DNA of 64,000 bases from Thermoanaerobaculia bacterium (lineage in GTDB: Bacteria; Acidobacteriota; Thermoanaerobaculia; Gp7-AA8): the NCBI GenBank assembly GCA_017883235.1, contig JADGNY010000014.1:1-64000 (forward strand), read 5' to 3'. Position 1 is the stretch's first letter. Each line of letters begins with the position of its first letter. Below, in pieces: positions 1-64,000 of this stretch. Under the pieces are notes generated by a model, which worked only from the letters and a program-made list of their open reading frames with translations, searched no databases and was not told the origin of the DNA. The position numbers and the translations under genes are program-made.

Positions 1-228
1 CGACCCGGCGAGACGCCACGGCTCGAGACTTGACGCCAAAGTTGGTGGTTTTCGTGGGGAAAACCGCGAACTTCGCGGTCAGAAGCGCCAATTTCGCGGC
101 AAGGGCCCCGACGTTAGCCTACATCGTCGCGCCGTCGTGGCTCCTTGAGGCGAAAGACGATGTGCTGGCTGAGGCGGCCCAGTTGTGAAGTGTCCGACGA
201 TGTGAAAAAAAAAGTCTTCTGAGGAGAG
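1..228. other. Gene-free left edge with palindromic DNA
   Basis: No convincing gene. Bases 1-20 look like the end of the CGAGACGCC-type inverted repeat found elsewhere in the window. Bases 36-100 hold several short palindromes, the clearest being CCGCGAACTTCGCGG at 64-78, followed about 21 bp later by a weaker one at 85-100. This may be a degenerate relative of the palindrome arrays further on, but the spacing is irregular. Confidence 0.4.
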
Positions 229-3200
229 TTGCTTGGTGGGCGGGTAGGGAAGTTCGCCTCAACGTCACACCTATATCGAGTGGATTTCGAAAAACTAGGG
301 AAGAACCTCGCCGCCTTCTGGAAACTGTTCTCCAACCACCCGGTCCCGCGATTTGTGTTCGTGACCGTGTGCGTGGGCGCGCTTATTCTGGGCGTCCTTT
401 TTCTCATCGCCAAAGTCAAGGAAACGATTGCCCGGCTCTTTCGCGGCGACGCCGAGGAGAAACGTCGCATTCGCAGGCGCAGACGGTTCGCGGTGCACGT
501 CAGCACAGAGATCGACCGGATCGACACGCCCCCAGATTGGAGCGACCACAAGTTCAGCGAGCTCGAAGCGGAAGTCGAAGCGGAAGGTCACCGACGCCGC
601 GTGTTTGGATTCCGCCGCCAGCCGACGCTACGGCGCGAGGGATCGCTCTCCCGCGCTTTGCAAGCGAGTCGCGAACGCTTGATCCTGTTGGAAGGCGAGC
701 CCGGCGCTGGAAAGAGTGTCGCGCTGCGTCACCTTGCCGTCGTCCTTGCTTCCTCGGCTGCGAAGTCCCGGAATGCCAGATCGATTGTCCCTCTGTACAT
801 CAATCTCAAGTCGATCGATTGTCCGTCCGACAAACACGTGGATGTGGCGCTCATCCGCGAGCACGTTCTAAAGACACTAAACCGCGCGAATGACAGCGCC
901 GTCGAGGACTTCCTCAATGACGAATTTGCTCGCGGCCTGGAGGAAGGGACTTGGTTGTTTCTTTTTGACTCGTTCGATGAGATTCCGGACATTCTGAGTG
1001 CGACAGCTGCCGACACTTGGGTTCGCGAGTACGCCGATGCGATCAGCACCTTTCTACAAGGTCTCAACACATGTAGGGGGATTGTCGCATCCCGATATTT
1101 CCGGGGTCCAGGTGCGCTCGGTTGGCCTCGGTTTCGAATTCTCGCACTGTCCGATGAGCATCGCCGACGCCTGATCCAGCGAGCCGACCTTCCGGGGGCC
1201 ATTGAGGTCGACCTGATCAGCCGCCTCGAGCTCACCGGCCCAGAGCTAGCGGTAACTTCTCGCAATCCGATGTTTCTCGCACTGCTTTGCCAGCACGTCG
1301 CCAAGGGAAATCCTTTCCCCGAGAATACTCATGTTGTTTTCGAAGACTACGTGGACACACGTCTGCGTCGTGATGAGGGAAAGCTGATTCGGCGTTTCAG
1401 CGTTGGGCCGACTCAGGTGCGCGAAGCGGCCGAGCAGGCCGCATTCTGCATGGCGTATCACCCTACGCTCGGTTTAAGCCCGTCGCGAGCCGCGCTCGCG
1501 GCGGCCATGTCGGAGCGTGGCTATACGGGCGATGCAATGACGATGTTCGACGCGCTGGAATTCATCAAGCTTGCAAGCGCGGAAAGCGGAGCTGTCGACC
1601 CGCCATTTACATTCGCGCATCGCCGCTTCCAGGAGTACTTTGCCACGTCGGTTGTTTTGCATGAAGACATCGTCACGCCGGAAAGGCTCCTTACGGATGC
1701 ACGATGGCGAGAGACGGCGGTCGTGCTGCTGCAGACGCAAAGCGGCGAGCGGCTCGAACGCATCGTTGCCACGATTGGCGAACTTCTCGAACGGGTAGTT
1801 GCTTTGGTCGAAAGGGCGATGCCCGAGGATGTGCCTGCGATCCCCCTAAAGGAGCCGCAACCGTTGGATCGCAGTATGCTGCATTTGGTGCGCGACTTCC
1901 CCTGGCCGCCGCTAACCTTACACCTGCTGTCGTTGCTGCAATCGGGATATCAGGGGCGGGCATCGGCAGCTCCTGACTATCTGCGCGATCTCGTCGGTCG
2001 AATCGTGCTTCTCGCGACGGACTCCGGCACGCTCACCGACCGTAAGTGGGCACTCGAAGTCGCGGGCATCGCTCCAGCACCTATCCTTACGGCGGTCATT
2101 CGAGACGCGTTCGCGGGAGGGAGTCGCTGGCTCGGAGAAGTTGCGTACCGACAGGCAGCACTGCTACCTGTCGTACCGCCTGATATTGCTTGGTCAATCC
2201 GAAGGGCGTTGAAGATGTCATTTGTTTCTGGTCGTCTTCGCCGCGAACGCGACGCGACGTATGCCCACTTGCGACGACTTCCCCAGAATGCCCAGTTTGT
2301 CGATGCTGCACGTCTTCTAATCAGCATCCCACCAATCGATTTCGCTCTTCACGGATTCCTGTTGGCCATGATGATGCGTGAGGCAAACACTGTGTTGTCG
2401 GCTGTGGGGATGGCTGTCGCCTTGGCTATTTTGGCGGTCGCTCCTTATCTAGTGAGACAAGTTTGGCTAACTGATGGTACCGGTTTGTGGGCTGCCATCG
2501 GTTTCATCGTGAGTTTTCGGCTATTGATTGTAATGTTCATCGCTGGACCACCCGGTTGCGGCGTGTTGTTGATTGCTATCCCGATATTACTCTGGCCAGG
2601 CTTTGCCTTAGCAGCGGCCGGTGCAGGTCAGTTTACGGGAATTGTGTGGTGGCCGATTCTGAGTGCCTTTCCGCTTCTATTCGCGATGCGCGCTATTGGA
2701 GTAGCTGTTCGTAATGGCCTGAATCAGCTTCGTCGCGTGAAGTTTAGAAAACCAACGGTGAGTGAATTGCTCGGTGTTGGCCTTGTCCTTGCTGCCATCG
2801 TGCTTCTTCAAGGAGGCCAGTTTGACTCGTTCCTGCGCGGTAAGCGCGTCACGGCCCTGGGCGATGAGCTCGCCAAGTTCATCGGTGGCGTGTTCTTAAC
2901 GCTATCGTTCGGTGTGGTGTTTATTATATTCGCCCGTCAGATTGCTGTAGAGATCTATGACAACCGTCTGTGGAAGCGCGAAGTAAAACATGCGCAGCAT
3001 TTCGAAGATGTTGAACAATTGGTAAAGCTCCTGCGAAGGTTTCGCGCGAGAGGACTACAGCTCGTCGAGCGCGTCCGTAGTGAGTCGATGCTGGAACCAT
3101 CGGCTGCCAACGAGTTGTCAATCCGTCGCGTCGCCATTGAATTCGAAAATGAGCCTACAGAAAATCAAAAGTTGTGGCTGGCACAGAAAACCGTTCTTGA

Positions 3201-3315
3201 GCGTGGACGTTTCTGGTGGAAACAGTTCTGGGAGTTTAGGTCAGACGTAGACATGCGAATGATAGATGCTCTAAACATACTAGCTGAGCAGTTGCGCACA
3301 CGCCGAGCGATCTGA
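229..3315 (+). CDS. Membrane-anchored NACHT-domain STAND ATPase
   Basis: Predicted STAND-class NTPase of 1,028 residues, a type used by bacteria as sensors in anti-phage defence. One membrane helix lies at residues 41-62 and is followed by a basic stretch. The NACHT core has Walker A GEPGAGKS at 156-163 and a Walker B-like LFLFDSFDE at about 243-251. A helical region follows, then several hydrophobic helices between about 712 and 903, and a charged C-terminal tail. No enzymatic effector domain is recognisable, so the C-terminal membrane block may be the effector; this is inference. The TTG start at 229 has GAGGAG only two bases upstream, so the GTG at 280, in the same frame, is a reasonable alternative. 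It stands alone and converges with the anti-sigma gene 8 bp downstream. Codon bias and GC are lower than in neighbouring metabolic genes, which suggests horizontal transfer. Confidence 0.8.
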   Translation: MLGGRVGKFASTSHLYRVDFEKLGKNLAAFWKLFSNHPVPRFVFVTVCVGALILGVLFLIAKVKETIARLFRGDAEEKRRIRRRRRFAVHVSTEIDRIDTPPDWSDHKFSELEAEVEAEGHRRRVFGFRRQPTLRREGSLSRALQASRERLILLEGEPGAGKSVALRHLAVVLASSAAKSRNARSIVPLYINLKSIDCPSDKHVDVALIREHVLKTLNRANDSAVEDFLNDEFARGLEEGTWLFLFDSFDEIPDILSATAADTWVREYADAISTFLQGLNTCRGIVASRYFRGPGALGWPRFRILALSDEHRRRLIQRADLPGAIEVDLISRLELTGPELAVTSRNPMFLALLCQHVAKGNPFPENTHVVFEDYVDTRLRRDEGKLIRRFSVGPTQVREAAEQAAFCMAYHPTLGLSPSRAALAAAMSERGYTGDAMTMFDALEFIKLASAESGAVDPPFTFAHRRFQEYFATSVVLHEDIVTPERLLTDARWRETAVVLLQTQSGERLERIVATIGELLERVVALVERAMPEDVPAIPLKEPQPLDRSMLHLVRDFPWPPLTLHLLSLLQSGYQGRASAAPDYLRDLVGRIVLLATDSGTLTDRKWALEVAGIAPAPILTAVIRDAFAGGSRWLGEVAYRQAALLPVVPPDIAWSIRRALKMSFVSGRLRRERDATYAHLRRLPQNAQFVDAARLLISIPPIDFALHGFLLAMMMREANTVLSAVGMAVALAILAVAPYLVRQVWLTDGTGLWAAIGFIVSFRLLIVMFIAGPPGCGVLLIAIPILLWPGFALAAAGAGQFTGIVWWPILSAFPLLFAMRAIGVAVRNGLNQLRRVKFRKPTVSELLGVGLVLAAIVLLQGGQFDSFLRGKRVTALGDELAKFIGGVFLTLSFGVVFIIFARQIAVEIYDNRLWKREVKHAQHFEDVEQLVKLLRRFRARGLQLVERVRSESMLEPSAANELSIRRVAIEFENEPTENQKLWLAQKTVLERGRFWWKQFWEFRSDVDMRMIDALNILAEQLRTRRAI

Positions 3316-3323
3316 ATCATCGG

Positions 3324-3566
3324 TTATCGTTTCACGCGCTTCATCGCCTCGATCAACTCCGCCGGGGAGTCGTGCGCCAGCTCCTCCTCTTGTTCCGCGG
3401 TGCCGCGAACGAGCTCGATCGTTTCGCGGTAGGTGGCGAGATAGGCGCGGCAGGAGGGGCAGACCAGCAGGTGCAGGTCGAAACTGTGGCGGGTCTCCGC
3501 GTCCAGCTCGTCGTCGACATACGAGTCGAGGAAGGCGATCAACTCGATGCAGGTCACGTGGCTCAT
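3324..3566 (-). CDS. Zinc-finger anti-sigma factor
   Basis: Small 80-residue protein with the zinc-associated anti-sigma signature His-x3-Cys-x2-Cys (HLLVCPSC, residues 32-39). The family binds an ECF sigma factor and keeps it from RNA polymerase. No transmembrane segment is visible, so it is probably cytoplasmic. Its ATG overlaps the stop of the upstream sigma gene by four bases, typical of a translationally coupled sigma/anti-sigma pair. The sigma gene upstream is frameshifted in this sequence, so the pair may be inactive here. Confidence 0.85.
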   Translation of the reverse strand: MSHVTCIELIAFLDSYVDDELDAETRHSFDLHLLVCPSCRAYLATYRETIELVRGTAEQEEELAHDSPAELIEAMKRVKR

Positions 3567-4175
3567 ATCGCGCCTCGCATGTGCGGGTCGAGCAGCGTGC
3601 GCAGCGCCTGGCGGGCGCGGTGCAGTTTGACCTTGAGATTGTCGCGGGTGATCTTCAGCTTTTCCGCGACGATGTCGGCCGGAAGCTGCTCGATGTCGCG
3701 GAGCACCAGCACGATGCGGTACGGCTCGGGCAGTTGATCGATGCACCGCCGCACCAGAGCGCGCGCCTGTTCGCGCTGGAGGATCTCCTCGGCGGTCTCG
3801 GTCCAGCCGACCGACGACTGCTGCTGATTGCCGTCGGCTTCGAAGGCAGGTAACAGCGCGTCGACATCTTTCTCGCGCCGTGCGCGGATGCGCAGCTTCA
3901 TCAGTGCGCAATTCACGGCAATTCTGTGCAGCCACGTCGAGACGCGGCTCTCCGAATTGAACTCGCCGATGGCGCGGAAGGCGGCCACGAAGGTCTCCTG
4001 AACGGCGTCGCGGGCCTCTTCCTCGTCGCGCAGGAATGCGGCGCGTCACCGCCAGCAGCGGCGCGGCGTGGTGTTCCACCAACTCCTCGAATGCAACTTC
4101 GTCGCCGGTGCGCAATCGCTCGATGAGGTACCCGTCATCGGCCAGCGTAGCGCGTTCAGTCGTCGAGGAGAGCAT
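3563..4175 (-). pseudogene. ECF RNA polymerase sigma factor with a one-base frameshift
   Basis: Sigma-70 family ECF factor split over two frames. The first part (from ATG at 4175) reads MLSSTTERATLADDGYLIER and continues through EEALFEELV-like region 2.1 residues to AVTRR. The rest, from about 3988 down, holds region 2 (FNSESRVSTWLHRIAVNC) and region 4 (LPEPYRIVLVLRDIEQLPA, then an HTH). The reading frame changes near 4030-4040 around the bases CGCATTCCTGCGC. The whole span is 613 nt, one more than a multiple of three, and removing one base restores the family pattern RRxLRDEEEARDAVQETF. It is therefore either a real frameshift mutation or a sequencing error. The start overlaps the end of the GGDEF-EAL gene by 20 bases and its stop overlaps the anti-sigma gene by 4. 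Confidence 0.8.
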
Positions 4176-6123
4176 TGAACATGTGACCCGAGGCCACCAG
4201 GCGGCCGGCGGCCTCCTCGGAGAGCGGCTCCGAGAAGAGGAAGCCCTGCGCATATTCGCATCCGAGCGCCTTCAGCCGCTGGAGTTGACTCAGAGTCTCC
4301 ACCCCCTCGGCCACGACCTCGATGCCGAGGTTGTGGGCGAGGGAAATGATGGTCTTCACCAACTCGCAATGTTCGTCGCTCGAATCGAGCGTGGCCACGA
4401 AGGAGCGGTCGATCTTCAGCGCGTCGATCGGCAGAGTGACCAGATACGCCAGCGACGAATAGCCGGTTCCGAAGTCGTCGATGCAAAGCTCGATGCCGAG
4501 CTGCTGTACGCGCTCGAAGAACTCCGCGGCGCTCCGCTCGACCATGGCGCTCTCGGTGATCTCGAGCCGGAGCGAGGCCCCTTCCACTTGCGCCGCGGAC
4601 ATCACGCGATCGAGCTCGTCGATCAGGGTCGGGTCGAAGGTCTGCCGCAGCGAGACGTTGATGCTCGCCGTCAGCGGCGCGCCGGCGATGGTGTGCCAGT
4701 GGCGCAGTTGCGCGCAGACGCGCTTGAGCACCCACACGCCGATCGGCACGATGAGGCCGTTCTCCTCGGCGATGGAGATGAAGTCGTTCGGCGCGATCGT
4801 GCCGCGCAGCGGATGATCCCAGCGCAGAAGGGCCTCGAATCCCTTCACCTCGCCGGAGAGAAGGGAGACGATCGGCTGATAGACGAGGTGGAACTCCTCG
4901 CGCTCCACCGCGCGGCGCAGATCCATCTCCATCAGCATCCGCTCCACCGCCTGCACGTGCATGCGGCGGTCGAAGATCTCGTAGCGCCCCTTGCCGCGCT
5001 CCTTGGCGCGGTACATGGCCGTGTCGGCATCGCGCAGCACCGCGTCGGCGGTGCGGTAGCCGGTGGCGCTGACGGCGATGCCGATGCTCGCGGAGGTGAA
5101 GACCTCTTCGTTCGAAACCGTGAACGGCCGCGCCAGCTCAGCGGTGATCCGCTCGGCGATGCCGGTCGCTTCGCTGGCGTCGGAAATGTTCTCGATGAGG
5201 ATGGTGAACTCGTCGCCGCCGATGCGCGCCACGAGATCGGATGGACGAACGCAGCCCAGCAGCCGGTCCGCGGCGAGGCGGAGCAGCTCATCGCCGGCGA
5301 TGTGGCCGAGCGAGTCGTTGACGAGCTTGAAACGGTCGAGATCGAGAAAGAGCACGGCGAAGTCGTAGACGTGCTCGCGGGCATTCATGGCGATGGCGTG
5401 ATCGAGCCTGTTCATGAACAGCGAGCGGTTGGGCAGACCGGTGACGGCATCGTGCATGGCGTCGTGCGTCATCTGGCGTTCGCTGTGCTGGCGCTCGGCG
5501 ATCTCGCGCTGCAGCTCGGCGTTGATCCGCATCAGCTCCTCGCCGCGCTCCGCGTAGGCGGCGAGATCGGCATGCGCACGCTCCAGCGCGCGCGCCGACT
5601 GCTGCCGCTGTAACTCGGCCGAGGTGCGGCCGGCCACGACGAGAAGCGTGGAGCGGATCAGCGCCGCGTCCGCCATCGGCCGCCGGCTCATCACGCCGAT
5701 CCAGCCGAACGCCGCTCCCTCGGCGTCGATCAGGGCGATGGCCGCGTAACTCTCAATCGACTGCTCGGCGAGTCCGGGGTCGAGCGGGTAGCGCGCGGCG
5801 GCACCGTTGGGGATCCAGCAGAAGTGCTGTTGCACCACTTCGCCGCACGGCGTTCCGCCGAGCACATATTCAATGTTGGCGACGTGCGCGTTGTCGACGA
5901 AGCGGGCCACGGTCCGCGCGCGGAGCGGCTCTTCGCCGGCCAGCTCCGCGGCAAACGCGAACTCGGCGCCGAGCGTCTGCGCCAGCTCGCTGACGAGCGT
6001 GCGGAAGTACTCGGGACCGGGACTGCAGAGTGAAAGTCCTTCGAGCAATTCGCGGATCGGCTCGTGCAAGCCGGCCGGCTCTTCTGTCTTCGTCATCCTG
6101 GAGGCCTGGTCATTCATGGGCAT
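4156..6123 (-). CDS. GGDEF-EAL cyclic-di-GMP turnover protein with N-terminal sensor region
   Basis: A 655-residue cytoplasmic protein predicted to make and/or break cyclic di-GMP. Residues 25-170 resemble a GAF-like sensor, 175-220 form a coiled coil, then comes a GGDEF domain with the intact active-site sequence GGDEF at 302-306. An RxxD inhibitory site (RPSD, 293-296) sits five residues before it. The EAL domain has the intact signature FEALLRW from residue 429, plus IDDFGTGYSS and the later EGVET motif. Both catalytic domains therefore look active, so the net direction cannot be told from sequence. No membrane helix is visible. It heads an operon with the frameshifted sigma factor and anti-sigma factor. 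A 14-bp palindrome lies 37-50 bases upstream of its start. Confidence 0.92.
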   Translation of the reverse strand: MPMNDQASRMTKTEEPAGLHEPIRELLEGLSLCSPGPEYFRTLVSELAQTLGAEFAFAAELAGEEPLRARTVARFVDNAHVANIEYVLGGTPCGEVVQQHFCWIPNGAAARYPLDPGLAEQSIESYAAIALIDAEGAAFGWIGVMSRRPMADAALIRSTLLVVAGRTSAELQRQQSARALERAHADLAAYAERGEELMRINAELQREIAERQHSERQMTHDAMHDAVTGLPNRSLFMNRLDHAIAMNAREHVYDFAVLFLDLDRFKLVNDSLGHIAGDELLRLAADRLLGCVRPSDLVARIGGDEFTILIENISDASEATGIAERITAELARPFTVSNEEVFTSASIGIAVSATGYRTADAVLRDADTAMYRAKERGKGRYEIFDRRMHVQAVERMLMEMDLRRAVEREEFHLVYQPIVSLLSGEVKGFEALLRWDHPLRGTIAPNDFISIAEENGLIVPIGVWVLKRVCAQLRHWHTIAGAPLTASINVSLRQTFDPTLIDELDRVMSAAQVEGASLRLEITESAMVERSAAEFFERVQQLGIELCIDDFGTGYSSLAYLVTLPIDALKIDRSFVATLDSSDEHCELVKTIISLAHNLGIEVVAEGVETLSQLQRLKALGCEYAQGFLFSEPLSEEAAGRLVASGHMFNALLDD

Positions 6124-6159
6124 TTGTTTCCCTCACAACGCACCTTAGATGACGTTTAA

Positions 6160-6173
6160 TGTAACCGGTTACA
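6160..6173. promoter_or_regulatory. Candidate operator palindrome TGTAACCGGTTACA
   Basis: Perfect 14-bp palindrome upstream of the GGDEF-EAL gene (start 6123, leftward). Its form, with a central CG and TGTAAC arms, is typical of LacI/GalR-family operators. No such regulator gene is in the window, so the binding protein is unknown. Confidence 0.45.
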
Positions 6174-6338
6174 CCGTTTGCGGAAAGTGATGCGTGGAGT
6201 TCACACGCTGTTCACGGAAAACGTGAGTGCGAAGGGGTCAGAAGGCGAGCAGGAAGCTGGCTGTCATTCTGACCCGCGTCCACCGCGCACGAAACCGAGA
6301 AAGGTCAGACGAAACTCCTGCGCCAGCGCGCTTGGAAA

Positions 6339-6523
6339 GGAGAGCGGGCGTCCGCGCCTGCTCCCGACGGGCGTCTCGCCCGGCGGTGGGGACGAACGCG
6401 AACGTAAATGTTGCGTAGAGACGGCGATGTCTCCATCCGCGCGTTTCAGGTTCGATCCTGCTATCGGCGGACCCACCGCCGGGCGAGACGCCACGCCGGG
6501 AGCAGGCGAGACGCCCGCTCTCC
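6339..6523. repeat. Inverted-repeat element, CGTCTCGCCCGG family
   Basis: Two arms of about 50 bp (6339-6390 and 6472-6523) are near-complementary and contain GGGCGTCTCGCCC. The same family recurs at 15921, 36543 and 50528. The space 6178-6589 between the GGDEF gene and the MFS gene holds this element and no gene. Confidence 0.85.
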
Positions 6524-6589
6524 GTTCGCGTTGCGCGTCTCCCCGTCCGCAACCGCGAGACCCCGAAACCCCATACACTCCCACCCTCC

Positions 6590-7843
6590 ATGTCCGACCA
6601 AACTGAGAAGGTCCCCGCGTACTCCTGGTACGCCCTCTCCATCCTCACCGCGGTCTACGTCCTCAACTTCCTCGACCGCACGCTGATCTACATCCTCTTC
6701 ACGCCGATCAAAGCGGAACTGCACTTCACCGACCTGCAGCTCGCGCTGCTCGGCACCACCTCCTTTGTCATCTTCTACACGCTCCTCGGCGTGCCGTTCG
6801 GACGGCTGGCCGACCGCACAAAGCGGAAGATGATCATCGGCATCGGGCTCGCCGTCTGGAGCCTCTTCTCCGGTCTCACCGGATTCGCCAGCAGCTTCTG
6901 GACGATCTTCTTCTGCCGCCTGATGGTCGGAGTGGGCGAGGCGACGCTCGGCCCCGCCGCGCTCTCATTACTCAGCGATTACTTCCCGACGCGGATGCGC
7001 GCCACAGTGCAGTCGGTCTACTCCTCCGGCATCGCCATCGGCGGCGGCCTGGCGTTCTTTCTCGGTGGATGGATCGGACAGGCGCACGGGTGGCGCTGGG
7101 CGTTTTACCTGCTCGGATTCCCTGGCCTGGTGCTTGCGCTGCTTGTCTTCGCGCTGCGCGAAGAGCCGCGCGGGCGGACGGAATCGGCGGCGGTGCTGGC
7201 CAGCGGCGGCAGCGACTGGAAGCTTCTCTTCCGCTCCAAACCGCTGCTCTTCCTCTACGCCGGTTACGCGCTCTTCGCGCTCTCTTCGAACAACCTCGGC
7301 ATCTGGGGTGCGGCGTTCTTCGTGCGCGTGCACCATGTCAGCCTGCTCACGGTCGGCGTTGCCGCCGGCATCCTTTCCATCGCTGTCGGTATCCCGGCGA
7401 TGATCTTCAGCGGCTACCACTCCGACCGATTCAGCCGCCGGTTCGCCGGCGGACGGATGGCCTTTACCGCCTACGCCGCGGCCCTCTCGGTCCCGCTCTG
7501 GCTCGTCGTGCTCTTCGCCAGCAGCCTCACGTTCGTCGTCATCGTCAACATCGTTCTCTATGGTCTGGCGTTGATGTGGGTTGGTCCGGCGACGGCCGAT
7601 GTCCATGACCTGGCCGGCCCGAAGTTGCGCGGCCTGGCCATCGGCATCTTCTTCTCCATCGTCAACATCGTCGCCTACGGTTTCGGCGGACCGCTCATCG
7701 GCCGCATCAGCGACATCCTCGGCGTAGCGAAGAACCCCGACCAGATGCGGCTGTCGCTCCTGGTCTGTCCGATCGCCTGCGCACTCGGGGCGATGCTGCT
7801 GTGGATGGGGAGCAGGGCGAGGAAATCAATGCCTCCATCCTGA
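6590..7843 (+). CDS. MFS transporter (spinster-like)
   Basis: Inner-membrane permease of 417 residues with about twelve hydrophobic helices, the usual MFS length. The cytoplasmic loop 2-3 motif GRLADRTKRK (around residues 72-81) is the major facilitator signature, and helix 4 has RLMVGVGEATLGPAA, typical of the spinster-like branch found in many environmental bacteria. The substrate cannot be told. It starts at ATG 6590 just after the inverted repeat and its stop lies inside the next inverted repeat at 7838. It appears monocistronic, with the efflux genes beginning 190 bp later. Confidence 0.88.
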   Translation: MSDQTEKVPAYSWYALSILTAVYVLNFLDRTLIYILFTPIKAELHFTDLQLALLGTTSFVIFYTLLGVPFGRLADRTKRKMIIGIGLAVWSLFSGLTGFASSFWTIFFCRLMVGVGEATLGPAALSLLSDYFPTRMRATVQSVYSSGIAIGGGLAFFLGGWIGQAHGWRWAFYLLGFPGLVLALLVFALREEPRGRTESAAVLASGGSDWKLLFRSKPLLFLYAGYALFALSSNNLGIWGAAFFVRVHHVSLLTVGVAAGILSIAVGIPAMIFSGYHSDRFSRRFAGGRMAFTAYAAALSVPLWLVVLFASSLTFVVIVNIVLYGLALMWVGPATADVHDLAGPKLRGLAIGIFFSIVNIVAYGFGGPLIGRISDILGVAKNPDQMRLSLLVCPIACALGAMLLWMGSRARKSMPPS

Positions 7844-7962
7844 CGGCGAGCGCAGCGAGCCTGTCAGGATCTCCGGTGGCACCGCGCGGGCTTTGCTGGA
7901 ACCGACTGCCGCGCGGTCTGACCGGAGATCCTGACAGGCTCGCTTCGCTCACCGTCAGGATG
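7838..7962. repeat. Inverted-repeat element, CCTGACGGCGAGCGCAGCGAG family
   Basis: Arms 7838-7878 and 7922-7962 are complementary over about 41 bp with two mismatches. The element overlaps the MFS stop codon and probably folds as a terminator-like hairpin. Confidence 0.88.
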
Positions 7963-8034
7963 ACAACCAGACGCAACCCCCGCCCCCTCTCCCCGTATAG
8001 CTCTTCAGGTTCGTTCAACGAGGAGCTTCCTGTC

Positions 8035-9270
8035 ATGAGGCGTCGCACCAAAATCATCATCGGAATCGTCGTCCTGGTCGTGGCCGGTGGGCTGACCGCC
8101 GGCTTCGTGTCGCAGCGCGGCAAGGACGTTACGCCGGTTACGTTTGGCAAAGTGCAGCGGCAGGATCTGACCAGCAAAGTCTCGGCGAACGGACGCATCG
8201 ACGCCAAGCGAAAGGTCGATCTTTCGGCGAACGTGATGGGACAGGTCGTCAACCTCGCCGTGCGCGAGGGCGACGTCGTGAAGAAGGACGACTTCCTGCT
8301 GCAGATCGATCAGAAGCAGCTCGCCGCCACGGCCCGCAGCGCCGATGCCGCGCTGCAGGCGGTCTTCTCCGATCGCGATGCGTCCAAAGCGATGGCCATC
8401 GCCGCCGATCAGGACTACCAGCGCGCGCTGAAAAACTTCGACCAGAAGATCATTCCGCGGGCCGACCTCGACCGCGCGCAAAGCGCCCGCGATTCCGCGC
8501 GCGCCAACGTGATGGCGCTCGAGCAGCGTATCAGCCAGGCCCGCGAGAACCTCAACGCCGCACGCGACACGCTGTCGAAGACGACCATGCGCGCGCCGAT
8601 TGCCGGCATCGTTACCGCCCTCCCGGTCGAAGAAGGGGAAGTGGCCGTCATCGGTACGATGAACAACGCCGGCACGGTGCTGATGACCATCGCCGACATG
8701 AGCGTCGTCGAAGCGGTGATGGAGGTCGACGAGACCGACATCCCCTCGGTGAAAGTCGGCCAGCGGGCCACGGTCACCATCGACGCCTATCCGAACAAGA
8801 CATTCCCCGGTCTGGTGACCGAGGTGGCCTCGAGTCCCATCAAAGTCAACGGCGTCGCCCCCGGTACCACCCAGGCTGTGAACTTCGAAGTCAAGATCCA
8901 GGTCGAGAATCCGCCGCCGGGCGTCCACCCCGGCTTCTCCGCTTCGGCGGACATCATCACCGGAACCCGCCCGAAAGCGCTGGCCATCCCCATTCAGGCT
9001 CTGGTGGTGCGCGAGAAGCCGGGGAAAACGGTTGGAAAGCCGCAGGACGAGGAGGGAGTCTTCGTCGTTCAAAGCGGCGCGGTGAAATTCGAGACGGTGA
9101 AGACCGGCCTCTCCGGCGACAGCGCCATCGAGCTCGTGAGCGGCGGGAAGGAAGGCCAGCAGATCGTGACCGGTCCCTTCCGCGCGCTGCGGGAGATCAA
9201 GGACGGGACGAAGGTGAAGGAGATGCCGCAGGAGAAGGATGGAGCGGCGGGTGCGGGTGGGAAAAGCTAG
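8035..9270 (+). CDS. Periplasmic adaptor subunit of an efflux pump (MacA/HlyD type)
   Basis: Membrane-fusion protein of 411 residues. It has an N-terminal signal anchor (residues 4-23), a biotinyl-lipoyl-like half-motif, a long alpha-helical hairpin around residues 95-190, then beta-barrel and membrane-proximal domains. Such adaptors bridge an inner-membrane transporter and an outer-membrane channel. The start chosen is ATG 8035, preceded by AGGAG nine bases upstream; the open frame further upstream is repeat DNA. Two MacB-type permease genes follow at once, so the three probably form one export system. No outer-membrane factor or ABC ATPase is next to it. Confidence 0.9.
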   Translation: MRRRTKIIIGIVVLVVAGGLTAGFVSQRGKDVTPVTFGKVQRQDLTSKVSANGRIDAKRKVDLSANVMGQVVNLAVREGDVVKKDDFLLQIDQKQLAATARSADAALQAVFSDRDASKAMAIAADQDYQRALKNFDQKIIPRADLDRAQSARDSARANVMALEQRISQARENLNAARDTLSKTTMRAPIAGIVTALPVEEGEVAVIGTMNNAGTVLMTIADMSVVEAVMEVDETDIPSVKVGQRATVTIDAYPNKTFPGLVTEVASSPIKVNGVAPGTTQAVNFEVKIQVENPPPGVHPGFSASADIITGTRPKALAIPIQALVVREKPGKTVGKPQDEEGVFVVQSGAVKFETVKTGLSGDSAIELVSGGKEGQQIVTGPFRALREIKDGTKVKEMPQEKDGAAGAGGKS

Positions 9271-9271
9271 C

Positions 9272-9299
9272 AACCGACAACCGATAACCGACAACCTTC
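9272..9299. repeat. Short tandem CCGACAACCGATAA repeat
   Basis: About three imperfect copies of AACCGACA between adaptor and permease genes. No clear function. Confidence 0.5.
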
Positions 9300-9301
9300 C
9301 C

Positions 9302-10513
9302 ATGGACACCCTCCGCATCGCTGCCGGCGCGCTCTCCGCGCACAAGCTTCGCAGCTTCCTCACGCTGCTCGGCGTGATCATCGGCGTGATGACGGTCATC
9401 GCCGTCGTATCCATCATCTCCGGTCTCAACTCGTACATCGCGGAGAAGGTGTTCACGCTCAGTCCGGACGTCTACATCGTCACGCGGTTCGGGATCATCA
9501 CCAGCCGCGAGCAGTTTCTGGAAGCGATAAAGCGGAAGATAATCGACTGGCACGACTACGAAGCCATCCGCCAGAGCTGCACGCGATGCGCCGCGGTCGG
9601 CGCGCAGGAAACCAGCCAGCTCACGGTCAAGAACGGCTCGCAGAAACTCAACGGCGTCCGCGTTCAGGGCGGCACGGCCAACATCGGTGAGATCAGCAAC
9701 GTCGACGTCGAAGAGGGACGTTTTTTCAGTAATACGGAAGATCAGCACGCGGCGATGGTGGCCGTCATCGGCTCCGACGTGAAGGACCAGCTCTTCGGCA
9801 AGCTTGATCCGCTCGGCCGCACCATTCGCATCGCCGGGCATCCGGCGCGCGTGATCGGGTTGCTGCGCAAGCAGGGCTCGGTCCTCGGCCGGAGCCAGGA
9901 CAATCAGCTCTACATGCCGCTCTCCTCGTACGGCAAGGCGTTCGGTACGAAGCGCGGCCTCGATCTTTTCATCAAGGCCTCGGGCGGCGTTCCCGGACTC
10001 GATAAATCGCTCGATCAGGTGAGGGTGCTGATCCGCAGCCGGCGGAAGACAGGATTCCGCGCCGACGATCCGTTCGGAGTGGTCTCCGCGGAGGCGTTGC
10101 AGACGCTGTGGAAGAGCATCTCGGCAGCCGGATTCGCGGTGATGATCTTCATCTCCGGCATTTCGCTCGTCGTCGGCGGCATCGTCATCACGAACATCAT
10201 GCTGGTATCGGTCGTGGAGCGGACGCGCGAGATCGGCATCCGCCGCGCCCTCGGCGCCCGCAAGCGCAACATCCAGTTGCAGTTTCTCACCGAGGCCATC
10301 CTGCTTTCGCTCGGCGGCGGCATCGCCGGCGTGCTCCTCGGCGTCCTGATCAGCTTCGGCATTGCCGCCGCCTTCCCGCTGCCGACGCGCGTGACGCCGA
10401 CACTGGTCATGGCCGGGCTGGCCGTCGCCGTCATCACCGGCGTTGCTGCCGGATTCTTCCCCGCGATGAGAGCGGCCAATCTGCCGCCGGTCGATGCGTT
10501 GAGGGCGGAGTGA
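9302..10513 (+). CDS. MacB/FtsX-type ABC permease, first copy
   Basis: A 403-residue inner-membrane protein with the MacB architecture: a first transmembrane helix (about 16-40) after the conserved lead KLRSFLTLLGVIIGV, a large periplasmic domain (about 45-270), and three C-terminal helices with the FtsX motif RTREIGIRRALGARKRNI. Proteins of this type use ATP bound by a separate or fused nucleotide-binding domain to drive periplasmic movements for export of lipoproteins, antibiotics or toxins. ATG 9302 is the best start; the frame before it is tandem-repeat DNA. The next gene is a paralogue 12 bp downstream. There is no fused ABC domain, and none is encoded nearby. Confidence 0.9.
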   Translation: MDTLRIAAGALSAHKLRSFLTLLGVIIGVMTVIAVVSIISGLNSYIAEKVFTLSPDVYIVTRFGIITSREQFLEAIKRKIIDWHDYEAIRQSCTRCAAVGAQETSQLTVKNGSQKLNGVRVQGGTANIGEISNVDVEEGRFFSNTEDQHAAMVAVIGSDVKDQLFGKLDPLGRTIRIAGHPARVIGLLRKQGSVLGRSQDNQLYMPLSSYGKAFGTKRGLDLFIKASGGVPGLDKSLDQVRVLIRSRRKTGFRADDPFGVVSAEALQTLWKSISAAGFAVMIFISGISLVVGGIVITNIMLVSVVERTREIGIRRALGARKRNIQLQFLTEAILLSLGGGIAGVLLGVLISFGIAAAFPLPTRVTPTLVMAGLAVAVITGVAAGFFPAMRAANLPPVDALRAE

Positions 10514-10525
10514 CAAGGAGCCACG

Positions 10526-11800
10526 ATGCGCGCTCGTGACCACATCCTCGCCGCCCGTGAAAACGTCCGCTTCGCGGCGCGTGCGCTGACGGCATACAAG
10601 CTTCGCTCCGCGCTTACCGTACTCGGAATCGTCATCGGAGTGACCACGGTCATCGCCATGGTCTCGATCATCGTCGGCTTCAACAACAGCGTCACGCACG
10701 ATTTCCAGTCCTTCGGTGCCACGTTCGTACAGTTCCAGAAAACGGATCCGCAATTCGGCCCGGGGAATGGCGACGAATCGGAGCGCCAGCGCAAGAACCT
10801 GACCTACGAGGACGCGGAAGCGCTCAAGCGACTTTGTCCTTCGATGCTGGCCGTCTCACCGGAGCGCTATTGGTTTACCGGTCCCTCCGTCGCCAGCGTG
10901 CCGGACGTCATCTACAAGGGCCATGAAGCGACGCCCGACACCATCGGAGGCATGAACCAGGACTACACCGTGGCCAACAATCATTTCGTCGGCGAGGGGC
11001 GTTTCATCAGCGACGGCGACGTTCGAGCCCACGCGGAAGTCATCGTAATCGGTTCGTCCATCGCGGACACACTCTTCCCTCGCAGTGATCCCATCGGCAA
11101 GGAAGTGTCGATCTCCGGTCACAAATTCACCGTCATCGGGGTCATGGAGAAGCAGGGATCGTCGTTCTTCGAATCGACCGACCAGCACACCTACATCCCG
11201 ATCACGACCTTCGACGCCCATTTCCCCTGGATCAAGAGGGACGTCGGTGTGAACATCGCCACCGTCCCCCGCCAGCCGGAGTGGGTCGACCGCATCATCG
11301 AAGAGGGGACGGCCGTGCTGCGCGCCCGGCGCAAGGTGCCCTTCAACAAGCCGAACGACTTCGGCCTCCTCACGCCGGACAAGCTGATCGGAAACTTCCG
11401 CGCCATCACCGGCGGCATCACGCTGGCGATGATCTTCATCTCGTCGATTGCGCTCTTGGTCGGAGGCGTCGGGGTGATGAACATCATGCTCGTCTCCGTG
11501 ACCGAGCGAACGCGCGAGATCGGCGTCCGCAAAGCGATCGGGGCCGTCCGCCGCGACATCGTCATGCAATTCCTCACCGAGGCCATGACCCTCTCCGGCA
11601 TGGGCGGCGCGATCGGCGTCGCCCTCGGCATGCTGATCGCGCTGATCGTGCGCAAGGTCAGTCCGCTGACCACCGCAACGCCGCTCTGGTCGATCGTGGT
11701 CGGCCTGGCTGTCTCGATCTCGATCGGACTGTTTTTCGGGATCTACCCGGCGTACAAGGCGGCGAGGTTGGATCCGATTGACGCGTTGCGGTACGAATAA
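10526..11800 (+). CDS. MacB/FtsX-type ABC permease, second copy
   Basis: Paralogue of the preceding gene, 424 residues, with the same layout: KLRSALTVLGIVIGVTTV at the first helix, a periplasmic domain, and C-terminal helices containing RTREIGVRKAIGAVRRDI. It probably pairs with the preceding permease as a heterodimer attached to the MacA-like adaptor. The gap to the upstream gene is 12 bp, and AAGGAG lies just before the start, so they are likely one operon. No ABC ATPase is found between 7.8 and 13.2 kb, so the ATPase must be supplied in trans or lie elsewhere. Confidence 0.9.
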   Translation: MRARDHILAARENVRFAARALTAYKLRSALTVLGIVIGVTTVIAMVSIIVGFNNSVTHDFQSFGATFVQFQKTDPQFGPGNGDESERQRKNLTYEDAEALKRLCPSMLAVSPERYWFTGPSVASVPDVIYKGHEATPDTIGGMNQDYTVANNHFVGEGRFISDGDVRAHAEVIVIGSSIADTLFPRSDPIGKEVSISGHKFTVIGVMEKQGSSFFESTDQHTYIPITTFDAHFPWIKRDVGVNIATVPRQPEWVDRIIEEGTAVLRARRKVPFNKPNDFGLLTPDKLIGNFRAITGGITLAMIFISSIALLVGGVGVMNIMLVSVTERTREIGVRKAIGAVRRDIVMQFLTEAMTLSGMGGAIGVALGMLIALIVRKVSPLTTATPLWSIVVGLAVSISIGLFFGIYPAYKAARLDPIDALRYE

Positions 11801-11842
11801 GCGTTGCGCATCGGCCTCTGAATCGGGCATCCTCCGCATCGC

Positions 11843-13204
11843 GTGACAGCCGGACGGAACGATCCCTGCCCCTGCGGCAGCGGTCTCAAATACAAGAAAT
11901 GCCATCTCCCGCTCGAAGAGGCTGAAACTCTGGCGGCGGAACCACATCGTGCGCCTGTGCACGATGCCGGTTTTCGGCTCATTGAGCGCATCGGGAATTG
12001 GGCGTATGACCGCTTCGGCGGCGAGTTCGAGGCAGGGGCGAATGACTTCGGTTTCAACGAAGTGGAAGGGGGCATGCAGTTGGCCGTCCCCTGGATGATC
12101 TTCCATCATCCGCTGCAGGGCATGCCCGCCTACGAATGGTTTGCGCGCGAGGAGGCGGCCAACCTCTCCCGGCGTGATCGCGAATTGATCGATGCTCAGC
12201 GCCGGTCGTGGGTGAGTATCTGGGAAGTGCGCGAAAGTGTCCCCGGGAAATCGATGATCCTCGCCGATCTACTCTCCGGCGAGAAACGCCTCGTGCAGGA
12301 AGCCAGTGCATCGCGGTCCCTCGTTGCACGCGACGTAGTCATGGGGCGTGTCGTCGATTTCGGGGATCTGTCGGTGATCGACGGGATGTACCCCATCTCT
12401 CTTCCCCCCGAGGAAGCGTCGTACACCGTCGAGAAGGTGCGAACGGGACTGAAGACCAAACTGCCGATTCCCATCGAGCGACTTCGCGAGCTCAACGTAT
12501 CGCTTCTGGTCGTCGCCACCTGGAAAGAGGCCGTGGAGGCTTTCGTAGAACGGCGCAGCAAACCCCCTCGGCTTACGAACACCGATGGAGATCCGTTCCT
12601 TCAGACGGTCGATCACTATCGGTTCGCTCCCGGCGACCGCGCCGCCATCGAAGCCGCGGTCGGCGCCCTGAAGAGCTGCTTCCCGATCGAAGAAAACGAC
12701 GACGGCTCCCGCTTCATCACGTTCTTCAAGACCGGCAACCGCCTTCACGAAAGCTGGGAGAACACGACGATCGGCACGGTGATCACTACCGAGAACGAGC
12801 TGCGAATCGAAACGAACTCCACCCGCCGGGCGAACGCGCTGCGGAAGCCCGTCGAGAAGGCCTGCCGCCGGCTGATCACCGATCACCGGCGCACCCAAAC
12901 CGATGCGGCTGAGTTGTTCGCATCGGCTCGTAGTGATGAAACGCCACGGCCGCCTCCCGAGCCGATGGATGAAGAGACGCAAGCCGTGATCCGAAACCAG
13001 AAAACCATCCATTACGAGAGTTGGCTCGACACCCCCATCCCGGCCCTCGGCGGCAGGACTCCGATAGAGGCCGCCCGCAGCATCGTTCGGCGCAGAGCGC
13101 TGGTCAGCCTGCTGAAGGAAATCGAGAACCACGAAGCACGCCAGCCCGCCGGCATCCGCTACGACGTCAATATTCTGCGGCGAGCGCTGGGAGTCGAGGA
13201 TTGA
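11843..13204 (+). CDS. SEC-C zinc-motif protein of unknown function
   Basis: A 453-residue soluble protein whose first 25 residues contain the SEC-C zinc motif RNDPCPCGSGLKYKKCH, best known from the tail of SecA and from many otherwise unrelated proteins. The rest matches nothing I can name; it is charged, mixed alpha/beta, with no membrane helix, and has a C-terminal segment (about 395-450) similar in feel to protein-protein docking regions in SEC-C/DUF-type proteins. The start used is GTG 11843, which places the motif at the extreme N-terminus as usual. It stands alone downstream of the efflux genes. Confidence 0.75.
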   Translation: MTAGRNDPCPCGSGLKYKKCHLPLEEAETLAAEPHRAPVHDAGFRLIERIGNWAYDRFGGEFEAGANDFGFNEVEGGMQLAVPWMIFHHPLQGMPAYEWFAREEAANLSRRDRELIDAQRRSWVSIWEVRESVPGKSMILADLLSGEKRLVQEASASRSLVARDVVMGRVVDFGDLSVIDGMYPISLPPEEASYTVEKVRTGLKTKLPIPIERLRELNVSLLVVATWKEAVEAFVERRSKPPRLTNTDGDPFLQTVDHYRFAPGDRAAIEAAVGALKSCFPIEENDDGSRFITFFKTGNRLHESWENTTIGTVITTENELRIETNSTRRANALRKPVEKACRRLITDHRRTQTDAAELFASARSDETPRPPPEPMDEETQAVIRNQKTIHYESWLDTPIPALGGRTPIEAARSIVRRRALVSLLKEIENHEARQPAGIRYDVNILRRALGVED

Positions 13205-13365
13205 ACCGGGCGCCACATCCGGCTACCCCGCCCGAACGAAAACCGCCCAAACCCTGAATCACGAACGTACCCCGCGCAGAGCGCGGGGCTGGATTGTCCG
13301 GCGCACCTTCGCGCGCGGAGCAACCGCGCCGCGAGCCGGTGTGGGTCGGGCTCTCTAGCCCATCT

Positions 13366-13524
13366 CTAGCCCGCATTTTTCACACTCTCACTTGAATCGT
13401 CGACACTCTGTTACTCGTCGAGAGCCCTTCTCCCCCCAGCTGAAAAACGCTGGGGGGAGAAGGGCTCTCGACGGGGTACAGGGGTGCCGACGATTCCAGT
13501 GAGACTGTGAGAAATGCGGGCTAG
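13366..13524. repeat. Large inverted-repeat element with perfect central hairpin
   Basis: Element beginning and ending CTAGCCCGCAT / ATGCGGGCTAG with arms of about 75 bp. The centre is a perfect 24-bp stem (13417-13440 and 13449-13472) with an 8-base loop; the outer arms are imperfect. It resembles a MITE-like unit. The span 13205-13657 contains only this and the adjacent repeat. Confidence 0.88.
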
Positions 13525-13617
13525 TCCGACCGGTACTTGCGCGGACGTGACGAAAAACCGTTTCTCAACCACAGCCCTCCCAAGCACCGGTCGGACTGGA
13601 GAGTCCGACCTACGTTT
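13523..13617. repeat. Inverted-repeat element, GGTCGGACT family
   Basis: Left arm 13523-13541 and right arm 13580-13617 share AGTCCGACCGGTACTTG and its complement. Related copies lie at 22389 and 34984. It directly precedes the sigma factor gene. Confidence 0.8.
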
Positions 13618-13657
13618 AGACCCGAACGAAACCCCGCCCACCCGTGTTCTTAGGTAC

Positions 13658-14281
13658 ATGAAGAACTCATGGACCGGCGGCGAAGTCACCGTCCAGCCTG
13701 ATGGGGGGGAGCTGGCGGTGGCGGTTCATCGCTGCGAGCCGGGGGCGTTCGAGCGGCTCATCGACCGGTTCGAACAACCGCTGTTCACCTACGCGCACGG
13801 CATCCTGCAGAACGCCTTCGACGCTCAGGAAGTGGTGCAGGACGCCATGATGCGCGCCCACAAGGCGTTAACCCGGCAGTACGACGAGGCACGCTGCGCC
13901 GCGCTCGCCCTCCGGCCGTGGCTGTTCAAGACGGTGCGCAACCTCTGTCTCAACAAGCGCCGTTCGAAGCGCAGCTCGCTGGAGCAACCGTTGGAATCGT
14001 TCGACGACGGCCGCCTCGGACCGTTCGTGGCGCTGGAAGGCTCGGAGCTGGAGCGGAAGGAAGAGGTCGAACTGCTGCGGCGGGCCATGGCTCTGCTGCC
14101 GGTCGACGCGCGCGAGCTCATCGTGCTGCGGTTCATGGAAGAGATGTCCTATGCGGAGATCGCCAAGACGGTCGGATCGACCGAGGCCGCGCTCCGCGGG
14201 AAAGTGTTCCGGTCGCTGAAGCTGCTTAGGGATGCACTTACGAAAGGAACGGACCAGAAGGGGGTGGCGTATGCAATGTAG
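13658..14281 (+). CDS. ECF-type RNA polymerase sigma factor of a putative alkylation-response pair
   Basis: A 207-residue sigma-70 family protein. Region 2 runs about 20-90 (FERLIDRFEQPLFTYAHG, then FDAQEVVQDAMMRAHKAL and the LFKTVRNLCLNKRR segment). Region 4 runs about 150-200 (LLPVDARELIVLRFMEEMSY, then the HTH IAKTVGSTEAALRGKVFRSL). No extra C-terminal domain is present. The ATG at 13658 is preferred; the open frame upstream is repeat sequence. Its stop overlaps the start of the next gene by 11 bases, which couples translation of the sigma factor to that of its partner. The partner combines an anti-sigma zinc finger with DNA-alkylation repair domains, so this sigma factor very likely drives an alkylation-damage regulon. 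Function of the regulon is inferred, not seen. Confidence 0.9.
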   Translation: MKNSWTGGEVTVQPDGGELAVAVHRCEPGAFERLIDRFEQPLFTYAHGILQNAFDAQEVVQDAMMRAHKALTRQYDEARCAALALRPWLFKTVRNLCLNKRRSKRSSLEQPLESFDDGRLGPFVALEGSELERKEEVELLRRAMALLPVDARELIVLRFMEEMSYAEIAKTVGSTEAALRGKVFRSLKLLRDALTKGTDQKGVAYAM

Positions 14282-15146
14282 AACGGTACTGACCCGAATC
14301 GATGCACTTCGCACCCGCGAGCTCGCGCCGATCGAGCAGACGGCGGTCGAGCAGCATCTGCGCACCTGCCGCAGTTGCGCCGCCTCGCAGGCCGACGTCG
14401 ATCATCTCGCCGACGCCGTCAAGTCGCTCGCTGTCGCGCCTCCGGTCTCCTGCCGCGATGCGTGTTGCGATGCCACCGCCGATTCCTTCGACCGCGTCGA
14501 AGACGTCTGGGTTGCGTTCTCGAATGGCCGTATCCGGATGATCGCCGAGGCCGATTCGATCGACGGCGTCCGCCAGGCGTACGCGAAGAAGTACGGCCGC
14601 GTTCTCGAACCGGCTACGATTCCGGCCGTGCTGCGCCGCCAGGTCATCGCCGCGATCGGCGGTGAGGGTGTTGAGTCGCCGAAGGTCGATCTCGATGCCG
14701 CGAACGATCTGGAGCACGATGTCCTCCAGACCCTGACCCGCATTCCTCGGGGCGAGGTCCGCACCTACGCCTGGGTGGCCCGCCAGGCCGGCCGCCCCCG
14801 CGCCGTCCGCGCCGTCGCCAACGTCATCGCCCGCAACGCCGTGCCGTACGTCGTGCCGTGTCACCGCGTCGTGCCGTCGTCGGGCGGCATCGGCAACTAC
14901 ATCTTCGGCAGCGCCACCAAGCGCGCGCTGCTGGAGCGCGAAGGGGTCGATGTCGACCAGCTCGATGCACTGGCGAAACAGAACGTTCGCTACATCGGCT
15001 CCCGCACCACGCACATCTTCTGCTTCCCCACCTGCCGCGACGCCAAGCGGATCCAGGAGAAGAACCGCGTGCCGTTCCGCGATGCCGATGTCGCGATGGA
15101 AAACGGGTACCGGCCGTGCCGTCACTGCCAGCCCGTGGCGGCGTAG
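14271..15146 (+). CDS. Anti-sigma zinc finger fused to alkylguanine-DNA methyltransferase and Ada-type zinc domain
   Basis: A 291-residue protein with three parts. Residues 1-50 are a zinc-associated anti-sigma domain with the His-x3-Cys-x2-Cys motif (H29, C33, C36). Residues 75-225 are an O6-alkylguanine-DNA alkyltransferase: a degenerate N-terminal lobe, then IPRGEVRTYAWVARQAG, a conserved AVRAVAN helix, and the active site VPCHRVV with acceptor Cys197. Residues 238-291 are an Ada-type zinc domain with all four cysteines at E. coli Ada spacing (C251, C255, C283, C286); in Ada the first of these accepts methyl from phosphotriesters. There is also a Cys-rich CRDACC linker at 61-66. The domain order is reversed relative to Ada and the AraC part is missing. 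ATG 14271 is the natural start, overlapping the sigma gene. Inference: alkyl transfer or zinc loss changes sigma binding. Confidence 0.88.
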   Translation: MQCRTVLTRIDALRTRELAPIEQTAVEQHLRTCRSCAASQADVDHLADAVKSLAVAPPVSCRDACCDATADSFDRVEDVWVAFSNGRIRMIAEADSIDGVRQAYAKKYGRVLEPATIPAVLRRQVIAAIGGEGVESPKVDLDAANDLEHDVLQTLTRIPRGEVRTYAWVARQAGRPRAVRAVANVIARNAVPYVVPCHRVVPSSGGIGNYIFGSATKRALLEREGVDVDQLDALAKQNVRYIGSRTTHIFCFPTCRDAKRIQEKNRVPFRDADVAMENGYRPCRHCQPVAA

Positions 15147-15264
15147 CGCGGTCTCGCGGTCTCGCGGTGGGCGATTGGACAAGACTGTGAGGAAATGATG
15201 ACTGCTTTGATGCTCGATGAATCGTTCACCGCGAGACCGCGCAACCGCGAGACCGCGAGACCGC
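15146..15264. repeat. Inverted repeat of GCGGTCTCGCGGTCTCGCGGTG type
   Basis: Left arm 15146-15175 and right arm 15220-15264 are complementary. The right arm lies inside the 5' end of the phosphatase gene and encodes its unusual Arg-rich N-terminus. Confidence 0.75.
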
Positions 15265-15917
15265 AAACACACGCCATCTCCATCCCCGCCCGCACCTTCA
15301 CCGGCGATTTCTGGTTCACCCACCGTACGTCCGACCGCCTTTGGTTCGCCCTCGGCGATGTCGCCGGCAAGGGCCTGCCGGCCGCGATCGTGATGGCGAT
15401 GATCCAGGAGGAGCTCGAGCACCGCATCCTGTCGTGCGCGCGCGCGGGCTGCGATCCGGCCACGACGATGATGCGTCTCGATGGCTTCCTCAAACCGCTC
15501 CTCCCCTCGAACCGCTTCGCCACCGCTGTCATCGGCTGGCTCTGCAACGACGGCAGCCTGACCCTCGTCAACGCCGGCCACTGCCCGCCGATGATCGTCC
15601 GCGCTGATGGCGGCATCGAGGAGATCGACTCCACCGGTCCCCCTGTAGGTATCGTATTGGGAATCGTCCCCAACTCCCGCTGGACCTCGACGACGATCAC
15701 ACTCGACCCCGGCGATCTCCTCGTCCTCTACAGCGACGGCGTCATCGAATCCCCCTCCGCCGCCGGCGACGACTTCGGCACCGCCGGCATCGTCCGCGCC
15801 CTGCCGGCCGACACCTGCCCTGTCACCGTCGCCACCGCCATCGTCGACGCCGCCACCCGCCACGCCGGCAGCGGCGTCCGGTATGACGACCTCACGGTGC
15901 TGGTGATCGGAGCGTGA
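15195..15917 (+). CDS. PP2C/SpoIIE-type serine phosphatase (RsbU-like)
   Basis: A stand-alone 240-residue phosphatase domain. Recognisable motifs are FTGDFW (about 35-40), ALGDVAGKGLPAAI (the metal-binding Asp-Gly/Lys-Gly motif, about 52-65), LVNAGHCPPMIV (about 123-134), LVLYSDGVIES (about 176-186) and the terminal YDDLTVLVI. The family dephosphorylates anti-anti-sigma factors in partner-switching regulation. There is no sensor domain. Residues 9-25 are encoded by an inverted repeat and look non-native. GTGAGGAA lies just before the tandem ATG codons at 15195 and 15198; 15198 has the better spacing. It follows the sigma/anti-sigma-Ogt pair by about 50 bp and may be co-transcribed with it. 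Confidence 0.85.
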   Translation: MMTALMLDESFTARPRNRETARPQTHAISIPARTFTGDFWFTHRTSDRLWFALGDVAGKGLPAAIVMAMIQEELEHRILSCARAGCDPATTMMRLDGFLKPLLPSNRFATAVIGWLCNDGSLTLVNAGHCPPMIVRADGGIEEIDSTGPPVGIVLGIVPNSRWTSTTITLDPGDLLVLYSDGVIESPSAAGDDFGTAGIVRALPADTCPVTVATAIVDAATRHAGSGVRYDDLTVLVIGA

Positions 15918-15920
15918 GGT

Positions 15921-16018
15921 AGCGCCCCTGGGACCGCGGGCGTCTCGCCCGCGCTTGTACGCAGCAGGATGCCGAGCATCAAACGCGGTCGAGACGCCCG
16001 CGGTCCCAGGGGGGCGCT
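15921..16018. repeat. Inverted-repeat element, CGTCTCGCC family
   Basis: Arms 15921-15947 and 15990-16018 (AGCGCCCCTGGGACCGCGGG and complement) form a stem just after the phosphatase stop codon; a terminator-like position. Confidence 0.85.
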
Positions 16019-16059
16019 TCTTCAACAGCCCTGTCTGTCGTCCCGGCATCCACACAAAA

Positions 16060-16573
16060 CGATTTTGACATTCAAATGTCGCCCGTGGCCGCATCGACGT
16101 CGAACGGTTTGATGTCAGGGTCACTCGCGGCCCCATTGATGTCGAATGGGTTTGACCTTCAGGGTCACTCGCGGCCGTATTGATGTGGAACGAGATCGAC
16201 CTTCAAGGTGACTCGCGGCCGCGTCGATATGGAACGGGATCGACCTTCAAGGTGGTTCGTGACCGCATCGATATGGAACGGGATCGACCTTCACGGTGGT
16301 TCGTGACCGCATCGATATGGAACGGGATCGACCTTCACGGTGGTTCGTGACCACATCGATGTGGAACGGGATCGACCTTCAAGGTGGTTCGCGTCCGCAT
16401 TGAAGGTGGGACGGATCCACCTTCAAGATGGTTCGCGTCCACCTTAAAGGTCGAACGGGATCCACCTTCAAGGTGGTTTGCATCCACCTTGAAGGTCGAA
16501 TGGGATCCACCTTCAAGGTGGTTCGCATCCACCTTGAAGGTCGACGAGATCCACCTTCAAGGTGGCTCACGGA
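16060..16573. repeat. Palindrome array A (44-bp unit = 2 x 22 bp, about 11 units)
   Basis: Tandem array of a 44-bp unit made of two 22-bp half-units. One half carries the palindromic core ACCTTCAAGGT, the other a core such as CGCATCGATATG in the left part or CCACCTTGAAGGTC in the right part. In the rightmost copies nearly every half-unit contains CCACCTTCAAGGTGG, a perfect hairpin word. The left copies are more degenerate (GACATTCAAATGTC, CCCATT..AATGGG) but keep pairing. Short open frames across it are consequences of the repeat. It sits about 280 bp from hicB. Confidence 0.9.
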
Positions 16574-16856
16574 CGTTTGAAAATCAGACCAGCTCGTATC
16601 TAAAGTGTCCGGACTTCATACGCTTCTGGCAGTCGTTAAAGTTGCAGACCGCCCGGTAACTCATTGATTCATCAGTGTCTGACCGCGATTCCTGTGGCCG
16701 GCGATGCAGGCGAGAGATCGTGTTCCCCCCGCGTTGGCCCGGGGGAAAACGATCATCCCCGGGTTGGCGCCCGCCTTGAGCGGCCGGCAGGAGAGCGATG
16801 ATCGACTGCAGCTCTGTCGCCCGCTGAAGCCGGCTCGGAACAATCGGGGTTTACTG

Positions 16857-17075
16857 TTACCGCGTTTGGTAGATCGCTGGACGGTAACGCGGCGTAGGGA
16901 TCGGCTTTCCAGATGAACGGGCGGCTTCGAGCCATGCGGACTTGGCAAGTTCCAATTCAGCCAACGCGGCTTCAGGGGTGCTCCCGAACGCTGAGCAGGA
17001 GTCGAGGTCCGGGATGTCGGCGATGTAGCCAGCGTCTTCTTCGCTATAGAAGATGTTGATGTGGAAGTCGTTCAT
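16857..17075 (-). CDS. hicB: HicB-family antitoxin
   Basis: A 72-residue protein with the HicB fold start: FHINIFYSEEDAGYIADIPD followed by the CSAFGSTPEAALAEL helix. It has the partial RNase H-like antitoxin domain, and is short, with no obvious C-terminal DNA-binding domain. It neutralises the HicA mRNA interferase encoded just upstream, whose stop codon overlaps its ATG by four bases. The region 16574-16856 beyond its end holds a GC-rich hairpin near 16720 and no gene. Confidence 0.9.
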   Translation of the reverse strand: MNDFHINIFYSEEDAGYIADIPDLDSCSAFGSTPEAALAELELAKSAWLEAARSSGKPIPTPRYRPAIYQTR

Positions 17076-17329
17076 GACCCGTCCTCTAGTCGAAGGTTAT
17101 ATCGTTCCACGATGCGCAGAAATTGCCGGATCTGATACGGCTTTGCTTCCCCGGCAACTTCTTGCAGATTCACCATCTCGGCCACGACCGGATGTTCGAA
17201 GATGTGATGGCTACCGTTGACGCGAGTCAGGCGAAAGCCGAAGCCTTCGACAAGCTCGCGAGTGTCTCGAAATCGGATGTTCCGAAGGTGGCCGTCGAGA
17301 AGGCGGCGCAGAAGCCGGCGGCGTCGCAT
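17072..17329 (-). CDS. hicA: HicA-family mRNA interferase toxin
   Basis: An 85-residue toxin of the HicA double-stranded RNA-binding fold. It has the characteristic LVEGFGFRLTRVNGSHHIF segment with the catalytic histidine in GSHHIF (about residues 39-44), and the C-terminal PYQIRQFLRIVERYNL. The family cleaves mRNA and tmRNA when released from HicB. The toxin-first order with four-base overlap is the standard hicAB arrangement. The pair lies between palindrome arrays A and B. Confidence 0.9.
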   Translation of the reverse strand: MRRRRLLRRLLDGHLRNIRFRDTRELVEGFGFRLTRVNGSHHIFEHPVVAEMVNLQEVAGEAKPYQIRQFLRIVERYNLRLEDGS

Positions 17330-17363
17330 CGAGGTTTAATTGTAGCGACTCTCTCCGTGCGAC

Positions 17364-17583
17364 CTACCCCCACGCCAGCGCCGCCTCGAACCCCGGCACC
17401 GCCGCCGCCAACTCCTCGGCATGCGCGCACGCGACACCCTCCAGCTCGCGCGACAACACCGCATCGACGGTCGTCTCGTCCCTCTTGGCGAACCACCGCA
17501 GCATCTCCCGCTGGAGGACGCGGCGGCGGTGCTGCCGGAGGCGATACGCCTCGTGGAGTTGCAGGCGAGGATTCCGCGGTACC
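17364..17583 (-). pseudogene. Partial, internally inverted copy of the 129-residue gene at 18196
   Basis: Bases 17364-17514 repeat 18196-18345 with few mismatches and encode the same C-terminus, ending PGFEAALAWG. Bases 17515-17583 then match 18346-18414 in the opposite orientation, so the middle of the gene was flipped. The N-terminal third is absent. This is a duplicated, rearranged and dead copy. It abuts palindrome array B. Confidence 0.8.
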
Positions 17584-17629
17584 ACACTTTCGACTTTGGA
17601 CCTGACCCCAAGTTAGACCCTCCCAGTGG

Positions 17630-17938
17630 GGTACGCCCCGTCCCCCAGTGGGGTACGCCCCGTCCCCCAGTGGGGTACACCCCGTACCCCAGTGGGGTAC
17701 GCCCCGTCCCCCAGTGGGGTACGCACCGTCCCCCAGTGGGGTACACCCCGTACCCCAGTGGGGTACACACCGTCCCCCAGTGGGGTACACACCGTACCCC
17801 AGCGGGGTACGCCCCGTCCCCCAGTGGGGTACACACCGTCCCCCAGTGGGGTACACACCGTCCCCCAGTGGGGTACACACCGTACCCCAGTGGGGTACGC
17901 ACCGTGTTCCTGGTGGGGTACCACCCTTCCCCATGTCA
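17630..17938. repeat. Palindrome array B (22-bp unit, 14 copies)
   Basis: Fourteen head-to-tail copies of a 22-bp unit, consensus CCAGTGGGGTACRCCCCGTC with CC. Each unit contains CCCCAGTGGGG and GGGGTACRCCCC, so any copy can pair with itself or its neighbours. Copies differ mainly at two positions (GTCC/GTAC and GCCCC/CACCC/CGCACC/CACACC). The unit is not a multiple of three and leaves several frames open on both strands; the resulting Pro/Gly/Val-rich frames are not taken as genes. Confidence 0.92.
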
Positions 17939-18195
17939 ACCATCCAGGAATGGTGGTTTGAAGCCTCATCAAGCCGCGGTCGCGTCTCGCCCCAACCCCT
18001 CAAGACTCCGAACATTGGCTGCTAACCCGGGCCAGGCCGGCGAGACGCCAGCGCTCCTGGCTGCTGCCGGAAGCGCAGCCTAGCCAGCTTCGCTGGCACA
18101 AACGGGTCGGACGGACCCGGGACTCAATTCTGACCGAAGGGAAGCAGAGCAAAGGACCGCTGCTGCGCCATCTCGCCGCCGCGTTCTCGCGCGAA

Positions 18196-18585
18196 CTACC
18201 CCCACGCCAGCGCCGCCTCGAACCCCGGCACCGCCGCCGCCAGCTCCTCGGCATGCGCGCACGCGACACCCTCCAGCTCGCGCGACAACACCGCATCGAC
18301 GGTCGTCTCGTCCCGCTTCGCGAACCACCACAGCATCTCCCGCTGATACCGCGGAATCCTCGCCTGCAACTCCACCAGCCGTATCGCCTCCGGCAGCACC
18401 GCCGCCGCGTCCTCGCCCAGCGCCTCTTCGATCGTGGCCTGATCCCACCTCTGCAGCGCCACCGCGATCAGCTCCTCACGCGCGATCCGCTGCCCGCCCC
18501 GGTTCGAAACCGCTACAATCGCCCCATCCTCGATCTCCTTTTTCAGCTCCTTCAACGTGATGCCGAGCAGCAACGACGCCGTCAT
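18196..18585 (-). CDS. Small protein of unknown function, possible antitoxin-like regulator
   Basis: A 129-residue acidic protein. Residues 5-45 (LLLGITLKELKKEIEDGAIV then a Gly-Gly-Gln-Arg turn) resemble the winged-helix start of excisionase/MerR-like DNA-binding domains. The rest is helical and contains LPEAIRLVELQARIPRYQ and a C-terminal AHAEELAAAVPGFEAALAWG. I do not recognise the family. Its C-terminal half was duplicated at 17364. The start is ATG 18585; the same frame is open for 20 codons upstream but has no start codon there. It lies downstream of the AAA/Toprim pair on the same strand. Confidence 0.65.
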   Translation of the reverse strand: MTASLLLGITLKELKKEIEDGAIVAVSNRGGQRIAREELIAVALQRWDQATIEEALGEDAAAVLPEAIRLVELQARIPRYQREMLWWFAKRDETTVDAVLSRELEGVACAHAEELAAAVPGFEAALAWG

Positions 18586-18654
18586 GAGGGCGCAGGATTG
18601 GCGAGGGGAGAGGAAGATGTTGCGGATGTCGGTGCGAGTGGTTTCGTCACGACA

Positions 18655-19335
18655 CTATCGCAGTGGTTTGAGAGATTCGATGCGTGTGAGCCATCGATCG
18701 AAGTGCCGGCATTGCTCACGAATACGAGCTAGGCCGATCGAAATCGCAATGCGGCTGCCATGCAACGTTTTGATGTACTTCGGCTGAAGCAAGGCCTTCA
18801 GCCGTACGGATGGGTGGGTGTTCGGTCCGTCGTTGATATGTTCGGGTGTTTCCACGCTGTCACGGGCGAGCTGTAGGTTTCTCACATAGTGCCGCCAACC
18901 AGCCTGAACGGTGCCAAAGGTGGATACGTCCGAGAAGAGAAGCGCCTCGAATTCATACGGTTGAATGTGCGCGAAGAAACGATCGGCGCGGCTGCCACTC
19001 GATTGAATCGCGGCATCAGCGAGTGCGCTCTCGATCACGCGACACTGCGACAGAGGGTCGATTTCCGAGCGTGCGGCGTCCACGCCCGGGAAGCCGGCTC
19101 GGAGGCCGTACAGGTCGAAGAACGTCGTAACGTACGTGTCACCGCGTTCGCGCAGCGTATTTCGGAGGAATCTGAGCACACGGTCAGGAGCGAGCGAGCC
19201 ACCCTTGCCACTTTGTGACGTGTCGATGAGCCGTGATTGGATGTTGATGTCGCGATCGACCAGTTGCGGTGCGAGAGCCTCGCGGACAAACGTTTCTTCG
19301 GTCTGTCCTTCTCCGACGACGATGACATCGATCAC
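18655..19335 (-). CDS. DUF4276-family Toprim-like protein, partner of AAA ATPase
   Basis: A 226-residue protein of the DUF4276 type. The start IDVIVVGEGQTEETFV has the conserved Glu (E9) of a Toprim-like fold; YVTTFFDLYGL carries the acidic D74. Toprim domains paired with ABC-type ATPases act as nucleases in defence systems such as OLD, Gabija, PARIS and AbiL. The best start is GTG 19335, which overlaps the ATPase stop as GTGA; the longer ATG frame would overlap the ATPase by 70 bases. Inference: the pair is an abortive-infection or restriction module. Confidence 0.8.
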   Translation of the reverse strand: MIDVIVVGEGQTEETFVREALAPQLVDRDINIQSRLIDTSQSGKGGSLAPDRVLRFLRNTLRERGDTYVTTFFDLYGLRAGFPGVDAARSEIDPLSQCRVIESALADAAIQSSGSRADRFFAHIQPYEFEALLFSDVSTFGTVQAGWRHYVRNLQLARDSVETPEHINDGPNTHPSVRLKALLQPKYIKTLHGSRIAISIGLARIREQCRHFDRWLTRIESLKPLR

Positions 19336-20411
19336 CGGCTCGGTCTCCCGCCGACTACATTCATCTTCCAGAGCTCGCCGAGCGAGTAATCGCGGAGCCA
19401 ATCTTCAAGGCTCGATGCATCAAGCCGATGAAACACGGATGCGCCATGATGTGTCTCGGTGACGATGATGTCGGCGGGTGCCAGTTGGTTCACCAGGTCG
19501 ACAGACTGGGTGGAAGCGATGATCTGTTTCCGCTCGCTGGCCTGTTGTAAGAGCGAAGCGAGGACGACCAGTGCGAAAGGGTGTAAGCCGAGTTCGGGCT
19601 CGTCGACAACGATCGTTGCAGGCTGGAGCTCTCTCGGTTGGAGCAACAGGGTTGCCAGGCAGATGAACCGAAGCGTGCCATCCGACAGTTGGCGCGGGCT
19701 CAGAGGGGTATCAGGATCATCGACTTGAAACCACTCCAGCTCAATCCGCTCGTCCGGGTCCTTCCGATCAACAAAGTCATGGAAGAAGGGCGCAACCATG
19801 CGCACCGTTTCGAGGATCATCGAGTAGTTGTCGTGGTGCTTTCGCCGGAGCATGCGCAAGAATGGCGCAAGGTTCGATGCGTCAGGTTTGAGGCGAAGGT
19901 TATCGCGAACGGGCTGCGCCTGACGAACCCTGGCTGAAGCGCTGGTGTCATGAAAGTGAAAGACACGGCAACTATCAAGCGCCCCTCGAACGTATTCGGC
20001 AATACCGTTGTCTTGGAGCGTAGGGAGTCTGGCTTCGGTGTGGCCATTGCCGAGCGACCGGCGCACTGCATTGTCTCCATCGAAATACACCTCCTCCGTC
20101 GAGAACACCAGTTGGTTCCCGGCGGGCGCGAGTGCGAAGTGATACCCGTTTTTGCCGAAAAACAGCTCGACATCAATCTGGGAAGTTCTTTTGCGGCCAC
20201 CGTAAAGCAGAGCGTCAGGGCCATCTTCGCTCTTCACATAGGACTGCAGACGTTCGCCAAGCATCTCCGCGAGCAGTCGGAAAAGACCGATGAAGTTGCT
20301 CTTGCCTGCACCGTTGGCACCGATGAGGACATTGAGTTTCGTGAGCTCGAAGTTATCCAACTCGCGGATGGACTTGAAGCCTCGTACGGTGAGTCGGGCT
20401 AGATCTGTCAC
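19332..20411 (-). CDS. AAA_21/RecF-like ATPase of a two-gene defence-type module
   Basis: A 359-residue SMC/ABC-like ATPase. The N-terminus LTVRGFKSIRELDNFELTKL precedes Walker A GANGAGKS (31-38). Further on are the signature LSDGTL (242-247), Walker B TIVVDEPELGLHP (266-278) and IASTQSVDLV (298-307). The coiled-coil arm is short, as in overcoming-lysogenisation-defect and AbiL-like ATPases. Its stop overlaps the GTG start of the DUF4276 gene. The ATPase is expected to sense an invader and license the Toprim nuclease. GC and codon use are slightly lower than in the metabolic genes. Confidence 0.85.
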   Translation of the reverse strand: MTDLARLTVRGFKSIRELDNFELTKLNVLIGANGAGKSNFIGLFRLLAEMLGERLQSYVKSEDGPDALLYGGRKRTSQIDVELFFGKNGYHFALAPAGNQLVFSTEEVYFDGDNAVRRSLGNGHTEARLPTLQDNGIAEYVRGALDSCRVFHFHDTSASARVRQAQPVRDNLRLKPDASNLAPFLRMLRRKHHDNYSMILETVRMVAPFFHDFVDRKDPDERIELEWFQVDDPDTPLSPRQLSDGTLRFICLATLLLQPRELQPATIVVDEPELGLHPFALVVLASLLQQASERKQIIASTQSVDLVNQLAPADIIVTETHHGASVFHRLDASSLEDWLRDYSLGELWKMNVVGGRPSR

Positions 20412-20525
20412 GCCATCAACCTTCGCGCGCCGCTCCGCGGCGCTGCCTCCGAACTTTACGCGACAACAGTAGCAGCCATGGGACGGGCCGGTCGAGCGAA
20501 CAGTTGCCCGGGTTCCTTAGGACGT

Positions 20526-20995
20526 CTACGCCGTCCGCCCCACGAACCCCGCCGCCACCGGCACCCTCCTCCCCGCCAGCGCCATCGCCACCTCCATGTC
20601 TGGTTCGGCGAGTGGCCGCAGGAAGTCGCCGTTCATGACGGAGACGGCGATCCCATCGCGGTAGGCGATGCGGGTACCCGCGATGGCGCGGATGCGGTCG
20701 GTGGTGGTGAGGATGCCGATGAGGTTCAGCGGGTCGGCGGCGCTGATGACAGTGAGGTGGTCGTCGGGTGGGGTGCGGCGGATCTCGCGGAGTTTGTCGA
20801 CGGCTTCGGGCAATGCGAATTGTTCGCCGGACATGCCGGTGACGAAGGCGTTTTGCCGGAGCCTGTCGGCGCGGCGATGAGGGTGTGCCGCCGTTCGCGG
20901 ATGGCCTCCCATCCGCGAAGCTGGACGGCGGTGGGCGTGCCGATGGTTTTGGAGAACCAGCGTTGGATGACAGGGTGGAAGGGGGTCAGGGACAT
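20526..20995 (-). pseudogene. Remnant of an Lhr-type DEAD/DEAH helicase with a huge internal deletion
   Basis: The first 49 residues from ATG 20995 read as the N-terminus of an Lhr-like helicase (FHPVIQRWFSKTIGTPTAVQ and LIAAPTGSGKT, Walker A). Immediately after the Walker A Thr (about 20849) the frame shifts and the sequence becomes the C-terminal end of the same family (GEQFALPEAVDKLREIRR, SAADPLNLIGIL, RIAYRDG) down to the stop at 20526. Lhr proteins have about 1,450 residues, so roughly 1,250 are missing. It is a scar of deletion, or an assembly collapse. Confidence 0.8.
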
Positions 20996-21025
20996 GGGGG
21001 AGATTTATTATCTCGCACCTCCGCT

Positions 21026-21200
21026 CTGTCATCCTGAGGCGGCGGCCGCCCTGGAGGGGCAGAGCGCGCCGAAGGACCCCCAAGTCGCGACCCGGACAGG
21101 GCGGTGGATGTCGACTTTCCCCCGCCCTGTCCTGGTTTCGATCTGGGGGTCCTTCGGCGCGCTCTGCCCCTCCGGGGCTGCCGCCGCCTCAGGATGACAG
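21026..21200. repeat. Inverted-repeat element, TGTCATCCTGAGG family
   Basis: Starts CTGTCATCCTGAGGCGG and ends with its complement CCGCCTCAGGATGACAG; arms of about 70 bp include GGGGGTCCTTCGG. A second member is nested at 44797-45050. Placed between the Lhr remnant and the oxidoreductase gene. Confidence 0.88.
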
Positions 21201-21246
21201 TTCAAGTTCTTTTTTGATGGCGATCCGGTGGGTGTACGTTACGCAC

Positions 21247-22209
21247 ATGAAAGCAATCCTTGTTTCTCAAACAGGCGGCCGCGAAGTTCTCCAATACGTA
21301 GACCTCGATACACCGAAGCCGGGAGCGGGCGAGGCGCTCGTTCGGATCGAGGCGATTGGCGTGAATTTCATCGATGTCTATCACCGCACCGGGCTGTACA
21401 AGATGCCGCTGCCGTTCACGCCAGGATCGGAAGCGGCGGGGGTGGTGGAGGAGATCGGCGCGGGCGTCGATTCGGTGAAGAAGGGCGATCGCGTGGCGTA
21501 TGCGATGGTGCGGGGCGCGTACGCGGAGTATGCGGTGGCGCCGGCGGACAAGTTAGTGCCGCTGCCGGAGGCGATCGATGTCAAGACGGCCGCGGCGGCG
21601 ATGCTGCAGGGGATGACGGCGCACTATCTCTCCATGAGCGTGCACCGCGTCAAGTCCGGCGAATCGGTTCTGGTTCATGCTGCCGCCGGTGGTGTCGGCG
21701 CGTTGCTGGTGCAGATGGCGAAGATGCGCGGGGCGCGGGTGTTCGGGACGGCGTCGGCGAAGCATCTCGATATCGCCCGCGAGGCCGGCTGCGATGTGGT
21801 GATCGATTACACGAAGGACGATTTCGAATCGATCGTGATGGCGGAGACCGGCGGCAAGGGATGCGCCGCGGTCTACGATTCGGTCGGCAAGACGACGTTC
21901 GACAAGAGCCTGGAGTGCTGCGGTCTCCGCGCGACGCTGGCATTGTTCGGCCAGTCGAGTGGGACGGTGCCGCCGTTCGAGCCGGGACGTCTGGCGAAGA
22001 ACGGCGTGTTCCTGACGCGCCCGAGCCTCGTGCACTACACAGACACGCGCAAGGAGTTGCTCTGGCGCGCCGGGGACGTGCTGGACTGGATCGGGTCGGG
22101 AACGCTGAAACTGCGCATCGATCGCGAGGTTCCGCTGCGCGACGCCGCCGAGGCGCATCGCGCGCTGGAGGCGCGGGAGACGACGGGGAAGGTGTTGCTG
22201 ATTCCGTAA
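21247..22209 (+). CDS. NADPH:quinone oxidoreductase, zinc-independent MDR family
   Basis: A 320-residue cytoplasmic medium-chain dehydrogenase/reductase. The N-terminal GroES-like domain (GVNFIDVYHRTGLYKMPLPF, GSEAAGVVEEIG) lacks the zinc cysteines, as in quinone reductases. The Rossmann domain shows VLVHAAAGGVGALLVQMAK at about 145-163. The expected reaction is NADPH-dependent reduction of quinones or enones. ATG 21247 (MKAILVSQTGG) is chosen over an upstream in-frame ATG because it fits the family start. It stands alone. Confidence 0.92.
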   Translation: MKAILVSQTGGREVLQYVDLDTPKPGAGEALVRIEAIGVNFIDVYHRTGLYKMPLPFTPGSEAAGVVEEIGAGVDSVKKGDRVAYAMVRGAYAEYAVAPADKLVPLPEAIDVKTAAAAMLQGMTAHYLSMSVHRVKSGESVLVHAAAGGVGALLVQMAKMRGARVFGTASAKHLDIAREAGCDVVIDYTKDDFESIVMAETGGKGCAAVYDSVGKTTFDKSLECCGLRATLALFGQSSGTVPPFEPGRLAKNGVFLTRPSLVHYTDTRKELLWRAGDVLDWIGSGTLKLRIDREVPLRDAAEAHRALEARETTGKVLLIP

Positions 22210-22381
22210 CTGCGCGCGCTACGCCGCGCGTTGTCTGCGCTTCGCGCGTTGTCGGTTGTCTGCGCGCTGCGGCGCGCGTGGACAATATGGAGAGGTTTGC
22301 GAGCCCTATGATGAGGTGACCACGCGCCGCGGCGCAGACAACCGACAACGCGGCCAAGCCGCAGACAACACGCGCAAAACG
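22210..22381. repeat. Inverted repeat of CGCGCGTTGTCTGCG type
   Basis: Left part 22210-22280 (tandem GCGCGTTGTC units) and right part 22321-22381 (CGACAACGCGG, CAGACAACACGCGC) are loosely complementary. Directly follows the oxidoreductase stop. Confidence 0.65.
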
Positions 22382-22388
22382 CGCGGTT

Positions 22389-22491
22389 TGAACGTAGGTC
22401 GGACTCTCTTGTCCGACCGGAGCTTGGGAGAGCTGCCCTCGTCACCGGCCGCGCAGGTACCGGTCGGACTAGAGAGTCCGACCTACGTTCA
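22389..22491. repeat. Inverted-repeat element, GGTCGGACT family
   Basis: Arms 22391-22420 and 22461-22490 share ACGTAGGTCGGACTCTC and complement. Same family as 13523 and 34984. Confidence 0.88.
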
Positions 22492-22500
22492 AAGCTCTTC

Positions 22501-24120
22501 TCAGACGGCACAGGCAAGAGTGTCTGTGCCGCATTCGCTCGCGGCAATGGCACGATCCGCCATCGCGCGCAGCGAATCGATGTCGCTGCGCGTGCGGGAG
22601 TCGTGGTCGTGGTAGATCTCTTTCAGCATCTGGAGAAAGTCGTCGTCGGGCGCGGGTTTGCTGGTGCGCTCGACGTAATCGAGACCGCTCTCGAGGATGT
22701 CGAAGGCGGTGCGGTTGTTGGCACCGGTGACGGCCTGCACGGCCGCGCGGAACGTGGGCGAAGCGGGGCGGTGCGGCAGGTCGAGATGGCTGTCGAAGGT
22801 CAGGCGGCAGAGCCAGCTCAGCGTGTTGCCGTCGTCGAAGTTGCGGCAGGTGAACGTTTCCAGCATCCAGGAATAGAAGACGTCGAGCCGGGGATCGAGA
22901 AAGAGGTAGTCGGCGAGGAGGTCGTGTTCGAAAAGGCGGCCTTCATCGCGAAGGCGCGTCTCCGCGGCTGTGCCCACGTACGGCAGCATCCTGCAGAAAG
23001 GCGCGCCGGCGTAGCCATCGCCGGCAAACCGGCGAAGGAAGTCGATGTTGTTGCGCACCGACTGCAACGTGGACCATGGCTGCAGCAGCATGAACCCGAA
23101 ATCCAATGACAAGTCGAGCTGGCGTAGCGCTTCGCCGGCGCGGAAGTGCACATCCGGCGGGAACAGTTTGTTGAGATGGCGCAGGTCGCTGGCGTCGCCT
23201 GATTCCACGCCGAGGTAGACGTGCGTCAGGCCGGCCTCGACGAGCGGGGCCAGACTGGAAACCTTGGCCTCGTCGGAACGGCAGGAGATTTTCCAGCGCA
23301 ACGAATGATGCAGGCCGCGCTTGACGCTCTCCGAGGCCACGGTATGGGCCCAGCGGATGGCGTCGCGGCCGCCACCGAGGAAATCGTCGTCCTGCCAGAG
23401 CAGGATCTCCACGCCGCGGTCGCGGTGCAGGTGTTCCATCTCGTCGACGACGTCGATCGGATCGCGGCGCCGGCGTCCTTTCGTGCCGTTGCCTGCATAG
23501 AAGGTGATGATCGAGCAGAACGAGCACTGCCACGGGCAACCGCGGCTGCCGAGGATCGACGCCATCGGTATCTCCTGCTCTTCGTAGCGGATGTCGTGGC
23601 GGTCAGGCCAGGGATAGTCGTCGAGAGAGCGCGTTCCTTGTCGTGGAGCGGTCACCGCTACGTCGCGCTCTCCGCGGAAAGCGATGCCGGCCACGGAGCG
23701 CCAGTCATCGCCGGTGATGATCGCTGTGGCCAGATCGAGAAGCGTTTCTTCCCCTTCGAAACGGACCACGGAATCGAGATCGGGGATGGCCGCCAGCAGC
23801 GCCGCCGGCTCGAACGACGCGTAATGGCCGCCCACGGTCACGTGACCGCGCGCGCCGGAGGCCCGGAGCTCCGCGATGGCATCGCGGAACTCCGGCACCA
23901 TGTATTGAAAGATGAGTGAGAAGCCGATGATGTCGGGGTCGATACGGGCGGCCGCCTCGATGACCGGACCTGAATTGCCGAAGGTGACGATGGTCGCTTC
24001 ATGTCCGTGCTTTCTCAGAAAGCTGGCGAGATAGCGGACGCCGAGGTTGTCCTGATCCTCGAATGCGACGAGGAGAACGCGCGCGGCGCGGCAGGTGGCG
24101 GTCATCGGGCGGTCGCTCAT
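22501..24120 (-). CDS. B12-binding radical SAM protein of unknown substrate
   Basis: A 539-residue protein with a cobalamin-binding-like domain (about 14-130; DPDIIGFSLIFQY, VTVGGHYASFEP) and a radical SAM domain whose cluster cysteines are C195, C199 and C202 (RGCPWQCSFCS). Later motifs include GVESGDASDL and a C-terminal helical region. The BchE/MiaB-like class carries out methylations, rearrangements or oxidative ring closures on natural products, lipids or peptides. The last residues (GTDTLACAV) and the stop codon come from an intergenic repeat, so the C-terminus is extended or replaced. The start ATG 24120 is four bases after the upstream gene, so the two form an operon. The substrate is unknown. 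Confidence 0.85.
   Translation of the reverse strand: MSDRPMTATCRAARVLLVAFEDQDNLGVRYLASFLRKHGHEATIVTFGNSGPVIEAAARIDPDIIGFSLIFQYMVPEFRDAIAELRASGARGHVTVGGHYASFEPAALLAAIPDLDSVVRFEGEETLLDLATAIITGDDWRSVAGIAFRGERDVAVTAPRQGTRSLDDYPWPDRHDIRYEEQEIPMASILGSRGCPWQCSFCSIITFYAGNGTKGRRRRDPIDVVDEMEHLHRDRGVEILLWQDDDFLGGGRDAIRWAHTVASESVKRGLHHSLRWKISCRSDEAKVSSLAPLVEAGLTHVYLGVESGDASDLRHLNKLFPPDVHFRAGEALRQLDLSLDFGFMLLQPWSTLQSVRNNIDFLRRFAGDGYAGAPFCRMLPYVGTAAETRLRDEGRLFEHDLLADYLFLDPRLDVFYSWMLETFTCRNFDDGNTLSWLCRLTFDSHLDLPHRPASPTFRAAVQAVTGANNRTAFDILESGLDYVERTSKPAPDDDFLQMLKEIYHDHDSRTRSDIDSLRAMADRAIAASECGTDTLACAV
22507..22530. repeat. Short palindrome GGCACAGGCAAGAGTGTCTG type inside a gene end
   Basis: Same word as the 33896-33979 element. 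It encodes the final residues of the radical SAM protein. Confidence 0.75.
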
Positions 24121-24124
24121 GGGG

Positions 24125-24976
24125 TTACTTCTTTGCCAGATTGGCGTTGACGAGATCGAGGGCCGCCTGCTGGCGATTGATGTTCGCCTTCATCTCCACG
24201 GCCACGGCGCGCAGATCGTCGTCGCTGATCGACGACTGGTCCTTCTTCAGCACCTGCGCCAGCCGGTCAGTGGACGATTGCGCCTGCGCCTTCTTCAGGA
24301 CGTCGATCATCCGGCTGCGGTCGAGCGGCCCCGGATCGGGTATCTGGATGGGGCCGGGTTTGGTGGTCTTGTCGGGCTTGCGGGCGCCGCCTCCGTCGTG
24401 ATGTTGGTAGAGCGCCAGCGCCCACGTGCTTCCGCCTTGAAGGACGGTGAGGACCGCGTCCGTGGCGTTGCCGGCGCCGAGGGGGAACCAGTGGTCGAAG
24501 TTCGCATTGGTGATCGACGCCACGGTGTCGCGTGCGGTGATGGCGCGCGGTCCGGTGCCCGCGGTCGACGAGACCACGGTGTTGTTGCCGCCCGACCACG
24601 CCGCCGCCGGGTTGACGCTCAGGATCGGGGTGTCGGAGACGACCGCGTCGTGCTCCACCCAGAAGGCGTAGGTGACGATGGCCGCGCCGCCGTCGCCGGG
24701 ACCGACCGGAACGTACCAGGCCGTGGCTACGGTGTCACTCGACGGAACGGTACCGCTGCCGTGATGAGCGTCGTTGCTGATGGTTCCGCAGACGTTCCAG
24801 AAGAGAAAGCGGTAGTGCAGCGGGTGGGCCGGATCGGCCGGGTTGGGAAGGAAGAAATCCAGATCGGTCGAGAGGTTGTTGACGGGGAGACCGGCGGTGC
24901 TGGGGATGTTCTCGTTGGTCGCGCCGATCTGCGCGCCGCCCGGGAACTGCCGGTTTGTGCGATGGATGTTAGGCAT
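24125..24976 (-). CDS. Unknown protein co-transcribed with radical SAM enzyme
   Basis: A 283-residue protein I do not recognise. It begins MPNIHRTNRQFPGGAQIG, has no signal peptide, and residues 20-195 look beta-rich with many Gly, Ala, Thr and aromatic residues (LHYRFLFWNVCGTISNDAHH, AIVTYAFWVEHDAVVSD). A proline-rich hinge (about 200-222, PDKTTKPGPIQIPDPGP) leads to a helical tail rich in Lys, Gln and Asp. A single cysteine is visible at about residue 62. The gene ends four bases before the radical SAM gene and has AAGGAGAAA upstream of its ATG. It could be the substrate, a scaffold or a partner of that enzyme. Bases 24977-25179 hold no gene. Confidence 0.7.
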   Translation of the reverse strand: MPNIHRTNRQFPGGAQIGATNENIPSTAGLPVNNLSTDLDFFLPNPADPAHPLHYRFLFWNVCGTISNDAHHGSGTVPSSDTVATAWYVPVGPGDGGAAIVTYAFWVEHDAVVSDTPILSVNPAAAWSGGNNTVVSSTAGTGPRAITARDTVASITNANFDHWFPLGAGNATDAVLTVLQGGSTWALALYQHHDGGGARKPDKTTKPGPIQIPDPGPLDRSRMIDVLKKAQAQSSTDRLAQVLKKDQSSISDDDLRAVAVEMKANINRQQAALDLVNANLAKK

Positions 24977-25179
24977 ACGTTTTTCTCCTTTTCAATGAAG
25001 TAATCCGTGACACGACAATTTGTGACGGGAAAGGGCAAAACGTTTCGCCGGCGGCGTCACCGTTGATTGTGATGGCCGCCGGAAGGCAAGCGGCAATGCC
25101 TTGAACCTCGCGGGAGAGGGCGAGTTGGATCGTCAAGCGCGCCTTCGCGCGCACGAATCGCGTTTGAGACTGCCGCCGA

Positions 25180-26130
25180 TCAGAGCCCGAATCGTTCCCC
25201 ATCCTTCGCGACGACGACGTGGTCCCGTCGTTCACGAAGCAGGGGATTCGATTGGTTCAGATGGATGAACCGCACCTTGCCCAGTAACGGCGACGCCGCA
25301 AGGCGTGAGAGCGTCTCCGTCATCAGCGGATGGGGGATCTCGCGCAGGTCGCGGCCCGGCAGCTCGCTGGCATCGTGAAACGTGCCGTCGAGATAGGCGA
25401 CGTCGACCTGGGCCAGCACCGATTCCAGCGGCGTCGGCCACTTCTCCCACTTGTCGATATCCGGCAGCCAGAGGATGGCGTGCGAGGGACCGCGGATGAC
25501 GAAGGCCACCGTCTCCGAGTATTCGTCGCGATGCGGAACGCGCAGCGGCGTAACGGTGATGCGCTCGTTCAGCGAAACCGCAACGCCGTCTTCGAGCGGA
25601 ACCAGCTCGATGTTGTGCAGTTGGACGAGCTGGTCCCAGGGGCCGTTGTGCTCGAGGAACGCGCGCATCCGTGGCATGGCGTAGGTCTTGATCGATTTCG
25701 TCCCGAGCACTTCGCGGCCGAGTTGCGCCAGGCCGAGGTAGTGGCCGATGTGGGCGTGGGTGAGGAGGATGCCATCGAGCAGGGGAGCCGCGTTCGCGCG
25801 CGGCGCAACCTCATCGAGTGTCCGAAGCTGTGAGGGGAAATCAGGCGTAGCGTCGATGATCCATCGCTGATGCGAGTGCGGATCGACGATCGCCAGCGAC
25901 ACAACCCGCTGGCGCAGCTTCAAGTCGCGCCAGGCTGCGATGCAGTCCGGGCGATTGCATCCCGCCTGCGGATAGCCGCCATCCTGCGCGATACCGAGAA
26001 CGACGGCGTAGGGAGATGTTGGTGGTGATGTTGAGGCGCAGGCGGCGGCGAAGAGGACGAGAAGACTTATCCGCAGATGACGCAGATAGACGCAGATGGA
26101 GGACGATCTTTCTGTTTTATCTGCGTACAT
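25180..26130 (-). CDS. PqqB-like metallo-beta-lactamase-fold lipoprotein
   Basis: A roughly 316-residue metallo-beta-lactamase-fold hydrolase related to PqqB. After a hydrophobic lead with lipobox-like LFAAAC comes GIAQDGGYPQAGC, a PqqB hallmark, then LLTHAHIGHYLGL with the metal-site histidines in the degenerate PqqB-like form (no Asp in HxHxDH). WLPDIDKWEKW and YLDGTFH follow. The reaction in non-PQQ hosts is unknown. The N-terminus runs into the GCAGATGACGCAGATAGACG repeat at 26069-26147, so residues 1-20 are repeat-encoded and the real start is uncertain (26130 or 26139 possible). No other pqq gene is present. Confidence 0.75.
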   Translation of the reverse strand: MYADKTERSSSICVYLRHLRISLLVLFAAACASTSPPTSPYAVVLGIAQDGGYPQAGCNRPDCIAAWRDLKLRQRVVSLAIVDPHSHQRWIIDATPDFPSQLRTLDEVAPRANAAPLLDGILLTHAHIGHYLGLAQLGREVLGTKSIKTYAMPRMRAFLEHNGPWDQLVQLHNIELVPLEDGVAVSLNERITVTPLRVPHRDEYSETVAFVIRGPSHAILWLPDIDKWEKWPTPLESVLAQVDVAYLDGTFHDASELPGRDLREIPHPLMTETLSRLAASPLLGKVRFIHLNQSNPLLRERRDHVVVAKDGERFGL

Positions 26131-26147
26131 CTGCGTCATCTGCGGAT
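26069..26147. repeat. Inverted repeat, ATCCGCAGATGACGCAGAT family
   Basis: Arms 26069-26100 and 26119-26147 are complementary. It lies between two divergent genes and forms the 5' end of the PqqB-like gene. Confidence 0.85.
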
Positions 26148-26178
26148 GAATCCTGGGGCACACCACTATCATTCCACC

Positions 26179-27669
26179 ATGCGCCTTGCACTCATCACCC
26201 TTCTATTCGCCGCCAACGCCCTCGCGCAGAACGACGCGGGCGAGGTCTCCTTCGCCAACTCCGGCGCGGCCGAGGCGCAGCAGCCGTTCCTGCACGGCCT
26301 GGCGCTGCTGCATGACTTCGAGTATGCCGACGCGGCTGAAGCCTTTCGTAGCGCGCAGAAGATCGATCCGTCGTTCGCCATGGCCTACTGGGGCGAGGCG
26401 ATGACCTACACCCATCCGGTCTGGTGCCAGCAGGATGCCGCCGCCGCGCGCGCCGCGTTACAACGCCTCGGCGCAACGCCGGAGGAGCGGCTGGCGAAAG
26501 CGAAGACAGAGCGCGAGCGCGACTACCTCCGTGCTGTCGACGTTCTCTACGGATCGGGAACAAAAGACGAGCGCGATTTCAAATACGCCGACGCCATGCG
26601 CGCTGTGCACGAGCGCTATCCCGACGATGTCGATGCCACCGCTTTCTACGCGGTGGCGCTCCTCGGCACGTCGCATCACGGCCGCGACTTTCCCACCAAC
26701 ATGCGCGCCGCGGCGCTGCTCGAAGAGGTGCTGCCGTCGCATCCGACGCATCCCGGCGTGCTGCATTACCTCATCCACTGTTACGACGATCCGATCCACG
26801 CGCCCCTCGGCATGCGCGCCGCGCGGCGCTACGGCGCGGTGGCTCCAAATGCAGGTCACGCGCTGCATATGACGTCTCACATCTTCATCGCCATGGGGAT
26901 GTGGGACGACGTCATCGACGCCAATCGCCGCGCCATCGACGTCGTCAATAAGCAGCGCGCCGCGAAGGGAAAACCGGCCGCTGCTTGCGGCCACTACCCG
27001 CTCTGGCTGCACTACGCCTACCTGCAGGAGCGTCGATTCGATGACGCGCGCAAGGCGCTCGACGCCTGCCGCGCTTCGGCGTTCACAACCCCCTTCGTCT
27101 CCGGCGGCGAGATGGATTCGTACGAGGGACGAATCGATTCCTTCGCCGATATGCGCGCCCACCAGATCGCCAGCGGCGGAACGCTGATCGCGGCCGATGA
27201 GGTGACGATCCCAGCCGGCCCCGAGCACGCCAATGCACGCTTCACGATTGCATACGGCGATGTGCTGGCGGCACACGACCTCGCAACCTTGAAGACAGCC
27301 GTGGCCCGGCTGCACGAGTTGCAGAAGGACGCTCTGACGAGCGCGGAGCAGCATCACTCCATGAATCCGAGCCAGCGCATTCGCGCCGAGGTGATGGTGC
27401 AGCAGGCCGATGCGTTGCTTCTCGTCGCTGATGGAAAACGTGACGAGGCGATCGCCATGCTGGAGAAGACGGCGAAGAGCGAGACAGCGATGCCGTTCGA
27501 GTTCGGCCCGCCGGTGGTCGAGAAGCCGACCTACGAGCTGCTCGGGGATGAGCTGCTCGCCGCCGGCCGCGCTACGGACGCCGCCGCCGCATATCGCACC
27601 GCGCTCGAACGGACGCCCGGGCGGGCGACGACAGTGGAACGACTGCGGGACGCGCAGAAGGCGCGTTAA
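26179..27669 (+). CDS. Secreted tetratricopeptide-repeat protein
   Basis: A 496-residue protein with a Sec signal peptide (MRLALITLLFAANALAQ), followed by tetratricopeptide-like helices: HGLALLHDFEYADAAEAFRS (about 39-58), then IDPSFAMAYWGEAMTY, and C-terminal repeats near 455-490. A central part has conserved His, Trp and Tyr (HALHMTSHIFIAMGMWDDVI). Such proteins are common in acidobacteria; no enzymatic role is established. ATG 26179 is the clear start because it precedes the signal sequence; the upstream frame is repeat DNA. Confidence 0.82.
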   Translation: MRLALITLLFAANALAQNDAGEVSFANSGAAEAQQPFLHGLALLHDFEYADAAEAFRSAQKIDPSFAMAYWGEAMTYTHPVWCQQDAAAARAALQRLGATPEERLAKAKTERERDYLRAVDVLYGSGTKDERDFKYADAMRAVHERYPDDVDATAFYAVALLGTSHHGRDFPTNMRAAALLEEVLPSHPTHPGVLHYLIHCYDDPIHAPLGMRAARRYGAVAPNAGHALHMTSHIFIAMGMWDDVIDANRRAIDVVNKQRAAKGKPAAACGHYPLWLHYAYLQERRFDDARKALDACRASAFTTPFVSGGEMDSYEGRIDSFADMRAHQIASGGTLIAADEVTIPAGPEHANARFTIAYGDVLAAHDLATLKTAVARLHELQKDALTSAEQHHSMNPSQRIRAEVMVQQADALLLVADGKRDEAIAMLEKTAKSETAMPFEFGPPVVEKPTYELLGDELLAAGRATDAAAAYRTALERTPGRATTVERLRDAQKAR

Positions 27670-27707
27670 CAGCATTTCTCACCCATCGAAGCGGTACTGC
27701 GGGGCCT

Positions 27708-27956
27708 TCATATTCGCTTCAGGCGGTTGAGGCGCATCTTGCTTGAGCGTCCGATGCATTCGTTCATGAAGATCATTCTGCTGCGGGCCGTCCAGGAACG
27801 ATCCGCCCGTGATGGATACCGAGCCTGACCTACATCTTCGATAGCTGAGTCAACCAGCACAAAGCACGCGCCGTACAGAACGGGCAACCGTCGTCCGTGT
27901 TGATTCCCTCGGGCAGTCCCCCACTCCCGGAAAACCCGCTCCAACACCGCCAGCAT
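27708..27956 (-). CDS. Possible small ORF or gene tail, unknown
   Basis: An 82-residue frame with fairly high third-position GC and a basic C-terminus (RSRMIFMNECIGRSSKMRLN). No family is recognised. It could be the last part of a degraded gene that runs from 28570. Low confidence. Confidence 0.25.
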   Translation of the reverse strand: MLAVLERVFREWGTARGNQHGRRLPVLYGACFVLVDSAIEDVGQARYPSRADRSWTARSRMIFMNECIGRSSKMRLNRLKRI

Positions 27957-28274
27957 ACGATAGTCGTCGAGAGTTGCGTCTCGATCGCGAACACGAACCG
28001 CCTTGCGGGGTCAGCGATCGTCAGAGGGAAATAGTACGCGTCGGTTGGCGAGCAGAAACTGTCCTTTGTGATCAGCCGAATTGGCATGACCGGTTTCAAG
28101 GACGACGCTCTAGGGGCTTACCAATAGGCTGCAGGGCGCTGACGTTGCACGGCGAGCTTACCCGGCCCGTTACGCTGACGATGTCTCTTGCCGTGGTCGC
28201 TAAGAGTGCGATATGCGCGAGATCACCGATGGCCGTGACTATGTTGCGACTTCGACCCTCAATTCGGACCGGGC

Positions 28275-28570
28275 TCATTCAAGTATGAGATAGCGGATCC
28301 CGCCGAGTGCACGGTTGCCGCGCCATGCGCCGGTCTGGCGAAGCTTGTCATCGGCAAATACCCCAACCCAGACCACACCGGCGGAGTCGCGATTTCTACC
28401 CCTTGGTTGCGGTTGTAGTCGGTCATCCCCGACGTTAACCACAGCTCTCGGTCGGAACAGGTCGCAAGCGTAGGCATTCACCATAACGCACGAATCGGTA
28501 GTCCCTGGTGCGTACAGGGTTTCCGCGCCCGGCGCCGTTCGGCTGTTCTGGAGTAGGATGGGGGCTCACG
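28275..28570 (-). pseudogene. Fragment of an unknown protein
   Basis: An open frame starting after a TGA at about 28570 with no initiation codon until 28484. The sequence reads like the tail of a real protein (APGAETLYAPGTTDSCVMVN, then VVWVGVFADDKLRQTGAWRG). Its 5' end is cut at the DUF2142 gene on the opposite strand, and its 3' end overlaps another short frame. Probably a relic. Confidence 0.35.
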
Positions 28571-28628
28571 TTTTTGGGCTCGCGACGCGGATGAGAAAGA
28601 TGATCATCATCGCACGGTTTGCTGCCTC

Positions 28629-29879
28629 GTGAGACCGGGTCTCTTCGTTGCCGTCGCGCTTCTGATCGGAGTGGCATTTGCGTTCGTGACACCTCCATTC
28701 GAGGTGCCGGACGAGCAAAATCACTTCTGGCGGACCTTGGCGATCGGCCGCGGCCATTTTTTGAGCAACGGCGGCCCCGATTCCGTCCCCGTCGTCAGAT
28801 CGACGCAGAATTTCGTTTGGATCCTGTCGCGCACCGAGCCGCGCGAAACGCTTGGCGAAAAGCTGCGGATCGCTGCCTCGTTGCCGTACGACGGCGCGTC
28901 TGGCGGCACAGTTCGCTTCGCTGCCTGGTACACCCCACTACCATATCTGGCGCAGTCGTTCTTGGCGGCCTTGCCTCTACGTCCAATGATCGTTTTTTAC
29001 GGCGGGCGCGTGGCGAACCTCTTCGTTGCAGTAATCTTGATTGCCCTCGCCATCCATGAGGCGCCGGAGTACGGGGGCATCTTCGCTGCCGCCGCGTTGC
29101 TACCGATGTCTCTTTACGAGTTGGCATCGTTATCCGCGGACGCGGCAACAATCGCCTTGGCCTGGCTCTTCACGGCGCTGCTTTTAGTAGCGCGGCGACG
29201 CGCGTGGGTGGTGGCGCTGGCGGGTTTCGCGCTGGCCCTCTGCAAGCCTGCGTACTTCATGATCGCATTGCTGGCGTTTGTCGCCCCGTTCCGCTGGCGC
29301 GGGCGGATGGCCATCATCGCCGCCACCGCTGCTGGAACGCTGCTTTCAATCGCGGCGGCAAGTCGCGGCGCCTATAACCCACGTGCCGGACTGCCAGTCG
29401 ATGCTGCGGCCCAAATCCGGTGTATCGCGGCCGATCCGATGCAGTTCGGTGGGGTGGCTTTGCACGACATGGTGACAAATGGCCGCTTCTATATCGAAGA
29501 GATGATCGGGCGTTTCGGTGCGAACGAGATCAAGCTATCGCCGTTTGCCGTCGCCGTGGAGATCGCCCTGTTAACCGGTGTTGCGCTCACCGCCGGCACA
29601 GCGCTACCAGGCCGCACGCGGATGGCGGCGGTGGCTATCGCTGCGATGACATTTTTCGGCATCCTCTTGTCGCAGTACCTGATCTGGTCAATCGTCTGCA
29701 GCGATGCAATCGAAGGCGTACAGGGTCGCTACTTTCTCGAGATTTTGCCGCTGTTCCTCGCATCCATTTCACTCCCGCGCGTCCGATGGCGCGTCAGTTC
29801 GTGGGTGATCGTTGCCGCCGCGATCGTCTGCAACGGCGTTGCGCTGCTGACTCTAACCCGGCATTTCTGGTGGGCGTAA
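28629..29879 (+). CDS. DUF2142-family multi-pass membrane protein
   Basis: A 416-residue inner-membrane protein with about ten hydrophobic segments. Residues 20-40 (TPPFEVPDEQNHFWRTLAIG) and the late VQGRYFLEILPL are signatures of DUF2142, a family often found in polysaccharide and glycolipid loci and similar in layout to GT-C glycosyltransferases. A glycosyl-transfer role is likely by analogy only. The start is GTG 28629. The following gene begins five bases after its stop, so it heads the small operon with the discoidin-like and mannosidase genes. Confidence 0.8.
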   Translation: MRPGLFVAVALLIGVAFAFVTPPFEVPDEQNHFWRTLAIGRGHFLSNGGPDSVPVVRSTQNFVWILSRTEPRETLGEKLRIAASLPYDGASGGTVRFAAWYTPLPYLAQSFLAALPLRPMIVFYGGRVANLFVAVILIALAIHEAPEYGGIFAAAALLPMSLYELASLSADAATIALAWLFTALLLVARRRAWVVALAGFALALCKPAYFMIALLAFVAPFRWRGRMAIIAATAAGTLLSIAAASRGAYNPRAGLPVDAAAQIRCIAADPMQFGGVALHDMVTNGRFYIEEMIGRFGANEIKLSPFAVAVEIALLTGVALTAGTALPGRTRMAAVAIAAMTFFGILLSQYLIWSIVCSDAIEGVQGRYFLEILPLFLASISLPRVRWRVSSWVIVAAAIVCNGVALLTLTRHFWWA

Positions 29880-29883
29880 GGAG

Positions 29884-30558
29884 ATGATTTGGAGCTCGCG
29901 CGCTTACTATTCGACTTCCGTGAAGCTCGCCTTCATTGCCATCCTCGTCGCCTGCGCTGCAAACGCCGAGGTAACGATCACCATCGATAGAAGCACGGCC
30001 ACGCCTGCCTTTCGATTCGCACGCGTGGCATCGCCGTCGAAGGACGATGCGGCGTCGAACACCAAGGTTGAGCTGATCGCAGGCACCGTCGACCGCGGCA
30101 GCGCCGGCCTTGCGGCGCTGGTCGACGGAAAGATCCCCGGCACGGAGGATGAGCCGGAGGCGAACCTCTTCTTCCGCGCCGACTCCTGGGGCGGACGCTT
30201 TCGCATCGACCTCGGCGCGGTGACTGACATCGCTGCGGTGAATAGCTACTCCTGGCATCCCGATACGCGGGCGCCGCAGGTTTATCGCCTCTACGTCAGC
30301 GACGGAAGCGATCCGAACTTCAATCCCGCGCCCGGTGTGAAGGTCGATCTGCGCACCTGCGGCTGGCGCGAAGTCACCTTCGTCGATACGCGGGCGACGG
30401 AAGGGGACGCCGGCGGGCAGTACGGCGTGAGTATCACCGACACAAGCGGCTCGCTGGGCCGCTATCGTTATCTTCTCTTCGACGTCTTCGAAACGGAGAG
30501 CGACGATCCGTGGGGGAACACGTTCTACAGCGAGATCGACGTGGTGGCGAAGAAATGA
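29884..30558 (+). CDS. Secreted discoidin/F5-8C-like carbohydrate-binding protein
   Basis: A 224-residue protein with a signal peptide (VKLAFIAILVACAANAE; a GTG at 29920 would start it directly). The rest looks like a beta-sandwich of the discoidin/CBM32 kind: DSWGGRFRIDLGAVTDIAAV, then YSWHPDTRAPQVYRLYVSDG and RYRYLLFDVFE. Such modules bind galactosides or other glycans. Its stop overlaps the start of the GH38 gene by four bases (ATGA), so the two are translationally coupled and probably act on the same substrate outside the cytoplasm. Confidence 0.75.
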   Translation: MIWSSRAYYSTSVKLAFIAILVACAANAEVTITIDRSTATPAFRFARVASPSKDDAASNTKVELIAGTVDRGSAGLAALVDGKIPGTEDEPEANLFFRADSWGGRFRIDLGAVTDIAAVNSYSWHPDTRAPQVYRLYVSDGSDPNFNPAPGVKVDLRTCGWREVTFVDTRATEGDAGGQYGVSITDTSGSLGRYRYLLFDVFETESDDPWGNTFYSEIDVVAKK

Positions 30559-33500
30559 TCCGGCGACTGGTTCTTCTCGCCGTCCTCGCATGCGCAACGC
30601 TCGCACACGCGGCCGATCCGCCCGATCTGACCAGGCAGCCGACTCTCTACGTCGTCGGTTACGCGCACCTCGATACGCAGTGGCGCTGGGAGTATCCGCG
30701 CACGATCGGCGAATACCTGCCGCACACGATGCGCGACAACTTCGAGCTCTTCCAGAAATATCCCCACTACATCTTCAACTTCAGCGGCGCCAACCGCTAC
30801 CGGATGATGCGCGAGTACTACCCGGCCGACTACGCCAAGCTGCAGAAGTGGGTCCGCGACGGCCGCTGGTTTCCGGCCGGCTCGTCGATGGAGGAGAGCG
30901 ACGTCAACTCGCCGTCGGCGGAGTCGCTGATCCGGCAGGTGCTCTACGGCTCGGGGTACTTCCGGCACGAGCTCGGCCGGACCAGCGCGGAGTACATGCT
31001 CCCCGATTGCTTCGGCTTTCCCGCCTCGCTGCCGAGCATCCTCCATCACATGGGCATCCGCGGCTTCTCGACGCAGAAGCTGACGTGGGGATCGTCTGCT
31101 CCTGTTGGCGGACCTGACTCGCCGGAGAAGACGCCGGTGGGCACGCCGTTCAACGTCGGCGTGTGGGACGGCCCGGACGGTGGCAGCGTGATTGCGGCCT
31201 TCAATCCCGGCAGCTACAGCGCCGACATCCGTTACGACCTTTCGCGCAGCGACACTACGCCGCCGAACGGCACCGACTGGCCGAAGCGCGTGCAGCGCAA
31301 CGGCGAGGTGAGCGGGCTCTTTACCGATTACCACTACTATGGCACCGGCGACGTCGGCGGCGCGCCGCGAGAGCCGTCGGTGCAGCTCGTGGAGTCGATT
31401 GTTTCCATGAAGGGCGCTCCGCTGCGCGTGCTCTCCTCGACCGCGGAACAGATGTTTCTCGATATCAAACCGGAGCAGGCCGCGCGCCTGCCGCACTACT
31501 CGGGCGATCTCGAGCTGACCAATCACTCCGCCGGCTCGCTGACGTCGCAGGCGTATCAGAAACGCTGGAACCGCAAGAACGAGTTGCTGGCCGACGCTGC
31601 CGAACGCGCCTCGGTTGCGGCGGAATTGCTCGGCGGCCGGCCGTATCCGCGAAAGAGATTGAATGGTGCGTGGGCCCTGGTGATGGGCGGTCAGTTCCAC
31701 GACATCGCCGCCGGCACCGCCACGCCCAAGGCCTACGAGTATTCGTGGAACGACGATGTCATCGCCATGAACCAGTTCGCTTCGGTGCTCACCAGCGCTA
31801 CGGAGTCGATCGCTTCGGCACTCGATACGAACGTCAAGGGGAGGGCCATCGTCGTCTACAACCCGCTGAGCATCGAGCGTGAGGATGTCGTCGAGGCGCA
31901 CGTGCACGGTCTGGGTGGCGGCGTGCTCGTCTTCGGGCCGGACGGCAAGGCTGTCCGCGCGCAGCGCGAGGGCGATCGGATCGTCTTCCTGGCCAGGGTT
32001 CCCTCGGTAGGGTGGGCGGTGTACAACGTGATCTCCGGATACGAGACGCCGCGGAACCGCGTGCGAGACCCGGCAGCGATCCGCGTCCAGGCCCGGCCGG
32101 CGATGATTGAGAACGACCGCTATCGCGTCGCCATCGACGACGCCGGCGATATCTCTAGCATCTTCGATAAGAAGGCGAATCGTGAGGTGCTCTCGGCGCC
32201 GGCACGGTTGGCGTTGCAGAGCGAACATCCGCACGACTGGCCCGCCTGGAACATGGACTGGGCCGATCAGCAGAAGCCGCCGCGGGCGTTCGTTGGCGGC
32301 AAGGCCACGATCGACATCGTCGAGGAGGGCCAGGTGCGCTCCGCAATCAGAGTGACGCGCGAAACCGAGGGATCGCGCTTCGTGCAGACGATCCGCCTGG
32401 CCGCGGGCGACGCCGGCAATCGCATCGAGATTGAGAACGCCATCGACTGGAAGACGGAGGCCGCCGCGTTAAAGGCAACCTTCCCGCTGGCCGCGTCGAA
32501 TCCGCTGGCGACTTACAACTGGGAAGTGGGGACGGTTCAGCGCGGGAACAACGACGAGAAGAAGTTCGAGGTGGCCTCGCATCAATGGCTCGACCTCAGC
32601 GACGCGAACGGCGGGGTGACCATCCTCTCCGATTGCAAGTACGGCTCGGACAAGCCGGACGATCACACGCTCCGGCTCACACTTCTCTACACGCCCGGCC
32701 TCGGCGACGGCAACGGCCGCGCGTACGACGACCAGACCACGCAGGATTGGGGGCATCATCACTTCGTCTACGGCCTTGCCGCACACGCGGGCGACTGGCG
32801 CTCGGAAGGAACGGACTGGCAGGCGCTACGGCTCAGTCAGCCGCTCATCGCCTTCCTGGCGCCGAAGCATGACGGCCCGCTCGGCCGGACGTTCTCGCTG
32901 CTGCGCGTCAGCAACTCCCGCGTGCGCGTGCTGGCGCTGAAGATTGCTGAAGGGCCGTGGGACGAAGTGATCGTGAGGCTTGTAGAGGTCGACGGAAAGC
33001 CGGCCAGTGATGTTCATCTGACGTTCTTCAAGCCTTTCGAGGCCGCGCGTGAAGTGAACGGGCAAGAGATGGAGATCGGCGCCGCAAACGTCGTCGATGG
33101 ACAGATAGTGACCTCGTTCACTCCGTTTCAGCTTCGGACGTTCGCAGTGCGATTTGAGATGCCCGGGCCGACGCTCGACCCGGAGACTGCCCAGCCAGAC
33201 TCAGACCCCGTTGCGTTGCCGCGCGACCGTGCCGTGTCGTCAATCGATGGCGCCAAATCGTCGCCCGGCTTCGATGCTGCCGGCCGGGCCCTGCCCGCTG
33301 CAATGTTGCCGCGCGACTTCGACTACGCCGGCATCAGTTTCTACCTCAGTAAGGGCCGGACGGCCGTCGTTGCCCGCGGACAATCGATCAAACTGCCGCG
33401 TGGTCACTACCATCGGCTGTATCTCCTCGCCGCCGCCGACGGCGATCAGAAGGCGACGTTCGTCGTCGGCGGCAAGCCGGTCGAGCTGACGATTCAGAAC

Positions 33501-33872
33501 TGGACCGGCTACGTCGGCCAGTGGGACAACCGCATCTGGGCGAAGAAACAGGAGACGCTGCCTCCGCGCCCGGACGCGCCGTTGAATGCGCCGGCCCGCG
33601 TGCGCACGACCACCGTATTCGACGGCCTCACGCCTGGCTTCATCAAACGTGCGCCGATCGCCTGGTTTGCCTCGCATCGACACAACGCCGCCGGCGAGAA
33701 CGAGCCGTACGCATACTCGTACCTCTTCGCCTACGCCATCGACCTGCCGCCCGGCGCGAAGACGCTCAAGCTGCCGGTGAACGACAAGATCCGCGTGCTT
33801 GCGGCGACCGTTTCGAATGAGGGTTCCACGCTGGTCGAGGCTCAGCCGCTGTATGACACACTCACTCGATGA
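30555..33872 (+). CDS. Secreted GH38 alpha-mannosidase
   Basis: A 1,105-residue glycoside hydrolase family 38 enzyme with a Sec signal (LVLLAVLACATLAHA). Zinc and catalytic residues are visible: GYAHLDTQWRW with H38 and D40, the nucleophile in LPDCFGF (D151), and the later GGQFHDIAAGTA histidine. It contains the alpha-mannosidase middle helical domain and a long C-terminal beta-rich part. The family cleaves alpha-mannosidic linkages with retention. The start is ATG 30555, overlapping the discoidin-like gene; the longer frame is not used. With the sugar ABC transporter downstream, it suggests use of mannose-containing glycans from outside. Confidence 0.9.
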   Translation: MIRRLVLLAVLACATLAHAADPPDLTRQPTLYVVGYAHLDTQWRWEYPRTIGEYLPHTMRDNFELFQKYPHYIFNFSGANRYRMMREYYPADYAKLQKWVRDGRWFPAGSSMEESDVNSPSAESLIRQVLYGSGYFRHELGRTSAEYMLPDCFGFPASLPSILHHMGIRGFSTQKLTWGSSAPVGGPDSPEKTPVGTPFNVGVWDGPDGGSVIAAFNPGSYSADIRYDLSRSDTTPPNGTDWPKRVQRNGEVSGLFTDYHYYGTGDVGGAPREPSVQLVESIVSMKGAPLRVLSSTAEQMFLDIKPEQAARLPHYSGDLELTNHSAGSLTSQAYQKRWNRKNELLADAAERASVAAELLGGRPYPRKRLNGAWALVMGGQFHDIAAGTATPKAYEYSWNDDVIAMNQFASVLTSATESIASALDTNVKGRAIVVYNPLSIEREDVVEAHVHGLGGGVLVFGPDGKAVRAQREGDRIVFLARVPSVGWAVYNVISGYETPRNRVRDPAAIRVQARPAMIENDRYRVAIDDAGDISSIFDKKANREVLSAPARLALQSEHPHDWPAWNMDWADQQKPPRAFVGGKATIDIVEEGQVRSAIRVTRETEGSRFVQTIRLAAGDAGNRIEIENAIDWKTEAAALKATFPLAASNPLATYNWEVGTVQRGNNDEKKFEVASHQWLDLSDANGGVTILSDCKYGSDKPDDHTLRLTLLYTPGLGDGNGRAYDDQTTQDWGHHHFVYGLAAHAGDWRSEGTDWQALRLSQPLIAFLAPKHDGPLGRTFSLLRVSNSRVRVLALKIAEGPWDEVIVRLVEVDGKPASDVHLTFFKPFEAAREVNGQEMEIGAANVVDGQIVTSFTPFQLRTFAVRFEMPGPTLDPETAQPDSDPVALPRDRAVSSIDGAKSSPGFDAAGRALPAAMLPRDFDYAGISFYLSKGRTAVVARGQSIKLPRGHYHRLYLLAAADGDQKATFVVGGKPVELTIQNWTGYVGQWDNRIWAKKQETLPPRPDAPLNAPARVRTTTVFDGLTPGFIKRAPIAWFASHRHNAAGENEPYAYSYLFAYAIDLPPGAKTLKLPVNDKIRVLAATVSNEGSTLVEAQPLYDTLTR

Positions 33873-33895
33873 TTTCTCGCGCCCACGGGCGCTCG

Positions 33896-33979
33896 GGCAC
33901 AGACAAGAGTGTCTGTGCCACATTGCTCAGCTCTTGAATACACAGTGAGGCATGTGGCACAGACACTCTTGTCTGTGCC
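33896..33979. repeat. Pair of palindromes GGCACAGACAAGAGTGTCTG type
   Basis: Two copies (33896-33921 and 33954-33979) in inverted orientation, each also self-complementary. The same word forms the end of the radical SAM gene at 22507. Confidence 0.88.
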
Positions 33980-34001
33980 TTCGACTCTACGAGGATCCTG
34001 A

Positions 34002-34976
34002 ATGAAACGAATCCTGTCCGCCGCCGTCATCGCCATCCTTTTTCTGGCCTGCTCGAAGCAGGAGCAGAAAACCGGCAAGTCCTTCACCATCGCCGTCATC
34101 CCGCAGGGGTCGACGCATGAGTTCTGGAAGAGTATTCATGCCGGGGCGATGAAGGCATCGCAGGATGAAGCGAAGGCCGGCGTCAACGTCAACATCATCT
34201 GGAAGGGTCCGATGCGCGAGGACGACCGCGAGCAGCAGGTGCAGGTCGTCGAAGGCTTCGTCACGCAGCATGTCGACGGCATCGTCCTGGCGCCGTTCGA
34301 CAAGAACGCGCTGGTGCGGCCGGTGGAGGAGGCGAAGCGCGCCGGGATCCCGACGGTGGTTATCGACTCGGCGCTGGAGTCGCACGATCCGATCAGCTTC
34401 GTGGCCAGCAACAACTACCACGGCGGCGAGCTTGCCGCAGACGAGATGGGACGTCTTCTCGGCGGCAAGGGGAAGGTCCTGGCCCTTCGCTATCAGGAAG
34501 GGGTCTTCAGCACCGAGCAGCGCGAAAAGGGATTCATCGAGCGGATGAAAGCGGCCTATCCAGGCATCGTCCTGGTCTCCTCGAACCAGTTCGCCGGCGC
34601 CACGCGCGACACGGCCAAGACGGCGGCGGAGAATCTGCTCAACCGCTTCGGCAACGACATCGACGGGATGTTCACGCCGAACGAGTCATCGACCGCGGGC
34701 GCGCTCCTGGCTCTCGAAGACGCCGGCAAGGCGGGCAGGATCCGCTTCATCGGCTTCGACACCAGCGACGTCTTCGTCAAGGCGATGCGCGACGGAAAGC
34801 TGCACGGCATCGTGGTGCAGAACCCGTTTCGGATGGGCGAGCTCGGCGTGAAGACGCTCGTCGATCACCTCCTCGGCAGGAAGATCGAGACGCGCGTCGA
34901 CACAGGAGTCACGCTGATTACGCCGGCGAATATCGACACGCCGGAGGCGAAGAAGTTGTTGCATCCGCTGGGGTAG
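34002..34976 (+). CDS. Ribose-type sugar ABC transporter, substrate-binding lipoprotein
   Basis: A 324-residue periplasmic-binding protein 1 family member. The signal ends in a lipobox (FLACSKQ, acylated Cys about residue 17). Family features include PQGSTHEFWKSIHAGAMKAS, DGIVLAPFDKNAL and the hinge segment GIPTVVIDSALE. It would capture a sugar (ribose, xylose or other) for the ATPase and permease encoded next. It starts at ATG 34002 with AGGATCC upstream. Substrate specificity cannot be read from sequence. Confidence 0.9.
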   Translation: MKRILSAAVIAILFLACSKQEQKTGKSFTIAVIPQGSTHEFWKSIHAGAMKASQDEAKAGVNVNIIWKGPMREDDREQQVQVVEGFVTQHVDGIVLAPFDKNALVRPVEEAKRAGIPTVVIDSALESHDPISFVASNNYHGGELAADEMGRLLGGKGKVLALRYQEGVFSTEQREKGFIERMKAAYPGIVLVSSNQFAGATRDTAKTAAENLLNRFGNDIDGMFTPNESSTAGALLALEDAGKAGRIRFIGFDTSDVFVKAMRDGKLHGIVVQNPFRMGELGVKTLVDHLLGRKIETRVDTGVTLITPANIDTPEAKKLLHPLG

Positions 34977-34983
34977 GTCGGAT

Positions 34984-35082
34984 TACGTAGGTCGGACTCT
35001 CAGTCCGACCGGCTGACCGCGGTCGGGAACAACATTGACGAGGGGTATCCACAAGAGGTCGGACTGAGAGTCCGACCTACGT
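34984..35082. repeat. Inverted-repeat element, GGTCGGACT family
   Basis: Arms 34984-35010 and 35057-35082 (TACGTAGGTCGGACTCTCAG and complement). It separates the binding-protein gene from the ATPase gene within the transporter operon. Confidence 0.88.
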
Positions 35083-35088
35083 TTACAC

Positions 35089-36537
35089 ATGCTCACTCTC
35101 CGCTCCATCACCAAACACTTCGGCGCAACCATCGCGCTCGACGGCATCGATCTCGATATTGCTGCCGGCGAGGTGCATGCGCTCATCGGCGAGAACGGGG
35201 CGGGGAAGAGCACGCTGATGAACATCCTCGCCGGCGCCTTTCCGCCGGACGCGGGGACGATGATGGCCGGCGGTCAGCCGTATGCGCCGCGCGGGCCGGC
35301 CGATGCACGGGAGCGCGGGATCGCGCACATTCATCAGGAGCTCGCCCTCTGTCCGCATCTGTCGGTGGCCGAGAACATCCTGATGGGGATCGAGCCGTCG
35401 CGCGGCGGATGGCTGCAGCGCGATGCCTTGAACGATCGCGCCGCCGCGCTTCTCGCCGATTTCGGACGCGACGGGATCGACCCGCGCGCCCGAACCGGCA
35501 ACCTCCCGCTGGCCGATCAGCAGGTCGTCGAGATCTGCCGCGCTCTGGCCCGCGATGCGCGCGTCCTGCTGATGGACGAGCCGACCAGCAGCCTGCAGCG
35601 CGCCAACGTCGAGCGCCTCTTCGATACCGTCCGCCGTCTTCGCGACCGTGGCATCGCCATCATCTACATCAGCCACTTCCTCGAAGAGGTGCGCGAGATT
35701 GCCACGAGATTCACGGTGTTGCGTGACGGGCGGAGCGTGGGTGGCGGAGAGCTGGCGAGGGTCAGCGATGACGAATTGATCTCGATGATGGTGGGCCGCG
35801 ACATCCAATCCACTCCTTCTCCGACCCCCGACCCCCGACTCCCGACCCCCGAGGTCGTTCTTCAAGTGCGCAACCTCTCCGCGCCTCCGCGTCTCCGCGT
35901 GGCAAGCTTCGATCTTCATCGCGGCGAAGTCCTCGGCATCGCCGGCCTGATCGGCTCCGGAAGGACCGATCTCGTCCGCTCCCTCTTCGGTCTGCAAAAG
36001 GCAATCGGAGAGGTGACGATGAACGGCAACGGCTTCGGCTACCTCAGCGAGGACCGGAAAAACGAAGGCTTGGCCCTCCAGCTCCCGATCGCCGACAACG
36101 TGACCATGAGCCGATTCCAAACGTGCGCGCGCGGCGGATGGATCGATCGTCGTCGCCAGAATGTCCAGACCGAGGACGTCATGCAGAGGCTGAGGATCAA
36201 AGCGCCGGGACCGCGCGGTGTCGTCGGGCGCCTCTCCGGCGGCAACCAGCAGAAGGTCGCCCTCGCGCGGCTGCTGCATCAGGATCCGGACGTTCTGCTC
36301 CTCGACGAGCCGGCGCGCGGCGTCGACGTCGGCAGCAAGAGCGACATCTACCGCGAGATCCGGAGACTGGCCGCCGAGGGAAAGGGGATCGTGATGGTCA
36401 GCTCGTATCTGCCGGAGCTGTTCGAAGTGTGCGACACCATCGCCGTGATGACGCGCGGCCGGCTCTCCCCGTCGCGGCCGGCCAGTGAATGGACGGCGGA
36501 CGCGATCCTGCAAACGGCGATCGGGGCGGAAACATAG
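35089..36537 (+). CDS. Ribose-type sugar ABC transporter, duplicated ATPase
   Basis: A 482-residue ATPase with two ABC domains, as in RbsA and MglA. The first has Walker A GENGAGKST (about 37-45), a slightly unusual signature region NLPLADQQVVEI, and LLMDEPTSSL. The second has the degenerate Walker A usual for this family (AGLIGSGRTDLV, about 284-295), the signature LSGGNQQKVALARLL and DEPARGVDVG. The linker (about 240-265) is encoded by CCCCGAC-type tandem repeats and reads SPTPDPRLPTPE, an apparent insertion of repeat DNA into the gene without breaking the frame. ATG 35089 follows an inverted repeat. Confidence 0.92.
   Translation: MLTLRSITKHFGATIALDGIDLDIAAGEVHALIGENGAGKSTLMNILAGAFPPDAGTMMAGGQPYAPRGPADARERGIAHIHQELALCPHLSVAENILMGIEPSRGGWLQRDALNDRAAALLADFGRDGIDPRARTGNLPLADQQVVEICRALARDARVLLMDEPTSSLQRANVERLFDTVRRLRDRGIAIIYISHFLEEVREIATRFTVLRDGRSVGGGELARVSDDELISMMVGRDIQSTPSPTPDPRLPTPEVVLQVRNLSAPPRLRVASFDLHRGEVLGIAGLIGSGRTDLVRSLFGLQKAIGEVTMNGNGFGYLSEDRKNEGLALQLPIADNVTMSRFQTCARGGWIDRRRQNVQTEDVMQRLRIKAPGPRGVVGRLSGGNQQKVALARLLHQDPDVLLLDEPARGVDVGSKSDIYREIRRLAAEGKGIVMVSSYLPELFEVCDTIAVMTRGRLSPSRPASEWTADAILQTAIGAET
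35811..35852. repeat. CCCCGAC tandem repeat inside the ATPase gene
   Basis: Imperfect copies of CGACCCC encode a Pro/Thr/Asp-rich linker between the two ABC domains. Confidence 0.7.
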
Positions 36538-36542
36538 CGCCC

Positions 36543-36714
36543 GGAGCGCTGGCGTCTCGCCGGCTGGCTCGGGGGCGTCTCGCCCCCGTACCGCCTCACG
36601 CGGGAGTTACGTAAGTCGCCTGGCCCCCGCCCTGTTACCAGGCCAAAGTTTGGGGTTCTGCCAGACCGGGGGCGAGACGCCCCCGGGCCAGCCGGCGAGA
36701 CGCCAGCGCTCCGT
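36543..36714. repeat. Inverted-repeat element, GGCGTCTCGCCGGCTGG family
   Basis: Arms 36543-36595 and 36668-36714 share GGAGCGCTGGCGTCTCGCCG with complement. A near-identical element is at 50528. Confidence 0.9.
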
Positions 36715-36744
36715 TGTCCCCCCGCATACAATCCGCGCCTCAAC

Positions 36745-37704
36745 ATGAATCGATGGATTCGAATCGTCGCGCCGGTGGCCGGGCTGCTCGGCGTCATCCT
36801 CCTCTTCGCCATCCTGACCGGATCGCCGGAGCGCTACCTCTCCGGCGCGAACCTCCGCGTCGTCCTTGCGCAGACGGTCATCGTCGCCATCGGCGCGATC
36901 GGTATGACGATGATCATCGTCAGCGGCGGCATCGATCTTTCCGTCGGCGCGGTCATCGCCCTCACCAGCGTCGTCACCGCGCTGGCGCTGCGTGATGGCT
37001 GGATGCCGATCGCGGCGCTCTCTGCCGGAATCGTCGCCGGCGGCATCGTCGGCATCGTCAACGGCCTTGCCATCACCACGCTTCGCGTCGTCCCATTCAT
37101 CGCCACCCTCGGCATGCTCGGCGTGGCCCGCGGCGTGGCCAAGTACGTCGCCGACCAGCAGACCGTGAATCCGCCGCCGACGTGGCTCAACGAACTGGCG
37201 GTGACGTTCCCCTCGCGCGACTGGATGCTGTTCGCCCCCGGCGTTTGGATCGCCATCATCCTCGCGGCGATGATGGCGCTCGTTCTGCGCAACACCGTCT
37301 TCGGCCGCCGCGTCTTCGCCCTCGGCTCGAACGAGGCGGCGGCGCGCGCCTGCGGCATCAACACGGGGGCGCTCAAAGTGCGCATCTATGCGCTGGCCGG
37401 TCTCTTCTTCGGGCTGGCCGGGGTGATGCAGATGTCGCGCTTGCGGCAGGGCGATCCGACCGTGGCCGTCGGCGTGGAGCTCGACGTCATCGCCGCGGTC
37501 GTCATCGGCGGTGCGAGCCTCAGCGGCGGTGAGGGGAGCATCGCCGGCGCCATGATCGGCGCTCTGGTGATGGCCTTTCTTCGCAATGGCAGCCAGCAGA
37601 TGGGTTGGCCGAACTACGTCCAGGAGATCATCATCGGCGTCGTGATCGTTCTCGCGGTCGCCGCGGACCGCTGGCGCGCCTCACGCGCGGCGGAGAGGAG
37701 CTGA
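36745..37704 (+). CDS. Ribose-type sugar ABC transporter permease
   Basis: A 319-residue membrane protein with about nine to ten helices and the RbsC/BPD_transp_2 signatures: IVSGGIDLSVGAVIALTSV near residues 57-75, NEAAARACGINTGALKVRIY, and AAVVIGGASLSGGEGSI near 250-266. It forms the channel for the binding protein and ATPase encoded just upstream. The gene is separated from the ATPase by an inverted repeat. The next gene starts three bases after its stop. Confidence 0.92.
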   Translation: MNRWIRIVAPVAGLLGVILLFAILTGSPERYLSGANLRVVLAQTVIVAIGAIGMTMIIVSGGIDLSVGAVIALTSVVTALALRDGWMPIAALSAGIVAGGIVGIVNGLAITTLRVVPFIATLGMLGVARGVAKYVADQQTVNPPPTWLNELAVTFPSRDWMLFAPGVWIAIILAAMMALVLRNTVFGRRVFALGSNEAAARACGINTGALKVRIYALAGLFFGLAGVMQMSRLRQGDPTVAVGVELDVIAAVVIGGASLSGGEGSIAGAMIGALVMAFLRNGSQQMGWPNYVQEIIIGVVIVLAVAADRWRASRAAERS

Positions 37705-37707
37705 CAC

Positions 37708-39087
37708 ATGGCCGCACCGCTTTCCGCATCCCTGCGCCGCGACCTCGGCACGATCGAGTCGTACGCCACGATCCTGGGCATGCTCATCGGCGCCGGGATC
37801 TTCAAGGTCACCAGCGACGCCTGGGCCCTGACCGGACCGAGCGTGATCCTCGGCTACCTCGTGCTGGCGCCAGCGATTCTGGCGACATCGGTTGCTTACT
37901 CCGTTTTTCTGTCGACGCCGCTCGGCCGCGAGCCGGGCGGAGAGTACACGCATCTCTCGCGCACCTTCGGAGGCTATGGCGCGGCGTTCGTCGGCATCTG
38001 GCTCAAGGTCATTTCGTACATCGGCGCGCTGGCGTATCTGTCGCGCGCGCTGGGCGACTACGTGGTCGAGCTCTTTGCCGGAGCGTTGCCTAAAACGGCG
38101 GCGATGCCGATCGCGATCGGCAGTCTCGTCTTTTTCTATGTCATCCACGTCGCCGGCGTCCGCTGGTTCGGGCGGATTCAGGTCTGGATGTGCGTGCTGC
38201 TCGGGCTCTCCATCATCGTCCTGGTCGTGCCCGGCCTCTTCGCGATCCGCCCGCGCAACTACCAGCCGTTCTTCACGCACGGCTTTGGCGGCTTTGCCAC
38301 AGCGCTTCCGCTGGTGTTCTTCGGCTACGCCGGTTTCGAGTCGCTGGCGCAGACGGCCGGTGAGGTGCGCGACTCGACGCACCGCCTGCCGCGAATCTTT
38401 CTCCGTGGAATCCTGGCGACGACGGTCATCTACTTCCTGATGTCGGTGGTGGCCTTCGGCGTGCTGCCCGGTGCCGAGCTGCGCCGCGCCGCCGCGCCGA
38501 TGGCCGAGGTGGCGTCGAGGTATCTGCCGATGGGGGCGGCCTGGTTCGTCACGCTCGGCGCGGTGATGGCGCTGACGACGTCGGTCAACGCCACGATGCT
38601 GGTCCCGTCGCGCGTCGGCATCATGCTCGCCGAGGATCGACTGGCGCCGCAATTCATCGGATCGATCTCGAAGCGCACGGGAACCCCGATCGTCGGCCTG
38701 ACGCTGACGCTCCTGGTGACGCTGCTCCTGCTCATCAGCGGCCAGGTCTCCTTGGCGCTGAACATCGCCGTCTTCGCTCTGGTATGCCTCTACTTCCTGC
38801 ACAGCATTGCGCTACTCGTGCTGCCGCGCGCGAATCCCTCCCTCTACGCCAGCGTCACCCTCGGCATGCCGCTCATCGTCCAGCACATCTGCGCGGTGAT
38901 CTCGCTGCTCTCGATGGGGGCGCTGATCGTGGTGCAACTGATGGGTGACTTCGACGTCCTCCGCCGCCTCTCCTTCCGCGAGCGGATCGCGAACGCCTCG
39001 CTGACGACGATCGAGCTGGTGGTCTTCTGGGGGGCGATCGGGGCGGTGTTGTACGGGATTGGGGCGCGGAGACGGAGCGTCGGTTAG
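37708..39087 (+). CDS. APC-superfamily amino-acid permease
   Basis: A 459-residue inner-membrane transporter with about twelve helices. It carries the APC features MLIGAGIFKVTSDAWALTGP in helix 1, GEYTHLSRTFGGYGAAFVG in helix 3, and FFGYAGFESLAQTAGEVRD in helix 6. It probably imports or exchanges an amino acid or amine. The three-base gap to the sugar permease suggests co-transcription, although no obvious functional link to sugars exists. The start is ATG 37708. Confidence 0.9.
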   Translation: MAAPLSASLRRDLGTIESYATILGMLIGAGIFKVTSDAWALTGPSVILGYLVLAPAILATSVAYSVFLSTPLGREPGGEYTHLSRTFGGYGAAFVGIWLKVISYIGALAYLSRALGDYVVELFAGALPKTAAMPIAIGSLVFFYVIHVAGVRWFGRIQVWMCVLLGLSIIVLVVPGLFAIRPRNYQPFFTHGFGGFATALPLVFFGYAGFESLAQTAGEVRDSTHRLPRIFLRGILATTVIYFLMSVVAFGVLPGAELRRAAAPMAEVASRYLPMGAAWFVTLGAVMALTTSVNATMLVPSRVGIMLAEDRLAPQFIGSISKRTGTPIVGLTLTLLVTLLLLISGQVSLALNIAVFALVCLYFLHSIALLVLPRANPSLYASVTLGMPLIVQHICAVISLLSMGALIVVQLMGDFDVLRRLSFRERIANASLTTIELVVFWGAIGAVLYGIGARRRSVG

Positions 39088-39140
39088 GGAAGGCCATTCA
39101 GATGCACCGATATCGGTGAGCGTGGCTTACACTTGAGTCC

Positions 39141-39536
39141 ATGAAAGCTCCGAAACGAAGACGTCCTCAGGTCCGGAGAGTGGGACCTCCGCCGGCTGGA
39201 GTGAATCTCATGGAGGTCGCTGAACGTGTGCGGTACATCGGTAGCCCGGAGCACAAGGACGCACCTTCCTTCGCAGGACAGCCGCGTCCGCGTTCGGATG
39301 CCTCGATATGCCCTCGAGATCTAGCGTTGGAGGTAGTTCAAGAATGGCTTCGGTCGGCGATCCTGCGCGGCGCTACGAGCACATTGTGGGAAGGCGATTT
39401 CCCGCGATATGTATGGTTCAGGGCCGGTAGCATGGCTTATGAAGGACGTCTGATCAACTCAATGAATGGTGAGTACAAAGGGTGGCCACTTGCGAGTAAC
39501 GAGTGGCCTGCCAGTCTCGATTCGATCTATGAGTGA
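39141..39536 (+). CDS. Unknown small protein paired with an ImmA-like protein
   Basis: A 131-residue protein, not recognised. It starts with a basic, Pro-rich tail (MKAPKRRRPQVRRVGPPPAG) and ends in a compact segment with many aromatic residues (GDFPRYVWFRAGSMAYEGRL, GEYKGWPL). No membrane segment. It overlaps the next gene by eight bases, so they probably act together. Codon use is less GC-biased than in neighbouring metabolic genes, consistent with acquisition. A toxin or toxin-partner role is possible but only inferred from the pairing. Confidence 0.6.
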   Translation: MKAPKRRRPQVRRVGPPPAGVNLMEVAERVRYIGSPEHKDAPSFAGQPRPRSDASICPRDLALEVVQEWLRSAILRGATSTLWEGDFPRYVWFRAGSMAYEGRLINSMNGEYKGWPLASNEWPASLDSIYE

Positions 39537-40848
39537 GATCCGGTTCGATTTTGAGTGGGTCGATCCACAAGGTGCTCGCGGACCAGAACTGCGCGCGACG
39601 TGGGCTCGTCTCGCGATTTGGGCGGATTCGAAGTGTGTGAGCCGAGTACTTGACCAGGACGTGAAGAGTGTCCGGGACGCTGTATACCTTCCGTTATATC
39701 CACTCGCCGAATGGCTGGCCACTCATTGGTGGACCTTGCTGGTCGAAGTGCCTTCGCCGGAGCGTGTCGCAGATCCCAAGTATGCGGAACGCCATTCGCT
39801 TCGTAGCGCTCGCGATGGCTTTGCACTGCCGTCAGCTTCGATTACTGGTGAGGGCGAGCACATTCGCCTTAGCTGGGTTAGAGAGGCTTTACCTAACTAT
39901 CGCGTCGAATTCATCGAGGAAGGCACCGCATACATCCCCGTTAAAGTCTTTCGGCAAAGCCTCGCGGCCTTTATCAATGCTGTTCTGGGGCGACTCCAGG
40001 CTGAAGGAATTAGTGGAACGGTACTTCAGGAAGAATGGGCCGCTCTGCAAGCACTCTCAAAGGAAGAAGAGGAGTTTTGCGAGGTGACCGCCGCGCTGGG
40101 CCTTGATCCGTTCGGTCTCGACGCGTCGGCTGAAGCTCTGATCATCGAGGCGACGGAGATCATTCCTTTGAAACTACGCCGCGATTTCTTCTTCGCGGCC
40201 TCACCTGACAAATTGGTGCAGGAAGCCGGGGATATTTCGCGCGCCTTCGACTCTGCACATCAGAACGATGTTGTTCTTTCGTCGATCATTGGTTTGCGAA
40301 GTGAACTTGCCGCTTGGGAAGAGCGACCTGTCGTCCAACCCTGGTCGCGAGGATATTTAGCAGCGCGGCGTCTTCGAGAGGTTGTCGGGGTTCTGAATGC
40401 ACCATTGCCGTCGTTTGACGACATCGCCAAAGCGTTGCGTATACGCGATGGCAACCTACACGCGGCGCTCGTCGAGATCCCCAATTCTACGGGCGTTTAC
40501 GATGCTCTAGTCGCTACGAACCACCACAACAGCCCTTCATTTGCCATTAGCACTCGCCACAACGAGGCGGCTCATCGGTTTCATTTTTGTCGTGGCCTGT
40601 ATGAGTTTCTGCGGACAGATGACATTGGCCCTTGGTTAGTCACGAAGTCGTTGTCGGACACCCAGAAGCAGAGCCGTGCATTCGCGGCTGAGTTTTTGGC
40701 GCCTGCCGAAGCCCTCCGTGAGCGGGTGTCTGGCAGCGCGGTATCGGTCGATGAAGTTGATGATATTTCTCGGGAGTTCGGCGTCTCGACCTATGTCATT
40801 AATCATCAGTTGGAGAACCACGACATCGCGACGGTTTTGCCTTCCTGA
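39529..40848 (+). CDS. ImmA/IrrE-like protein with altered zinc motif
   Basis: A 439-residue protein. The C-terminal part (about 325-439) resembles the ImmA/IrrE metallopeptidase domain: RHNEAAHRFHFCRGLYEF at about 343-360, then SRAFAAEFLAPAEAL and a helix-turn-helix-like VDEVDDISREFGVSTYVINH. The catalytic HExxH is changed to NExxH (N345, E346, H349), so protease activity is doubtful unless the neighbouring H344 substitutes. The N-terminal 300 residues are unlike known domains. ATG 39529 is chosen because it overlaps the stop of the small upstream gene. ImmA-like proteins usually act on DNA-binding repressors in mobile-element or toxin-antitoxin control. Confidence 0.7.
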   Translation: MSEIRFDFEWVDPQGARGPELRATWARLAIWADSKCVSRVLDQDVKSVRDAVYLPLYPLAEWLATHWWTLLVEVPSPERVADPKYAERHSLRSARDGFALPSASITGEGEHIRLSWVREALPNYRVEFIEEGTAYIPVKVFRQSLAAFINAVLGRLQAEGISGTVLQEEWAALQALSKEEEEFCEVTAALGLDPFGLDASAEALIIEATEIIPLKLRRDFFFAASPDKLVQEAGDISRAFDSAHQNDVVLSSIIGLRSELAAWEERPVVQPWSRGYLAARRLREVVGVLNAPLPSFDDIAKALRIRDGNLHAALVEIPNSTGVYDALVATNHHNSPSFAISTRHNEAAHRFHFCRGLYEFLRTDDIGPWLVTKSLSDTQKQSRAFAAEFLAPAEALRERVSGSAVSVDEVDDISREFGVSTYVINHQLENHDIATVLPS

Positions 40849-40861
40849 GATTCTGTCGTGA

Positions 40862-41080
40862 TCATTCGTTCTGAAGCGACCTCTTCACGTCCTCCCAAGA
40901 TTCACCATCCTCGGGATTCTGTTGAAGGTCCAACCAGCATTGTTCGAGCTCCGCCCGTTGCGCCGCTGTAATCGCGACGTCATCCGGATGTTCGAGCATG
41001 CTTTCCCAGATCTCCTGGACGATTGCAACGCGCTCTGCTGTCGGGAGCTCAAGGATGTGATCGATTGGCACGCGGCTCAT
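40862..41080 (-). CDS. Addiction-module component protein (antitoxin, TIGR02574-like)
   Basis: A 72-residue protein with the recognised pattern ILELPTAERVAIVQEIWESM and the tail DGESWEDVKRSL. These proteins are antitoxins that pair with RelE/ParE-type toxins. No toxin gene lies on either side, so it is an orphan, or the toxin was lost. It converges with the ImmA-like gene, 13 bp apart. Confidence 0.82.
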   Translation of the reverse strand: MSRVPIDHILELPTAERVAIVQEIWESMLEHPDDVAITAAQRAELEQCWLDLQQNPEDGESWEDVKRSLQNE

Positions 41081-41100
41081 GGTTTCTGAATCTTACTCCC

Positions 41101-42306
41101 TCACGTAACGATCGTCTGCTTCGTCTCCTGCCTCTTCCACCGGTCCGTCCGCAGAATCTCGTCCACCGTGGCGAAGGCGATCTCCAACTCCTCGTCCGTC
41201 GTGTAGAAGTGCGGTGAGAAGCGGACGCCTGCCCCGGGGCGGAAGTCGCAGACGATGTCTTCGGCGTTCAGCTCGTAGGCGACTTCTTTCGCGTGCGGCA
41301 TCAGCACTGACACCGATCCGCCGCGGTGGTTCGGATCGCGCGGCGTGCGCAGCTCGAAGCCGCGCGCGTCGGCGAGGTCGATGATCCGCTGCGTCTGGCG
41401 CTGCGATTTCTCGCGGATCGTTTTCATGTCTCCGCCTGAGGCTTCGGCGACGACCTTCGGGCCTTCGCGGGCGGCGTAGAGCGCGGGGATGGGAGGCGTG
41501 CCGAGGGCGAAGCGGAGGGCGTCGTCGCGAAAGCGCATCGGTGGGGGCTCGAAGGCGAAGGGAGTGGCATGCGCCATCCAGCCGGTGAAGCTCGGCTCCA
41601 GCTTCGGACGTAGCGCCGGGTCGACGTAGAGGAACGAGCCGCCCGGACCGCCGCAGAGCCACTTCAGCACGCCGCCGACCGCGATCGGCACATCCCAGCC
41701 GCTGACGTCGACCGGAACGATGCCGGCGGATTGGAAGACGTCGAGCACCAGCGTCGCTCCCACTTCCCGGCAACGGCGCGCGATCGCTTCGACGTCGATC
41801 AGGTACGACGACTCGAACAGAATGTGGCCGATGGGGACGATCTGCGTCCGATCATCGATTGCTAACAAAAGCCGATCGAGATCGAAGCCGAGGCCGGAAG
41901 AATCGTGAGGCACGTTCACGATCTCCGCACCGAGGCGGCGGGCAAGACGGTCGTAGATATAGCGGACCGAGGGGAACTCGCCGTCGACGATGACCACGCG
42001 GTTGCGCGGCGCCGTGTATTCGTACGACGACAACACCACCGCCTCGGCGGTGGTGACGTTCGGCAGCATGACCACCGAGCCGGGCGGCGCGCCGATCAGC
42101 GGCGCGATGATGTCGCCGACCTCGATCGACATCATCCACCAGCGGTCGCCCCAGGCCCGCACGCCGCGCGTGGCCCATAGGTCCGTGTATTCGGCCAGCG
42201 CCTCGCGCGTGGCCTCGGGCATCGCGCCGAGGGAATGCGAGACCAGGTACTTCGTCCTGCTCAGGATCGGAAAACGTTCGCGGAATCGGAGGAGCGGATC
42301 ATTCAT
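41101..42306 (-). CDS. Class V aminotransferase, kynureninase-like
   Basis: A 401-residue PLP enzyme of fold type I. It starts with LSRTKYLVSHSLGAMPEATR, has MLPNVTTAEAV in the phosphate-binding area, LVLDVFQSAGIVPVDVSGWD, and the PLP lysine in GGVLKWLCGGPGGSFLYV (about residue 216). Kynureninase and cysteine desulfurase-like enzymes share this pattern; the WLCGGPG form is closest to kynureninase. No other tryptophan-catabolism gene is present, so the substrate is open. It overlaps the upstream oxygenase gene by four bases, making a two-gene operon. Confidence 0.82.
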   Translation of the reverse strand: MNDPLLRFRERFPILSRTKYLVSHSLGAMPEATREALAEYTDLWATRGVRAWGDRWWMMSIEVGDIIAPLIGAPPGSVVMLPNVTTAEAVVLSSYEYTAPRNRVVIVDGEFPSVRYIYDRLARRLGAEIVNVPHDSSGLGFDLDRLLLAIDDRTQIVPIGHILFESSYLIDVEAIARRCREVGATLVLDVFQSAGIVPVDVSGWDVPIAVGGVLKWLCGGPGGSFLYVDPALRPKLEPSFTGWMAHATPFAFEPPPMRFRDDALRFALGTPPIPALYAAREGPKVVAEASGGDMKTIREKSQRQTQRIIDLADARGFELRTPRDPNHRGGSVSVLMPHAKEVAYELNAEDIVCDFRPGAGVRFSPHFYTTDEELEIAFATVDEILRTDRWKRQETKQTIVT

Positions 42307-43358
42307 GCCTCGGTCACCGCATAGCCGTCACCATAGAACTTGCTGGTAATGCTCGTGTGGAATTGGATCGCCTTCACAGGCGGGTACTTCGGATTGGCAA
42401 TGCACGGCAGCACTTCCAGCATCTCGTGCTCCCACAGATAGATTGCCATCGGAAACGAGACCCGCGTCTCATGGCGCTGGCGCGGATCGCGCGGCTTGCT
42501 GACGCGGTGCGTCGTCGAGGGGAAGATGTCGTTGCTGATCCGCTGCATGTAGTCGCCGGTGTTCAGCACGATGCTTCCGGGTGGCGCTTCGATGCGCACC
42601 CACTTCATGTTGCGGCGATTGAGAACCTGCAACCCTTCCACGCGCGGGGCGGGGAGGAAGGTGAAGAGATCGATGTCCTCATGTCCGAGGAGTCGCGCAG
42701 CGCCGGAAGCGTCATCGGCGTCGGAGACCGGCGGGTAGTAATTGAGACGCAGGCCGAAATTCGTGCCGGTCAGCTTGGCATCGAAGAGATGCGCATCGCA
42801 GCCGAGGTAGGCGAGGAGAGACTGCATCACCGGGAGGATCAGCTTCTCGTGACCCTCGACGATTTGCCGGAAAAACTCCGCCTGCTCCGGCATCGGCCAG
42901 AACGAGCGTGTCTCTTCGAACGCGCGGCGGCAGAACACCCACCCCTCGACCAGATCGGGGTGCATGTTGCTGGTCTCTTTGATCGGGAAGTAGCCCTGAT
43001 TGACGGAGCCGAAGCGCTCCGCGCGGAAGCGCATCTTCTCGTCGAGGGTGAGCGTGCTGAAGATCTCCTCGATCCTGCGGCCGGCTTCGTCGTAGAGCGC
43101 CGGATCGACGCCGTGACCTTCCAGGATGGCGAAGCCGATGTCGTGCAAGGCATCGCCGAGCTCGGTGGCGAAGGCGCGCTTGTCGTCAGCGTTCCCGTGC
43201 AAGAAGCGGCCGATGTCGACGGTGCGGGCTTCAAAGTCGTCGTCGAACTGCTCGTCAGAATTACCCTCGGCGAGGTGATAATTCTGCTGCTTCTCGACTT
43301 GGTCGTAGCGAATGAAATCCTGGTTGGTGGCCCGGACTCCTTCTTCTTTCGTCTGCAT
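42303..43358 (-). CDS. 2-oxoglutarate/Fe(II) oxygenase, isopenicillin N synthase-like
   Basis: A 351-residue oxygenase. The N-terminal DIOX_N part (GDALHDIGFAILEGHGVDP) is followed by the jelly-roll core with iron ligands in GHEDIDLFTFL (HxD) and the distal His in STTHRVSKP; the 2-oxoglutarate-binding Arg lies in RVSFPMAIY. The family hydroxylates or cyclises small molecules and peptides. The chosen start, ATG 43358, fits the family length. It is divergent from the cupin gene with only 22 bp between the start codons, so promoters must overlap coding DNA. It is coupled to the kynureninase-like gene. Confidence 0.88.
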   Translation of the reverse strand: MQTKEEGVRATNQDFIRYDQVEKQQNYHLAEGNSDEQFDDDFEARTVDIGRFLHGNADDKRAFATELGDALHDIGFAILEGHGVDPALYDEAGRRIEEIFSTLTLDEKMRFRAERFGSVNQGYFPIKETSNMHPDLVEGWVFCRRAFEETRSFWPMPEQAEFFRQIVEGHEKLILPVMQSLLAYLGCDAHLFDAKLTGTNFGLRLNYYPPVSDADDASGAARLLGHEDIDLFTFLPAPRVEGLQVLNRRNMKWVRIEAPPGSIVLNTGDYMQRISNDIFPSTTHRVSKPRDPRQRHETRVSFPMAIYLWEHEMLEVLPCIANPKYPPVKAIQFHTSITSKFYGDGYAVTEA

Positions 43359-43380
43359 GCGGGGAGCATAATCCCACGAA

Positions 43381-44097
43381 ATGCTTGCAATACTGGACGG
43401 TGGATGCCGTGTAGTTGGGTTGAACGAGGGCGAGCCGGCCTCCGATGGCCCCCTGCACATCTGGAAACACTTCGGACGGCAAGCCGGTGCACGGGCGATC
43501 TCGCTGCGTGTGCTGGAATTGCCGGCGGGGGAGAGGGCCACGCTGCGGAACGAGTCGTCTGACGAGGTGCTCTACGTCGTCGCCGGCTCCGGATCGGCGG
43601 GCGGTGCAGGGATCACGATCGATACCGGAATCTACCTCCCGCCGTCCGCACCATTGACGATCGAAGCGACGGAAACGCTGACCCTCGTCAGCTCGCAATG
43701 CCCGGATGACGGTGCCATTCTCGAGGGCTACGAGCCCGGCCACGGCGAGCCGTTCGTCGTTTCCATGCGTGACAGGCCGGTTCAACGTACCGGCGACCGC
43801 TGGTACCGCGAGATCATCAACGCCGACGACGGCAGCACCCAGGTCACGCAGTTCGTCGGCGGAATCCCACCGGGCCGCGCGCCGGATCACTACCATCTGT
43901 ACGAAGAGGTGATCGTCATCCTCGACGGGACGGGTGCGATGTGGGCCGGCTCGTCGAACACGCCGATCGCGCGCGGCTCGTGCATTTTCCTTCCGCACGG
44001 ACAGGTGCATTGCGTGGAGAACCGCGGGGAAGGGGAGATGCGGCTGCTGGGAGTCTTCTATCCGGCGGGGAGTCCGGCGGTCCGGTACAAGGCGTGA
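43381..44097 (+). CDS. Two-domain cupin protein
   Basis: A 238-residue bicupin. The second domain has the metal-binding pattern in FVGGIPPGRAPDHYHLYEEV (H, H, E) and the second motif FLPHGQVHCVEN. The first domain (about 1-115) retains the fold but lacks most metal ligands. Bicupins include quercetin dioxygenase-like oxygenases and sugar isomerases; the reaction here is unknown. It starts 22 bp from the divergent oxygenase start. A later start is possible. It is followed after 13 bp by the SRPBCC gene. Confidence 0.78.
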   Translation: MLAILDGGCRVVGLNEGEPASDGPLHIWKHFGRQAGARAISLRVLELPAGERATLRNESSDEVLYVVAGSGSAGGAGITIDTGIYLPPSAPLTIEATETLTLVSSQCPDDGAILEGYEPGHGEPFVVSMRDRPVQRTGDRWYREIINADDGSTQVTQFVGGIPPGRAPDHYHLYEEVIVILDGTGAMWAGSSNTPIARGSCIFLPHGQVHCVENRGEGEMRLLGVFYPAGSPAVRYKA

Positions 44098-44110
44098 TAC
44101 CACGTAGCCC

Positions 44111-44560
44111 ATGCCTGTGATCACCATCCGGACCACCGTTCGCGCCACCCCCGAACGATGCTTTGACGCCAGCCGCGATCTCGACCTTCATCTCGAATCG
44201 ATGGGACACACCGGCGAGCGCGCGGTTGGTGGGAAGACGTCCGGCCTCATCGATCTCGGCGAACAGGTGACGTGGGAAGGGCGGCACTTCGGAATCCGGC
44301 AGCGATTCACGTCGCGCATCACCGAGTACGACCGCCCGCGCTACTTCCAGGACTCGATGATCAAAGGCGCCTTCCATTCATTCGTGCACGATCACCATTT
44401 CGAGCCGTGCCCGGACGGGACGATCATGAAAGACGTGCTTACGTTTCGTTCTCCGTTGGGGCCACTCGGCGCGCTCGTCGATCGGTTCGTCATGTCGAGG
44501 TACCTTGGAAATCTCCTGACGACACGAAACGAGACCCTCAAGGCCATACTCGAGCGTTGA
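44111..44560 (+). CDS. SRPBCC-fold (START/polyketide-cyclase-like) protein
   Basis: A 149-residue soluble protein. The lead VITIRTTVRATPERCFDASR, the helix DLDLHLESMGHTGERAVGGK and the end GPLGALVDRFVMSRYLGNLL are typical of SRPBCC ligand-binding proteins related to SnoaL-independent cyclases and cell division inhibitor-like proteins. Ligand unknown. It follows the cupin gene closely and probably shares its transcript. Downstream begins a repeat-rich 1.2 kb. Confidence 0.85.
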   Translation: MPVITIRTTVRATPERCFDASRDLDLHLESMGHTGERAVGGKTSGLIDLGEQVTWEGRHFGIRQRFTSRITEYDRPRYFQDSMIKGAFHSFVHDHHFEPCPDGTIMKDVLTFRSPLGPLGALVDRFVMSRYLGNLLTTRNETLKAILER

Positions 44561-44561
44561 A

Positions 44562-44625
44562 TGCGCTTAAAGCCTACTGGGGTAGGCTCAGAGACTACCG
44601 GTGTAGGCTTAAAGCTCTGAGCCTC
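44562..44625. repeat. Palindrome array E (short, 2-3 units of about 21-22 bp)
   Basis: Units AGCCTACTGGGGTAGGCT and CTACCGGTGTAGGCTTAAAG lie 21 bp apart centre to centre, with remnants on both sides (GCTTAAAGC, AGCTCTGAGCCT). Same architecture as arrays A-D. Confidence 0.6.
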
Positions 44626-44753
44626 ACTCCCAGACTGCGTTGGCGGACTCGCGGAGTATGTTTTTGACTCGGTTCCGTGCCGCATTCTTCGTGGGCGATC
44701 GGACTGGCGAGTCCGGCCTCGTTGCGGCGCACCCCCTGAATCCACTAGTGGAC

Positions 44754-45084
44754 TGTCAAGATTGAAATCCGGAGTTGAGCGCCTCTCAATTCACTGTCAT
44801 CCTGAGGCTGCCGGAGCCGCGTCCGTGGTGTTGGTGCTTGCGCAGATGAGAATTCGCGGCGGAGGACGCCGAAGGACCCCCCCACTACAGGCCGGAAAGG
44901 GAGGGGGATTCCTCGTCTGCGACAACCCGTCCACCACCCTTCCCCGCGAGTAGGTTGGGGGTCCTTCGGCGTCCTTCGCCGCGACGTTTGATTTGAGCAA
45001 TCACCAACACCATGGGCGCGGCTCCGGCAGCCTCAGGATGACAGTGAATTGAGAGGCACTTAACCCCGGACTTCAATCTTGACA
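44754..45084. mobile_element. MITE-like inverted-repeat element nested in palindrome array C
   Basis: A 331-bp non-coding unit with terminal inverted repeats of about 90 bp, beginning TGTCAAGATTGAAATCCGG and ending with the complement (CCGGACTTCAATCTTGACA, one mismatch). It contains a nested TGTCATCCTGAGG-type repeat. CCACTAGTGGAC, the array C palindrome, lies directly left (44742-44753), and the array continues at 45085, so the element sits inside the array. No transposase is encoded, so movement would need one in trans. Confidence 0.8.
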
Positions 45085-45335
45085 CGACACTAGTGGACTC
45101 GTGGAGCCCACCTGTGAGGTCATGGAGTCCACCTAGTGACGTTATAGCGTCCACTAGTGGACTCCGGAGTCCACCTAGTGATGTCATGGAGTCCACTTAG
45201 TGATGTTATAGAGTCCATTAGTGGACTCCCGGAGTCCACCTAGTGATGTTTTAGAGTGCATTAGTGGACTCCCGAGCCCACCTAGTGATGTCATAGAGTG
45301 CATTAGTGGACTTCCGGAGTCCACCTGGTGTGATG
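45085..45335. repeat. Palindrome array C (20-23-bp unit, about 11 copies)
   Basis: About eleven units beginning GAGTCCAC, each with a palindromic core such as TCCACTAGTGGA or its variant CCACCTAGTG. Three unit types alternate (ending GTCATG, GTTATA, CTCCCG), giving a higher-order repeat of about 65 bp. It runs into the 3' end of the broken JAB gene. Confidence 0.88.
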
Positions 45336-45656
45336 ACGTAGACAGGCACCGAGGCTTGGCGCGCCACGCGGATGTCGCGGTTCGACGGCAACGGCAGCCA
45401 GTTCGGATGCGTGTGGATGATGGCCACGGTCCCGGCGGGAAGCGGACGATCCCATTCGGCGCGGTTCAGCTCTCCGTTGCCGCGCCAGCGCAGAAAGAAC
45501 GTCGCGCCCCGGGCATCGCGGATCAGGAAGGCCGCCTTCGCTCGAGCAGCCGTAGCGCGCATTCCGCAACAGTTCCGCGAAGACACCGTGGACGGCCGGA
45601 TCATCGACGTCGATCAGGGTGAACGTGAGAACGAGTGTGGTGATGACGCTCAGCAT
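45303..45656 (-). pseudogene. Broken JAB/MPN-type metalloprotease-like gene
   Basis: From ATG 45656 the frame reads a hydrophobic lead, then FAELLRNARYG. Near 45545 the reading frame shifts and continues as KAAFLIRDARGATFFLRW and the JAMM-like motif VAIIHTHPNWLPLPSNRDIR, ending VYVITP. After that the protein is encoded only by the palindrome array. So it has one frameshift and a C-terminus lost or replaced by the array. JAB proteins remove or cut ubiquitin-like or peptide substrates; this copy is probably dead. Confidence 0.7.
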
Positions 45657-45746
45657 TATGCGTACTTGAACGATGGCCGCGCGGTAAGGTTTATGGTCGC
45701 GAGGCCGCGTACCTCGCTACTCACATTACCGTGGTACTATGCCGGC

Positions 45747-46007
45747 ATGTCACTCCCTCAATCGAAGCTCACCGCCCAAGGCCAGATCTCCGTTCCTGCC
45801 GCGATTCGGCGCAAACTTGGCGTCGGACCAGGGTCCGTACTGGAGTGGGATGAGGAAGGCGATAACGTCATCGTCCGCAAGGCCGGCAGATACTCATTCG
45901 AGGACATTCGTCGCGCTCTGTTCGCGAAGCGTCCGAGGCCTCGCACCGACGAGGAATTGAAGCAGGCCATCGGACGGCACATTCGAGAAAAGCATGCGCG
46001 CCGTTGA
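45747..46007 (+). CDS. AbrB/MazE-type antitoxin
   Basis: An 86-residue swapped-hairpin DNA-binding protein. The lead SKLTAQGQISVPAAIRRKLG is the AbrB/MazE signature, and VGPGSVLEWDEEGDNVIVRK completes the domain. The C-terminal tail (EDIRRALFAKRPRPRTDEEL) would bind the toxin. It overlaps the PIN-domain toxin gene by 14 bases. The module should autoregulate its promoter. Confidence 0.92.
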   Translation: MSLPQSKLTAQGQISVPAAIRRKLGVGPGSVLEWDEEGDNVIVRKAGRYSFEDIRRALFAKRPRPRTDEELKQAIGRHIREKHARR

Positions 46008-46374
46008 CACGAATGTGCTCATTCGTCTCATCACCGGCGATGACGAGAAGCGGGCGATGGCGGCGGAGGCATTTGTCGAGAAGGGCGTATGGATTTCTCA
46101 TCTCGTGCTAGCGGAAACCGCGTGGGTCCTGAGAGACGCGTATGACCTCGGGCACGCGGAGGTTGCCGCAGCGATCGATATGTTGGTCAATAACGGGAAT
46201 GTTGCCCTGCAGGATCTCGACGTCGTTGTGAACGCGCTCGAGCACTATCGCCGCAAGCCGAAGATCGGATTTTCGGACTGCCTCATTCTCGAAATCGCGA
46301 AGAAAGCGGGACACCTGCCGCTCGGTACCTTCGACCGCGATCTGAGCAAGTTCGATGGAACCGAGCGGTTGTAG
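45994..46374 (+). CDS. vapC: PIN-domain ribonuclease toxin (VapC type)
   Basis: A 126-residue PIN-domain protein. It has the conserved acidic residues in AVDTNVLIRL (Asp5), LVLAETAWVL (Glu41), GFSDCLILEIAKKAG (Asp95) and GTFDRDLSKF (Asp113). VapC toxins cut tRNA or rRNA when freed from the antitoxin encoded just upstream. Antitoxin-first order with overlap is standard. The module directly follows the broken JAB gene and array C. Confidence 0.92.
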   Translation: MRAVDTNVLIRLITGDDEKRAMAAEAFVEKGVWISHLVLAETAWVLRDAYDLGHAEVAAAIDMLVNNGNVALQDLDVVVNALEHYRRKPKIGFSDCLILEIAKKAGHLPLGTFDRDLSKFDGTERL

Positions 46375-46389
46375 TCGTATCCTCCCCCG

Positions 46390-47511
46390 ATGCGATTCGA
46401 AACCAAGGCCATTCACTCCGGGGCGGACACCGACGCCGAGACCGGCGCCATCGCGCCGCCCATTCATCTCTCCACCACATTCGAGCGGCGCGCGGAAGAC
46501 GGGACGCCGGCGCACGGATTCAGCTACATCCGCGACGGGAACCCGACCCAGGTCCGGCTGGAGGAGGCGCTGGCGGCGATCGACTCCGCCTCGCACGCCC
46601 TGGCCTTTGCCTCGGGGATGGCGGCGGTGACCTGCCTGCTGCAGTCGCTGCCGGCCGGCTCGCACCTCATCCTTGCCGACGATTGCTACTACGGCGTCCG
46701 CGCGCTCGCCGGCGAATACCTGCCGCGCTGGGGCGTCGCCTGCGACCTCATCTCCATGGATGATCCCGAGGCTGTCCGCGCCGCGGTTCGCCCGGCCACG
46801 CGGGCCATCTGGTGCGAGACGCCATCCAATCCGCTGATGAACATCGTCGACGTCGCCGCGCTGGCGAAGATCGCGCACGACGCCGGCGCCATCCTCATCG
46901 CCGATGTCACCTTCGCCACGCCCGCGCTGCAGCGTCCCATCGAGCAGGGGGCCGACGTGGTGATGCACTCGACGACGAAGTACCTCGGCGGACACAGCGA
47001 CGTGCAGGGCGGCTCGCTGGCGTTTGCCAGACGGAATGCTCTTCTGGATACCATCGAACACTCGCGCAAGATCACCGGAGGCGTGGCCTCGCCGTTCAAC
47101 TCGTGGCTGATCCTCCGCGGCATCCGCTCGCTCGCCGCGCGCATGCGCGTGCACTGCGAGAATGCCATGGCGCTGGCGCGCGCGCTGGAGGCGCATCCGC
47201 GCGTCGAGGCCGTGCACTATCCGGGGCTGGAGGCGCATCCGGGCCACGCCATCGCCGCCCGGCAGATGTCGGCGTTCGGCGGCATGCTGTCGTTCAACGT
47301 CCGCGGCGGCCGCGCCGAGGCGCTGGCGGTGACAGCGAAGACAAAGATCTTCACGCGCGCCACGTCCCTCGGCGGGGTGGAGAGCCTGATCGAACATCGC
47401 CACTCCAGCGAGGGACCGGGAAGCAGCACCGCCGAGAACCTGCTGCGCGTTTCCGCCGGTCTGGAGCACTCCGGCGATCTGGTCGAGGATTTGATGGCGG
47501 CCCTCGGGTAA
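46390..47511 (+). CDS. Cystathionine gamma-synthase/lyase-type PLP enzyme
   Basis: A 373-residue transsulfuration enzyme. FETKAIHSGADTDAETGAIA at the start, SYIRDGNPTQVRLEEALAAI, and the PLP lysine in HSTTKYLGGHSDVQGG (about residue 197) place it among Cys/Met metabolism PLP enzymes. It could be a cystathionine gamma-synthase, gamma-lyase or beta-lyase. ATG 46390 is the start. It is 12 bp from the next small gene, which may be co-transcribed. Confidence 0.9.
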   Translation: MRFETKAIHSGADTDAETGAIAPPIHLSTTFERRAEDGTPAHGFSYIRDGNPTQVRLEEALAAIDSASHALAFASGMAAVTCLLQSLPAGSHLILADDCYYGVRALAGEYLPRWGVACDLISMDDPEAVRAAVRPATRAIWCETPSNPLMNIVDVAALAKIAHDAGAILIADVTFATPALQRPIEQGADVVMHSTTKYLGGHSDVQGGSLAFARRNALLDTIEHSRKITGGVASPFNSWLILRGIRSLAARMRVHCENAMALARALEAHPRVEAVHYPGLEAHPGHAIAARQMSAFGGMLSFNVRGGRAEALAVTAKTKIFTRATSLGGVESLIEHRHSSEGPGSSTAENLLRVSAGLEHSGDLVEDLMAALG

Positions 47512-47523
47512 AATAACTGGACC

Positions 47524-47814
47524 ATGGCTACCAACTTCGAGATCACCTGCCCCTGCTGCGACGCCACCATCATCATCGACCGGACCTCCGGCGAGGTGCT
47601 GCTTCACAAGGCGAAGGAGCGCCGTGCCGGCGGCTCGCTGGAGTCGATGGTGGCCGGCCTGGAGACGCAGAAGAGCGAGATGGGAAAGAAGTTCGACCGG
47701 GAGATGGCCAGCCAGAAAGACCGCGCCCGCATCCTCGACGAGCGTTTCAAGGAAGCGATGCAACGCGCCAGCGAAGACGACAAGCCGGTGTTGAATCCGA
47801 TGGATATGGATTAG
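47524..47814 (+). CDS. Small conserved-looking protein with CPCC motif
   Basis: A 96-residue protein. ITCPCCDATIIIDRTSGEVL at residues 7-26 looks like half of a zinc ribbon. The rest is a charged helix. It probably forms a dimer sharing zinc, but no function is known to me. It follows the transsulfuration gene. Confidence 0.7.
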   Translation: MATNFEITCPCCDATIIIDRTSGEVLLHKAKERRAGGSLESMVAGLETQKSEMGKKFDREMASQKDRARILDERFKEAMQRASEDDKPVLNPMDMD

Positions 47815-47824
47815 GGTTCTCGCG

Positions 47825-47936
47825 GTCCACCCTGCGCGAAGACGCAGGGTCTCCGGTGGTTCTCGCACGATCGTCGCCATAAGCAGAAGTAGCGCGGCGC
47901 CACCGGGAGACCCTGCGTCTACGCGCAGGGTGGACT
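47825..47936. repeat. Inverted repeat GTCCACCCTGCGCGAAGACG type
   Basis: Arms 47825-47859 and 47901-47936 are complementary with few mismatches; strong hairpin between the CPCC gene and the ureohydrolase gene. Confidence 0.88.
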
Positions 47937-47959
47937 AAGACCCCGTGTATGCTCTTTCC

Positions 47960-48973
47960 ATGACCTTCGATCCCGATGCCGCCGCCGGTTCCGGCTCCGG
48001 CATTTACGGACTGCCGTTCACACCCGACGACGCGCTGGTGGTCGTCATTCCGGTGCCGTATGAGGCGACGACGTCGTACGGTGGCGGGGCGTCGCGCGGG
48101 CCGGAGGCGGTGTTCGAGGCTTCCAAGCAGGTCGATCTTTTCGACAGGGAGACCGGGCGGCCGTACGAGGCGGGCATCGCCATGCTCGATATCCCGAAGA
48201 CGATCGTCGACTGGAACGCGAAGGCCAAGGGCATCGCCGCGCCGGTCATCGAAAAAGGTGGTGTCGTCGACGACGCAACACGCAAAGCGGCATCCGAGGT
48301 CAATGAAATCTCGGAGAAGGTCAATGACTGGGTTTACGAGCAGACGCGCGCACTCCTCATCGCCGGAAAGATGCCGGTGGTTCTCGGCGGCGATCACTCC
48401 GTCCCCTTCGGCGCCATCCTCGCCTACGCGGAGACGCATCCGAACCTCGGCATCCTCCATCTCGACGCCCACGCCGATCTTCGCGAGGCGTACGAGGGGT
48501 TCATCTGGTCACACGCGTCGATTTTCAATAACGTCATCACGAAAGTCGGCGGCGTCGACCGGCTCGTACAGGTCGGCGTACGCGATCTCAGCAACGCCGA
48601 GGCGGCCATGATCGACGGATCGCAGGGCCGCATCGTCACCTTCTTCGACTCCGACCTCGCTGCGCGCAAGGAGGAAGGGGCGACGTGGGCCGAGATCGCC
48701 GACGAGATCGTGGCCGCGCTCCCGCGCGAGGTCTATCTCTCCTGGGACATCGACGGCCTCGATCCGACGCTCTGCCCGTCGACCGGAACGCCGGTCCCGG
48801 GCGGCCTGTCGTGGAACGAGGCCATCGGACTGTTGCGCGCCCTTCGCCGCGCCGGCAAGCGCATCGTCGGCCTCGATCTCTGCGAAGTGTCGCCCGGCGA
48901 GAGCGAGTGGGACGCAAACGTCGGCGCGCGTCTGCTGTACAAGATGATCGGGTTCGCGTTAATGACGCGGTGA
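47960..48973 (+). CDS. Arginase/agmatinase-family ureohydrolase
   Basis: A 337-residue binuclear-manganese hydrolase. Metal motifs are GGDHSVPFG, LHLDAHADLREAY and YLSWDIDGLDP. Families hydrolyse arginine, agmatine, guanidinobutyrate or formiminoglutamate; specificity is open. ATG 47960 is preferred over an in-frame GTG 47945. Five bases after its stop the alpha/beta-hydrolase gene begins. Confidence 0.9.
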   Translation: MTFDPDAAAGSGSGIYGLPFTPDDALVVVIPVPYEATTSYGGGASRGPEAVFEASKQVDLFDRETGRPYEAGIAMLDIPKTIVDWNAKAKGIAAPVIEKGGVVDDATRKAASEVNEISEKVNDWVYEQTRALLIAGKMPVVLGGDHSVPFGAILAYAETHPNLGILHLDAHADLREAYEGFIWSHASIFNNVITKVGGVDRLVQVGVRDLSNAEAAMIDGSQGRIVTFFDSDLAARKEEGATWAEIADEIVAALPREVYLSWDIDGLDPTLCPSTGTPVPGGLSWNEAIGLLRALRRAGKRIVGLDLCEVSPGESEWDANVGARLLYKMIGFALMTR

Positions 48974-48978
48974 TCGCC

Positions 48979-49734
48979 ATGAAAAGCAATCTCGTTTTCT
49001 TACTCCTTCTCATCGCCATCCCGGCGATTGCCGAGGAGCCGGGGCATTGGGCCGAGGTGAATGGACATCGCATGTATTACGAGACGATCGGCTCCGGGCG
49101 GCCGCTGCTGCTGTTGCACGGCGGCGGCAACAGCATTCATGGATCGTTTGCGAATCAGCTCGCTGTGTTCGCGAGGACGCACGCCATCATCGCGCCGGAG
49201 CAGATCGGGCATGGACATACACCGTATGTCGATGGTCCGATCACGTACGCGCGAATGGCCGGCGATACGGCCGCTCTCCTCGAACAACTGCGATTGAAGA
49301 ACGTCGACGTCGTCGGCTGGAGCGATGGCGGGATCGTGGCGCTCATTCTTGCGGTGCGCCATCCCGAGCTCGTGCGTCGCGTCGTCGTCAGCGGCGCGAA
49401 CTTCGCCCCCGAGGGATATCTGCCTGACGACTTGAAACAGATGCGCGCCAGGGACTCCGGGCCGGCCACCACGCTCTCGGCGAGGCTCAATCATTTGTGG
49501 GCAGCTTCCCCGACTAATGATGAGCTGAATCCAACGCTGCTGGCGGGGATCCACAAGCGTGTGCTGGTCATGGTGGGCGACCACGACGCCATCCAACTCG
49601 ATCACACGATCGCGCTCTACCGCGCGTTACGTGAGGCACGCCTTTGCATCCTGCCCGGAACAAGCCATGGAACGTTCATTCAGAGGCCGGAATGGGTGAA
49701 TGCGATCGTGATGTCGTTCCTCGACGAGCCGTAG
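48979..49734 (+). CDS. Secreted alpha/beta-hydrolase
   Basis: A 251-residue hydrolase with a signal peptide (NLVFLLLLIAIPAIAEEP). The oxyanion segment LLLLHGGGNSIHGSF, the nucleophile elbow GWSDGG (Ser about 109) and the late GTSHGTFI with the catalytic His are visible. It is an esterase- or peptidase-like hydrolase with unknown substrate. Its stop codon abuts the stop of the convergent peroxiredoxin-like gene without any gap. Confidence 0.85.
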   Translation: MKSNLVFLLLLIAIPAIAEEPGHWAEVNGHRMYYETIGSGRPLLLLHGGGNSIHGSFANQLAVFARTHAIIAPEQIGHGHTPYVDGPITYARMAGDTAALLEQLRLKNVDVVGWSDGGIVALILAVRHPELVRRVVVSGANFAPEGYLPDDLKQMRARDSGPATTLSARLNHLWAASPTNDELNPTLLAGIHKRVLVMVGDHDAIQLDHTIALYRALREARLCILPGTSHGTFIQRPEWVNAIVMSFLDEP

Positions 49735-50508
49735 CTATCGCAACTGCCGCGCGGCGTCGAGAATCTGCTCCGGCCGCGCGCGAACGATGACGTCGCCGGT
49801 GAGGTTGCGCCAGCGAACGATGCCGTTGCGGTCGACCAGGAACTCGGCGGGGCGGGCGACGTCTCCATAAGGGCCACCTCCCTTGTGCAGGAGGTCGTAG
49901 CGCCGGATCGTTTCCGCGTTGCCATCGGAGAGCAATGGGAAGGTGTAGCCCGCTTTCTTACTGAGATCGCGCGACTCCTCGGGCGTATCGACACTGATGG
50001 CCACCGGCTGAATGCCTTCGGCGCGGAATTCGGCGAGATGCTTTTCCATACCCCGTAACTCGGAGTTGCAGAACGGTCACCAGTAGCCGCGATAGAAGAT
50101 GAGGATGACGCCCTTGCTTCCCGGCTCCGCCAGAAGCTGCGAAAGCGCCACCGGACGGCGGTTGGTGTCGAGGAGAACGAAGCCGGGCGCCTTGGCGCCA
50201 ATGCCGGGCGCGTGTTCCGAGGCGGGAAGCAGCCTCGCGCCGATGAAGACAGCCGCACAGAAAAACGCGCCGATACCGATCCCGAGGACGGTCACGATCC
50301 AGGCGACGATTCGCCGTCCGACCGCCTTCCGCAGGCCGATCACCAGCAGGACGATGGCGATGGCGAAGAGAATCAGCGTCGCCCACGGCGCGTCGCGCGT
50401 AACGGGAAAGAGGATCAAGAAATTGTAGTAGCTGAACCACGCGGCGATGCTGAGCGCGAAGCCGGACCAGAGAGGCCAGTTGATGCGGCGGGTCATGTGT
50501 GCGCGCAT
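49735..50508 (-). CDS. Membrane-anchored peroxiredoxin-like protein with probable selenocysteine
   Basis: A 257-residue protein read through an in-frame TGA at 50077-50079. Residues 8-100 hold three membrane helices. An AhpC/TSA thioredoxin-fold domain follows outside. Its active site reads FYRGYW-U-PFCNSELRG, where U is the TGA codon and stands exactly at the peroxidatic Cys of the WCPFC form; the resolving Cys is three residues on. After the TGA the same frame continues for 113 codons with AISVDTPEESRDL and VARPAEFLVDRNGIVRWRNL, so the protein is intact. A small hairpin can be drawn just after the TGA but a proper bacterial SECIS was not established. The start is ATG 50508 or 50496; the frame before that is repeat DNA. 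The alternative is a TGC-to-TGA mutation or error. Confidence 0.8.
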
Positions 50509-50527
50509 GATACGCGCCGCTGTCAGA

Positions 50528-50659
50528 CGGAGCGCTGGCGTCTCGCCGGCTGGCCAGGGGGCGTCTCGCCCCCGTTCTGGCAAGACTCCATACCTTCGCT
50601 GGTAACCCTCCGCAGCGGCGAGACGCCGCTGGGCCAGCCGGCGAGACGCCAGCGCTCCG
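50528..50659. repeat. Inverted-repeat element, GGCGTCTCGCCGGCTGG family
   Basis: Arms 50528-50572 and 50616-50659 complementary; nearly identical to 36543. It lies between two genes and overlaps the open frame before the selenoprotein start. Confidence 0.9.
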
Positions 50660-50686
50660 TTGTGCGCCGCCTGCGGCGGCGCGGTA

Positions 50687-51466
50687 TTACTTCTTCAGCA
50701 CCTCGTCATCCGGTTGCACGCCTACCACCGCCCCCTTCGTTTTCATCCACGTGGCAAGCTCCTCGTGCTTTCCGCGAAGTGCCTCGGCGAGCGGGGTCTG
50801 GCCGTTGTCGGAGACGGAGTTGATTTCGGCGCCGTGGTCGAGGAGGAGCTGGACGAGATCCATCCGCCCGAGGAGGGCGGCCTCGTGCATCGGCGTGGAG
50901 CCTTTTGATTGGCGGACGAGCGCGTCGGCTCCGTGGTCGAGCAGGATCTTTGCGGTTGCGTATTGGCCGGCGAGCAGCGCGGTCTGGAGCGGCGTGTTGC
51001 GGAACTTCGATGCGGCGCGAGACTCGATCGCGGAGCCTTTTTTCAAAAGCAGCTCTGTGTTGGCGGCGTTTCCGCCGAATGCAGCCATGTGCAGCATCGT
51101 CCAGCCGAAGGGGGTGCGTTTCGTGACGGCGCCGGCATCGGTCAGCATCGCTTCGAGCTCCGCCGGCGTGCCGACGGCGGCGGTCTCGAAGACGTCGAGA
51201 GCCGGCTTGTGGGCGAGGATGGCCTGGAGCACCTCATTTTTTGCGGGATCGAGGAATCCTTCTCCTTGATTGATGAAGAGGGCGATGGTGACCGCGCCGT
51301 TGCCGTTCGGGCGATGCGCATTCGCCAGCGAGGGATCGCGGGCGAGCATGGTATGGACGGTTGGACGATCGTCGCCGGCGACGGCTTTCAGAAAATCGGC
51401 AACGTCGTCGGCGCGCAACGGCAGGGCAACGATGATGAGACAGGCAATGAGTGCAGCGATTCGCAT
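50687..51466 (-). CDS. Secreted ankyrin-repeat protein
   Basis: A 259-residue protein with a signal peptide (MRIAALIACLIIVALPLRA) and about five ankyrin repeats from residue 30 on. Well-formed copies include GWTMLHMAAFGGNAANTELL, TPLQTALLAGQYATAKILLD, and GSTPMHEAALLGRMDLVQLL. Ankyrin repeats bind other proteins; no enzymatic domain is present. ATG 51466 is selected since it starts the signal peptide and has GAGGA upstream. Confidence 0.88.
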   Translation of the reverse strand: MRIAALIACLIIVALPLRADDVADFLKAVAGDDRPTVHTMLARDPSLANAHRPNGNGAVTIALFINQGEGFLDPAKNEVLQAILAHKPALDVFETAAVGTPAELEAMLTDAGAVTKRTPFGWTMLHMAAFGGNAANTELLLKKGSAIESRAASKFRNTPLQTALLAGQYATAKILLDHGADALVRQSKGSTPMHEAALLGRMDLVQLLLDHGAEINSVSDNGQTPLAEALRGKHEELATWMKTKGAVVGVQPDDEVLKK

Positions 51467-51591
51467 GATGAAATCCTCCGCTGCACAAGGTACGCACGCG
51501 CCCTTCGCAGCGCATGTGCCGCTCGGGGGAGCACGCGGCATGTGACTTCCGGCCTATTCACGCGCCGCTGCCGCTGTGTCATTCTCCCCGC

Positions 51592-52665
51592 ATGCCGCAG
51601 ACGCGCATCCTCGGCGCAGCCGGCCTGACGGCCTGGCTGATGGTCGGCCTTCCGGTGGTCATCCAGGGCGCCACGGTGCCGGGCGTGATGCTGCAATGGG
51701 CGATCGCCTACCTCCTTTTCGGAGCACTCTTCATCGCCGATCTCCGCCATCCGCGTCTCTCGTTTCTGGCGATGGAGGCGCTCTGCATCGTGGTCATGGT
51801 GCTGCTTCTCTGCGACGGATTCGAGGGGACGCTCATGGTGCTGATCGCGATGCGCCTGCCGTCGCTGGTCGACCGCAAGCGCGGCCTGGCCTGGATCGTC
51901 GTCCAGACGCTCCTCCTGGCCGGCGCCGTGGCGTTCCATTGGAACGGGCGCTCGGCCTTTCTTCTGACGCCGGCGTATTTCGGTTTTCAGATCTTGGCGT
52001 TCTTTTCGTTCGAGCTGCTGGAGCGCGAGATGCGGACGAGTGCACAGCTTCGGGCTATGCAGGATCTCGTCGCCGACGGCGGCCGTCTCGCCGAGCGGCT
52101 TCGCATCGCCCGCGAGCTGCACGACGCCCTCGGCCATCACCTCACCGCGCTGACGCTCAACCTCGAGGCCGCCCTCATGCGCACCGAGGGGGCGGCGCAT
52201 GGAGATGTGGAGAAAGCACAGTCGTTGGCGCGGACGCTGCTGGCCGACGTCCGCGTCATCGTCGCCGAGAAGAACGCCGACGACTGTCTCGACCTCGGCC
52301 GCGCCTTGCGCACGCTCGTCGCCGACCTGCCGCGCCCGCGCGCCCAGCTCGACGTCGATGATTCCCTTCGCGTCGATGATCCCGAGCATGGGCTGGTCAT
52401 CCTCCGCTGCGTCCAGGAGGTCGTTACGAACGCCGCGCGGCATTCGGGCGCGGAGAACCTCTGGATCAGCGTGCGCCGGAGCGGCGACGCCTTCGAGGTG
52501 CACGCCCGCGATGACGGCCGCGGCCGCGGCACGGCGCGCGACGGCTTCGGACTGCGCGGCATGCGCGAGCGGATCGAGCAAGCGGGCGGCGAGCTGACCA
52601 TCGAGAGCGGCACCGGCGGCGGCTTCGCCCTCACCGCCTTTCTGCCGGCCCGGAGCGCGCCGTGA
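51592..52665 (+). CDS. DesK/NarX-type sensor histidine kinase
   Basis: A 357-residue membrane kinase. About five N-terminal helices (10-145) form the sensor. The H-box RIARELHDALGHHLTALTLN has the phosphorylated His177, typical of the HisKA_3 family, and the ATPase domain contains CVQEVVTNAARHSGAENLW and the G-box DGFGLRGMRERIEQAGG. The signal sensed is unknown. Its stop overlaps the GTG start of the response regulator (GTGA). Confidence 0.93.
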   Translation: MPQTRILGAAGLTAWLMVGLPVVIQGATVPGVMLQWAIAYLLFGALFIADLRHPRLSFLAMEALCIVVMVLLLCDGFEGTLMVLIAMRLPSLVDRKRGLAWIVVQTLLLAGAVAFHWNGRSAFLLTPAYFGFQILAFFSFELLEREMRTSAQLRAMQDLVADGGRLAERLRIARELHDALGHHLTALTLNLEAALMRTEGAAHGDVEKAQSLARTLLADVRVIVAEKNADDCLDLGRALRTLVADLPRPRAQLDVDDSLRVDDPEHGLVILRCVQEVVTNAARHSGAENLWISVRRSGDAFEVHARDDGRGRGTARDGFGLRGMRERIEQAGGELTIESGTGGGFALTAFLPARSAP

Positions 52666-53288
52666 TCCGCGTCTTCATCGCCGACGACCAGCTTCTGATC
52701 CGTCAGGGAATCCGCACGCTGCTGGAGATGGACGCGGAGATCGTCATCGCTGGCGAGGCGGAGGACGGTGTCGAAGCGATAGACCGCGTGCCGGCATCCG
52801 AGGTCGATGTGCTGCTGCTCGATGTGCGGATGCCGAAGAAGAGCGGCCTCGATGTGCTCCGCGAGCTCGGCTCCTCCTTGCCGCCCACGCTGGTGCTGAC
52901 CACGTTCGACGATACGACGGTCGTCCTCGACGCCATCCGCGCCGGCGCGCGCGGCTTTCTGCTCAAGGACATCTCCTACCAGCAACTCATGACCGCCATC
53001 CGCGCCATCGCCACCGGCGGGACGATGTTCCAGCCGGCCATCACGCAACGCCTTCTCCGCGCCGCAGGAACCCTGACAACCGATGCCCTGCCCGACGAAG
53101 CGCTGACCGCGCGTGAGCTGGAAGTGGTCCGCCTCATGTCCGGCGGCTACAGCAACAAAGAGATCGCCCACGCCCTCGGCACCGCGGAAGGGACGATCAA
53201 GAACCAGGTCTCCAGCATCCTCTCCAAGTTCGGCGTGCGCGACCGGACGCGAGCCGTGCTGAAGGCGCTGGAGGCGGGGCTGCTGTAG
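52662..53288 (+). CDS. NarL/LuxR-type response regulator
   Basis: A 208-residue two-domain regulator. The receiver domain has the acidic cluster FIADDQ and phospho-acceptor Asp54 (LLLDVRMP); Thr and Lys partners are visible at TTFDDT and LLKD. The C-terminal LuxR HTH reads LTARELEVVRLMSGGYSNKE. It pairs with the kinase encoded directly upstream. Targets are unknown. Confidence 0.94.
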   Translation: MIRVFIADDQLLIRQGIRTLLEMDAEIVIAGEAEDGVEAIDRVPASEVDVLLLDVRMPKKSGLDVLRELGSSLPPTLVLTTFDDTTVVLDAIRAGARGFLLKDISYQQLMTAIRAIATGGTMFQPAITQRLLRAAGTLTTDALPDEALTARELEVVRLMSGGYSNKEIAHALGTAEGTIKNQVSSILSKFGVRDRTRAVLKALEAGLL

Positions 53289-53330
53289 GGGTTGCTGGGT
53301 TGCTGGGTTACGAGGTTGCTGAGGTTTTTC

Positions 53331-53390
53331 CTTCGCGGCTTCGCGTCTTCGCGTGAGATCGATGTCACGCGAAGACGCGAAGACGCGAAG
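53331..53390. repeat. Inverted repeat, CGCGAAGACGCGAAG family, first copy
   Basis: A long self-complementary run centred on GAGATCGATGTC, with tandem CGCGAAGA arms. A second copy at 54175 has the same centre. Confidence 0.88.
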
Positions 53391-53435
53391 AATCAACGAC
53401 CAAAATCGCTTAGAGTCCCTTTTGGGAGCAGCAAC

Positions 53436-53747
53436 ATGCCTACGAAGTCCGCGTCGAAGATTATCACTAGGGATCCGAACTGGCTGGGACCGGCGATCCC
53501 GCCCGGCGAGATCCTTCTCGAGGAGTTCCTGAAACCGCATGGCATCGGTCAGGCCGACGCTGCCAGGCAACTCGGGATCTCGTTGAACCGATTGAACGAG
53601 ATCATCCTCGGGAAGCGCGGCGTCAGCGCCGATACCGCTCTTCGTCTCGCGCGGTTGCTCAAGACCTCTCCACAGTTCTGGATGCGATTGCAGGCTGATT
53701 GGGATTTGCATCTGGCTGTGGAGCGCGCATCTCGGAAGGCCTCGTAA
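53436..53747 (+). CDS. higA: HigA-type antitoxin, orphan
   Basis: A 103-residue helix-turn-helix protein of the HigA type. NWLGPAIPPGEILLEEFLKP, then GIGQADAARQLGISLNRLNE and GKRGVSADTALRLARLLKTS are characteristic. HigA normally pairs with a HigB mRNA interferase encoded just upstream, but that space is filled with an inverted repeat and a short TTGCTGGG tandem stretch. It is an orphan, or its toxin was removed. ATG 53436 has GGGAGCAGCA upstream. Confidence 0.9.
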   Translation: MPTKSASKIITRDPNWLGPAIPPGEILLEEFLKPHGIGQADAARQLGISLNRLNEIILGKRGVSADTALRLARLLKTSPQFWMRLQADWDLHLAVERASRKAS

Positions 53748-53830
53748 GCTTCGGACGACGACTGGTCGCCGCAAAAACGCATCCGCACCATCGACGGCTC
53801 TCGAGGAGCTTCCGAGTTTGGTGTAAACCG

Positions 53831-54082
53831 AGTGTTGGTGCATGAAAATCAAGCAGACGTGCTTCAAAACGTAGCGTGGATGCTTGAAAACGGAGCATCG
53901 ATGGTTAAAACTGAAGCACAGATGCTTTAGAACTGAGCATCGATGCGACGAAGTTAGGCATGAATGCTCAAATACATAGCATTCCTGCTACTAAACACAG
54001 CATCTATGCTTAAACAATCAGCATACATGTTCTAACACATAGCATCGATGCTTGAAAGTAAAGCATCGATGCTACGAAAACC
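53831..54082. repeat. Palindrome array D (21-bp unit, 12 copies)
   Basis: Twelve units of 21 bp, core AGCATCGATGCT, each followed by a 9-bp A-rich spacer (for example TGAAAGTAA). Outer copies are degenerate (AGCAGACGTGCT, AGCATTCCTGCT) but usually keep the ability to pair. The array is more AT-rich than its surroundings. It lies between the orphan higA and the NACHT gene. Confidence 0.9.
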
Positions 54083-54174
54083 ACCATGAGCGCCTCAGCA
54101 GCCGGCATCGAGGGAGAGTATCGAGGGCCTGGCGCCGGCAAAACGAAGCGCGCGTCTGTTCATGAAAAGTCTTT

Positions 54175-54246
54175 CCCTTCGCGTCTTCGCGTCTTCGCGT
54201 GAGATCGATGTCACGCGAAGACGCGAAGACGCGAAGACGCGAAGGG
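54175..54246. repeat. Inverted repeat, CGCGAAGACGCGAAG family, second copy
   Basis: Self-complementary over about 33 bp per arm, centred on GATCGATC-like GAGATCGATGTC. It sits 10 bp after the stop of the NACHT gene and may terminate its transcription. Confidence 0.88.
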
Positions 54247-54255
54247 GGAAGGCGA

Positions 54256-57200
54256 CTACGCCTCGATCCCAAGAACCTCGCTAAGCCGTGCCGCGTAGCC
54301 GGGGAGCGACTCGTCGCCATGGCCGTCGCGGAGCGCCGCGCGGAGGCCGGCGTCGTCGTCCTTGCTGGCCGGATCGTCGGTGAGCTTGCAGAGATGCCAC
54401 TGACTCCGGACGAGCCAATGCTCCCCCGGCCCGGCCGCGAACAGCGTCCGCCACCGCTCGCTGTCCGGCCACGCCCACGTCGTCGTCGACTGCGCCCATC
54501 CGAGGGCGAAGTAAAGGGCGAGCTGGGCGGGGGAGGGGTTTTTGGGGAGACGCTGATCGATTGCGCTCCAGACTTCGAAGAGCCCGCGGTTCTGGAGGCG
54601 CAGTTTAGATTCTCCGATCTGATCTTCGAAGTTCTTGCTCTTGACCATCGTGACGACTGCGATCCACGCCTCGCCTGCGATCAGTGCGACCATCTCGCTG
54701 GCTATGTTCATCGCGTTCTCTTCGTCGGTACTAGTGCGAAGCGTCGCCATCAAGTTTCGAGGAGGAGCCGTCACGCCCCGATCCGTTAAGTCAATGTCGA
54801 AATCCGGTTTGACGTCGCGCTTGACTGCTTGGGCGAAACTCTCTGCAATTTCTCGGGCTAGGTCGTCAGTGAAGTCGCGAAAATAAAAGTCTGTAATGGC
54901 GTGTCCGGTGAAAACGAAAGCGTAGCCGAATAAGAAGATGACCAAGTAGTGCGCGAAGTCATGGGCGAAGGCGGTTGTGAAGCTACTTGCGAAATCGGAG
55001 GCAAATTGCTTTGCGAATTCGCGTACGAAGTCGTTGCCGAAGGCCTTGATGATTTGCGACGATGCGTCGCCCAAGCTGAATCCGTCTTCGAGCGGAGAGC
55101 GCACCATGGTTGATAGCACAGAGTAGCCCGGTTTGATAGTGATGTGAGGAGGCAGTCCTTGGCCACCGATCCCTTGGTCGTCGCCTGGACGATCCACGGC
55201 AGCAGCGAATAGAACGCCTCGTCCAAAAGGGGGCCCTCCGTTACCGGCAGCACCGGGCCGATCGAGTTCCTGAACGTTGGCATAGTTCGCATCTGCTATC
55301 ACGCACGAACGGAGTGTCCACGCATGGAGCGTGATGAGCGAAGCAACCGCCAACGGCTTGCTGGGTTCAGAAAGGGCCGCCACTGCTCTAAGAGGTGCAA
55401 GGTCGTGCGGCGCACACCGGCTCCAATTCAGCGCTGAAATTGGGTCGACCTCTCGCGCAGCCCATTCGCCCAACGCCGAGCTCGGCCAGAAATGCAGCAG
55501 TGCACCTGCCGCCGCCGACCGGTCGGGCCGATTCGCGACGCGGCCAAGGATCCCTAACTCTGAATTGGGCCAGGCTGCGATCACCGTTATGGCAAGTTCG
55601 TCAGCCAAAGCGTAGTCCAGGCGATGTTCGATCCAGTGTCCCACAGCGTCTCCGTGACGGACGGAGAAACGTCGAATCTGATCGATCGTATTTGAAGAGG
55701 ACGAATGTCCAAGCAGCGCCGAAGCAGCATATTCGCGGAGGATGATCTCGCGCTGTTCTGGACGGAAGCGGGCCTCTTCGCGGAGGCAGCGGATCAGGAA
55801 TCCCCATTGTTCGATGTCTGAGGACTTAACAACTGCCTCGTACACCGCGTCGAGGAATTGCTCATCTTCGGCATGCGATCCGACGGCGAGCAAGCAGACC
55901 TCCCGCCAAGATGCGTCGTTGAAGTGCTCTGCAATCGCTGCGACGCCGCCATGGCGGCCCATCTCGCGGTCGATACCTCTTGCGGCTAGATACTCCATGA
56001 TCGAGAGGTGGAAAAAAGCGTAGAGCCCGGTGCTCTGCTCAACCATTATGCCGCTGTGCTTCTCGAGATGATCGATCCAGCGCTCGATCACTCCCTCGAC
56101 CTTCTCCTCAGGATCGCTTGCGAAGTCACGTCTGCTGAGGATCCACAGTAGTTTGGCGACCAAGTCGCTTCGCGTGATTGTAACCGCTTCGCGTTTTGTT
56201 CTCTCCGTTTGCATATGGATCGCTAGGGTTTCGAGATAGGCGCGCTGCAACCCGGGGTCGATCTCGGTGAACGGCCTCTTGGCTTGGGCCGGCCACGTTT
56301 CAAGGAGCATCCGAACGCAAAGGTCGTAAAGCTTAGCCCGTTCCCCAGGAAGATTCGCTTCGACTCGGTGGATCATAGCGATGAGGGTGGCCAGAATCGG
56401 CGTGCGCGCCAGCTCGCGGACGCGATCGTCAGCATCCAGCGCCGCCATCAGATCGGCGATGCCACGGTCGCGAGCCACCGGATCGGTTGGCTCTTGCACG
56501 CTGTACCAGTGGGCGACAAACGTCCGCAGGTCGTCGTCGTCGAACTTCTCCAACGCGTACTCCTCAAAGAAGACCGGCACGGTACCTTTACGATCCGCGC
56601 TCAATTGCCATCCGAGCGGAGCGTCGTCATAGCCGGAGATGCGGCTTGTAATCAGTATCGGGACGTTTCTGTAGGCGGCTGAAAAGCCTAAAACGAGATC
56701 ACGAGCGACGACTCGATGTTCAGGCGCGCCGACCTCGTCAAGGCCATCGAGTATGAGAACAGCTTGCCCCTGCTCGATTACGGTACGCAGAAAATCTTTC
56801 GGTAGAGTAAGCGATAGCTCCGTTCTCGCCTGAAGGTCGAGGTACTCGAGGAGCGAAAGATTCGGATTCTTGAGCCGCTTTTCCACAAAGTCGCGGAAGG
56901 CGACGCGGACAGGGACGGGCTCGCCTGCCACTTTGACGGCAGGCATCGTGATCGCTCCGGCAATTAGAGTGACGAGAAAACGGGAGAGCGTAGTCTTGCC
57001 TGCGCCGGGGTCGCCGAGGATGACGATGCGCGCTGGTACATCTTGTGGAGTGCCGAGAAGACGCTGCGCGATCTCGGCGGTTGTGAGCGATGCGGCTTTC
57101 TCCGCAACTCTCTTGGGCTTCACTCGGAGCGGCACGAAGAGATCACTCACTCGAGCGTTAGGCCGTGCAGCCTGATTTGGAAATCCTACAAAACGCGCGT

Positions 57201-58284
57201 GCCCGTGGTAGGCCGCGGCAGCGTCGCGGTAGCGGGAGGTGAAGCTGAGTCGTTGACCCTCGGAGATAGTCCTGGTCGGTTTTGCTTTCTTACCACCGAG
57301 ACGGTAAATCCCGGGGACCTTGATTTTGCATATGCCTCTCAGTGCGTTCTCGTATGTGAGGTTGTCCGGGGCAAAGAAGCCACTCCCTTCGCCGCTGTAG
57401 CGAAAGAGATGAATGCGAGCATCGCCTTTGCCGATATCAACTTCGCCGAGGTGAAAGCCGCGGGGCCAATTCGCCTCGTCCGTGTAGAGCGTGCCAGCGG
57501 CGAGCTCGAACAGGTTGCCGTCGGGCGACGACTGCAACTTCGTGCGATTGAGGTGCAGATGTCCACGGAGGAGAAACGCCGATCCGCTCTTTGCGCCGAG
57601 GAGCGACTCGACACGGTTAGCGTCGAATTCGCGAAGGTTGCGCAGAGGGTGATGCATGAGCGCTATGCGGAGGAAGGCATCGGGTGTTGCGTCGAGCGCT
57701 TCGCGCACTTGTGCCTCGCCTACGATGAGGTTTGCCTCATCCGTTTTGCCTCCCTCCGCGATCCAAGCGGAATTGAGCTGGAGGATACCGACGGAGACGC
57801 CGTCGAATTCGCGCACATCGGTACGCCACGGTCGGTCTGGCTGCAACGCGCGAGCGGCGCCGAGGAAATCTGCAGCGAAGGCGTAGTAGGCATCAAGACG
57901 CGTTGAGAGCAGGCGCATTGCTTCGGTATCGCGCAGCGTCTCTTCGACGATCTCTTCGTCGGTGAGCCCGGCCTGAATCGCCCGATGTGACCGGGTGATC
58001 CTGCTCCGATCGACGTCATGGTTCCCCGGTACGAGGAACCATCGATCCTTCGGATCGAGCTCCAACACCTTGTTCAACTCTGTGAAAAACCGCGTCGCCT
58101 GCTCGTACTCCTTCGGTTTGCCCGACCAGGCGATATCGCCGGTGACGAAGACCATGTCCGGGGCGAGTCCCTTCTCCTTCAACTCGCGGACTTTGGCGAT
58201 CAACGCCCGGAGCGTCGCACGACGGTCCCAGAGCTCGTCTTCTCGGAAGTGAGTGTCGGAAAGGTGCAGCCAGCGGATTGTCAT
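54256..58284 (-). CDS. Calcineurin-like phosphoesterase fused to NACHT STAND ATPase
   Basis: A 1,342-residue cytoplasmic protein. Residues 1-300 form a metallophosphoesterase with all motifs intact: HLSDTHF (D10, H12), GDI (D50), GNHD (88-90 NHD), HHP (211-213) and GHLH (241-244). Then comes a NACHT ATPase with Walker A GDPGAGKT (423-430) and Walker B VLILDGLDEVG (508-518), plus a long helical region (about 600-1,250) with an unusual Phe-rich stretch and a possible membrane segment near 1,100. STAND proteins carrying N-terminal effectors act as anti-phage alarms that fire the effector on recognition. Inference: the phosphoesterase would be the effector, cutting nucleic acid or nucleotides. 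ATG 58284 is chosen by alignment of the phosphoesterase start. No ribosome-binding site is obvious. Confidence 0.88.
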   Translation of the reverse strand: MTIRWLHLSDTHFREDELWDRRATLRALIAKVRELKEKGLAPDMVFVTGDIAWSGKPKEYEQATRFFTELNKVLELDPKDRWFLVPGNHDVDRSRITRSHRAIQAGLTDEEIVEETLRDTEAMRLLSTRLDAYYAFAADFLGAARALQPDRPWRTDVREFDGVSVGILQLNSAWIAEGGKTDEANLIVGEAQVREALDATPDAFLRIALMHHPLRNLREFDANRVESLLGAKSGSAFLLRGHLHLNRTKLQSSPDGNLFELAAGTLYTDEANWPRGFHLGEVDIGKGDARIHLFRYSGEGSGFFAPDNLTYENALRGICKIKVPGIYRLGGKKAKPTRTISEGQRLSFTSRYRDAAAAYHGHARFVGFPNQAARPNARVSDLFVPLRVKPKRVAEKAASLTTAEIAQRLLGTPQDVPARIVILGDPGAGKTTLSRFLVTLIAGAITMPAVKVAGEPVPVRVAFRDFVEKRLKNPNLSLLEYLDLQARTELSLTLPKDFLRTVIEQGQAVLILDGLDEVGAPEHRVVARDLVLGFSAAYRNVPILITSRISGYDDAPLGWQLSADRKGTVPVFFEEYALEKFDDDDLRTFVAHWYSVQEPTDPVARDRGIADLMAALDADDRVRELARTPILATLIAMIHRVEANLPGERAKLYDLCVRMLLETWPAQAKRPFTEIDPGLQRAYLETLAIHMQTERTKREAVTITRSDLVAKLLWILSRRDFASDPEEKVEGVIERWIDHLEKHSGIMVEQSTGLYAFFHLSIMEYLAARGIDREMGRHGGVAAIAEHFNDASWREVCLLAVGSHAEDEQFLDAVYEAVVKSSDIEQWGFLIRCLREEARFRPEQREIILREYAASALLGHSSSSNTIDQIRRFSVRHGDAVGHWIEHRLDYALADELAITVIAAWPNSELGILGRVANRPDRSAAAGALLHFWPSSALGEWAAREVDPISALNWSRCAPHDLAPLRAVAALSEPSKPLAVASLITLHAWTLRSCVIADANYANVQELDRPGAAGNGGPPFGRGVLFAAAVDRPGDDQGIGGQGLPPHITIKPGYSVLSTMVRSPLEDGFSLGDASSQIIKAFGNDFVREFAKQFASDFASSFTTAFAHDFAHYLVIFLFGYAFVFTGHAITDFYFRDFTDDLAREIAESFAQAVKRDVKPDFDIDLTDRGVTAPPRNLMATLRTSTDEENAMNIASEMVALIAGEAWIAVVTMVKSKNFEDQIGESKLRLQNRGLFEVWSAIDQRLPKNPSPAQLALYFALGWAQSTTTWAWPDSERWRTLFAAGPGEHWLVRSQWHLCKLTDDPASKDDDAGLRAALRDGHGDESLPGYAARLSEVLGIEA

Positions 58285-58517
58285 TGTGGGGAGAAGTAAT
58301 TCTAAGCTTGGCCTCGCCACAATCCCGCCACATTCCTGGTGTCGGTTCTCCTCATCTGATCACTCGCGCGTCACATTGCGGACGTCATATTGGTCCCGAA
58401 GGATCGAAGGAGACGGCGATGGGGAGCAGCGACACGACCAACAGCGAATACGAACCGATGGGACCGGTGCGGTCCACGTCACAAAACGGCAACGGCCCCC
58501 ATGCTAACCTCCGCCGC

Positions 58518-61500
58518 ATGAAGCGAGCTGGACTTTCGATACTCCTCTTTGTGTGCGCGGTTTCCGCGCAGGCGGCTGACAAACTGACGATCATCAAGGC
58601 GGGGCCGGTGGGTGAAGTGGCCAGCCTGGCGGAGGCGAACGAGATACGGGTCGTCTTCAGCGAGCCGATGATCGTCGTCGGCAAGATTCCGAAGGTGCTG
58701 GAGGTGCCGTGGTTTCACGTCGCGCCGGCCATCAACGGCACCTTCCGGTGGTCGGGGACGACCACGCTGATCTTCACGCCTGATCCGAAGACGCCGTTGC
58801 CGTTCGCCACGAAGTACGACGTCACGGTCGACGCCGAGGCGAAGGCGGTCAGCGGGAAGACGCTCGGCAAGGTCTATCGCTTCTCGTTCGTCACGCCGAC
58901 CATCCAGCTCCTGCGGACGGACTGGTATCGCAAAGGCGGCAAGTGGGATGGCAGCATCGTCATCGCGCTCTGGTTCAACCAGCCGGTCGATGGCGAGACG
59001 TTGGGTTCGCACCTCAAGCTGCGCACGGCCGCGCATGAATTCAAAGCGCCGGAGCTGCAGGGTCGGGAGCGTCTGCAGAAGCTCGAGCCGCAGCAGGTGG
59101 CGGCGTTCGACGCCAAAGTGGCCAAGGCGCAGCAGGCGGCGGCGAGCGATGGGCAGCCGGTGCTGTCGTTCTTTCCGACCGATTGGGACAAGAAGCACTA
59201 CAGGCCCGCGCCGGAGATGGTGGTCGTCGAGACCAAGCCCGGCGTGCCGCCCGATACGCATCTGCAGATATTCATCGACGACTCGCTGGCCAAGCGCACT
59301 GGCAATGTCGCCACCGGCCGCACACAGACATTCACCATCGAGCTGAATCCGACCTTCTTCGTCGACAAGATCGAGTGCGTGGTGGAGTGCAACCCCGACT
59401 ACTACGACCCGATCAGCATGCGCGCGAGCAACGGCGTGCCGTTCCTGAGATTCCGGAAGGCAGTGAGCGTTCTCGACGTCACCGATCCCGCGCATGAGGT
59501 TCCGGTCACGCCGGCCGCTCCGAAGCGAGAGAATCCTGAGGATGCCCGCTCGACGGCGTACAGCCTCGACGAGCTTGGGTACTCATTCCGTCCGGCCCAT
59601 ACCTACGCCGTTCGCATCGATCCTTCGCTCACCTCGGAATCCGGCCAGACGCTGGGCTACACATGGATGGCCGTCGTCGAGTACTGGCACAGGGCCGCGT
59701 TCATCAGCTTCGGCGACGGACATGGCGTTTGGGAGTCGAGCGGAGGACCGACCCTTCCGTTTTACGCGCGCAACTTCCGGAACGTGACGCAGTGGCTGAC
59801 GCCGTTGACGGTCGACCAACTCACCCCGTCGATCCTCGAGCTGCAGAAGGACGGCTTCCACAAGACGCCGGCGACCGGCGGAACGCACCGCAAGCTGGCG
59901 CCGGTGCCCGACGTCCTGCAGTCGTATGGTCTGAATCTGAAATCGGGACTGTCGACGGGCGGCAACGGCATCGTCTGGGCGGTGATCCGGCCCGGCGACG
60001 CCATCCCCAAGGCCAAGCGCTATTCCGAGGATGTCGCCGGGACGATCGTGCAGGTGACGAACCTCGGCGTGTCCGTCAAGGACTCGCCGCAGAACACGCT
60101 CGTACTGGTCTCGCGCCTCGACAATGCCGCGCCGGTCGCCGGCGCGAAGGTTTCGATCCGGACTGTGGACAACAAAGTCTTCTGGACCGGTACCACCGAC
60201 GCGAGCGGCATCGCCGTCGCGCCGAATACCGATCTGCGCATCGACCGCACCAAGAAGAAGGCCAATGGCGAAGAGGACGAGGAAGCTACTTGGGAAGCGC
60301 TCAGCGGCGTGAAGTTCGTCGTCACCGTCGAGAAAGACGGCGACACCGCCTATGCCACCAGCGACTGGAACGAAGGAATCGGACCGTATGACTTCGGCCT
60401 GAACTTCGACCTCAAGGAAGCGCAGCCGCTCCTGCGCGGATCGATCTTCACCGACCGCGGCGTCTACAAGCCCGGCGAGGAGGTCCATGCCAAGGTCGTT
60501 CTCCGCAGCGATACGCCGAAGGGGATGCAGCTTCTCCCGCCCGGCACGTCCGTCGATCTCGTCACCACCGATTCGCACGCGAAGGAAGTCGACAAACGGA
60601 CGGTCACGCTGAACGACTGGAGCAGCGCCGAGTGGACCTGGACCGTGCCCGCGGATTCGGTGCTGGGCGATTACAGCATCAGCGCCAGGACCGCCTCGCA
60701 GCGCCTGATGGTTGCCGGCGAGTTTCTCGTGGCAGCGTATCGGCGGCCGGAGTTCCGCGTCGACGTCACGCTCAAATCGCCGTCGACGATCGCCGGGACG
60801 AAACTGAACGGCGTGATCGTCGGCAAGTACCTCTTCGGCGCGGCGATGGCGTCGCGGCCGGTGAAGTGGACGTATTCGAAGGAGCCGGTGTTCGATGTGC
60901 CGCGTGCGATCCGCGAGCGCTTCGGCGAGGAACAGTGGGCGTTCCTCGGCGAAGACTACGATAACCGGCGGAGTGCCGAAACGATCGATACCAAAGAGCC
61001 GAAGCTCGACGCCAAGGGCGAGCTGAAGCTGACACTCGAGACCGATCTGACCGTCGGCCAGCCGTGGAACTACAAACTGGAAGGCAACGTCACCGACATC
61101 TCGCGCCAGCAGATCGCTGGCCGCAACTCCTTCCGCGTCGATCCGGCGCCGTGGTACGTCGGCGTGAAGACGCCGCCGTATTTCTCCGACGCCGCCAAAG
61201 GGATCGATACCGCCATCGTGGCCGTGGCCCTCAACGGCACCGCCACGGCCGACGTCAAGGTCAGCATCGACCTCCACCGCATCCAGTGGAACTCGGTCCG
61301 CGAGGCCACCGGTCACGGTTTCTACAACTGGACCTCGGAGCGCAAAGAGCTGCCGGCCGGACATTGGGATGTGACGACGCAGGCGACGCCTGTGCCCCTG
61401 CACGTGCCGCTGAATGAAGGCGGCGAGTACCTCGTCATCGCCACGGCCAAGGATGCCGAGGGGCGTTCGACGACGACACGGACCTGGTTCTACGCCGTCG

Positions 61501-64000
61501 GCGCCGGTTACACGGCGTGGGAACGCTACGACCACAACCGCATCGACCTGGTGCCGGAGAAGAAGACCTACAAGCCCGGCGATACGGCGCGGATCATGGT
61601 CAAGTCGCCGTGGGAGCACGCCACCGCGCTGCTGACCACCGAGCGCGAAGGGGTCCGGACGTGGAAGACGTTCGAGCTGACGTCGACGCAGACGACGGTC
61701 ACCGTTCCGATCGGGGAGAAGGACATCCCGAATCTCTATGTCTCCGTGCTGCTGTTGAAAGGCCGCACGAAGGAGGGGGCCGAGGACGAGAGCGATCCCG
61801 GCAAGCCTGCCTTCCGCCTCGGGTACGCGGCCATCAACGTCGAAGACGCCACCAAGCGGCTCAAGGTGGCGGTGAAGGCGAACCGCGACGAGTACCGTCC
61901 GGCGTCGAAGGCGCGCATCGAAGTCGATGTCCATGACGCCGCCGGCAAACCGGCGCAGTCCGAGGTGACTTTGTGGGCGGTCGACTACGGCGTGCTGTCG
62001 CTGACCGGATACGAAACGCCTGACGTGTTGCAATCGATCTATCTCGAGAAGGCGCTGCAAGTGGTCAATGAAGACTCGCGCCAGAAGATCGTCAGCCGCC
62101 GCGTGCTGACGCCGAAAGGGGAGACCTCGGGTGGGGGAGGCGGCAGGGACGCCGGGCCGGGCGTGATCCGCAAGGACTTCCGCGTGCTGGCCTTCTGGGT
62201 CGGCTCTGTCGTTACCGACGGCAAGGGTCACGCGCGCACCGACATCACGCTCCCGGAGTCGCTGACGACGTATCGCATCATGGCCGTTGCCGGCGACAAA
62301 GGGTCGCGCTTCGGCTGGGCGCAGAACGAGATCCGCATCAACAAGCCGGTGCTGCTGACGCCGACCTGGCCGCGCTTCCTGGCCGTCGGCGACAAGGCCT
62401 ATTTCGGCGCGGTCGTTCACTCGCAGCTCAAGCAGGGGGGGAAGGCGACGGTGACGATCAAGTCGCTCGATCCCTCCGTCGTCGAGTTCGCGCAGCCGGT
62501 ATCGAATTCGATCGATGTGGCCGCCGAAGGCTCGGCGGAAGTGCGCTTCAACGCCGTGGCGAAGGCCGTAGGCGGTGCGCGGATTCAGATGACTGTCTCG
62601 CTCAACGGCGAGAGCGACGCCTTCGAAGACACGCTGCCGGTGCGCATCCTGACGCCGACGGAGACGGTGGCCGCGTACGGCGAAGCGAAACCGGACGCGC
62701 AGGAGACGCTGGTCGTTCCGAAGGACGTCGTGCCGTCGGCGGGCGGGCTGCACGTCGAGCTCTCATCGACGGCGATGGTCGGTCTGTCCGAGGGGGCGTC
62801 GTACCTCATCGACTATCCGTACGGTTGTGCCGAGCAACGCTCGTCCGCGGCGATGGCGTTGATGCTGGCCTCCGACCTCGGCGATGCCTTCGCCATTCCA
62901 GGCATCGACGCCAAGAAGGCGCATGGAATCGCGCAGAAGACGATCTACGAGCTTTACAAGTATCAGTGCGGCGACGGCGGCTTCGCCTTCTGGGCGGGCG
63001 ATTGCGCCGGTGAGTCGCCGTACCTGACCGCCAACGTGCTGCACATCATGCAGCGCGGCGAGAAGCTGAAGTACGACGTCGACAAGAACGTGACGAAGCA
63101 GGCGTACGACTACCTCGACACGAAGTTGAAAGAGAAGCGCCCGACGAACGAGGGATGGTGGCCGGCGTACACGGCGTGGCAGGCCTTCGCGGTGAAAGTG
63201 CTCACCGAGGCCGGCCGCAACGAGGACAGCCATCTCACGCGGCTCTACTCGTACGTCGACAGCATGCCGCTCTTCGGCATCTCGTACCTTCTCGATGCCA
63301 TGGTGGCCAAGGGCGAGAAAGGTCAACGAGTTGACGATCTCGTCCGCCGTCTGAACAACGCCATCCTCCCCGAGGGCGGCAGCGCCCATGTCGAAGAGAT
63401 GGCCGATCCCTACCTCTTCTATTACTGGAACTCCAACGTCCGCTCGACGTCGATCGTCATGGGATCGCTGACGCGCCACGGCGAGAGCGAACAGCTCGTC
63501 AAGCAGATGGTGCGCTGGATGATGCAGGTGCGCAGGAAGGGACGCTGGGGCAATACGCAGGAGAACGTCTGGGCGATGGAGTCGCTCGTCGACTACTACC
63601 GCAAGTACGAGAGCGAAGTGCCTGACTTCACCGCCGTGGTGAAGCTTGGGAACGACGCCATCGCCAACGATGCATTCAAGGGCCGCAGCACGCAGGCGAA
63701 GAGTCACGATGTTCCGATGATGCAGCTTCAGCCGCGGGCCGGCGCCGAGACGCCGGTCACGTTCAACCGCCAGGGTACCGGCACGCTCTTCTACCTGATG
63801 CGCCTCCGCTACTCGCCGGCAGGTCTGCTGCATGACTCGATGGACAAGGGCTTCAACGTGGAGCGGAAGTACTCGCAGAAGACGTTCAAGGCCGGCGATC
63901 TGATCAAGGTCACGCTGCGCATTCGCAATACGAAGGAGCGGCGGTTCGTCGCCGTGACCGATCCGATTCCGGCCGGCACGGAGCCGGTGGAATCGTGGTT
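58518..64000 (+). CDS. Secreted alpha-2-macroglobulin family protein (incomplete)
   Basis: Runs off the right end; 1,827 residues visible. It starts with a Sec signal (GLSILLFVCAVSAQA), lacks a lipobox, and continues with MG domains containing TDRGVYKPGEEVH and PEKKTYKPGDTARI. The thioester motif GCAEQ is intact (Cys1437, Gln1440), so a thioester bond can form. The alpha-alpha toroid domain then follows (GGFAFWAGDCAGESPYLTAN, GNTQENVWAMESL). The bacterial family traps proteases in the periplasm, or defends against them, often beside a penicillin-binding protein which would lie outside the window. A long open frame on the opposite strand is a GC-codon artefact. Confidence 0.93.
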   Translation, partial: MKRAGLSILLFVCAVSAQAADKLTIIKAGPVGEVASLAEANEIRVVFSEPMIVVGKIPKVLEVPWFHVAPAINGTFRWSGTTTLIFTPDPKTPLPFATKYDVTVDAEAKAVSGKTLGKVYRFSFVTPTIQLLRTDWYRKGGKWDGSIVIALWFNQPVDGETLGSHLKLRTAAHEFKAPELQGRERLQKLEPQQVAAFDAKVAKAQQAAASDGQPVLSFFPTDWDKKHYRPAPEMVVVETKPGVPPDTHLQIFIDDSLAKRTGNVATGRTQTFTIELNPTFFVDKIECVVECNPDYYDPISMRASNGVPFLRFRKAVSVLDVTDPAHEVPVTPAAPKRENPEDARSTAYSLDELGYSFRPAHTYAVRIDPSLTSESGQTLGYTWMAVVEYWHRAAFISFGDGHGVWESSGGPTLPFYARNFRNVTQWLTPLTVDQLTPSILELQKDGFHKTPATGGTHRKLAPVPDVLQSYGLNLKSGLSTGGNGIVWAVIRPGDAIPKAKRYSEDVAGTIVQVTNLGVSVKDSPQNTLVLVSRLDNAAPVAGAKVSIRTVDNKVFWTGTTDASGIAVAPNTDLRIDRTKKKANGEEDEEATWEALSGVKFVVTVEKDGDTAYATSDWNEGIGPYDFGLNFDLKEAQPLLRGSIFTDRGVYKPGEEVHAKVVLRSDTPKGMQLLPPGTSVDLVTTDSHAKEVDKRTVTLNDWSSAEWTWTVPADSVLGDYSISARTASQRLMVAGEFLVAAYRRPEFRVDVTLKSPSTIAGTKLNGVIVGKYLFGAAMASRPVKWTYSKEPVFDVPRAIRERFGEEQWAFLGEDYDNRRSAETIDTKEPKLDAKGELKLTLETDLTVGQPWNYKLEGNVTDISRQQIAGRNSFRVDPAPWYVGVKTPPYFSDAAKGIDTAIVAVALNGTATADVKVSIDLHRIQWNSVREATGHGFYNWTSERKELPAGHWDVTTQATPVPLHVPLNEGGEYLVIATAKDAEGRSTTTRTWFYAVGAGYTAWERYDHNRIDLVPEKKTYKPGDTARIMVKSPWEHATALLTTEREGVRTWKTFELTSTQTTVTVPIGEKDIPNLYVSVLLLKGRTKEGAEDESDPGKPAFRLGYAAINVEDATKRLKVAVKANRDEYRPASKARIEVDVHDAAGKPAQSEVTLWAVDYGVLSLTGYETPDVLQSIYLEKALQVVNEDSRQKIVSRRVLTPKGETSGGGGGRDAGPGVIRKDFRVLAFWVGSVVTDGKGHARTDITLPESLTTYRIMAVAGDKGSRFGWAQNEIRINKPVLLTPTWPRFLAVGDKAYFGAVVHSQLKQGGKATVTIKSLDPSVVEFAQPVSNSIDVAAEGSAEVRFNAVAKAVGGARIQMTVSLNGESDAFEDTLPVRILTPTETVAAYGEAKPDAQETLVVPKDVVPSAGGLHVELSSTAMVGLSEGASYLIDYPYGCAEQRSSAAMALMLASDLGDAFAIPGIDAKKAHGIAQKTIYELYKYQCGDGGFAFWAGDCAGESPYLTANVLHIMQRGEKLKYDVDKNVTKQAYDYLDTKLKEKRPTNEGWWPAYTAWQAFAVKVLTEAGRNEDSHLTRLYSYVDSMPLFGISYLLDAMVAKGEKGQRVDDLVRRLNNAILPEGGSAHVEEMADPYLFYYWNSNVRSTSIVMGSLTRHGESEQLVKQMVRWMMQVRRKGRWGNTQENVWAMESLVDYYRKYESEVPDFTAVVKLGNDAIANDAFKGRSTQAKSHDVPMMQLQPRAGAETPVTFNRQGTGTLFYLMRLRYSPAGLLHDSMDKGFNVERKYSQKTFKAGDLIKVTLRIRNTKERRFVAVTDPIPAGTEPVESW

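Follow-up and report, generated by a model that had tools for sequence, protein, structure and literature searches.

Why should a DNA-repair protein of a soil bacterium begin with a zinc anti-sigma domain and be encoded directly behind an ECF sigma factor? The question is raised by a locus in the window, by which we mean the whole stretch of DNA that was analysed, 64,000 nucleotides of contig JADGNY010000014.1 from a Thermoanaerobaculia bacterium. The answer that we develop here is that such a repair/anti-sigma fusion may let the cell sense alkylation damage through the repair reaction itself.

The two genes at the centre of the locus (Table 1) share 11 bp (ATGCAATGTAG), and the overlap is kept among homologues, since each of the 17 full-length fusion homologues has an overlapping sigma ORF upstream. 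In the Pfam scan the product of the first gene showed Sigma70_r2 (3e-10) and Sigma70_r4_2 (1e-10); it consists of sigma2 and sigma4 only and is thus an ECF sigma factor, and its orthologues share an identical MKNSWTGG start. Directly downstream of the fusion gene, in 18 of 20 loci carrying the zinc anti-sigma (ZAS) domain, lies a SpoIIE-type PP2C phosphatase gene, which is the probable third gene of the operon. Elsewhere in the window, the minus strand at 3324-4253 encodes a zf-HC2 anti-sigma-like C-terminus (MSHVTCIELIAFLDSYVDDELDAETRHSFDLHLLVCPSCRAYL) in one frame with a start like that of an ECF sigma, the two being separated by what looks like a frameshift; this is a second sigma/anti-sigma locus, possibly broken or affected by a sequencing error. 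Dense GC-rich tandem repeats occupy the intergenic region at 17330-18020 (translation ...VPHWGTVCTPLGDGVYPTGG...).

Table 1. Features of the sigma/fusion locus in the window, and related loci in other genomes
Feature	Position	Strand	Details
Predicted autoregulated promoter, GAACG-N14-CGTGTT (-35 / -10)	13624..13648	+	9 nt before sigma ATG
ECF sigma factor, 207 aa	13658..14281	+	Pfam Sigma70_r2 and Sigma70_r4_2; TIGR02937
Fusion gene, 291 aa: predicted zinc anti-sigma, O6-methylguanine methyltransferase and Ada zinc domain	14271..15146	+	
Predicted ZAS / anti-sigma domain, residues 1-69	14271..14477	+	ligands C3, H29, C33, C36; helices 3-14, 20-32, 34-53, 61-69
Complete MGMT/Ogt domain, residues 70-226	14478..14948	+	acceptor Cys197 in PCHRV; Y166, R180, N189, H198, Y210, E224
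Ada-type zinc domain, residues 241-288	14991..15134	+	C251, C255, C283, C286
SpoIIE-type PP2C phosphatase, 240 aa	15195..15917	+	PF07228, 1.2e-39
DUF1203 genes with sigma promoter	G000:C179:25806-26385 (L146), L150, L154, L169, L184, L186, L188		
ZAS-less sigma and Ogt-AdaZn pairs clustered with repair genes	L054:8603-11135, L052, L049, L058, L060, L251, L253, L254		

The fusion protein combines three Pfam families, all exceeding their gathering scores: zf-HC2 (residues 1-37, 26.1 bits for a cut-off of 22.2), then the Ogt methyltransferase (DNA_binding_1 at residues 148-226, 1.8e-27), and last the Ada metal-binding domain (Ada_Zn_binding at residues 241-288, 6.5e-11). A Pfam scan up to an E-value of 1 found no HTH family in it. 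The ZAS domain was detected as zf-HC2 in 16 of 17 members, and its four ligands, C3, H29, C33 and C36, were invariant in 19 sequences. Together with C197, C251, C255, C283 and C286 they make nine residues that are invariant in the 17 full-length homologues, taken from 17 genomes. Conservation of the catalytic set of the methyltransferase (Y166, R180, N189, C197, H198, Y210, E224) and of the four Ada cysteines extends further still, to all 40 relatives with or without the ZAS domain, so that repair is under selection. The roles of the MGMT residues (acceptor Cys, His, Glu, Tyr, Arg finger and Asn hinge) are those that we take over from human MGMT. C251 aligned to Cys38, the acceptor of E. coli Ada, and the Ada zinc domain matched 1adn, 1u8b and 1zgw; moreover, in a Foldseek search the full-length model had E. 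coli Ada-C (1sfe) as its best match (E 2e-8) and also matched methylated N-Ada (1u8b/1wpk).

Is this architecture a real gene? The fusion was found in 18 of 18 genomes of the Thermoanaerobaculia family of the window, two copies being cut at contig ends, and, within a set of 41 related genomes, in a single genome from a second family of the order. A later scan of 396 Acidobacteriota genomes yielded further full-length copies in families f56 and f40, which brings the families outside that of the window to three (f2, f56, f40), and at the loci examined the sigma ORF was immediately upstream. These independent genomes rule out an assembly error or chimera, the possibility that the sequence-only reading had named as fatal to its proposal, and the search for further zf-HC2/ZAS-Ogt-Ada fusions beside ECF sigma genes that it had called for was thus answered in all 18 family genomes and in three more families. 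That reading had also described an intact Ogt-type methyltransferase, an Ada-type four-cysteine domain, an overlapping ECF sigma gene, and a domain order and lack of an AraC part unlike Ada. All of this was borne out (ZAS, MGMT, Ada zinc, in that order), as were its residue numbers H29, C33, C36, C197, C251, C255, C283 and C286. It had not named the fourth ZAS ligand, C3, and it had missed the promoter, the third gene and, in other phyla, the relatives without ZAS. In the genome of the window the fusion carries the sole Ada zinc domain. Classical Ada (AdaZn and AlkA fusions) is absent from this genome and from most sister genomes; long-frame classical Ada zinc domains were present in only about 4 of the 18 family genomes, whereas members of the class that lack the pair commonly have them. 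A stand-alone Ogt close to the fusion core exists in f40 (L248-L250).

We then asked what the N-terminal domain resembles. An AF2 model of the domain alone (71 residues) had a pLDDT of 88, and its 14 best Foldseek matches among 350,542 PDB chains were all anti-sigma domains, with weak E-values of 0.7 or more. They comprise MucA, the zinc protein RsiW, RskA, RslA and RseA, each solved with its sigma factor. With VIA-align the model gave a Z of 7.5 (rmsd 6.3 over 69 residues) against zinc RsiW and of 6.8 (rmsd 2.0 over 53) against MucA. Because middling Z values are common among helical bundles, the weight of this result lies in the uniformity of the match list. A PDB sequence search with the ZAS part alone gave no match, and the fold search alone succeeded. 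On this model, residues 1-69 form what is to all appearances an anti-sigma domain, for which inhibition of the sigma factor is predicted. As judged from sequence and model, the sigma/anti-sigma pairing and the intact repair chemistry that had been read from the letters are strongly supported by conservation, by the matches to solved anti-sigma folds, and by the alkylation-repair neighbours of the relatives described below.

The promoter indicates how the pair is likely to be expressed. GAACG-N14-CGTGTT, with one- or two-base variants in a few cases, precedes the sigma start in each of the 23 distinct ZAS loci whose 5' end is readable, and of the 18 loci that were examined first, 16 have it 9 nt from the ATG. 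This conservation at a near-fixed distance predicts a leaderless, autoregulated transcript. When the family genomes were scanned with the motif for other targets, the same promoter was found before a DUF1203 (PF06718) gene in all seven family genomes that have one (once with a mismatch); three of the seven had played no part in choosing DUF1203. Shuffled upstream regions match the motif at about 2e-4 per region, and the DUF1203 gene of a genome without the sigma/fusion pair (G027) has no motif. DUF1203 is the best predicted and best conserved candidate member of the regulon. A SAM-dependent methyltransferase is a second, weaker candidate, the promoter standing just before two orthologous genes (L166, L193) and a distant homologue (L177). 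This promoter was not found as a conserved feature of the classical alkylation-repair genes (alkA, other ogt) of the Thermoanaerobaculia family, and the motif was not seen upstream of the other ogt genes of the window genome. As for alkA, a single match in G009 coincides with the start of a divergent gene, has no counterpart at the alkA of other family genomes, and looks like chance; Oxygenase-NA was also rejected as a regulon member in this family, where the gene is absent. In Actinomycetota, GCAACC-N14/15-GTGTTC, which has a similar -10, stands before the start of the pair sigmas L051, L053, L055 and L056, and when six actinobacterial genomes were scanned for the motif, the matches were few and included, in G410, G415 and G416, the promoter of the pair itself. 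One 12-kb contig carries the sigma promoter twice in exact inverted orientation (G008:C82:9334-9358, minus strand, and 10352-10376, plus strand), which is probably an assembly hairpin.

Relatives that lack the zinc domain bear on the same question. An ECF sigma gene immediately precedes the genes for Ogt-AdaZn proteins without ZAS in Pseudonocardia, Frankiales, Rokubacteria, one Dehalococcoidia MAG, one Holophagae MAG, and the Acidobacteriota families f11 and f31, so that the phyla include Actinomycetota, Rokubacteria and Chloroflexota; one Chloroflexi copy (L057) has no adjoining sigma. In place of ZAS these proteins have a short N-terminal segment only (L..LA..APxGL.DRVL), which aligns to the end of the anti-sigma domain. 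The Pseudonocardia pairs adjoin AlkB, Oxygenase-NA or a second Ogt, and those of Rokubacteria and f31 adjoin Oxygenase-NA (PF09859, a family with a described action on damaged DNA; the AlkB-type 2OG oxygenase is PF13532). Such neighbours link the sigma factor with alkylation repair in a way that does not depend on the fused domains. When 30 pair sigmas and 62 other ECFs were placed in a quick tree, the sigmas of ZAS pairs formed one clade (SH-aLRT 100), those of Pseudonocardia, Frankiales and f11 fell near each other, and those of Rokubacteria and f31 formed a separate clade (support 100). The partnership between sigma and repair protein thus spans several sigma lineages and, since its most widespread representatives lack the zinc domain, ZAS is not essential to it.

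From these results we propose a self-contained alkylation-damage switch. The DNA-binding part of classical Ada is of the AraC type; in the fusion system, the sigma and anti-sigma would take its place. The ECF sigma and the fusion protein would be co-produced, their genes overlapping in a single operon, and the zinc domain at the N-terminus would keep the sigma inactive. Cys197 of the MGMT domain and Cys251 of the Ada zinc domain would irreversibly accept methyl groups from damaged DNA, and the grip on the sigma would be disrupted either by the methylation itself or because the methylated suicide protein becomes unstable and is lost. Once freed, the sigma factor would transcribe its own operon from GAACG-N14-CGTGTT, giving more repair protein and more brake, and would also drive a small regulon including the DUF1203 gene. 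We lean slightly towards this picture of a split Ada, with a sigma/anti-sigma pair where Ada has its AraC part and with release of the sigma by suicidal methylation. For the wider claim, that each methyl transfer both repairs a lesion and removes one brake, the DNA-repair reaction being itself the sensor, and that this solution arose independently of Ada in several phyla and with different ECF lineages, we see the chances as evenly balanced. The domains, residues, operon, promoter and their conservation are supported by the sequences, which also give good support to the sigma/fusion pairing and the repair chemistry; we infer the binding of sigma, the acceptance of methyl groups and the coupling of methylation to release. 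A methyl transfer that frees the sigma would fit all the findings.

We favour the switch because the ZAS architecture is invariant in the Thermoanaerobaculia family and the three other Acidobacteriota families, because the ZAS ligands do not vary and the fold matches anti-sigma domains solved with their sigma, and because the promoter is conserved before both the sigma and DUF1203 genes. The AlkB, Oxygenase-NA and second Ogt genes beside ZAS-less pairs argue in the same direction, as does the finding that classical Ada is mostly absent where the pair is present and frequent in class members without it. Against the switch count the most widespread relatives, which have no ZAS, the lack of a conserved promoter at alkA and other ogt genes together with the absence of Oxygenase-NA in the family, the weak fold E-values (0.7 or more), and the usual role of ZAS. 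Indeed, ZAS domains are usually taken as redox or zinc sensors, and the pair could be of that kind, with thiol oxidation or zinc loss freeing the sigma and the repair domains being merely an output of the stress regulon. The C3-H29-C33-C36 ligand set is of the redox type, RsrA-type and antisigma models match weakly, and the conserved candidate regulon members that were found are DUF1203 and a methyltransferase, not alkA. However, a redox or zinc sensor leaves unexplained why repair domains are covalently fused to ZAS in every case, and why they stand beside the sigma, with AlkB and Oxygenase-NA as neighbours, in relatives that have no ZAS. We regard it as rather unlikely.

Alternatively, the fusion could act as a co-activator, its methylated Ada zinc domain gaining affinity for DNA and aiding the sigma at its promoters, like methylated N-Ada in E. 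coli, with ZAS as a tether only. Methylated Ada does activate transcription and needs the sigma subunit for it (PMC4437013), most relatives pair the ECF sigma with Ogt-AdaZn alone, and the four Ada cysteines are retained everywhere. Yet Arg45, the residue of E. coli Ada that contacts the A-box, corresponds to Ala258 in the fusion, and Ala258 is kept in 22 of 22 ZAS proteins, which disfavours a direct reuse of Ada's promoter recognition. Moreover, the upstream sequences inspected showed no second, Ada-box-like element besides the ECF promoter, and the ZAS domains of known pairs inhibit their sigma. A co-activator role thus seems unlikely. It is very unlikely that the fusion is a repair protein made constitutively, its zinc domain being a vestige or a structural element, and that the sigma is controlled otherwise, for example by the downstream PP2C phosphatase: the phosphatase gene is conserved, such enzymes are frequent in sigma-control pathways and many relatives lack ZAS, but a vestige would hardly keep its ligands invariant across divergent proteins or match an anti-sigma fold, and no gene for a STAS or kinase partner caught the eye next to the operon.

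What would such a switch mean? The anti-sigma factors known so far respond to envelope stress, oxidation, metals or light products, and we know of none that senses DNA damage. In the open-licence literature we found no description of a ZAS-methyltransferase fusion or of an alkylation-controlled sigma, and the sensing principle has a fair chance of being new. The sequence-only statement that no system like it had been described holds, within that literature, for the fusion and its mechanism, on which we found no paper, but not for the association of an ECF group, ECF122, with methyltransferases, which has been published (PMC8999054). If the proposal is true, this would be the first sigma/anti-sigma switch with the DNA-repair reaction itself as sensor, and bacteria would possess a second adaptive response to alkylation, independent of Ada, that sets sigma activity directly by stoichiometric, irreversible repair. 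It would also provide a mechanism for ECF groups such as ECF122, and the switch would be a portable biosensor design for alkylating agents.

Among known systems, the closest in chemistry is E. coli Ada (N-Ada zinc domain, AraC HTH, MGMT), which takes up methyl groups on two suicide acceptors and, once methylated, acts as an activator (PMC4437013). The fusion has both methyl-acceptor domains with cysteines and catalytic residues intact, and autoregulation and repair-coupled sensing are predicted for it as well. It differs in having no AraC HTH, in the C-terminal position of its zinc domain and in the replacement of Arg45 by Ala; an N-terminal zinc anti-sigma domain and an ECF sigma appear to replace the DNA-binding part. 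Ada-AlkA fusions and stand-alone Ogt have the same repair domains, but neither a sigma partner nor an anti-sigma domain. With the pairs of ECF sigma and zinc anti-sigma (ChrR, RsrA, RsiW, RslA) the system shares the C-H-C-C ligands, the predicted anti-sigma fold, the overlap with the sigma gene and a putatively autoregulated ECF promoter, whereas its C-terminal part is a suicide DNA methyltransferase with an Ada zinc domain and not a cupin, a thiol switch or a membrane segment. Finally, a 2022 review describes the ECF122 sigmas as having neighbouring 6-O-methylguanine DNA methyltransferases, no known anti-sigma and an uncharacterised mechanism of regulation (PMC8999054). By that description, on which alone the likeness is drawn, an ECF sigma adjoins an MGMT gene there as here; the ZAS-bearing fusions differ from this group in carrying an anti-sigma domain, which their ZAS-less relatives do not, and ECF122 is possibly the ZAS-less version that we saw in Actinomycetota.
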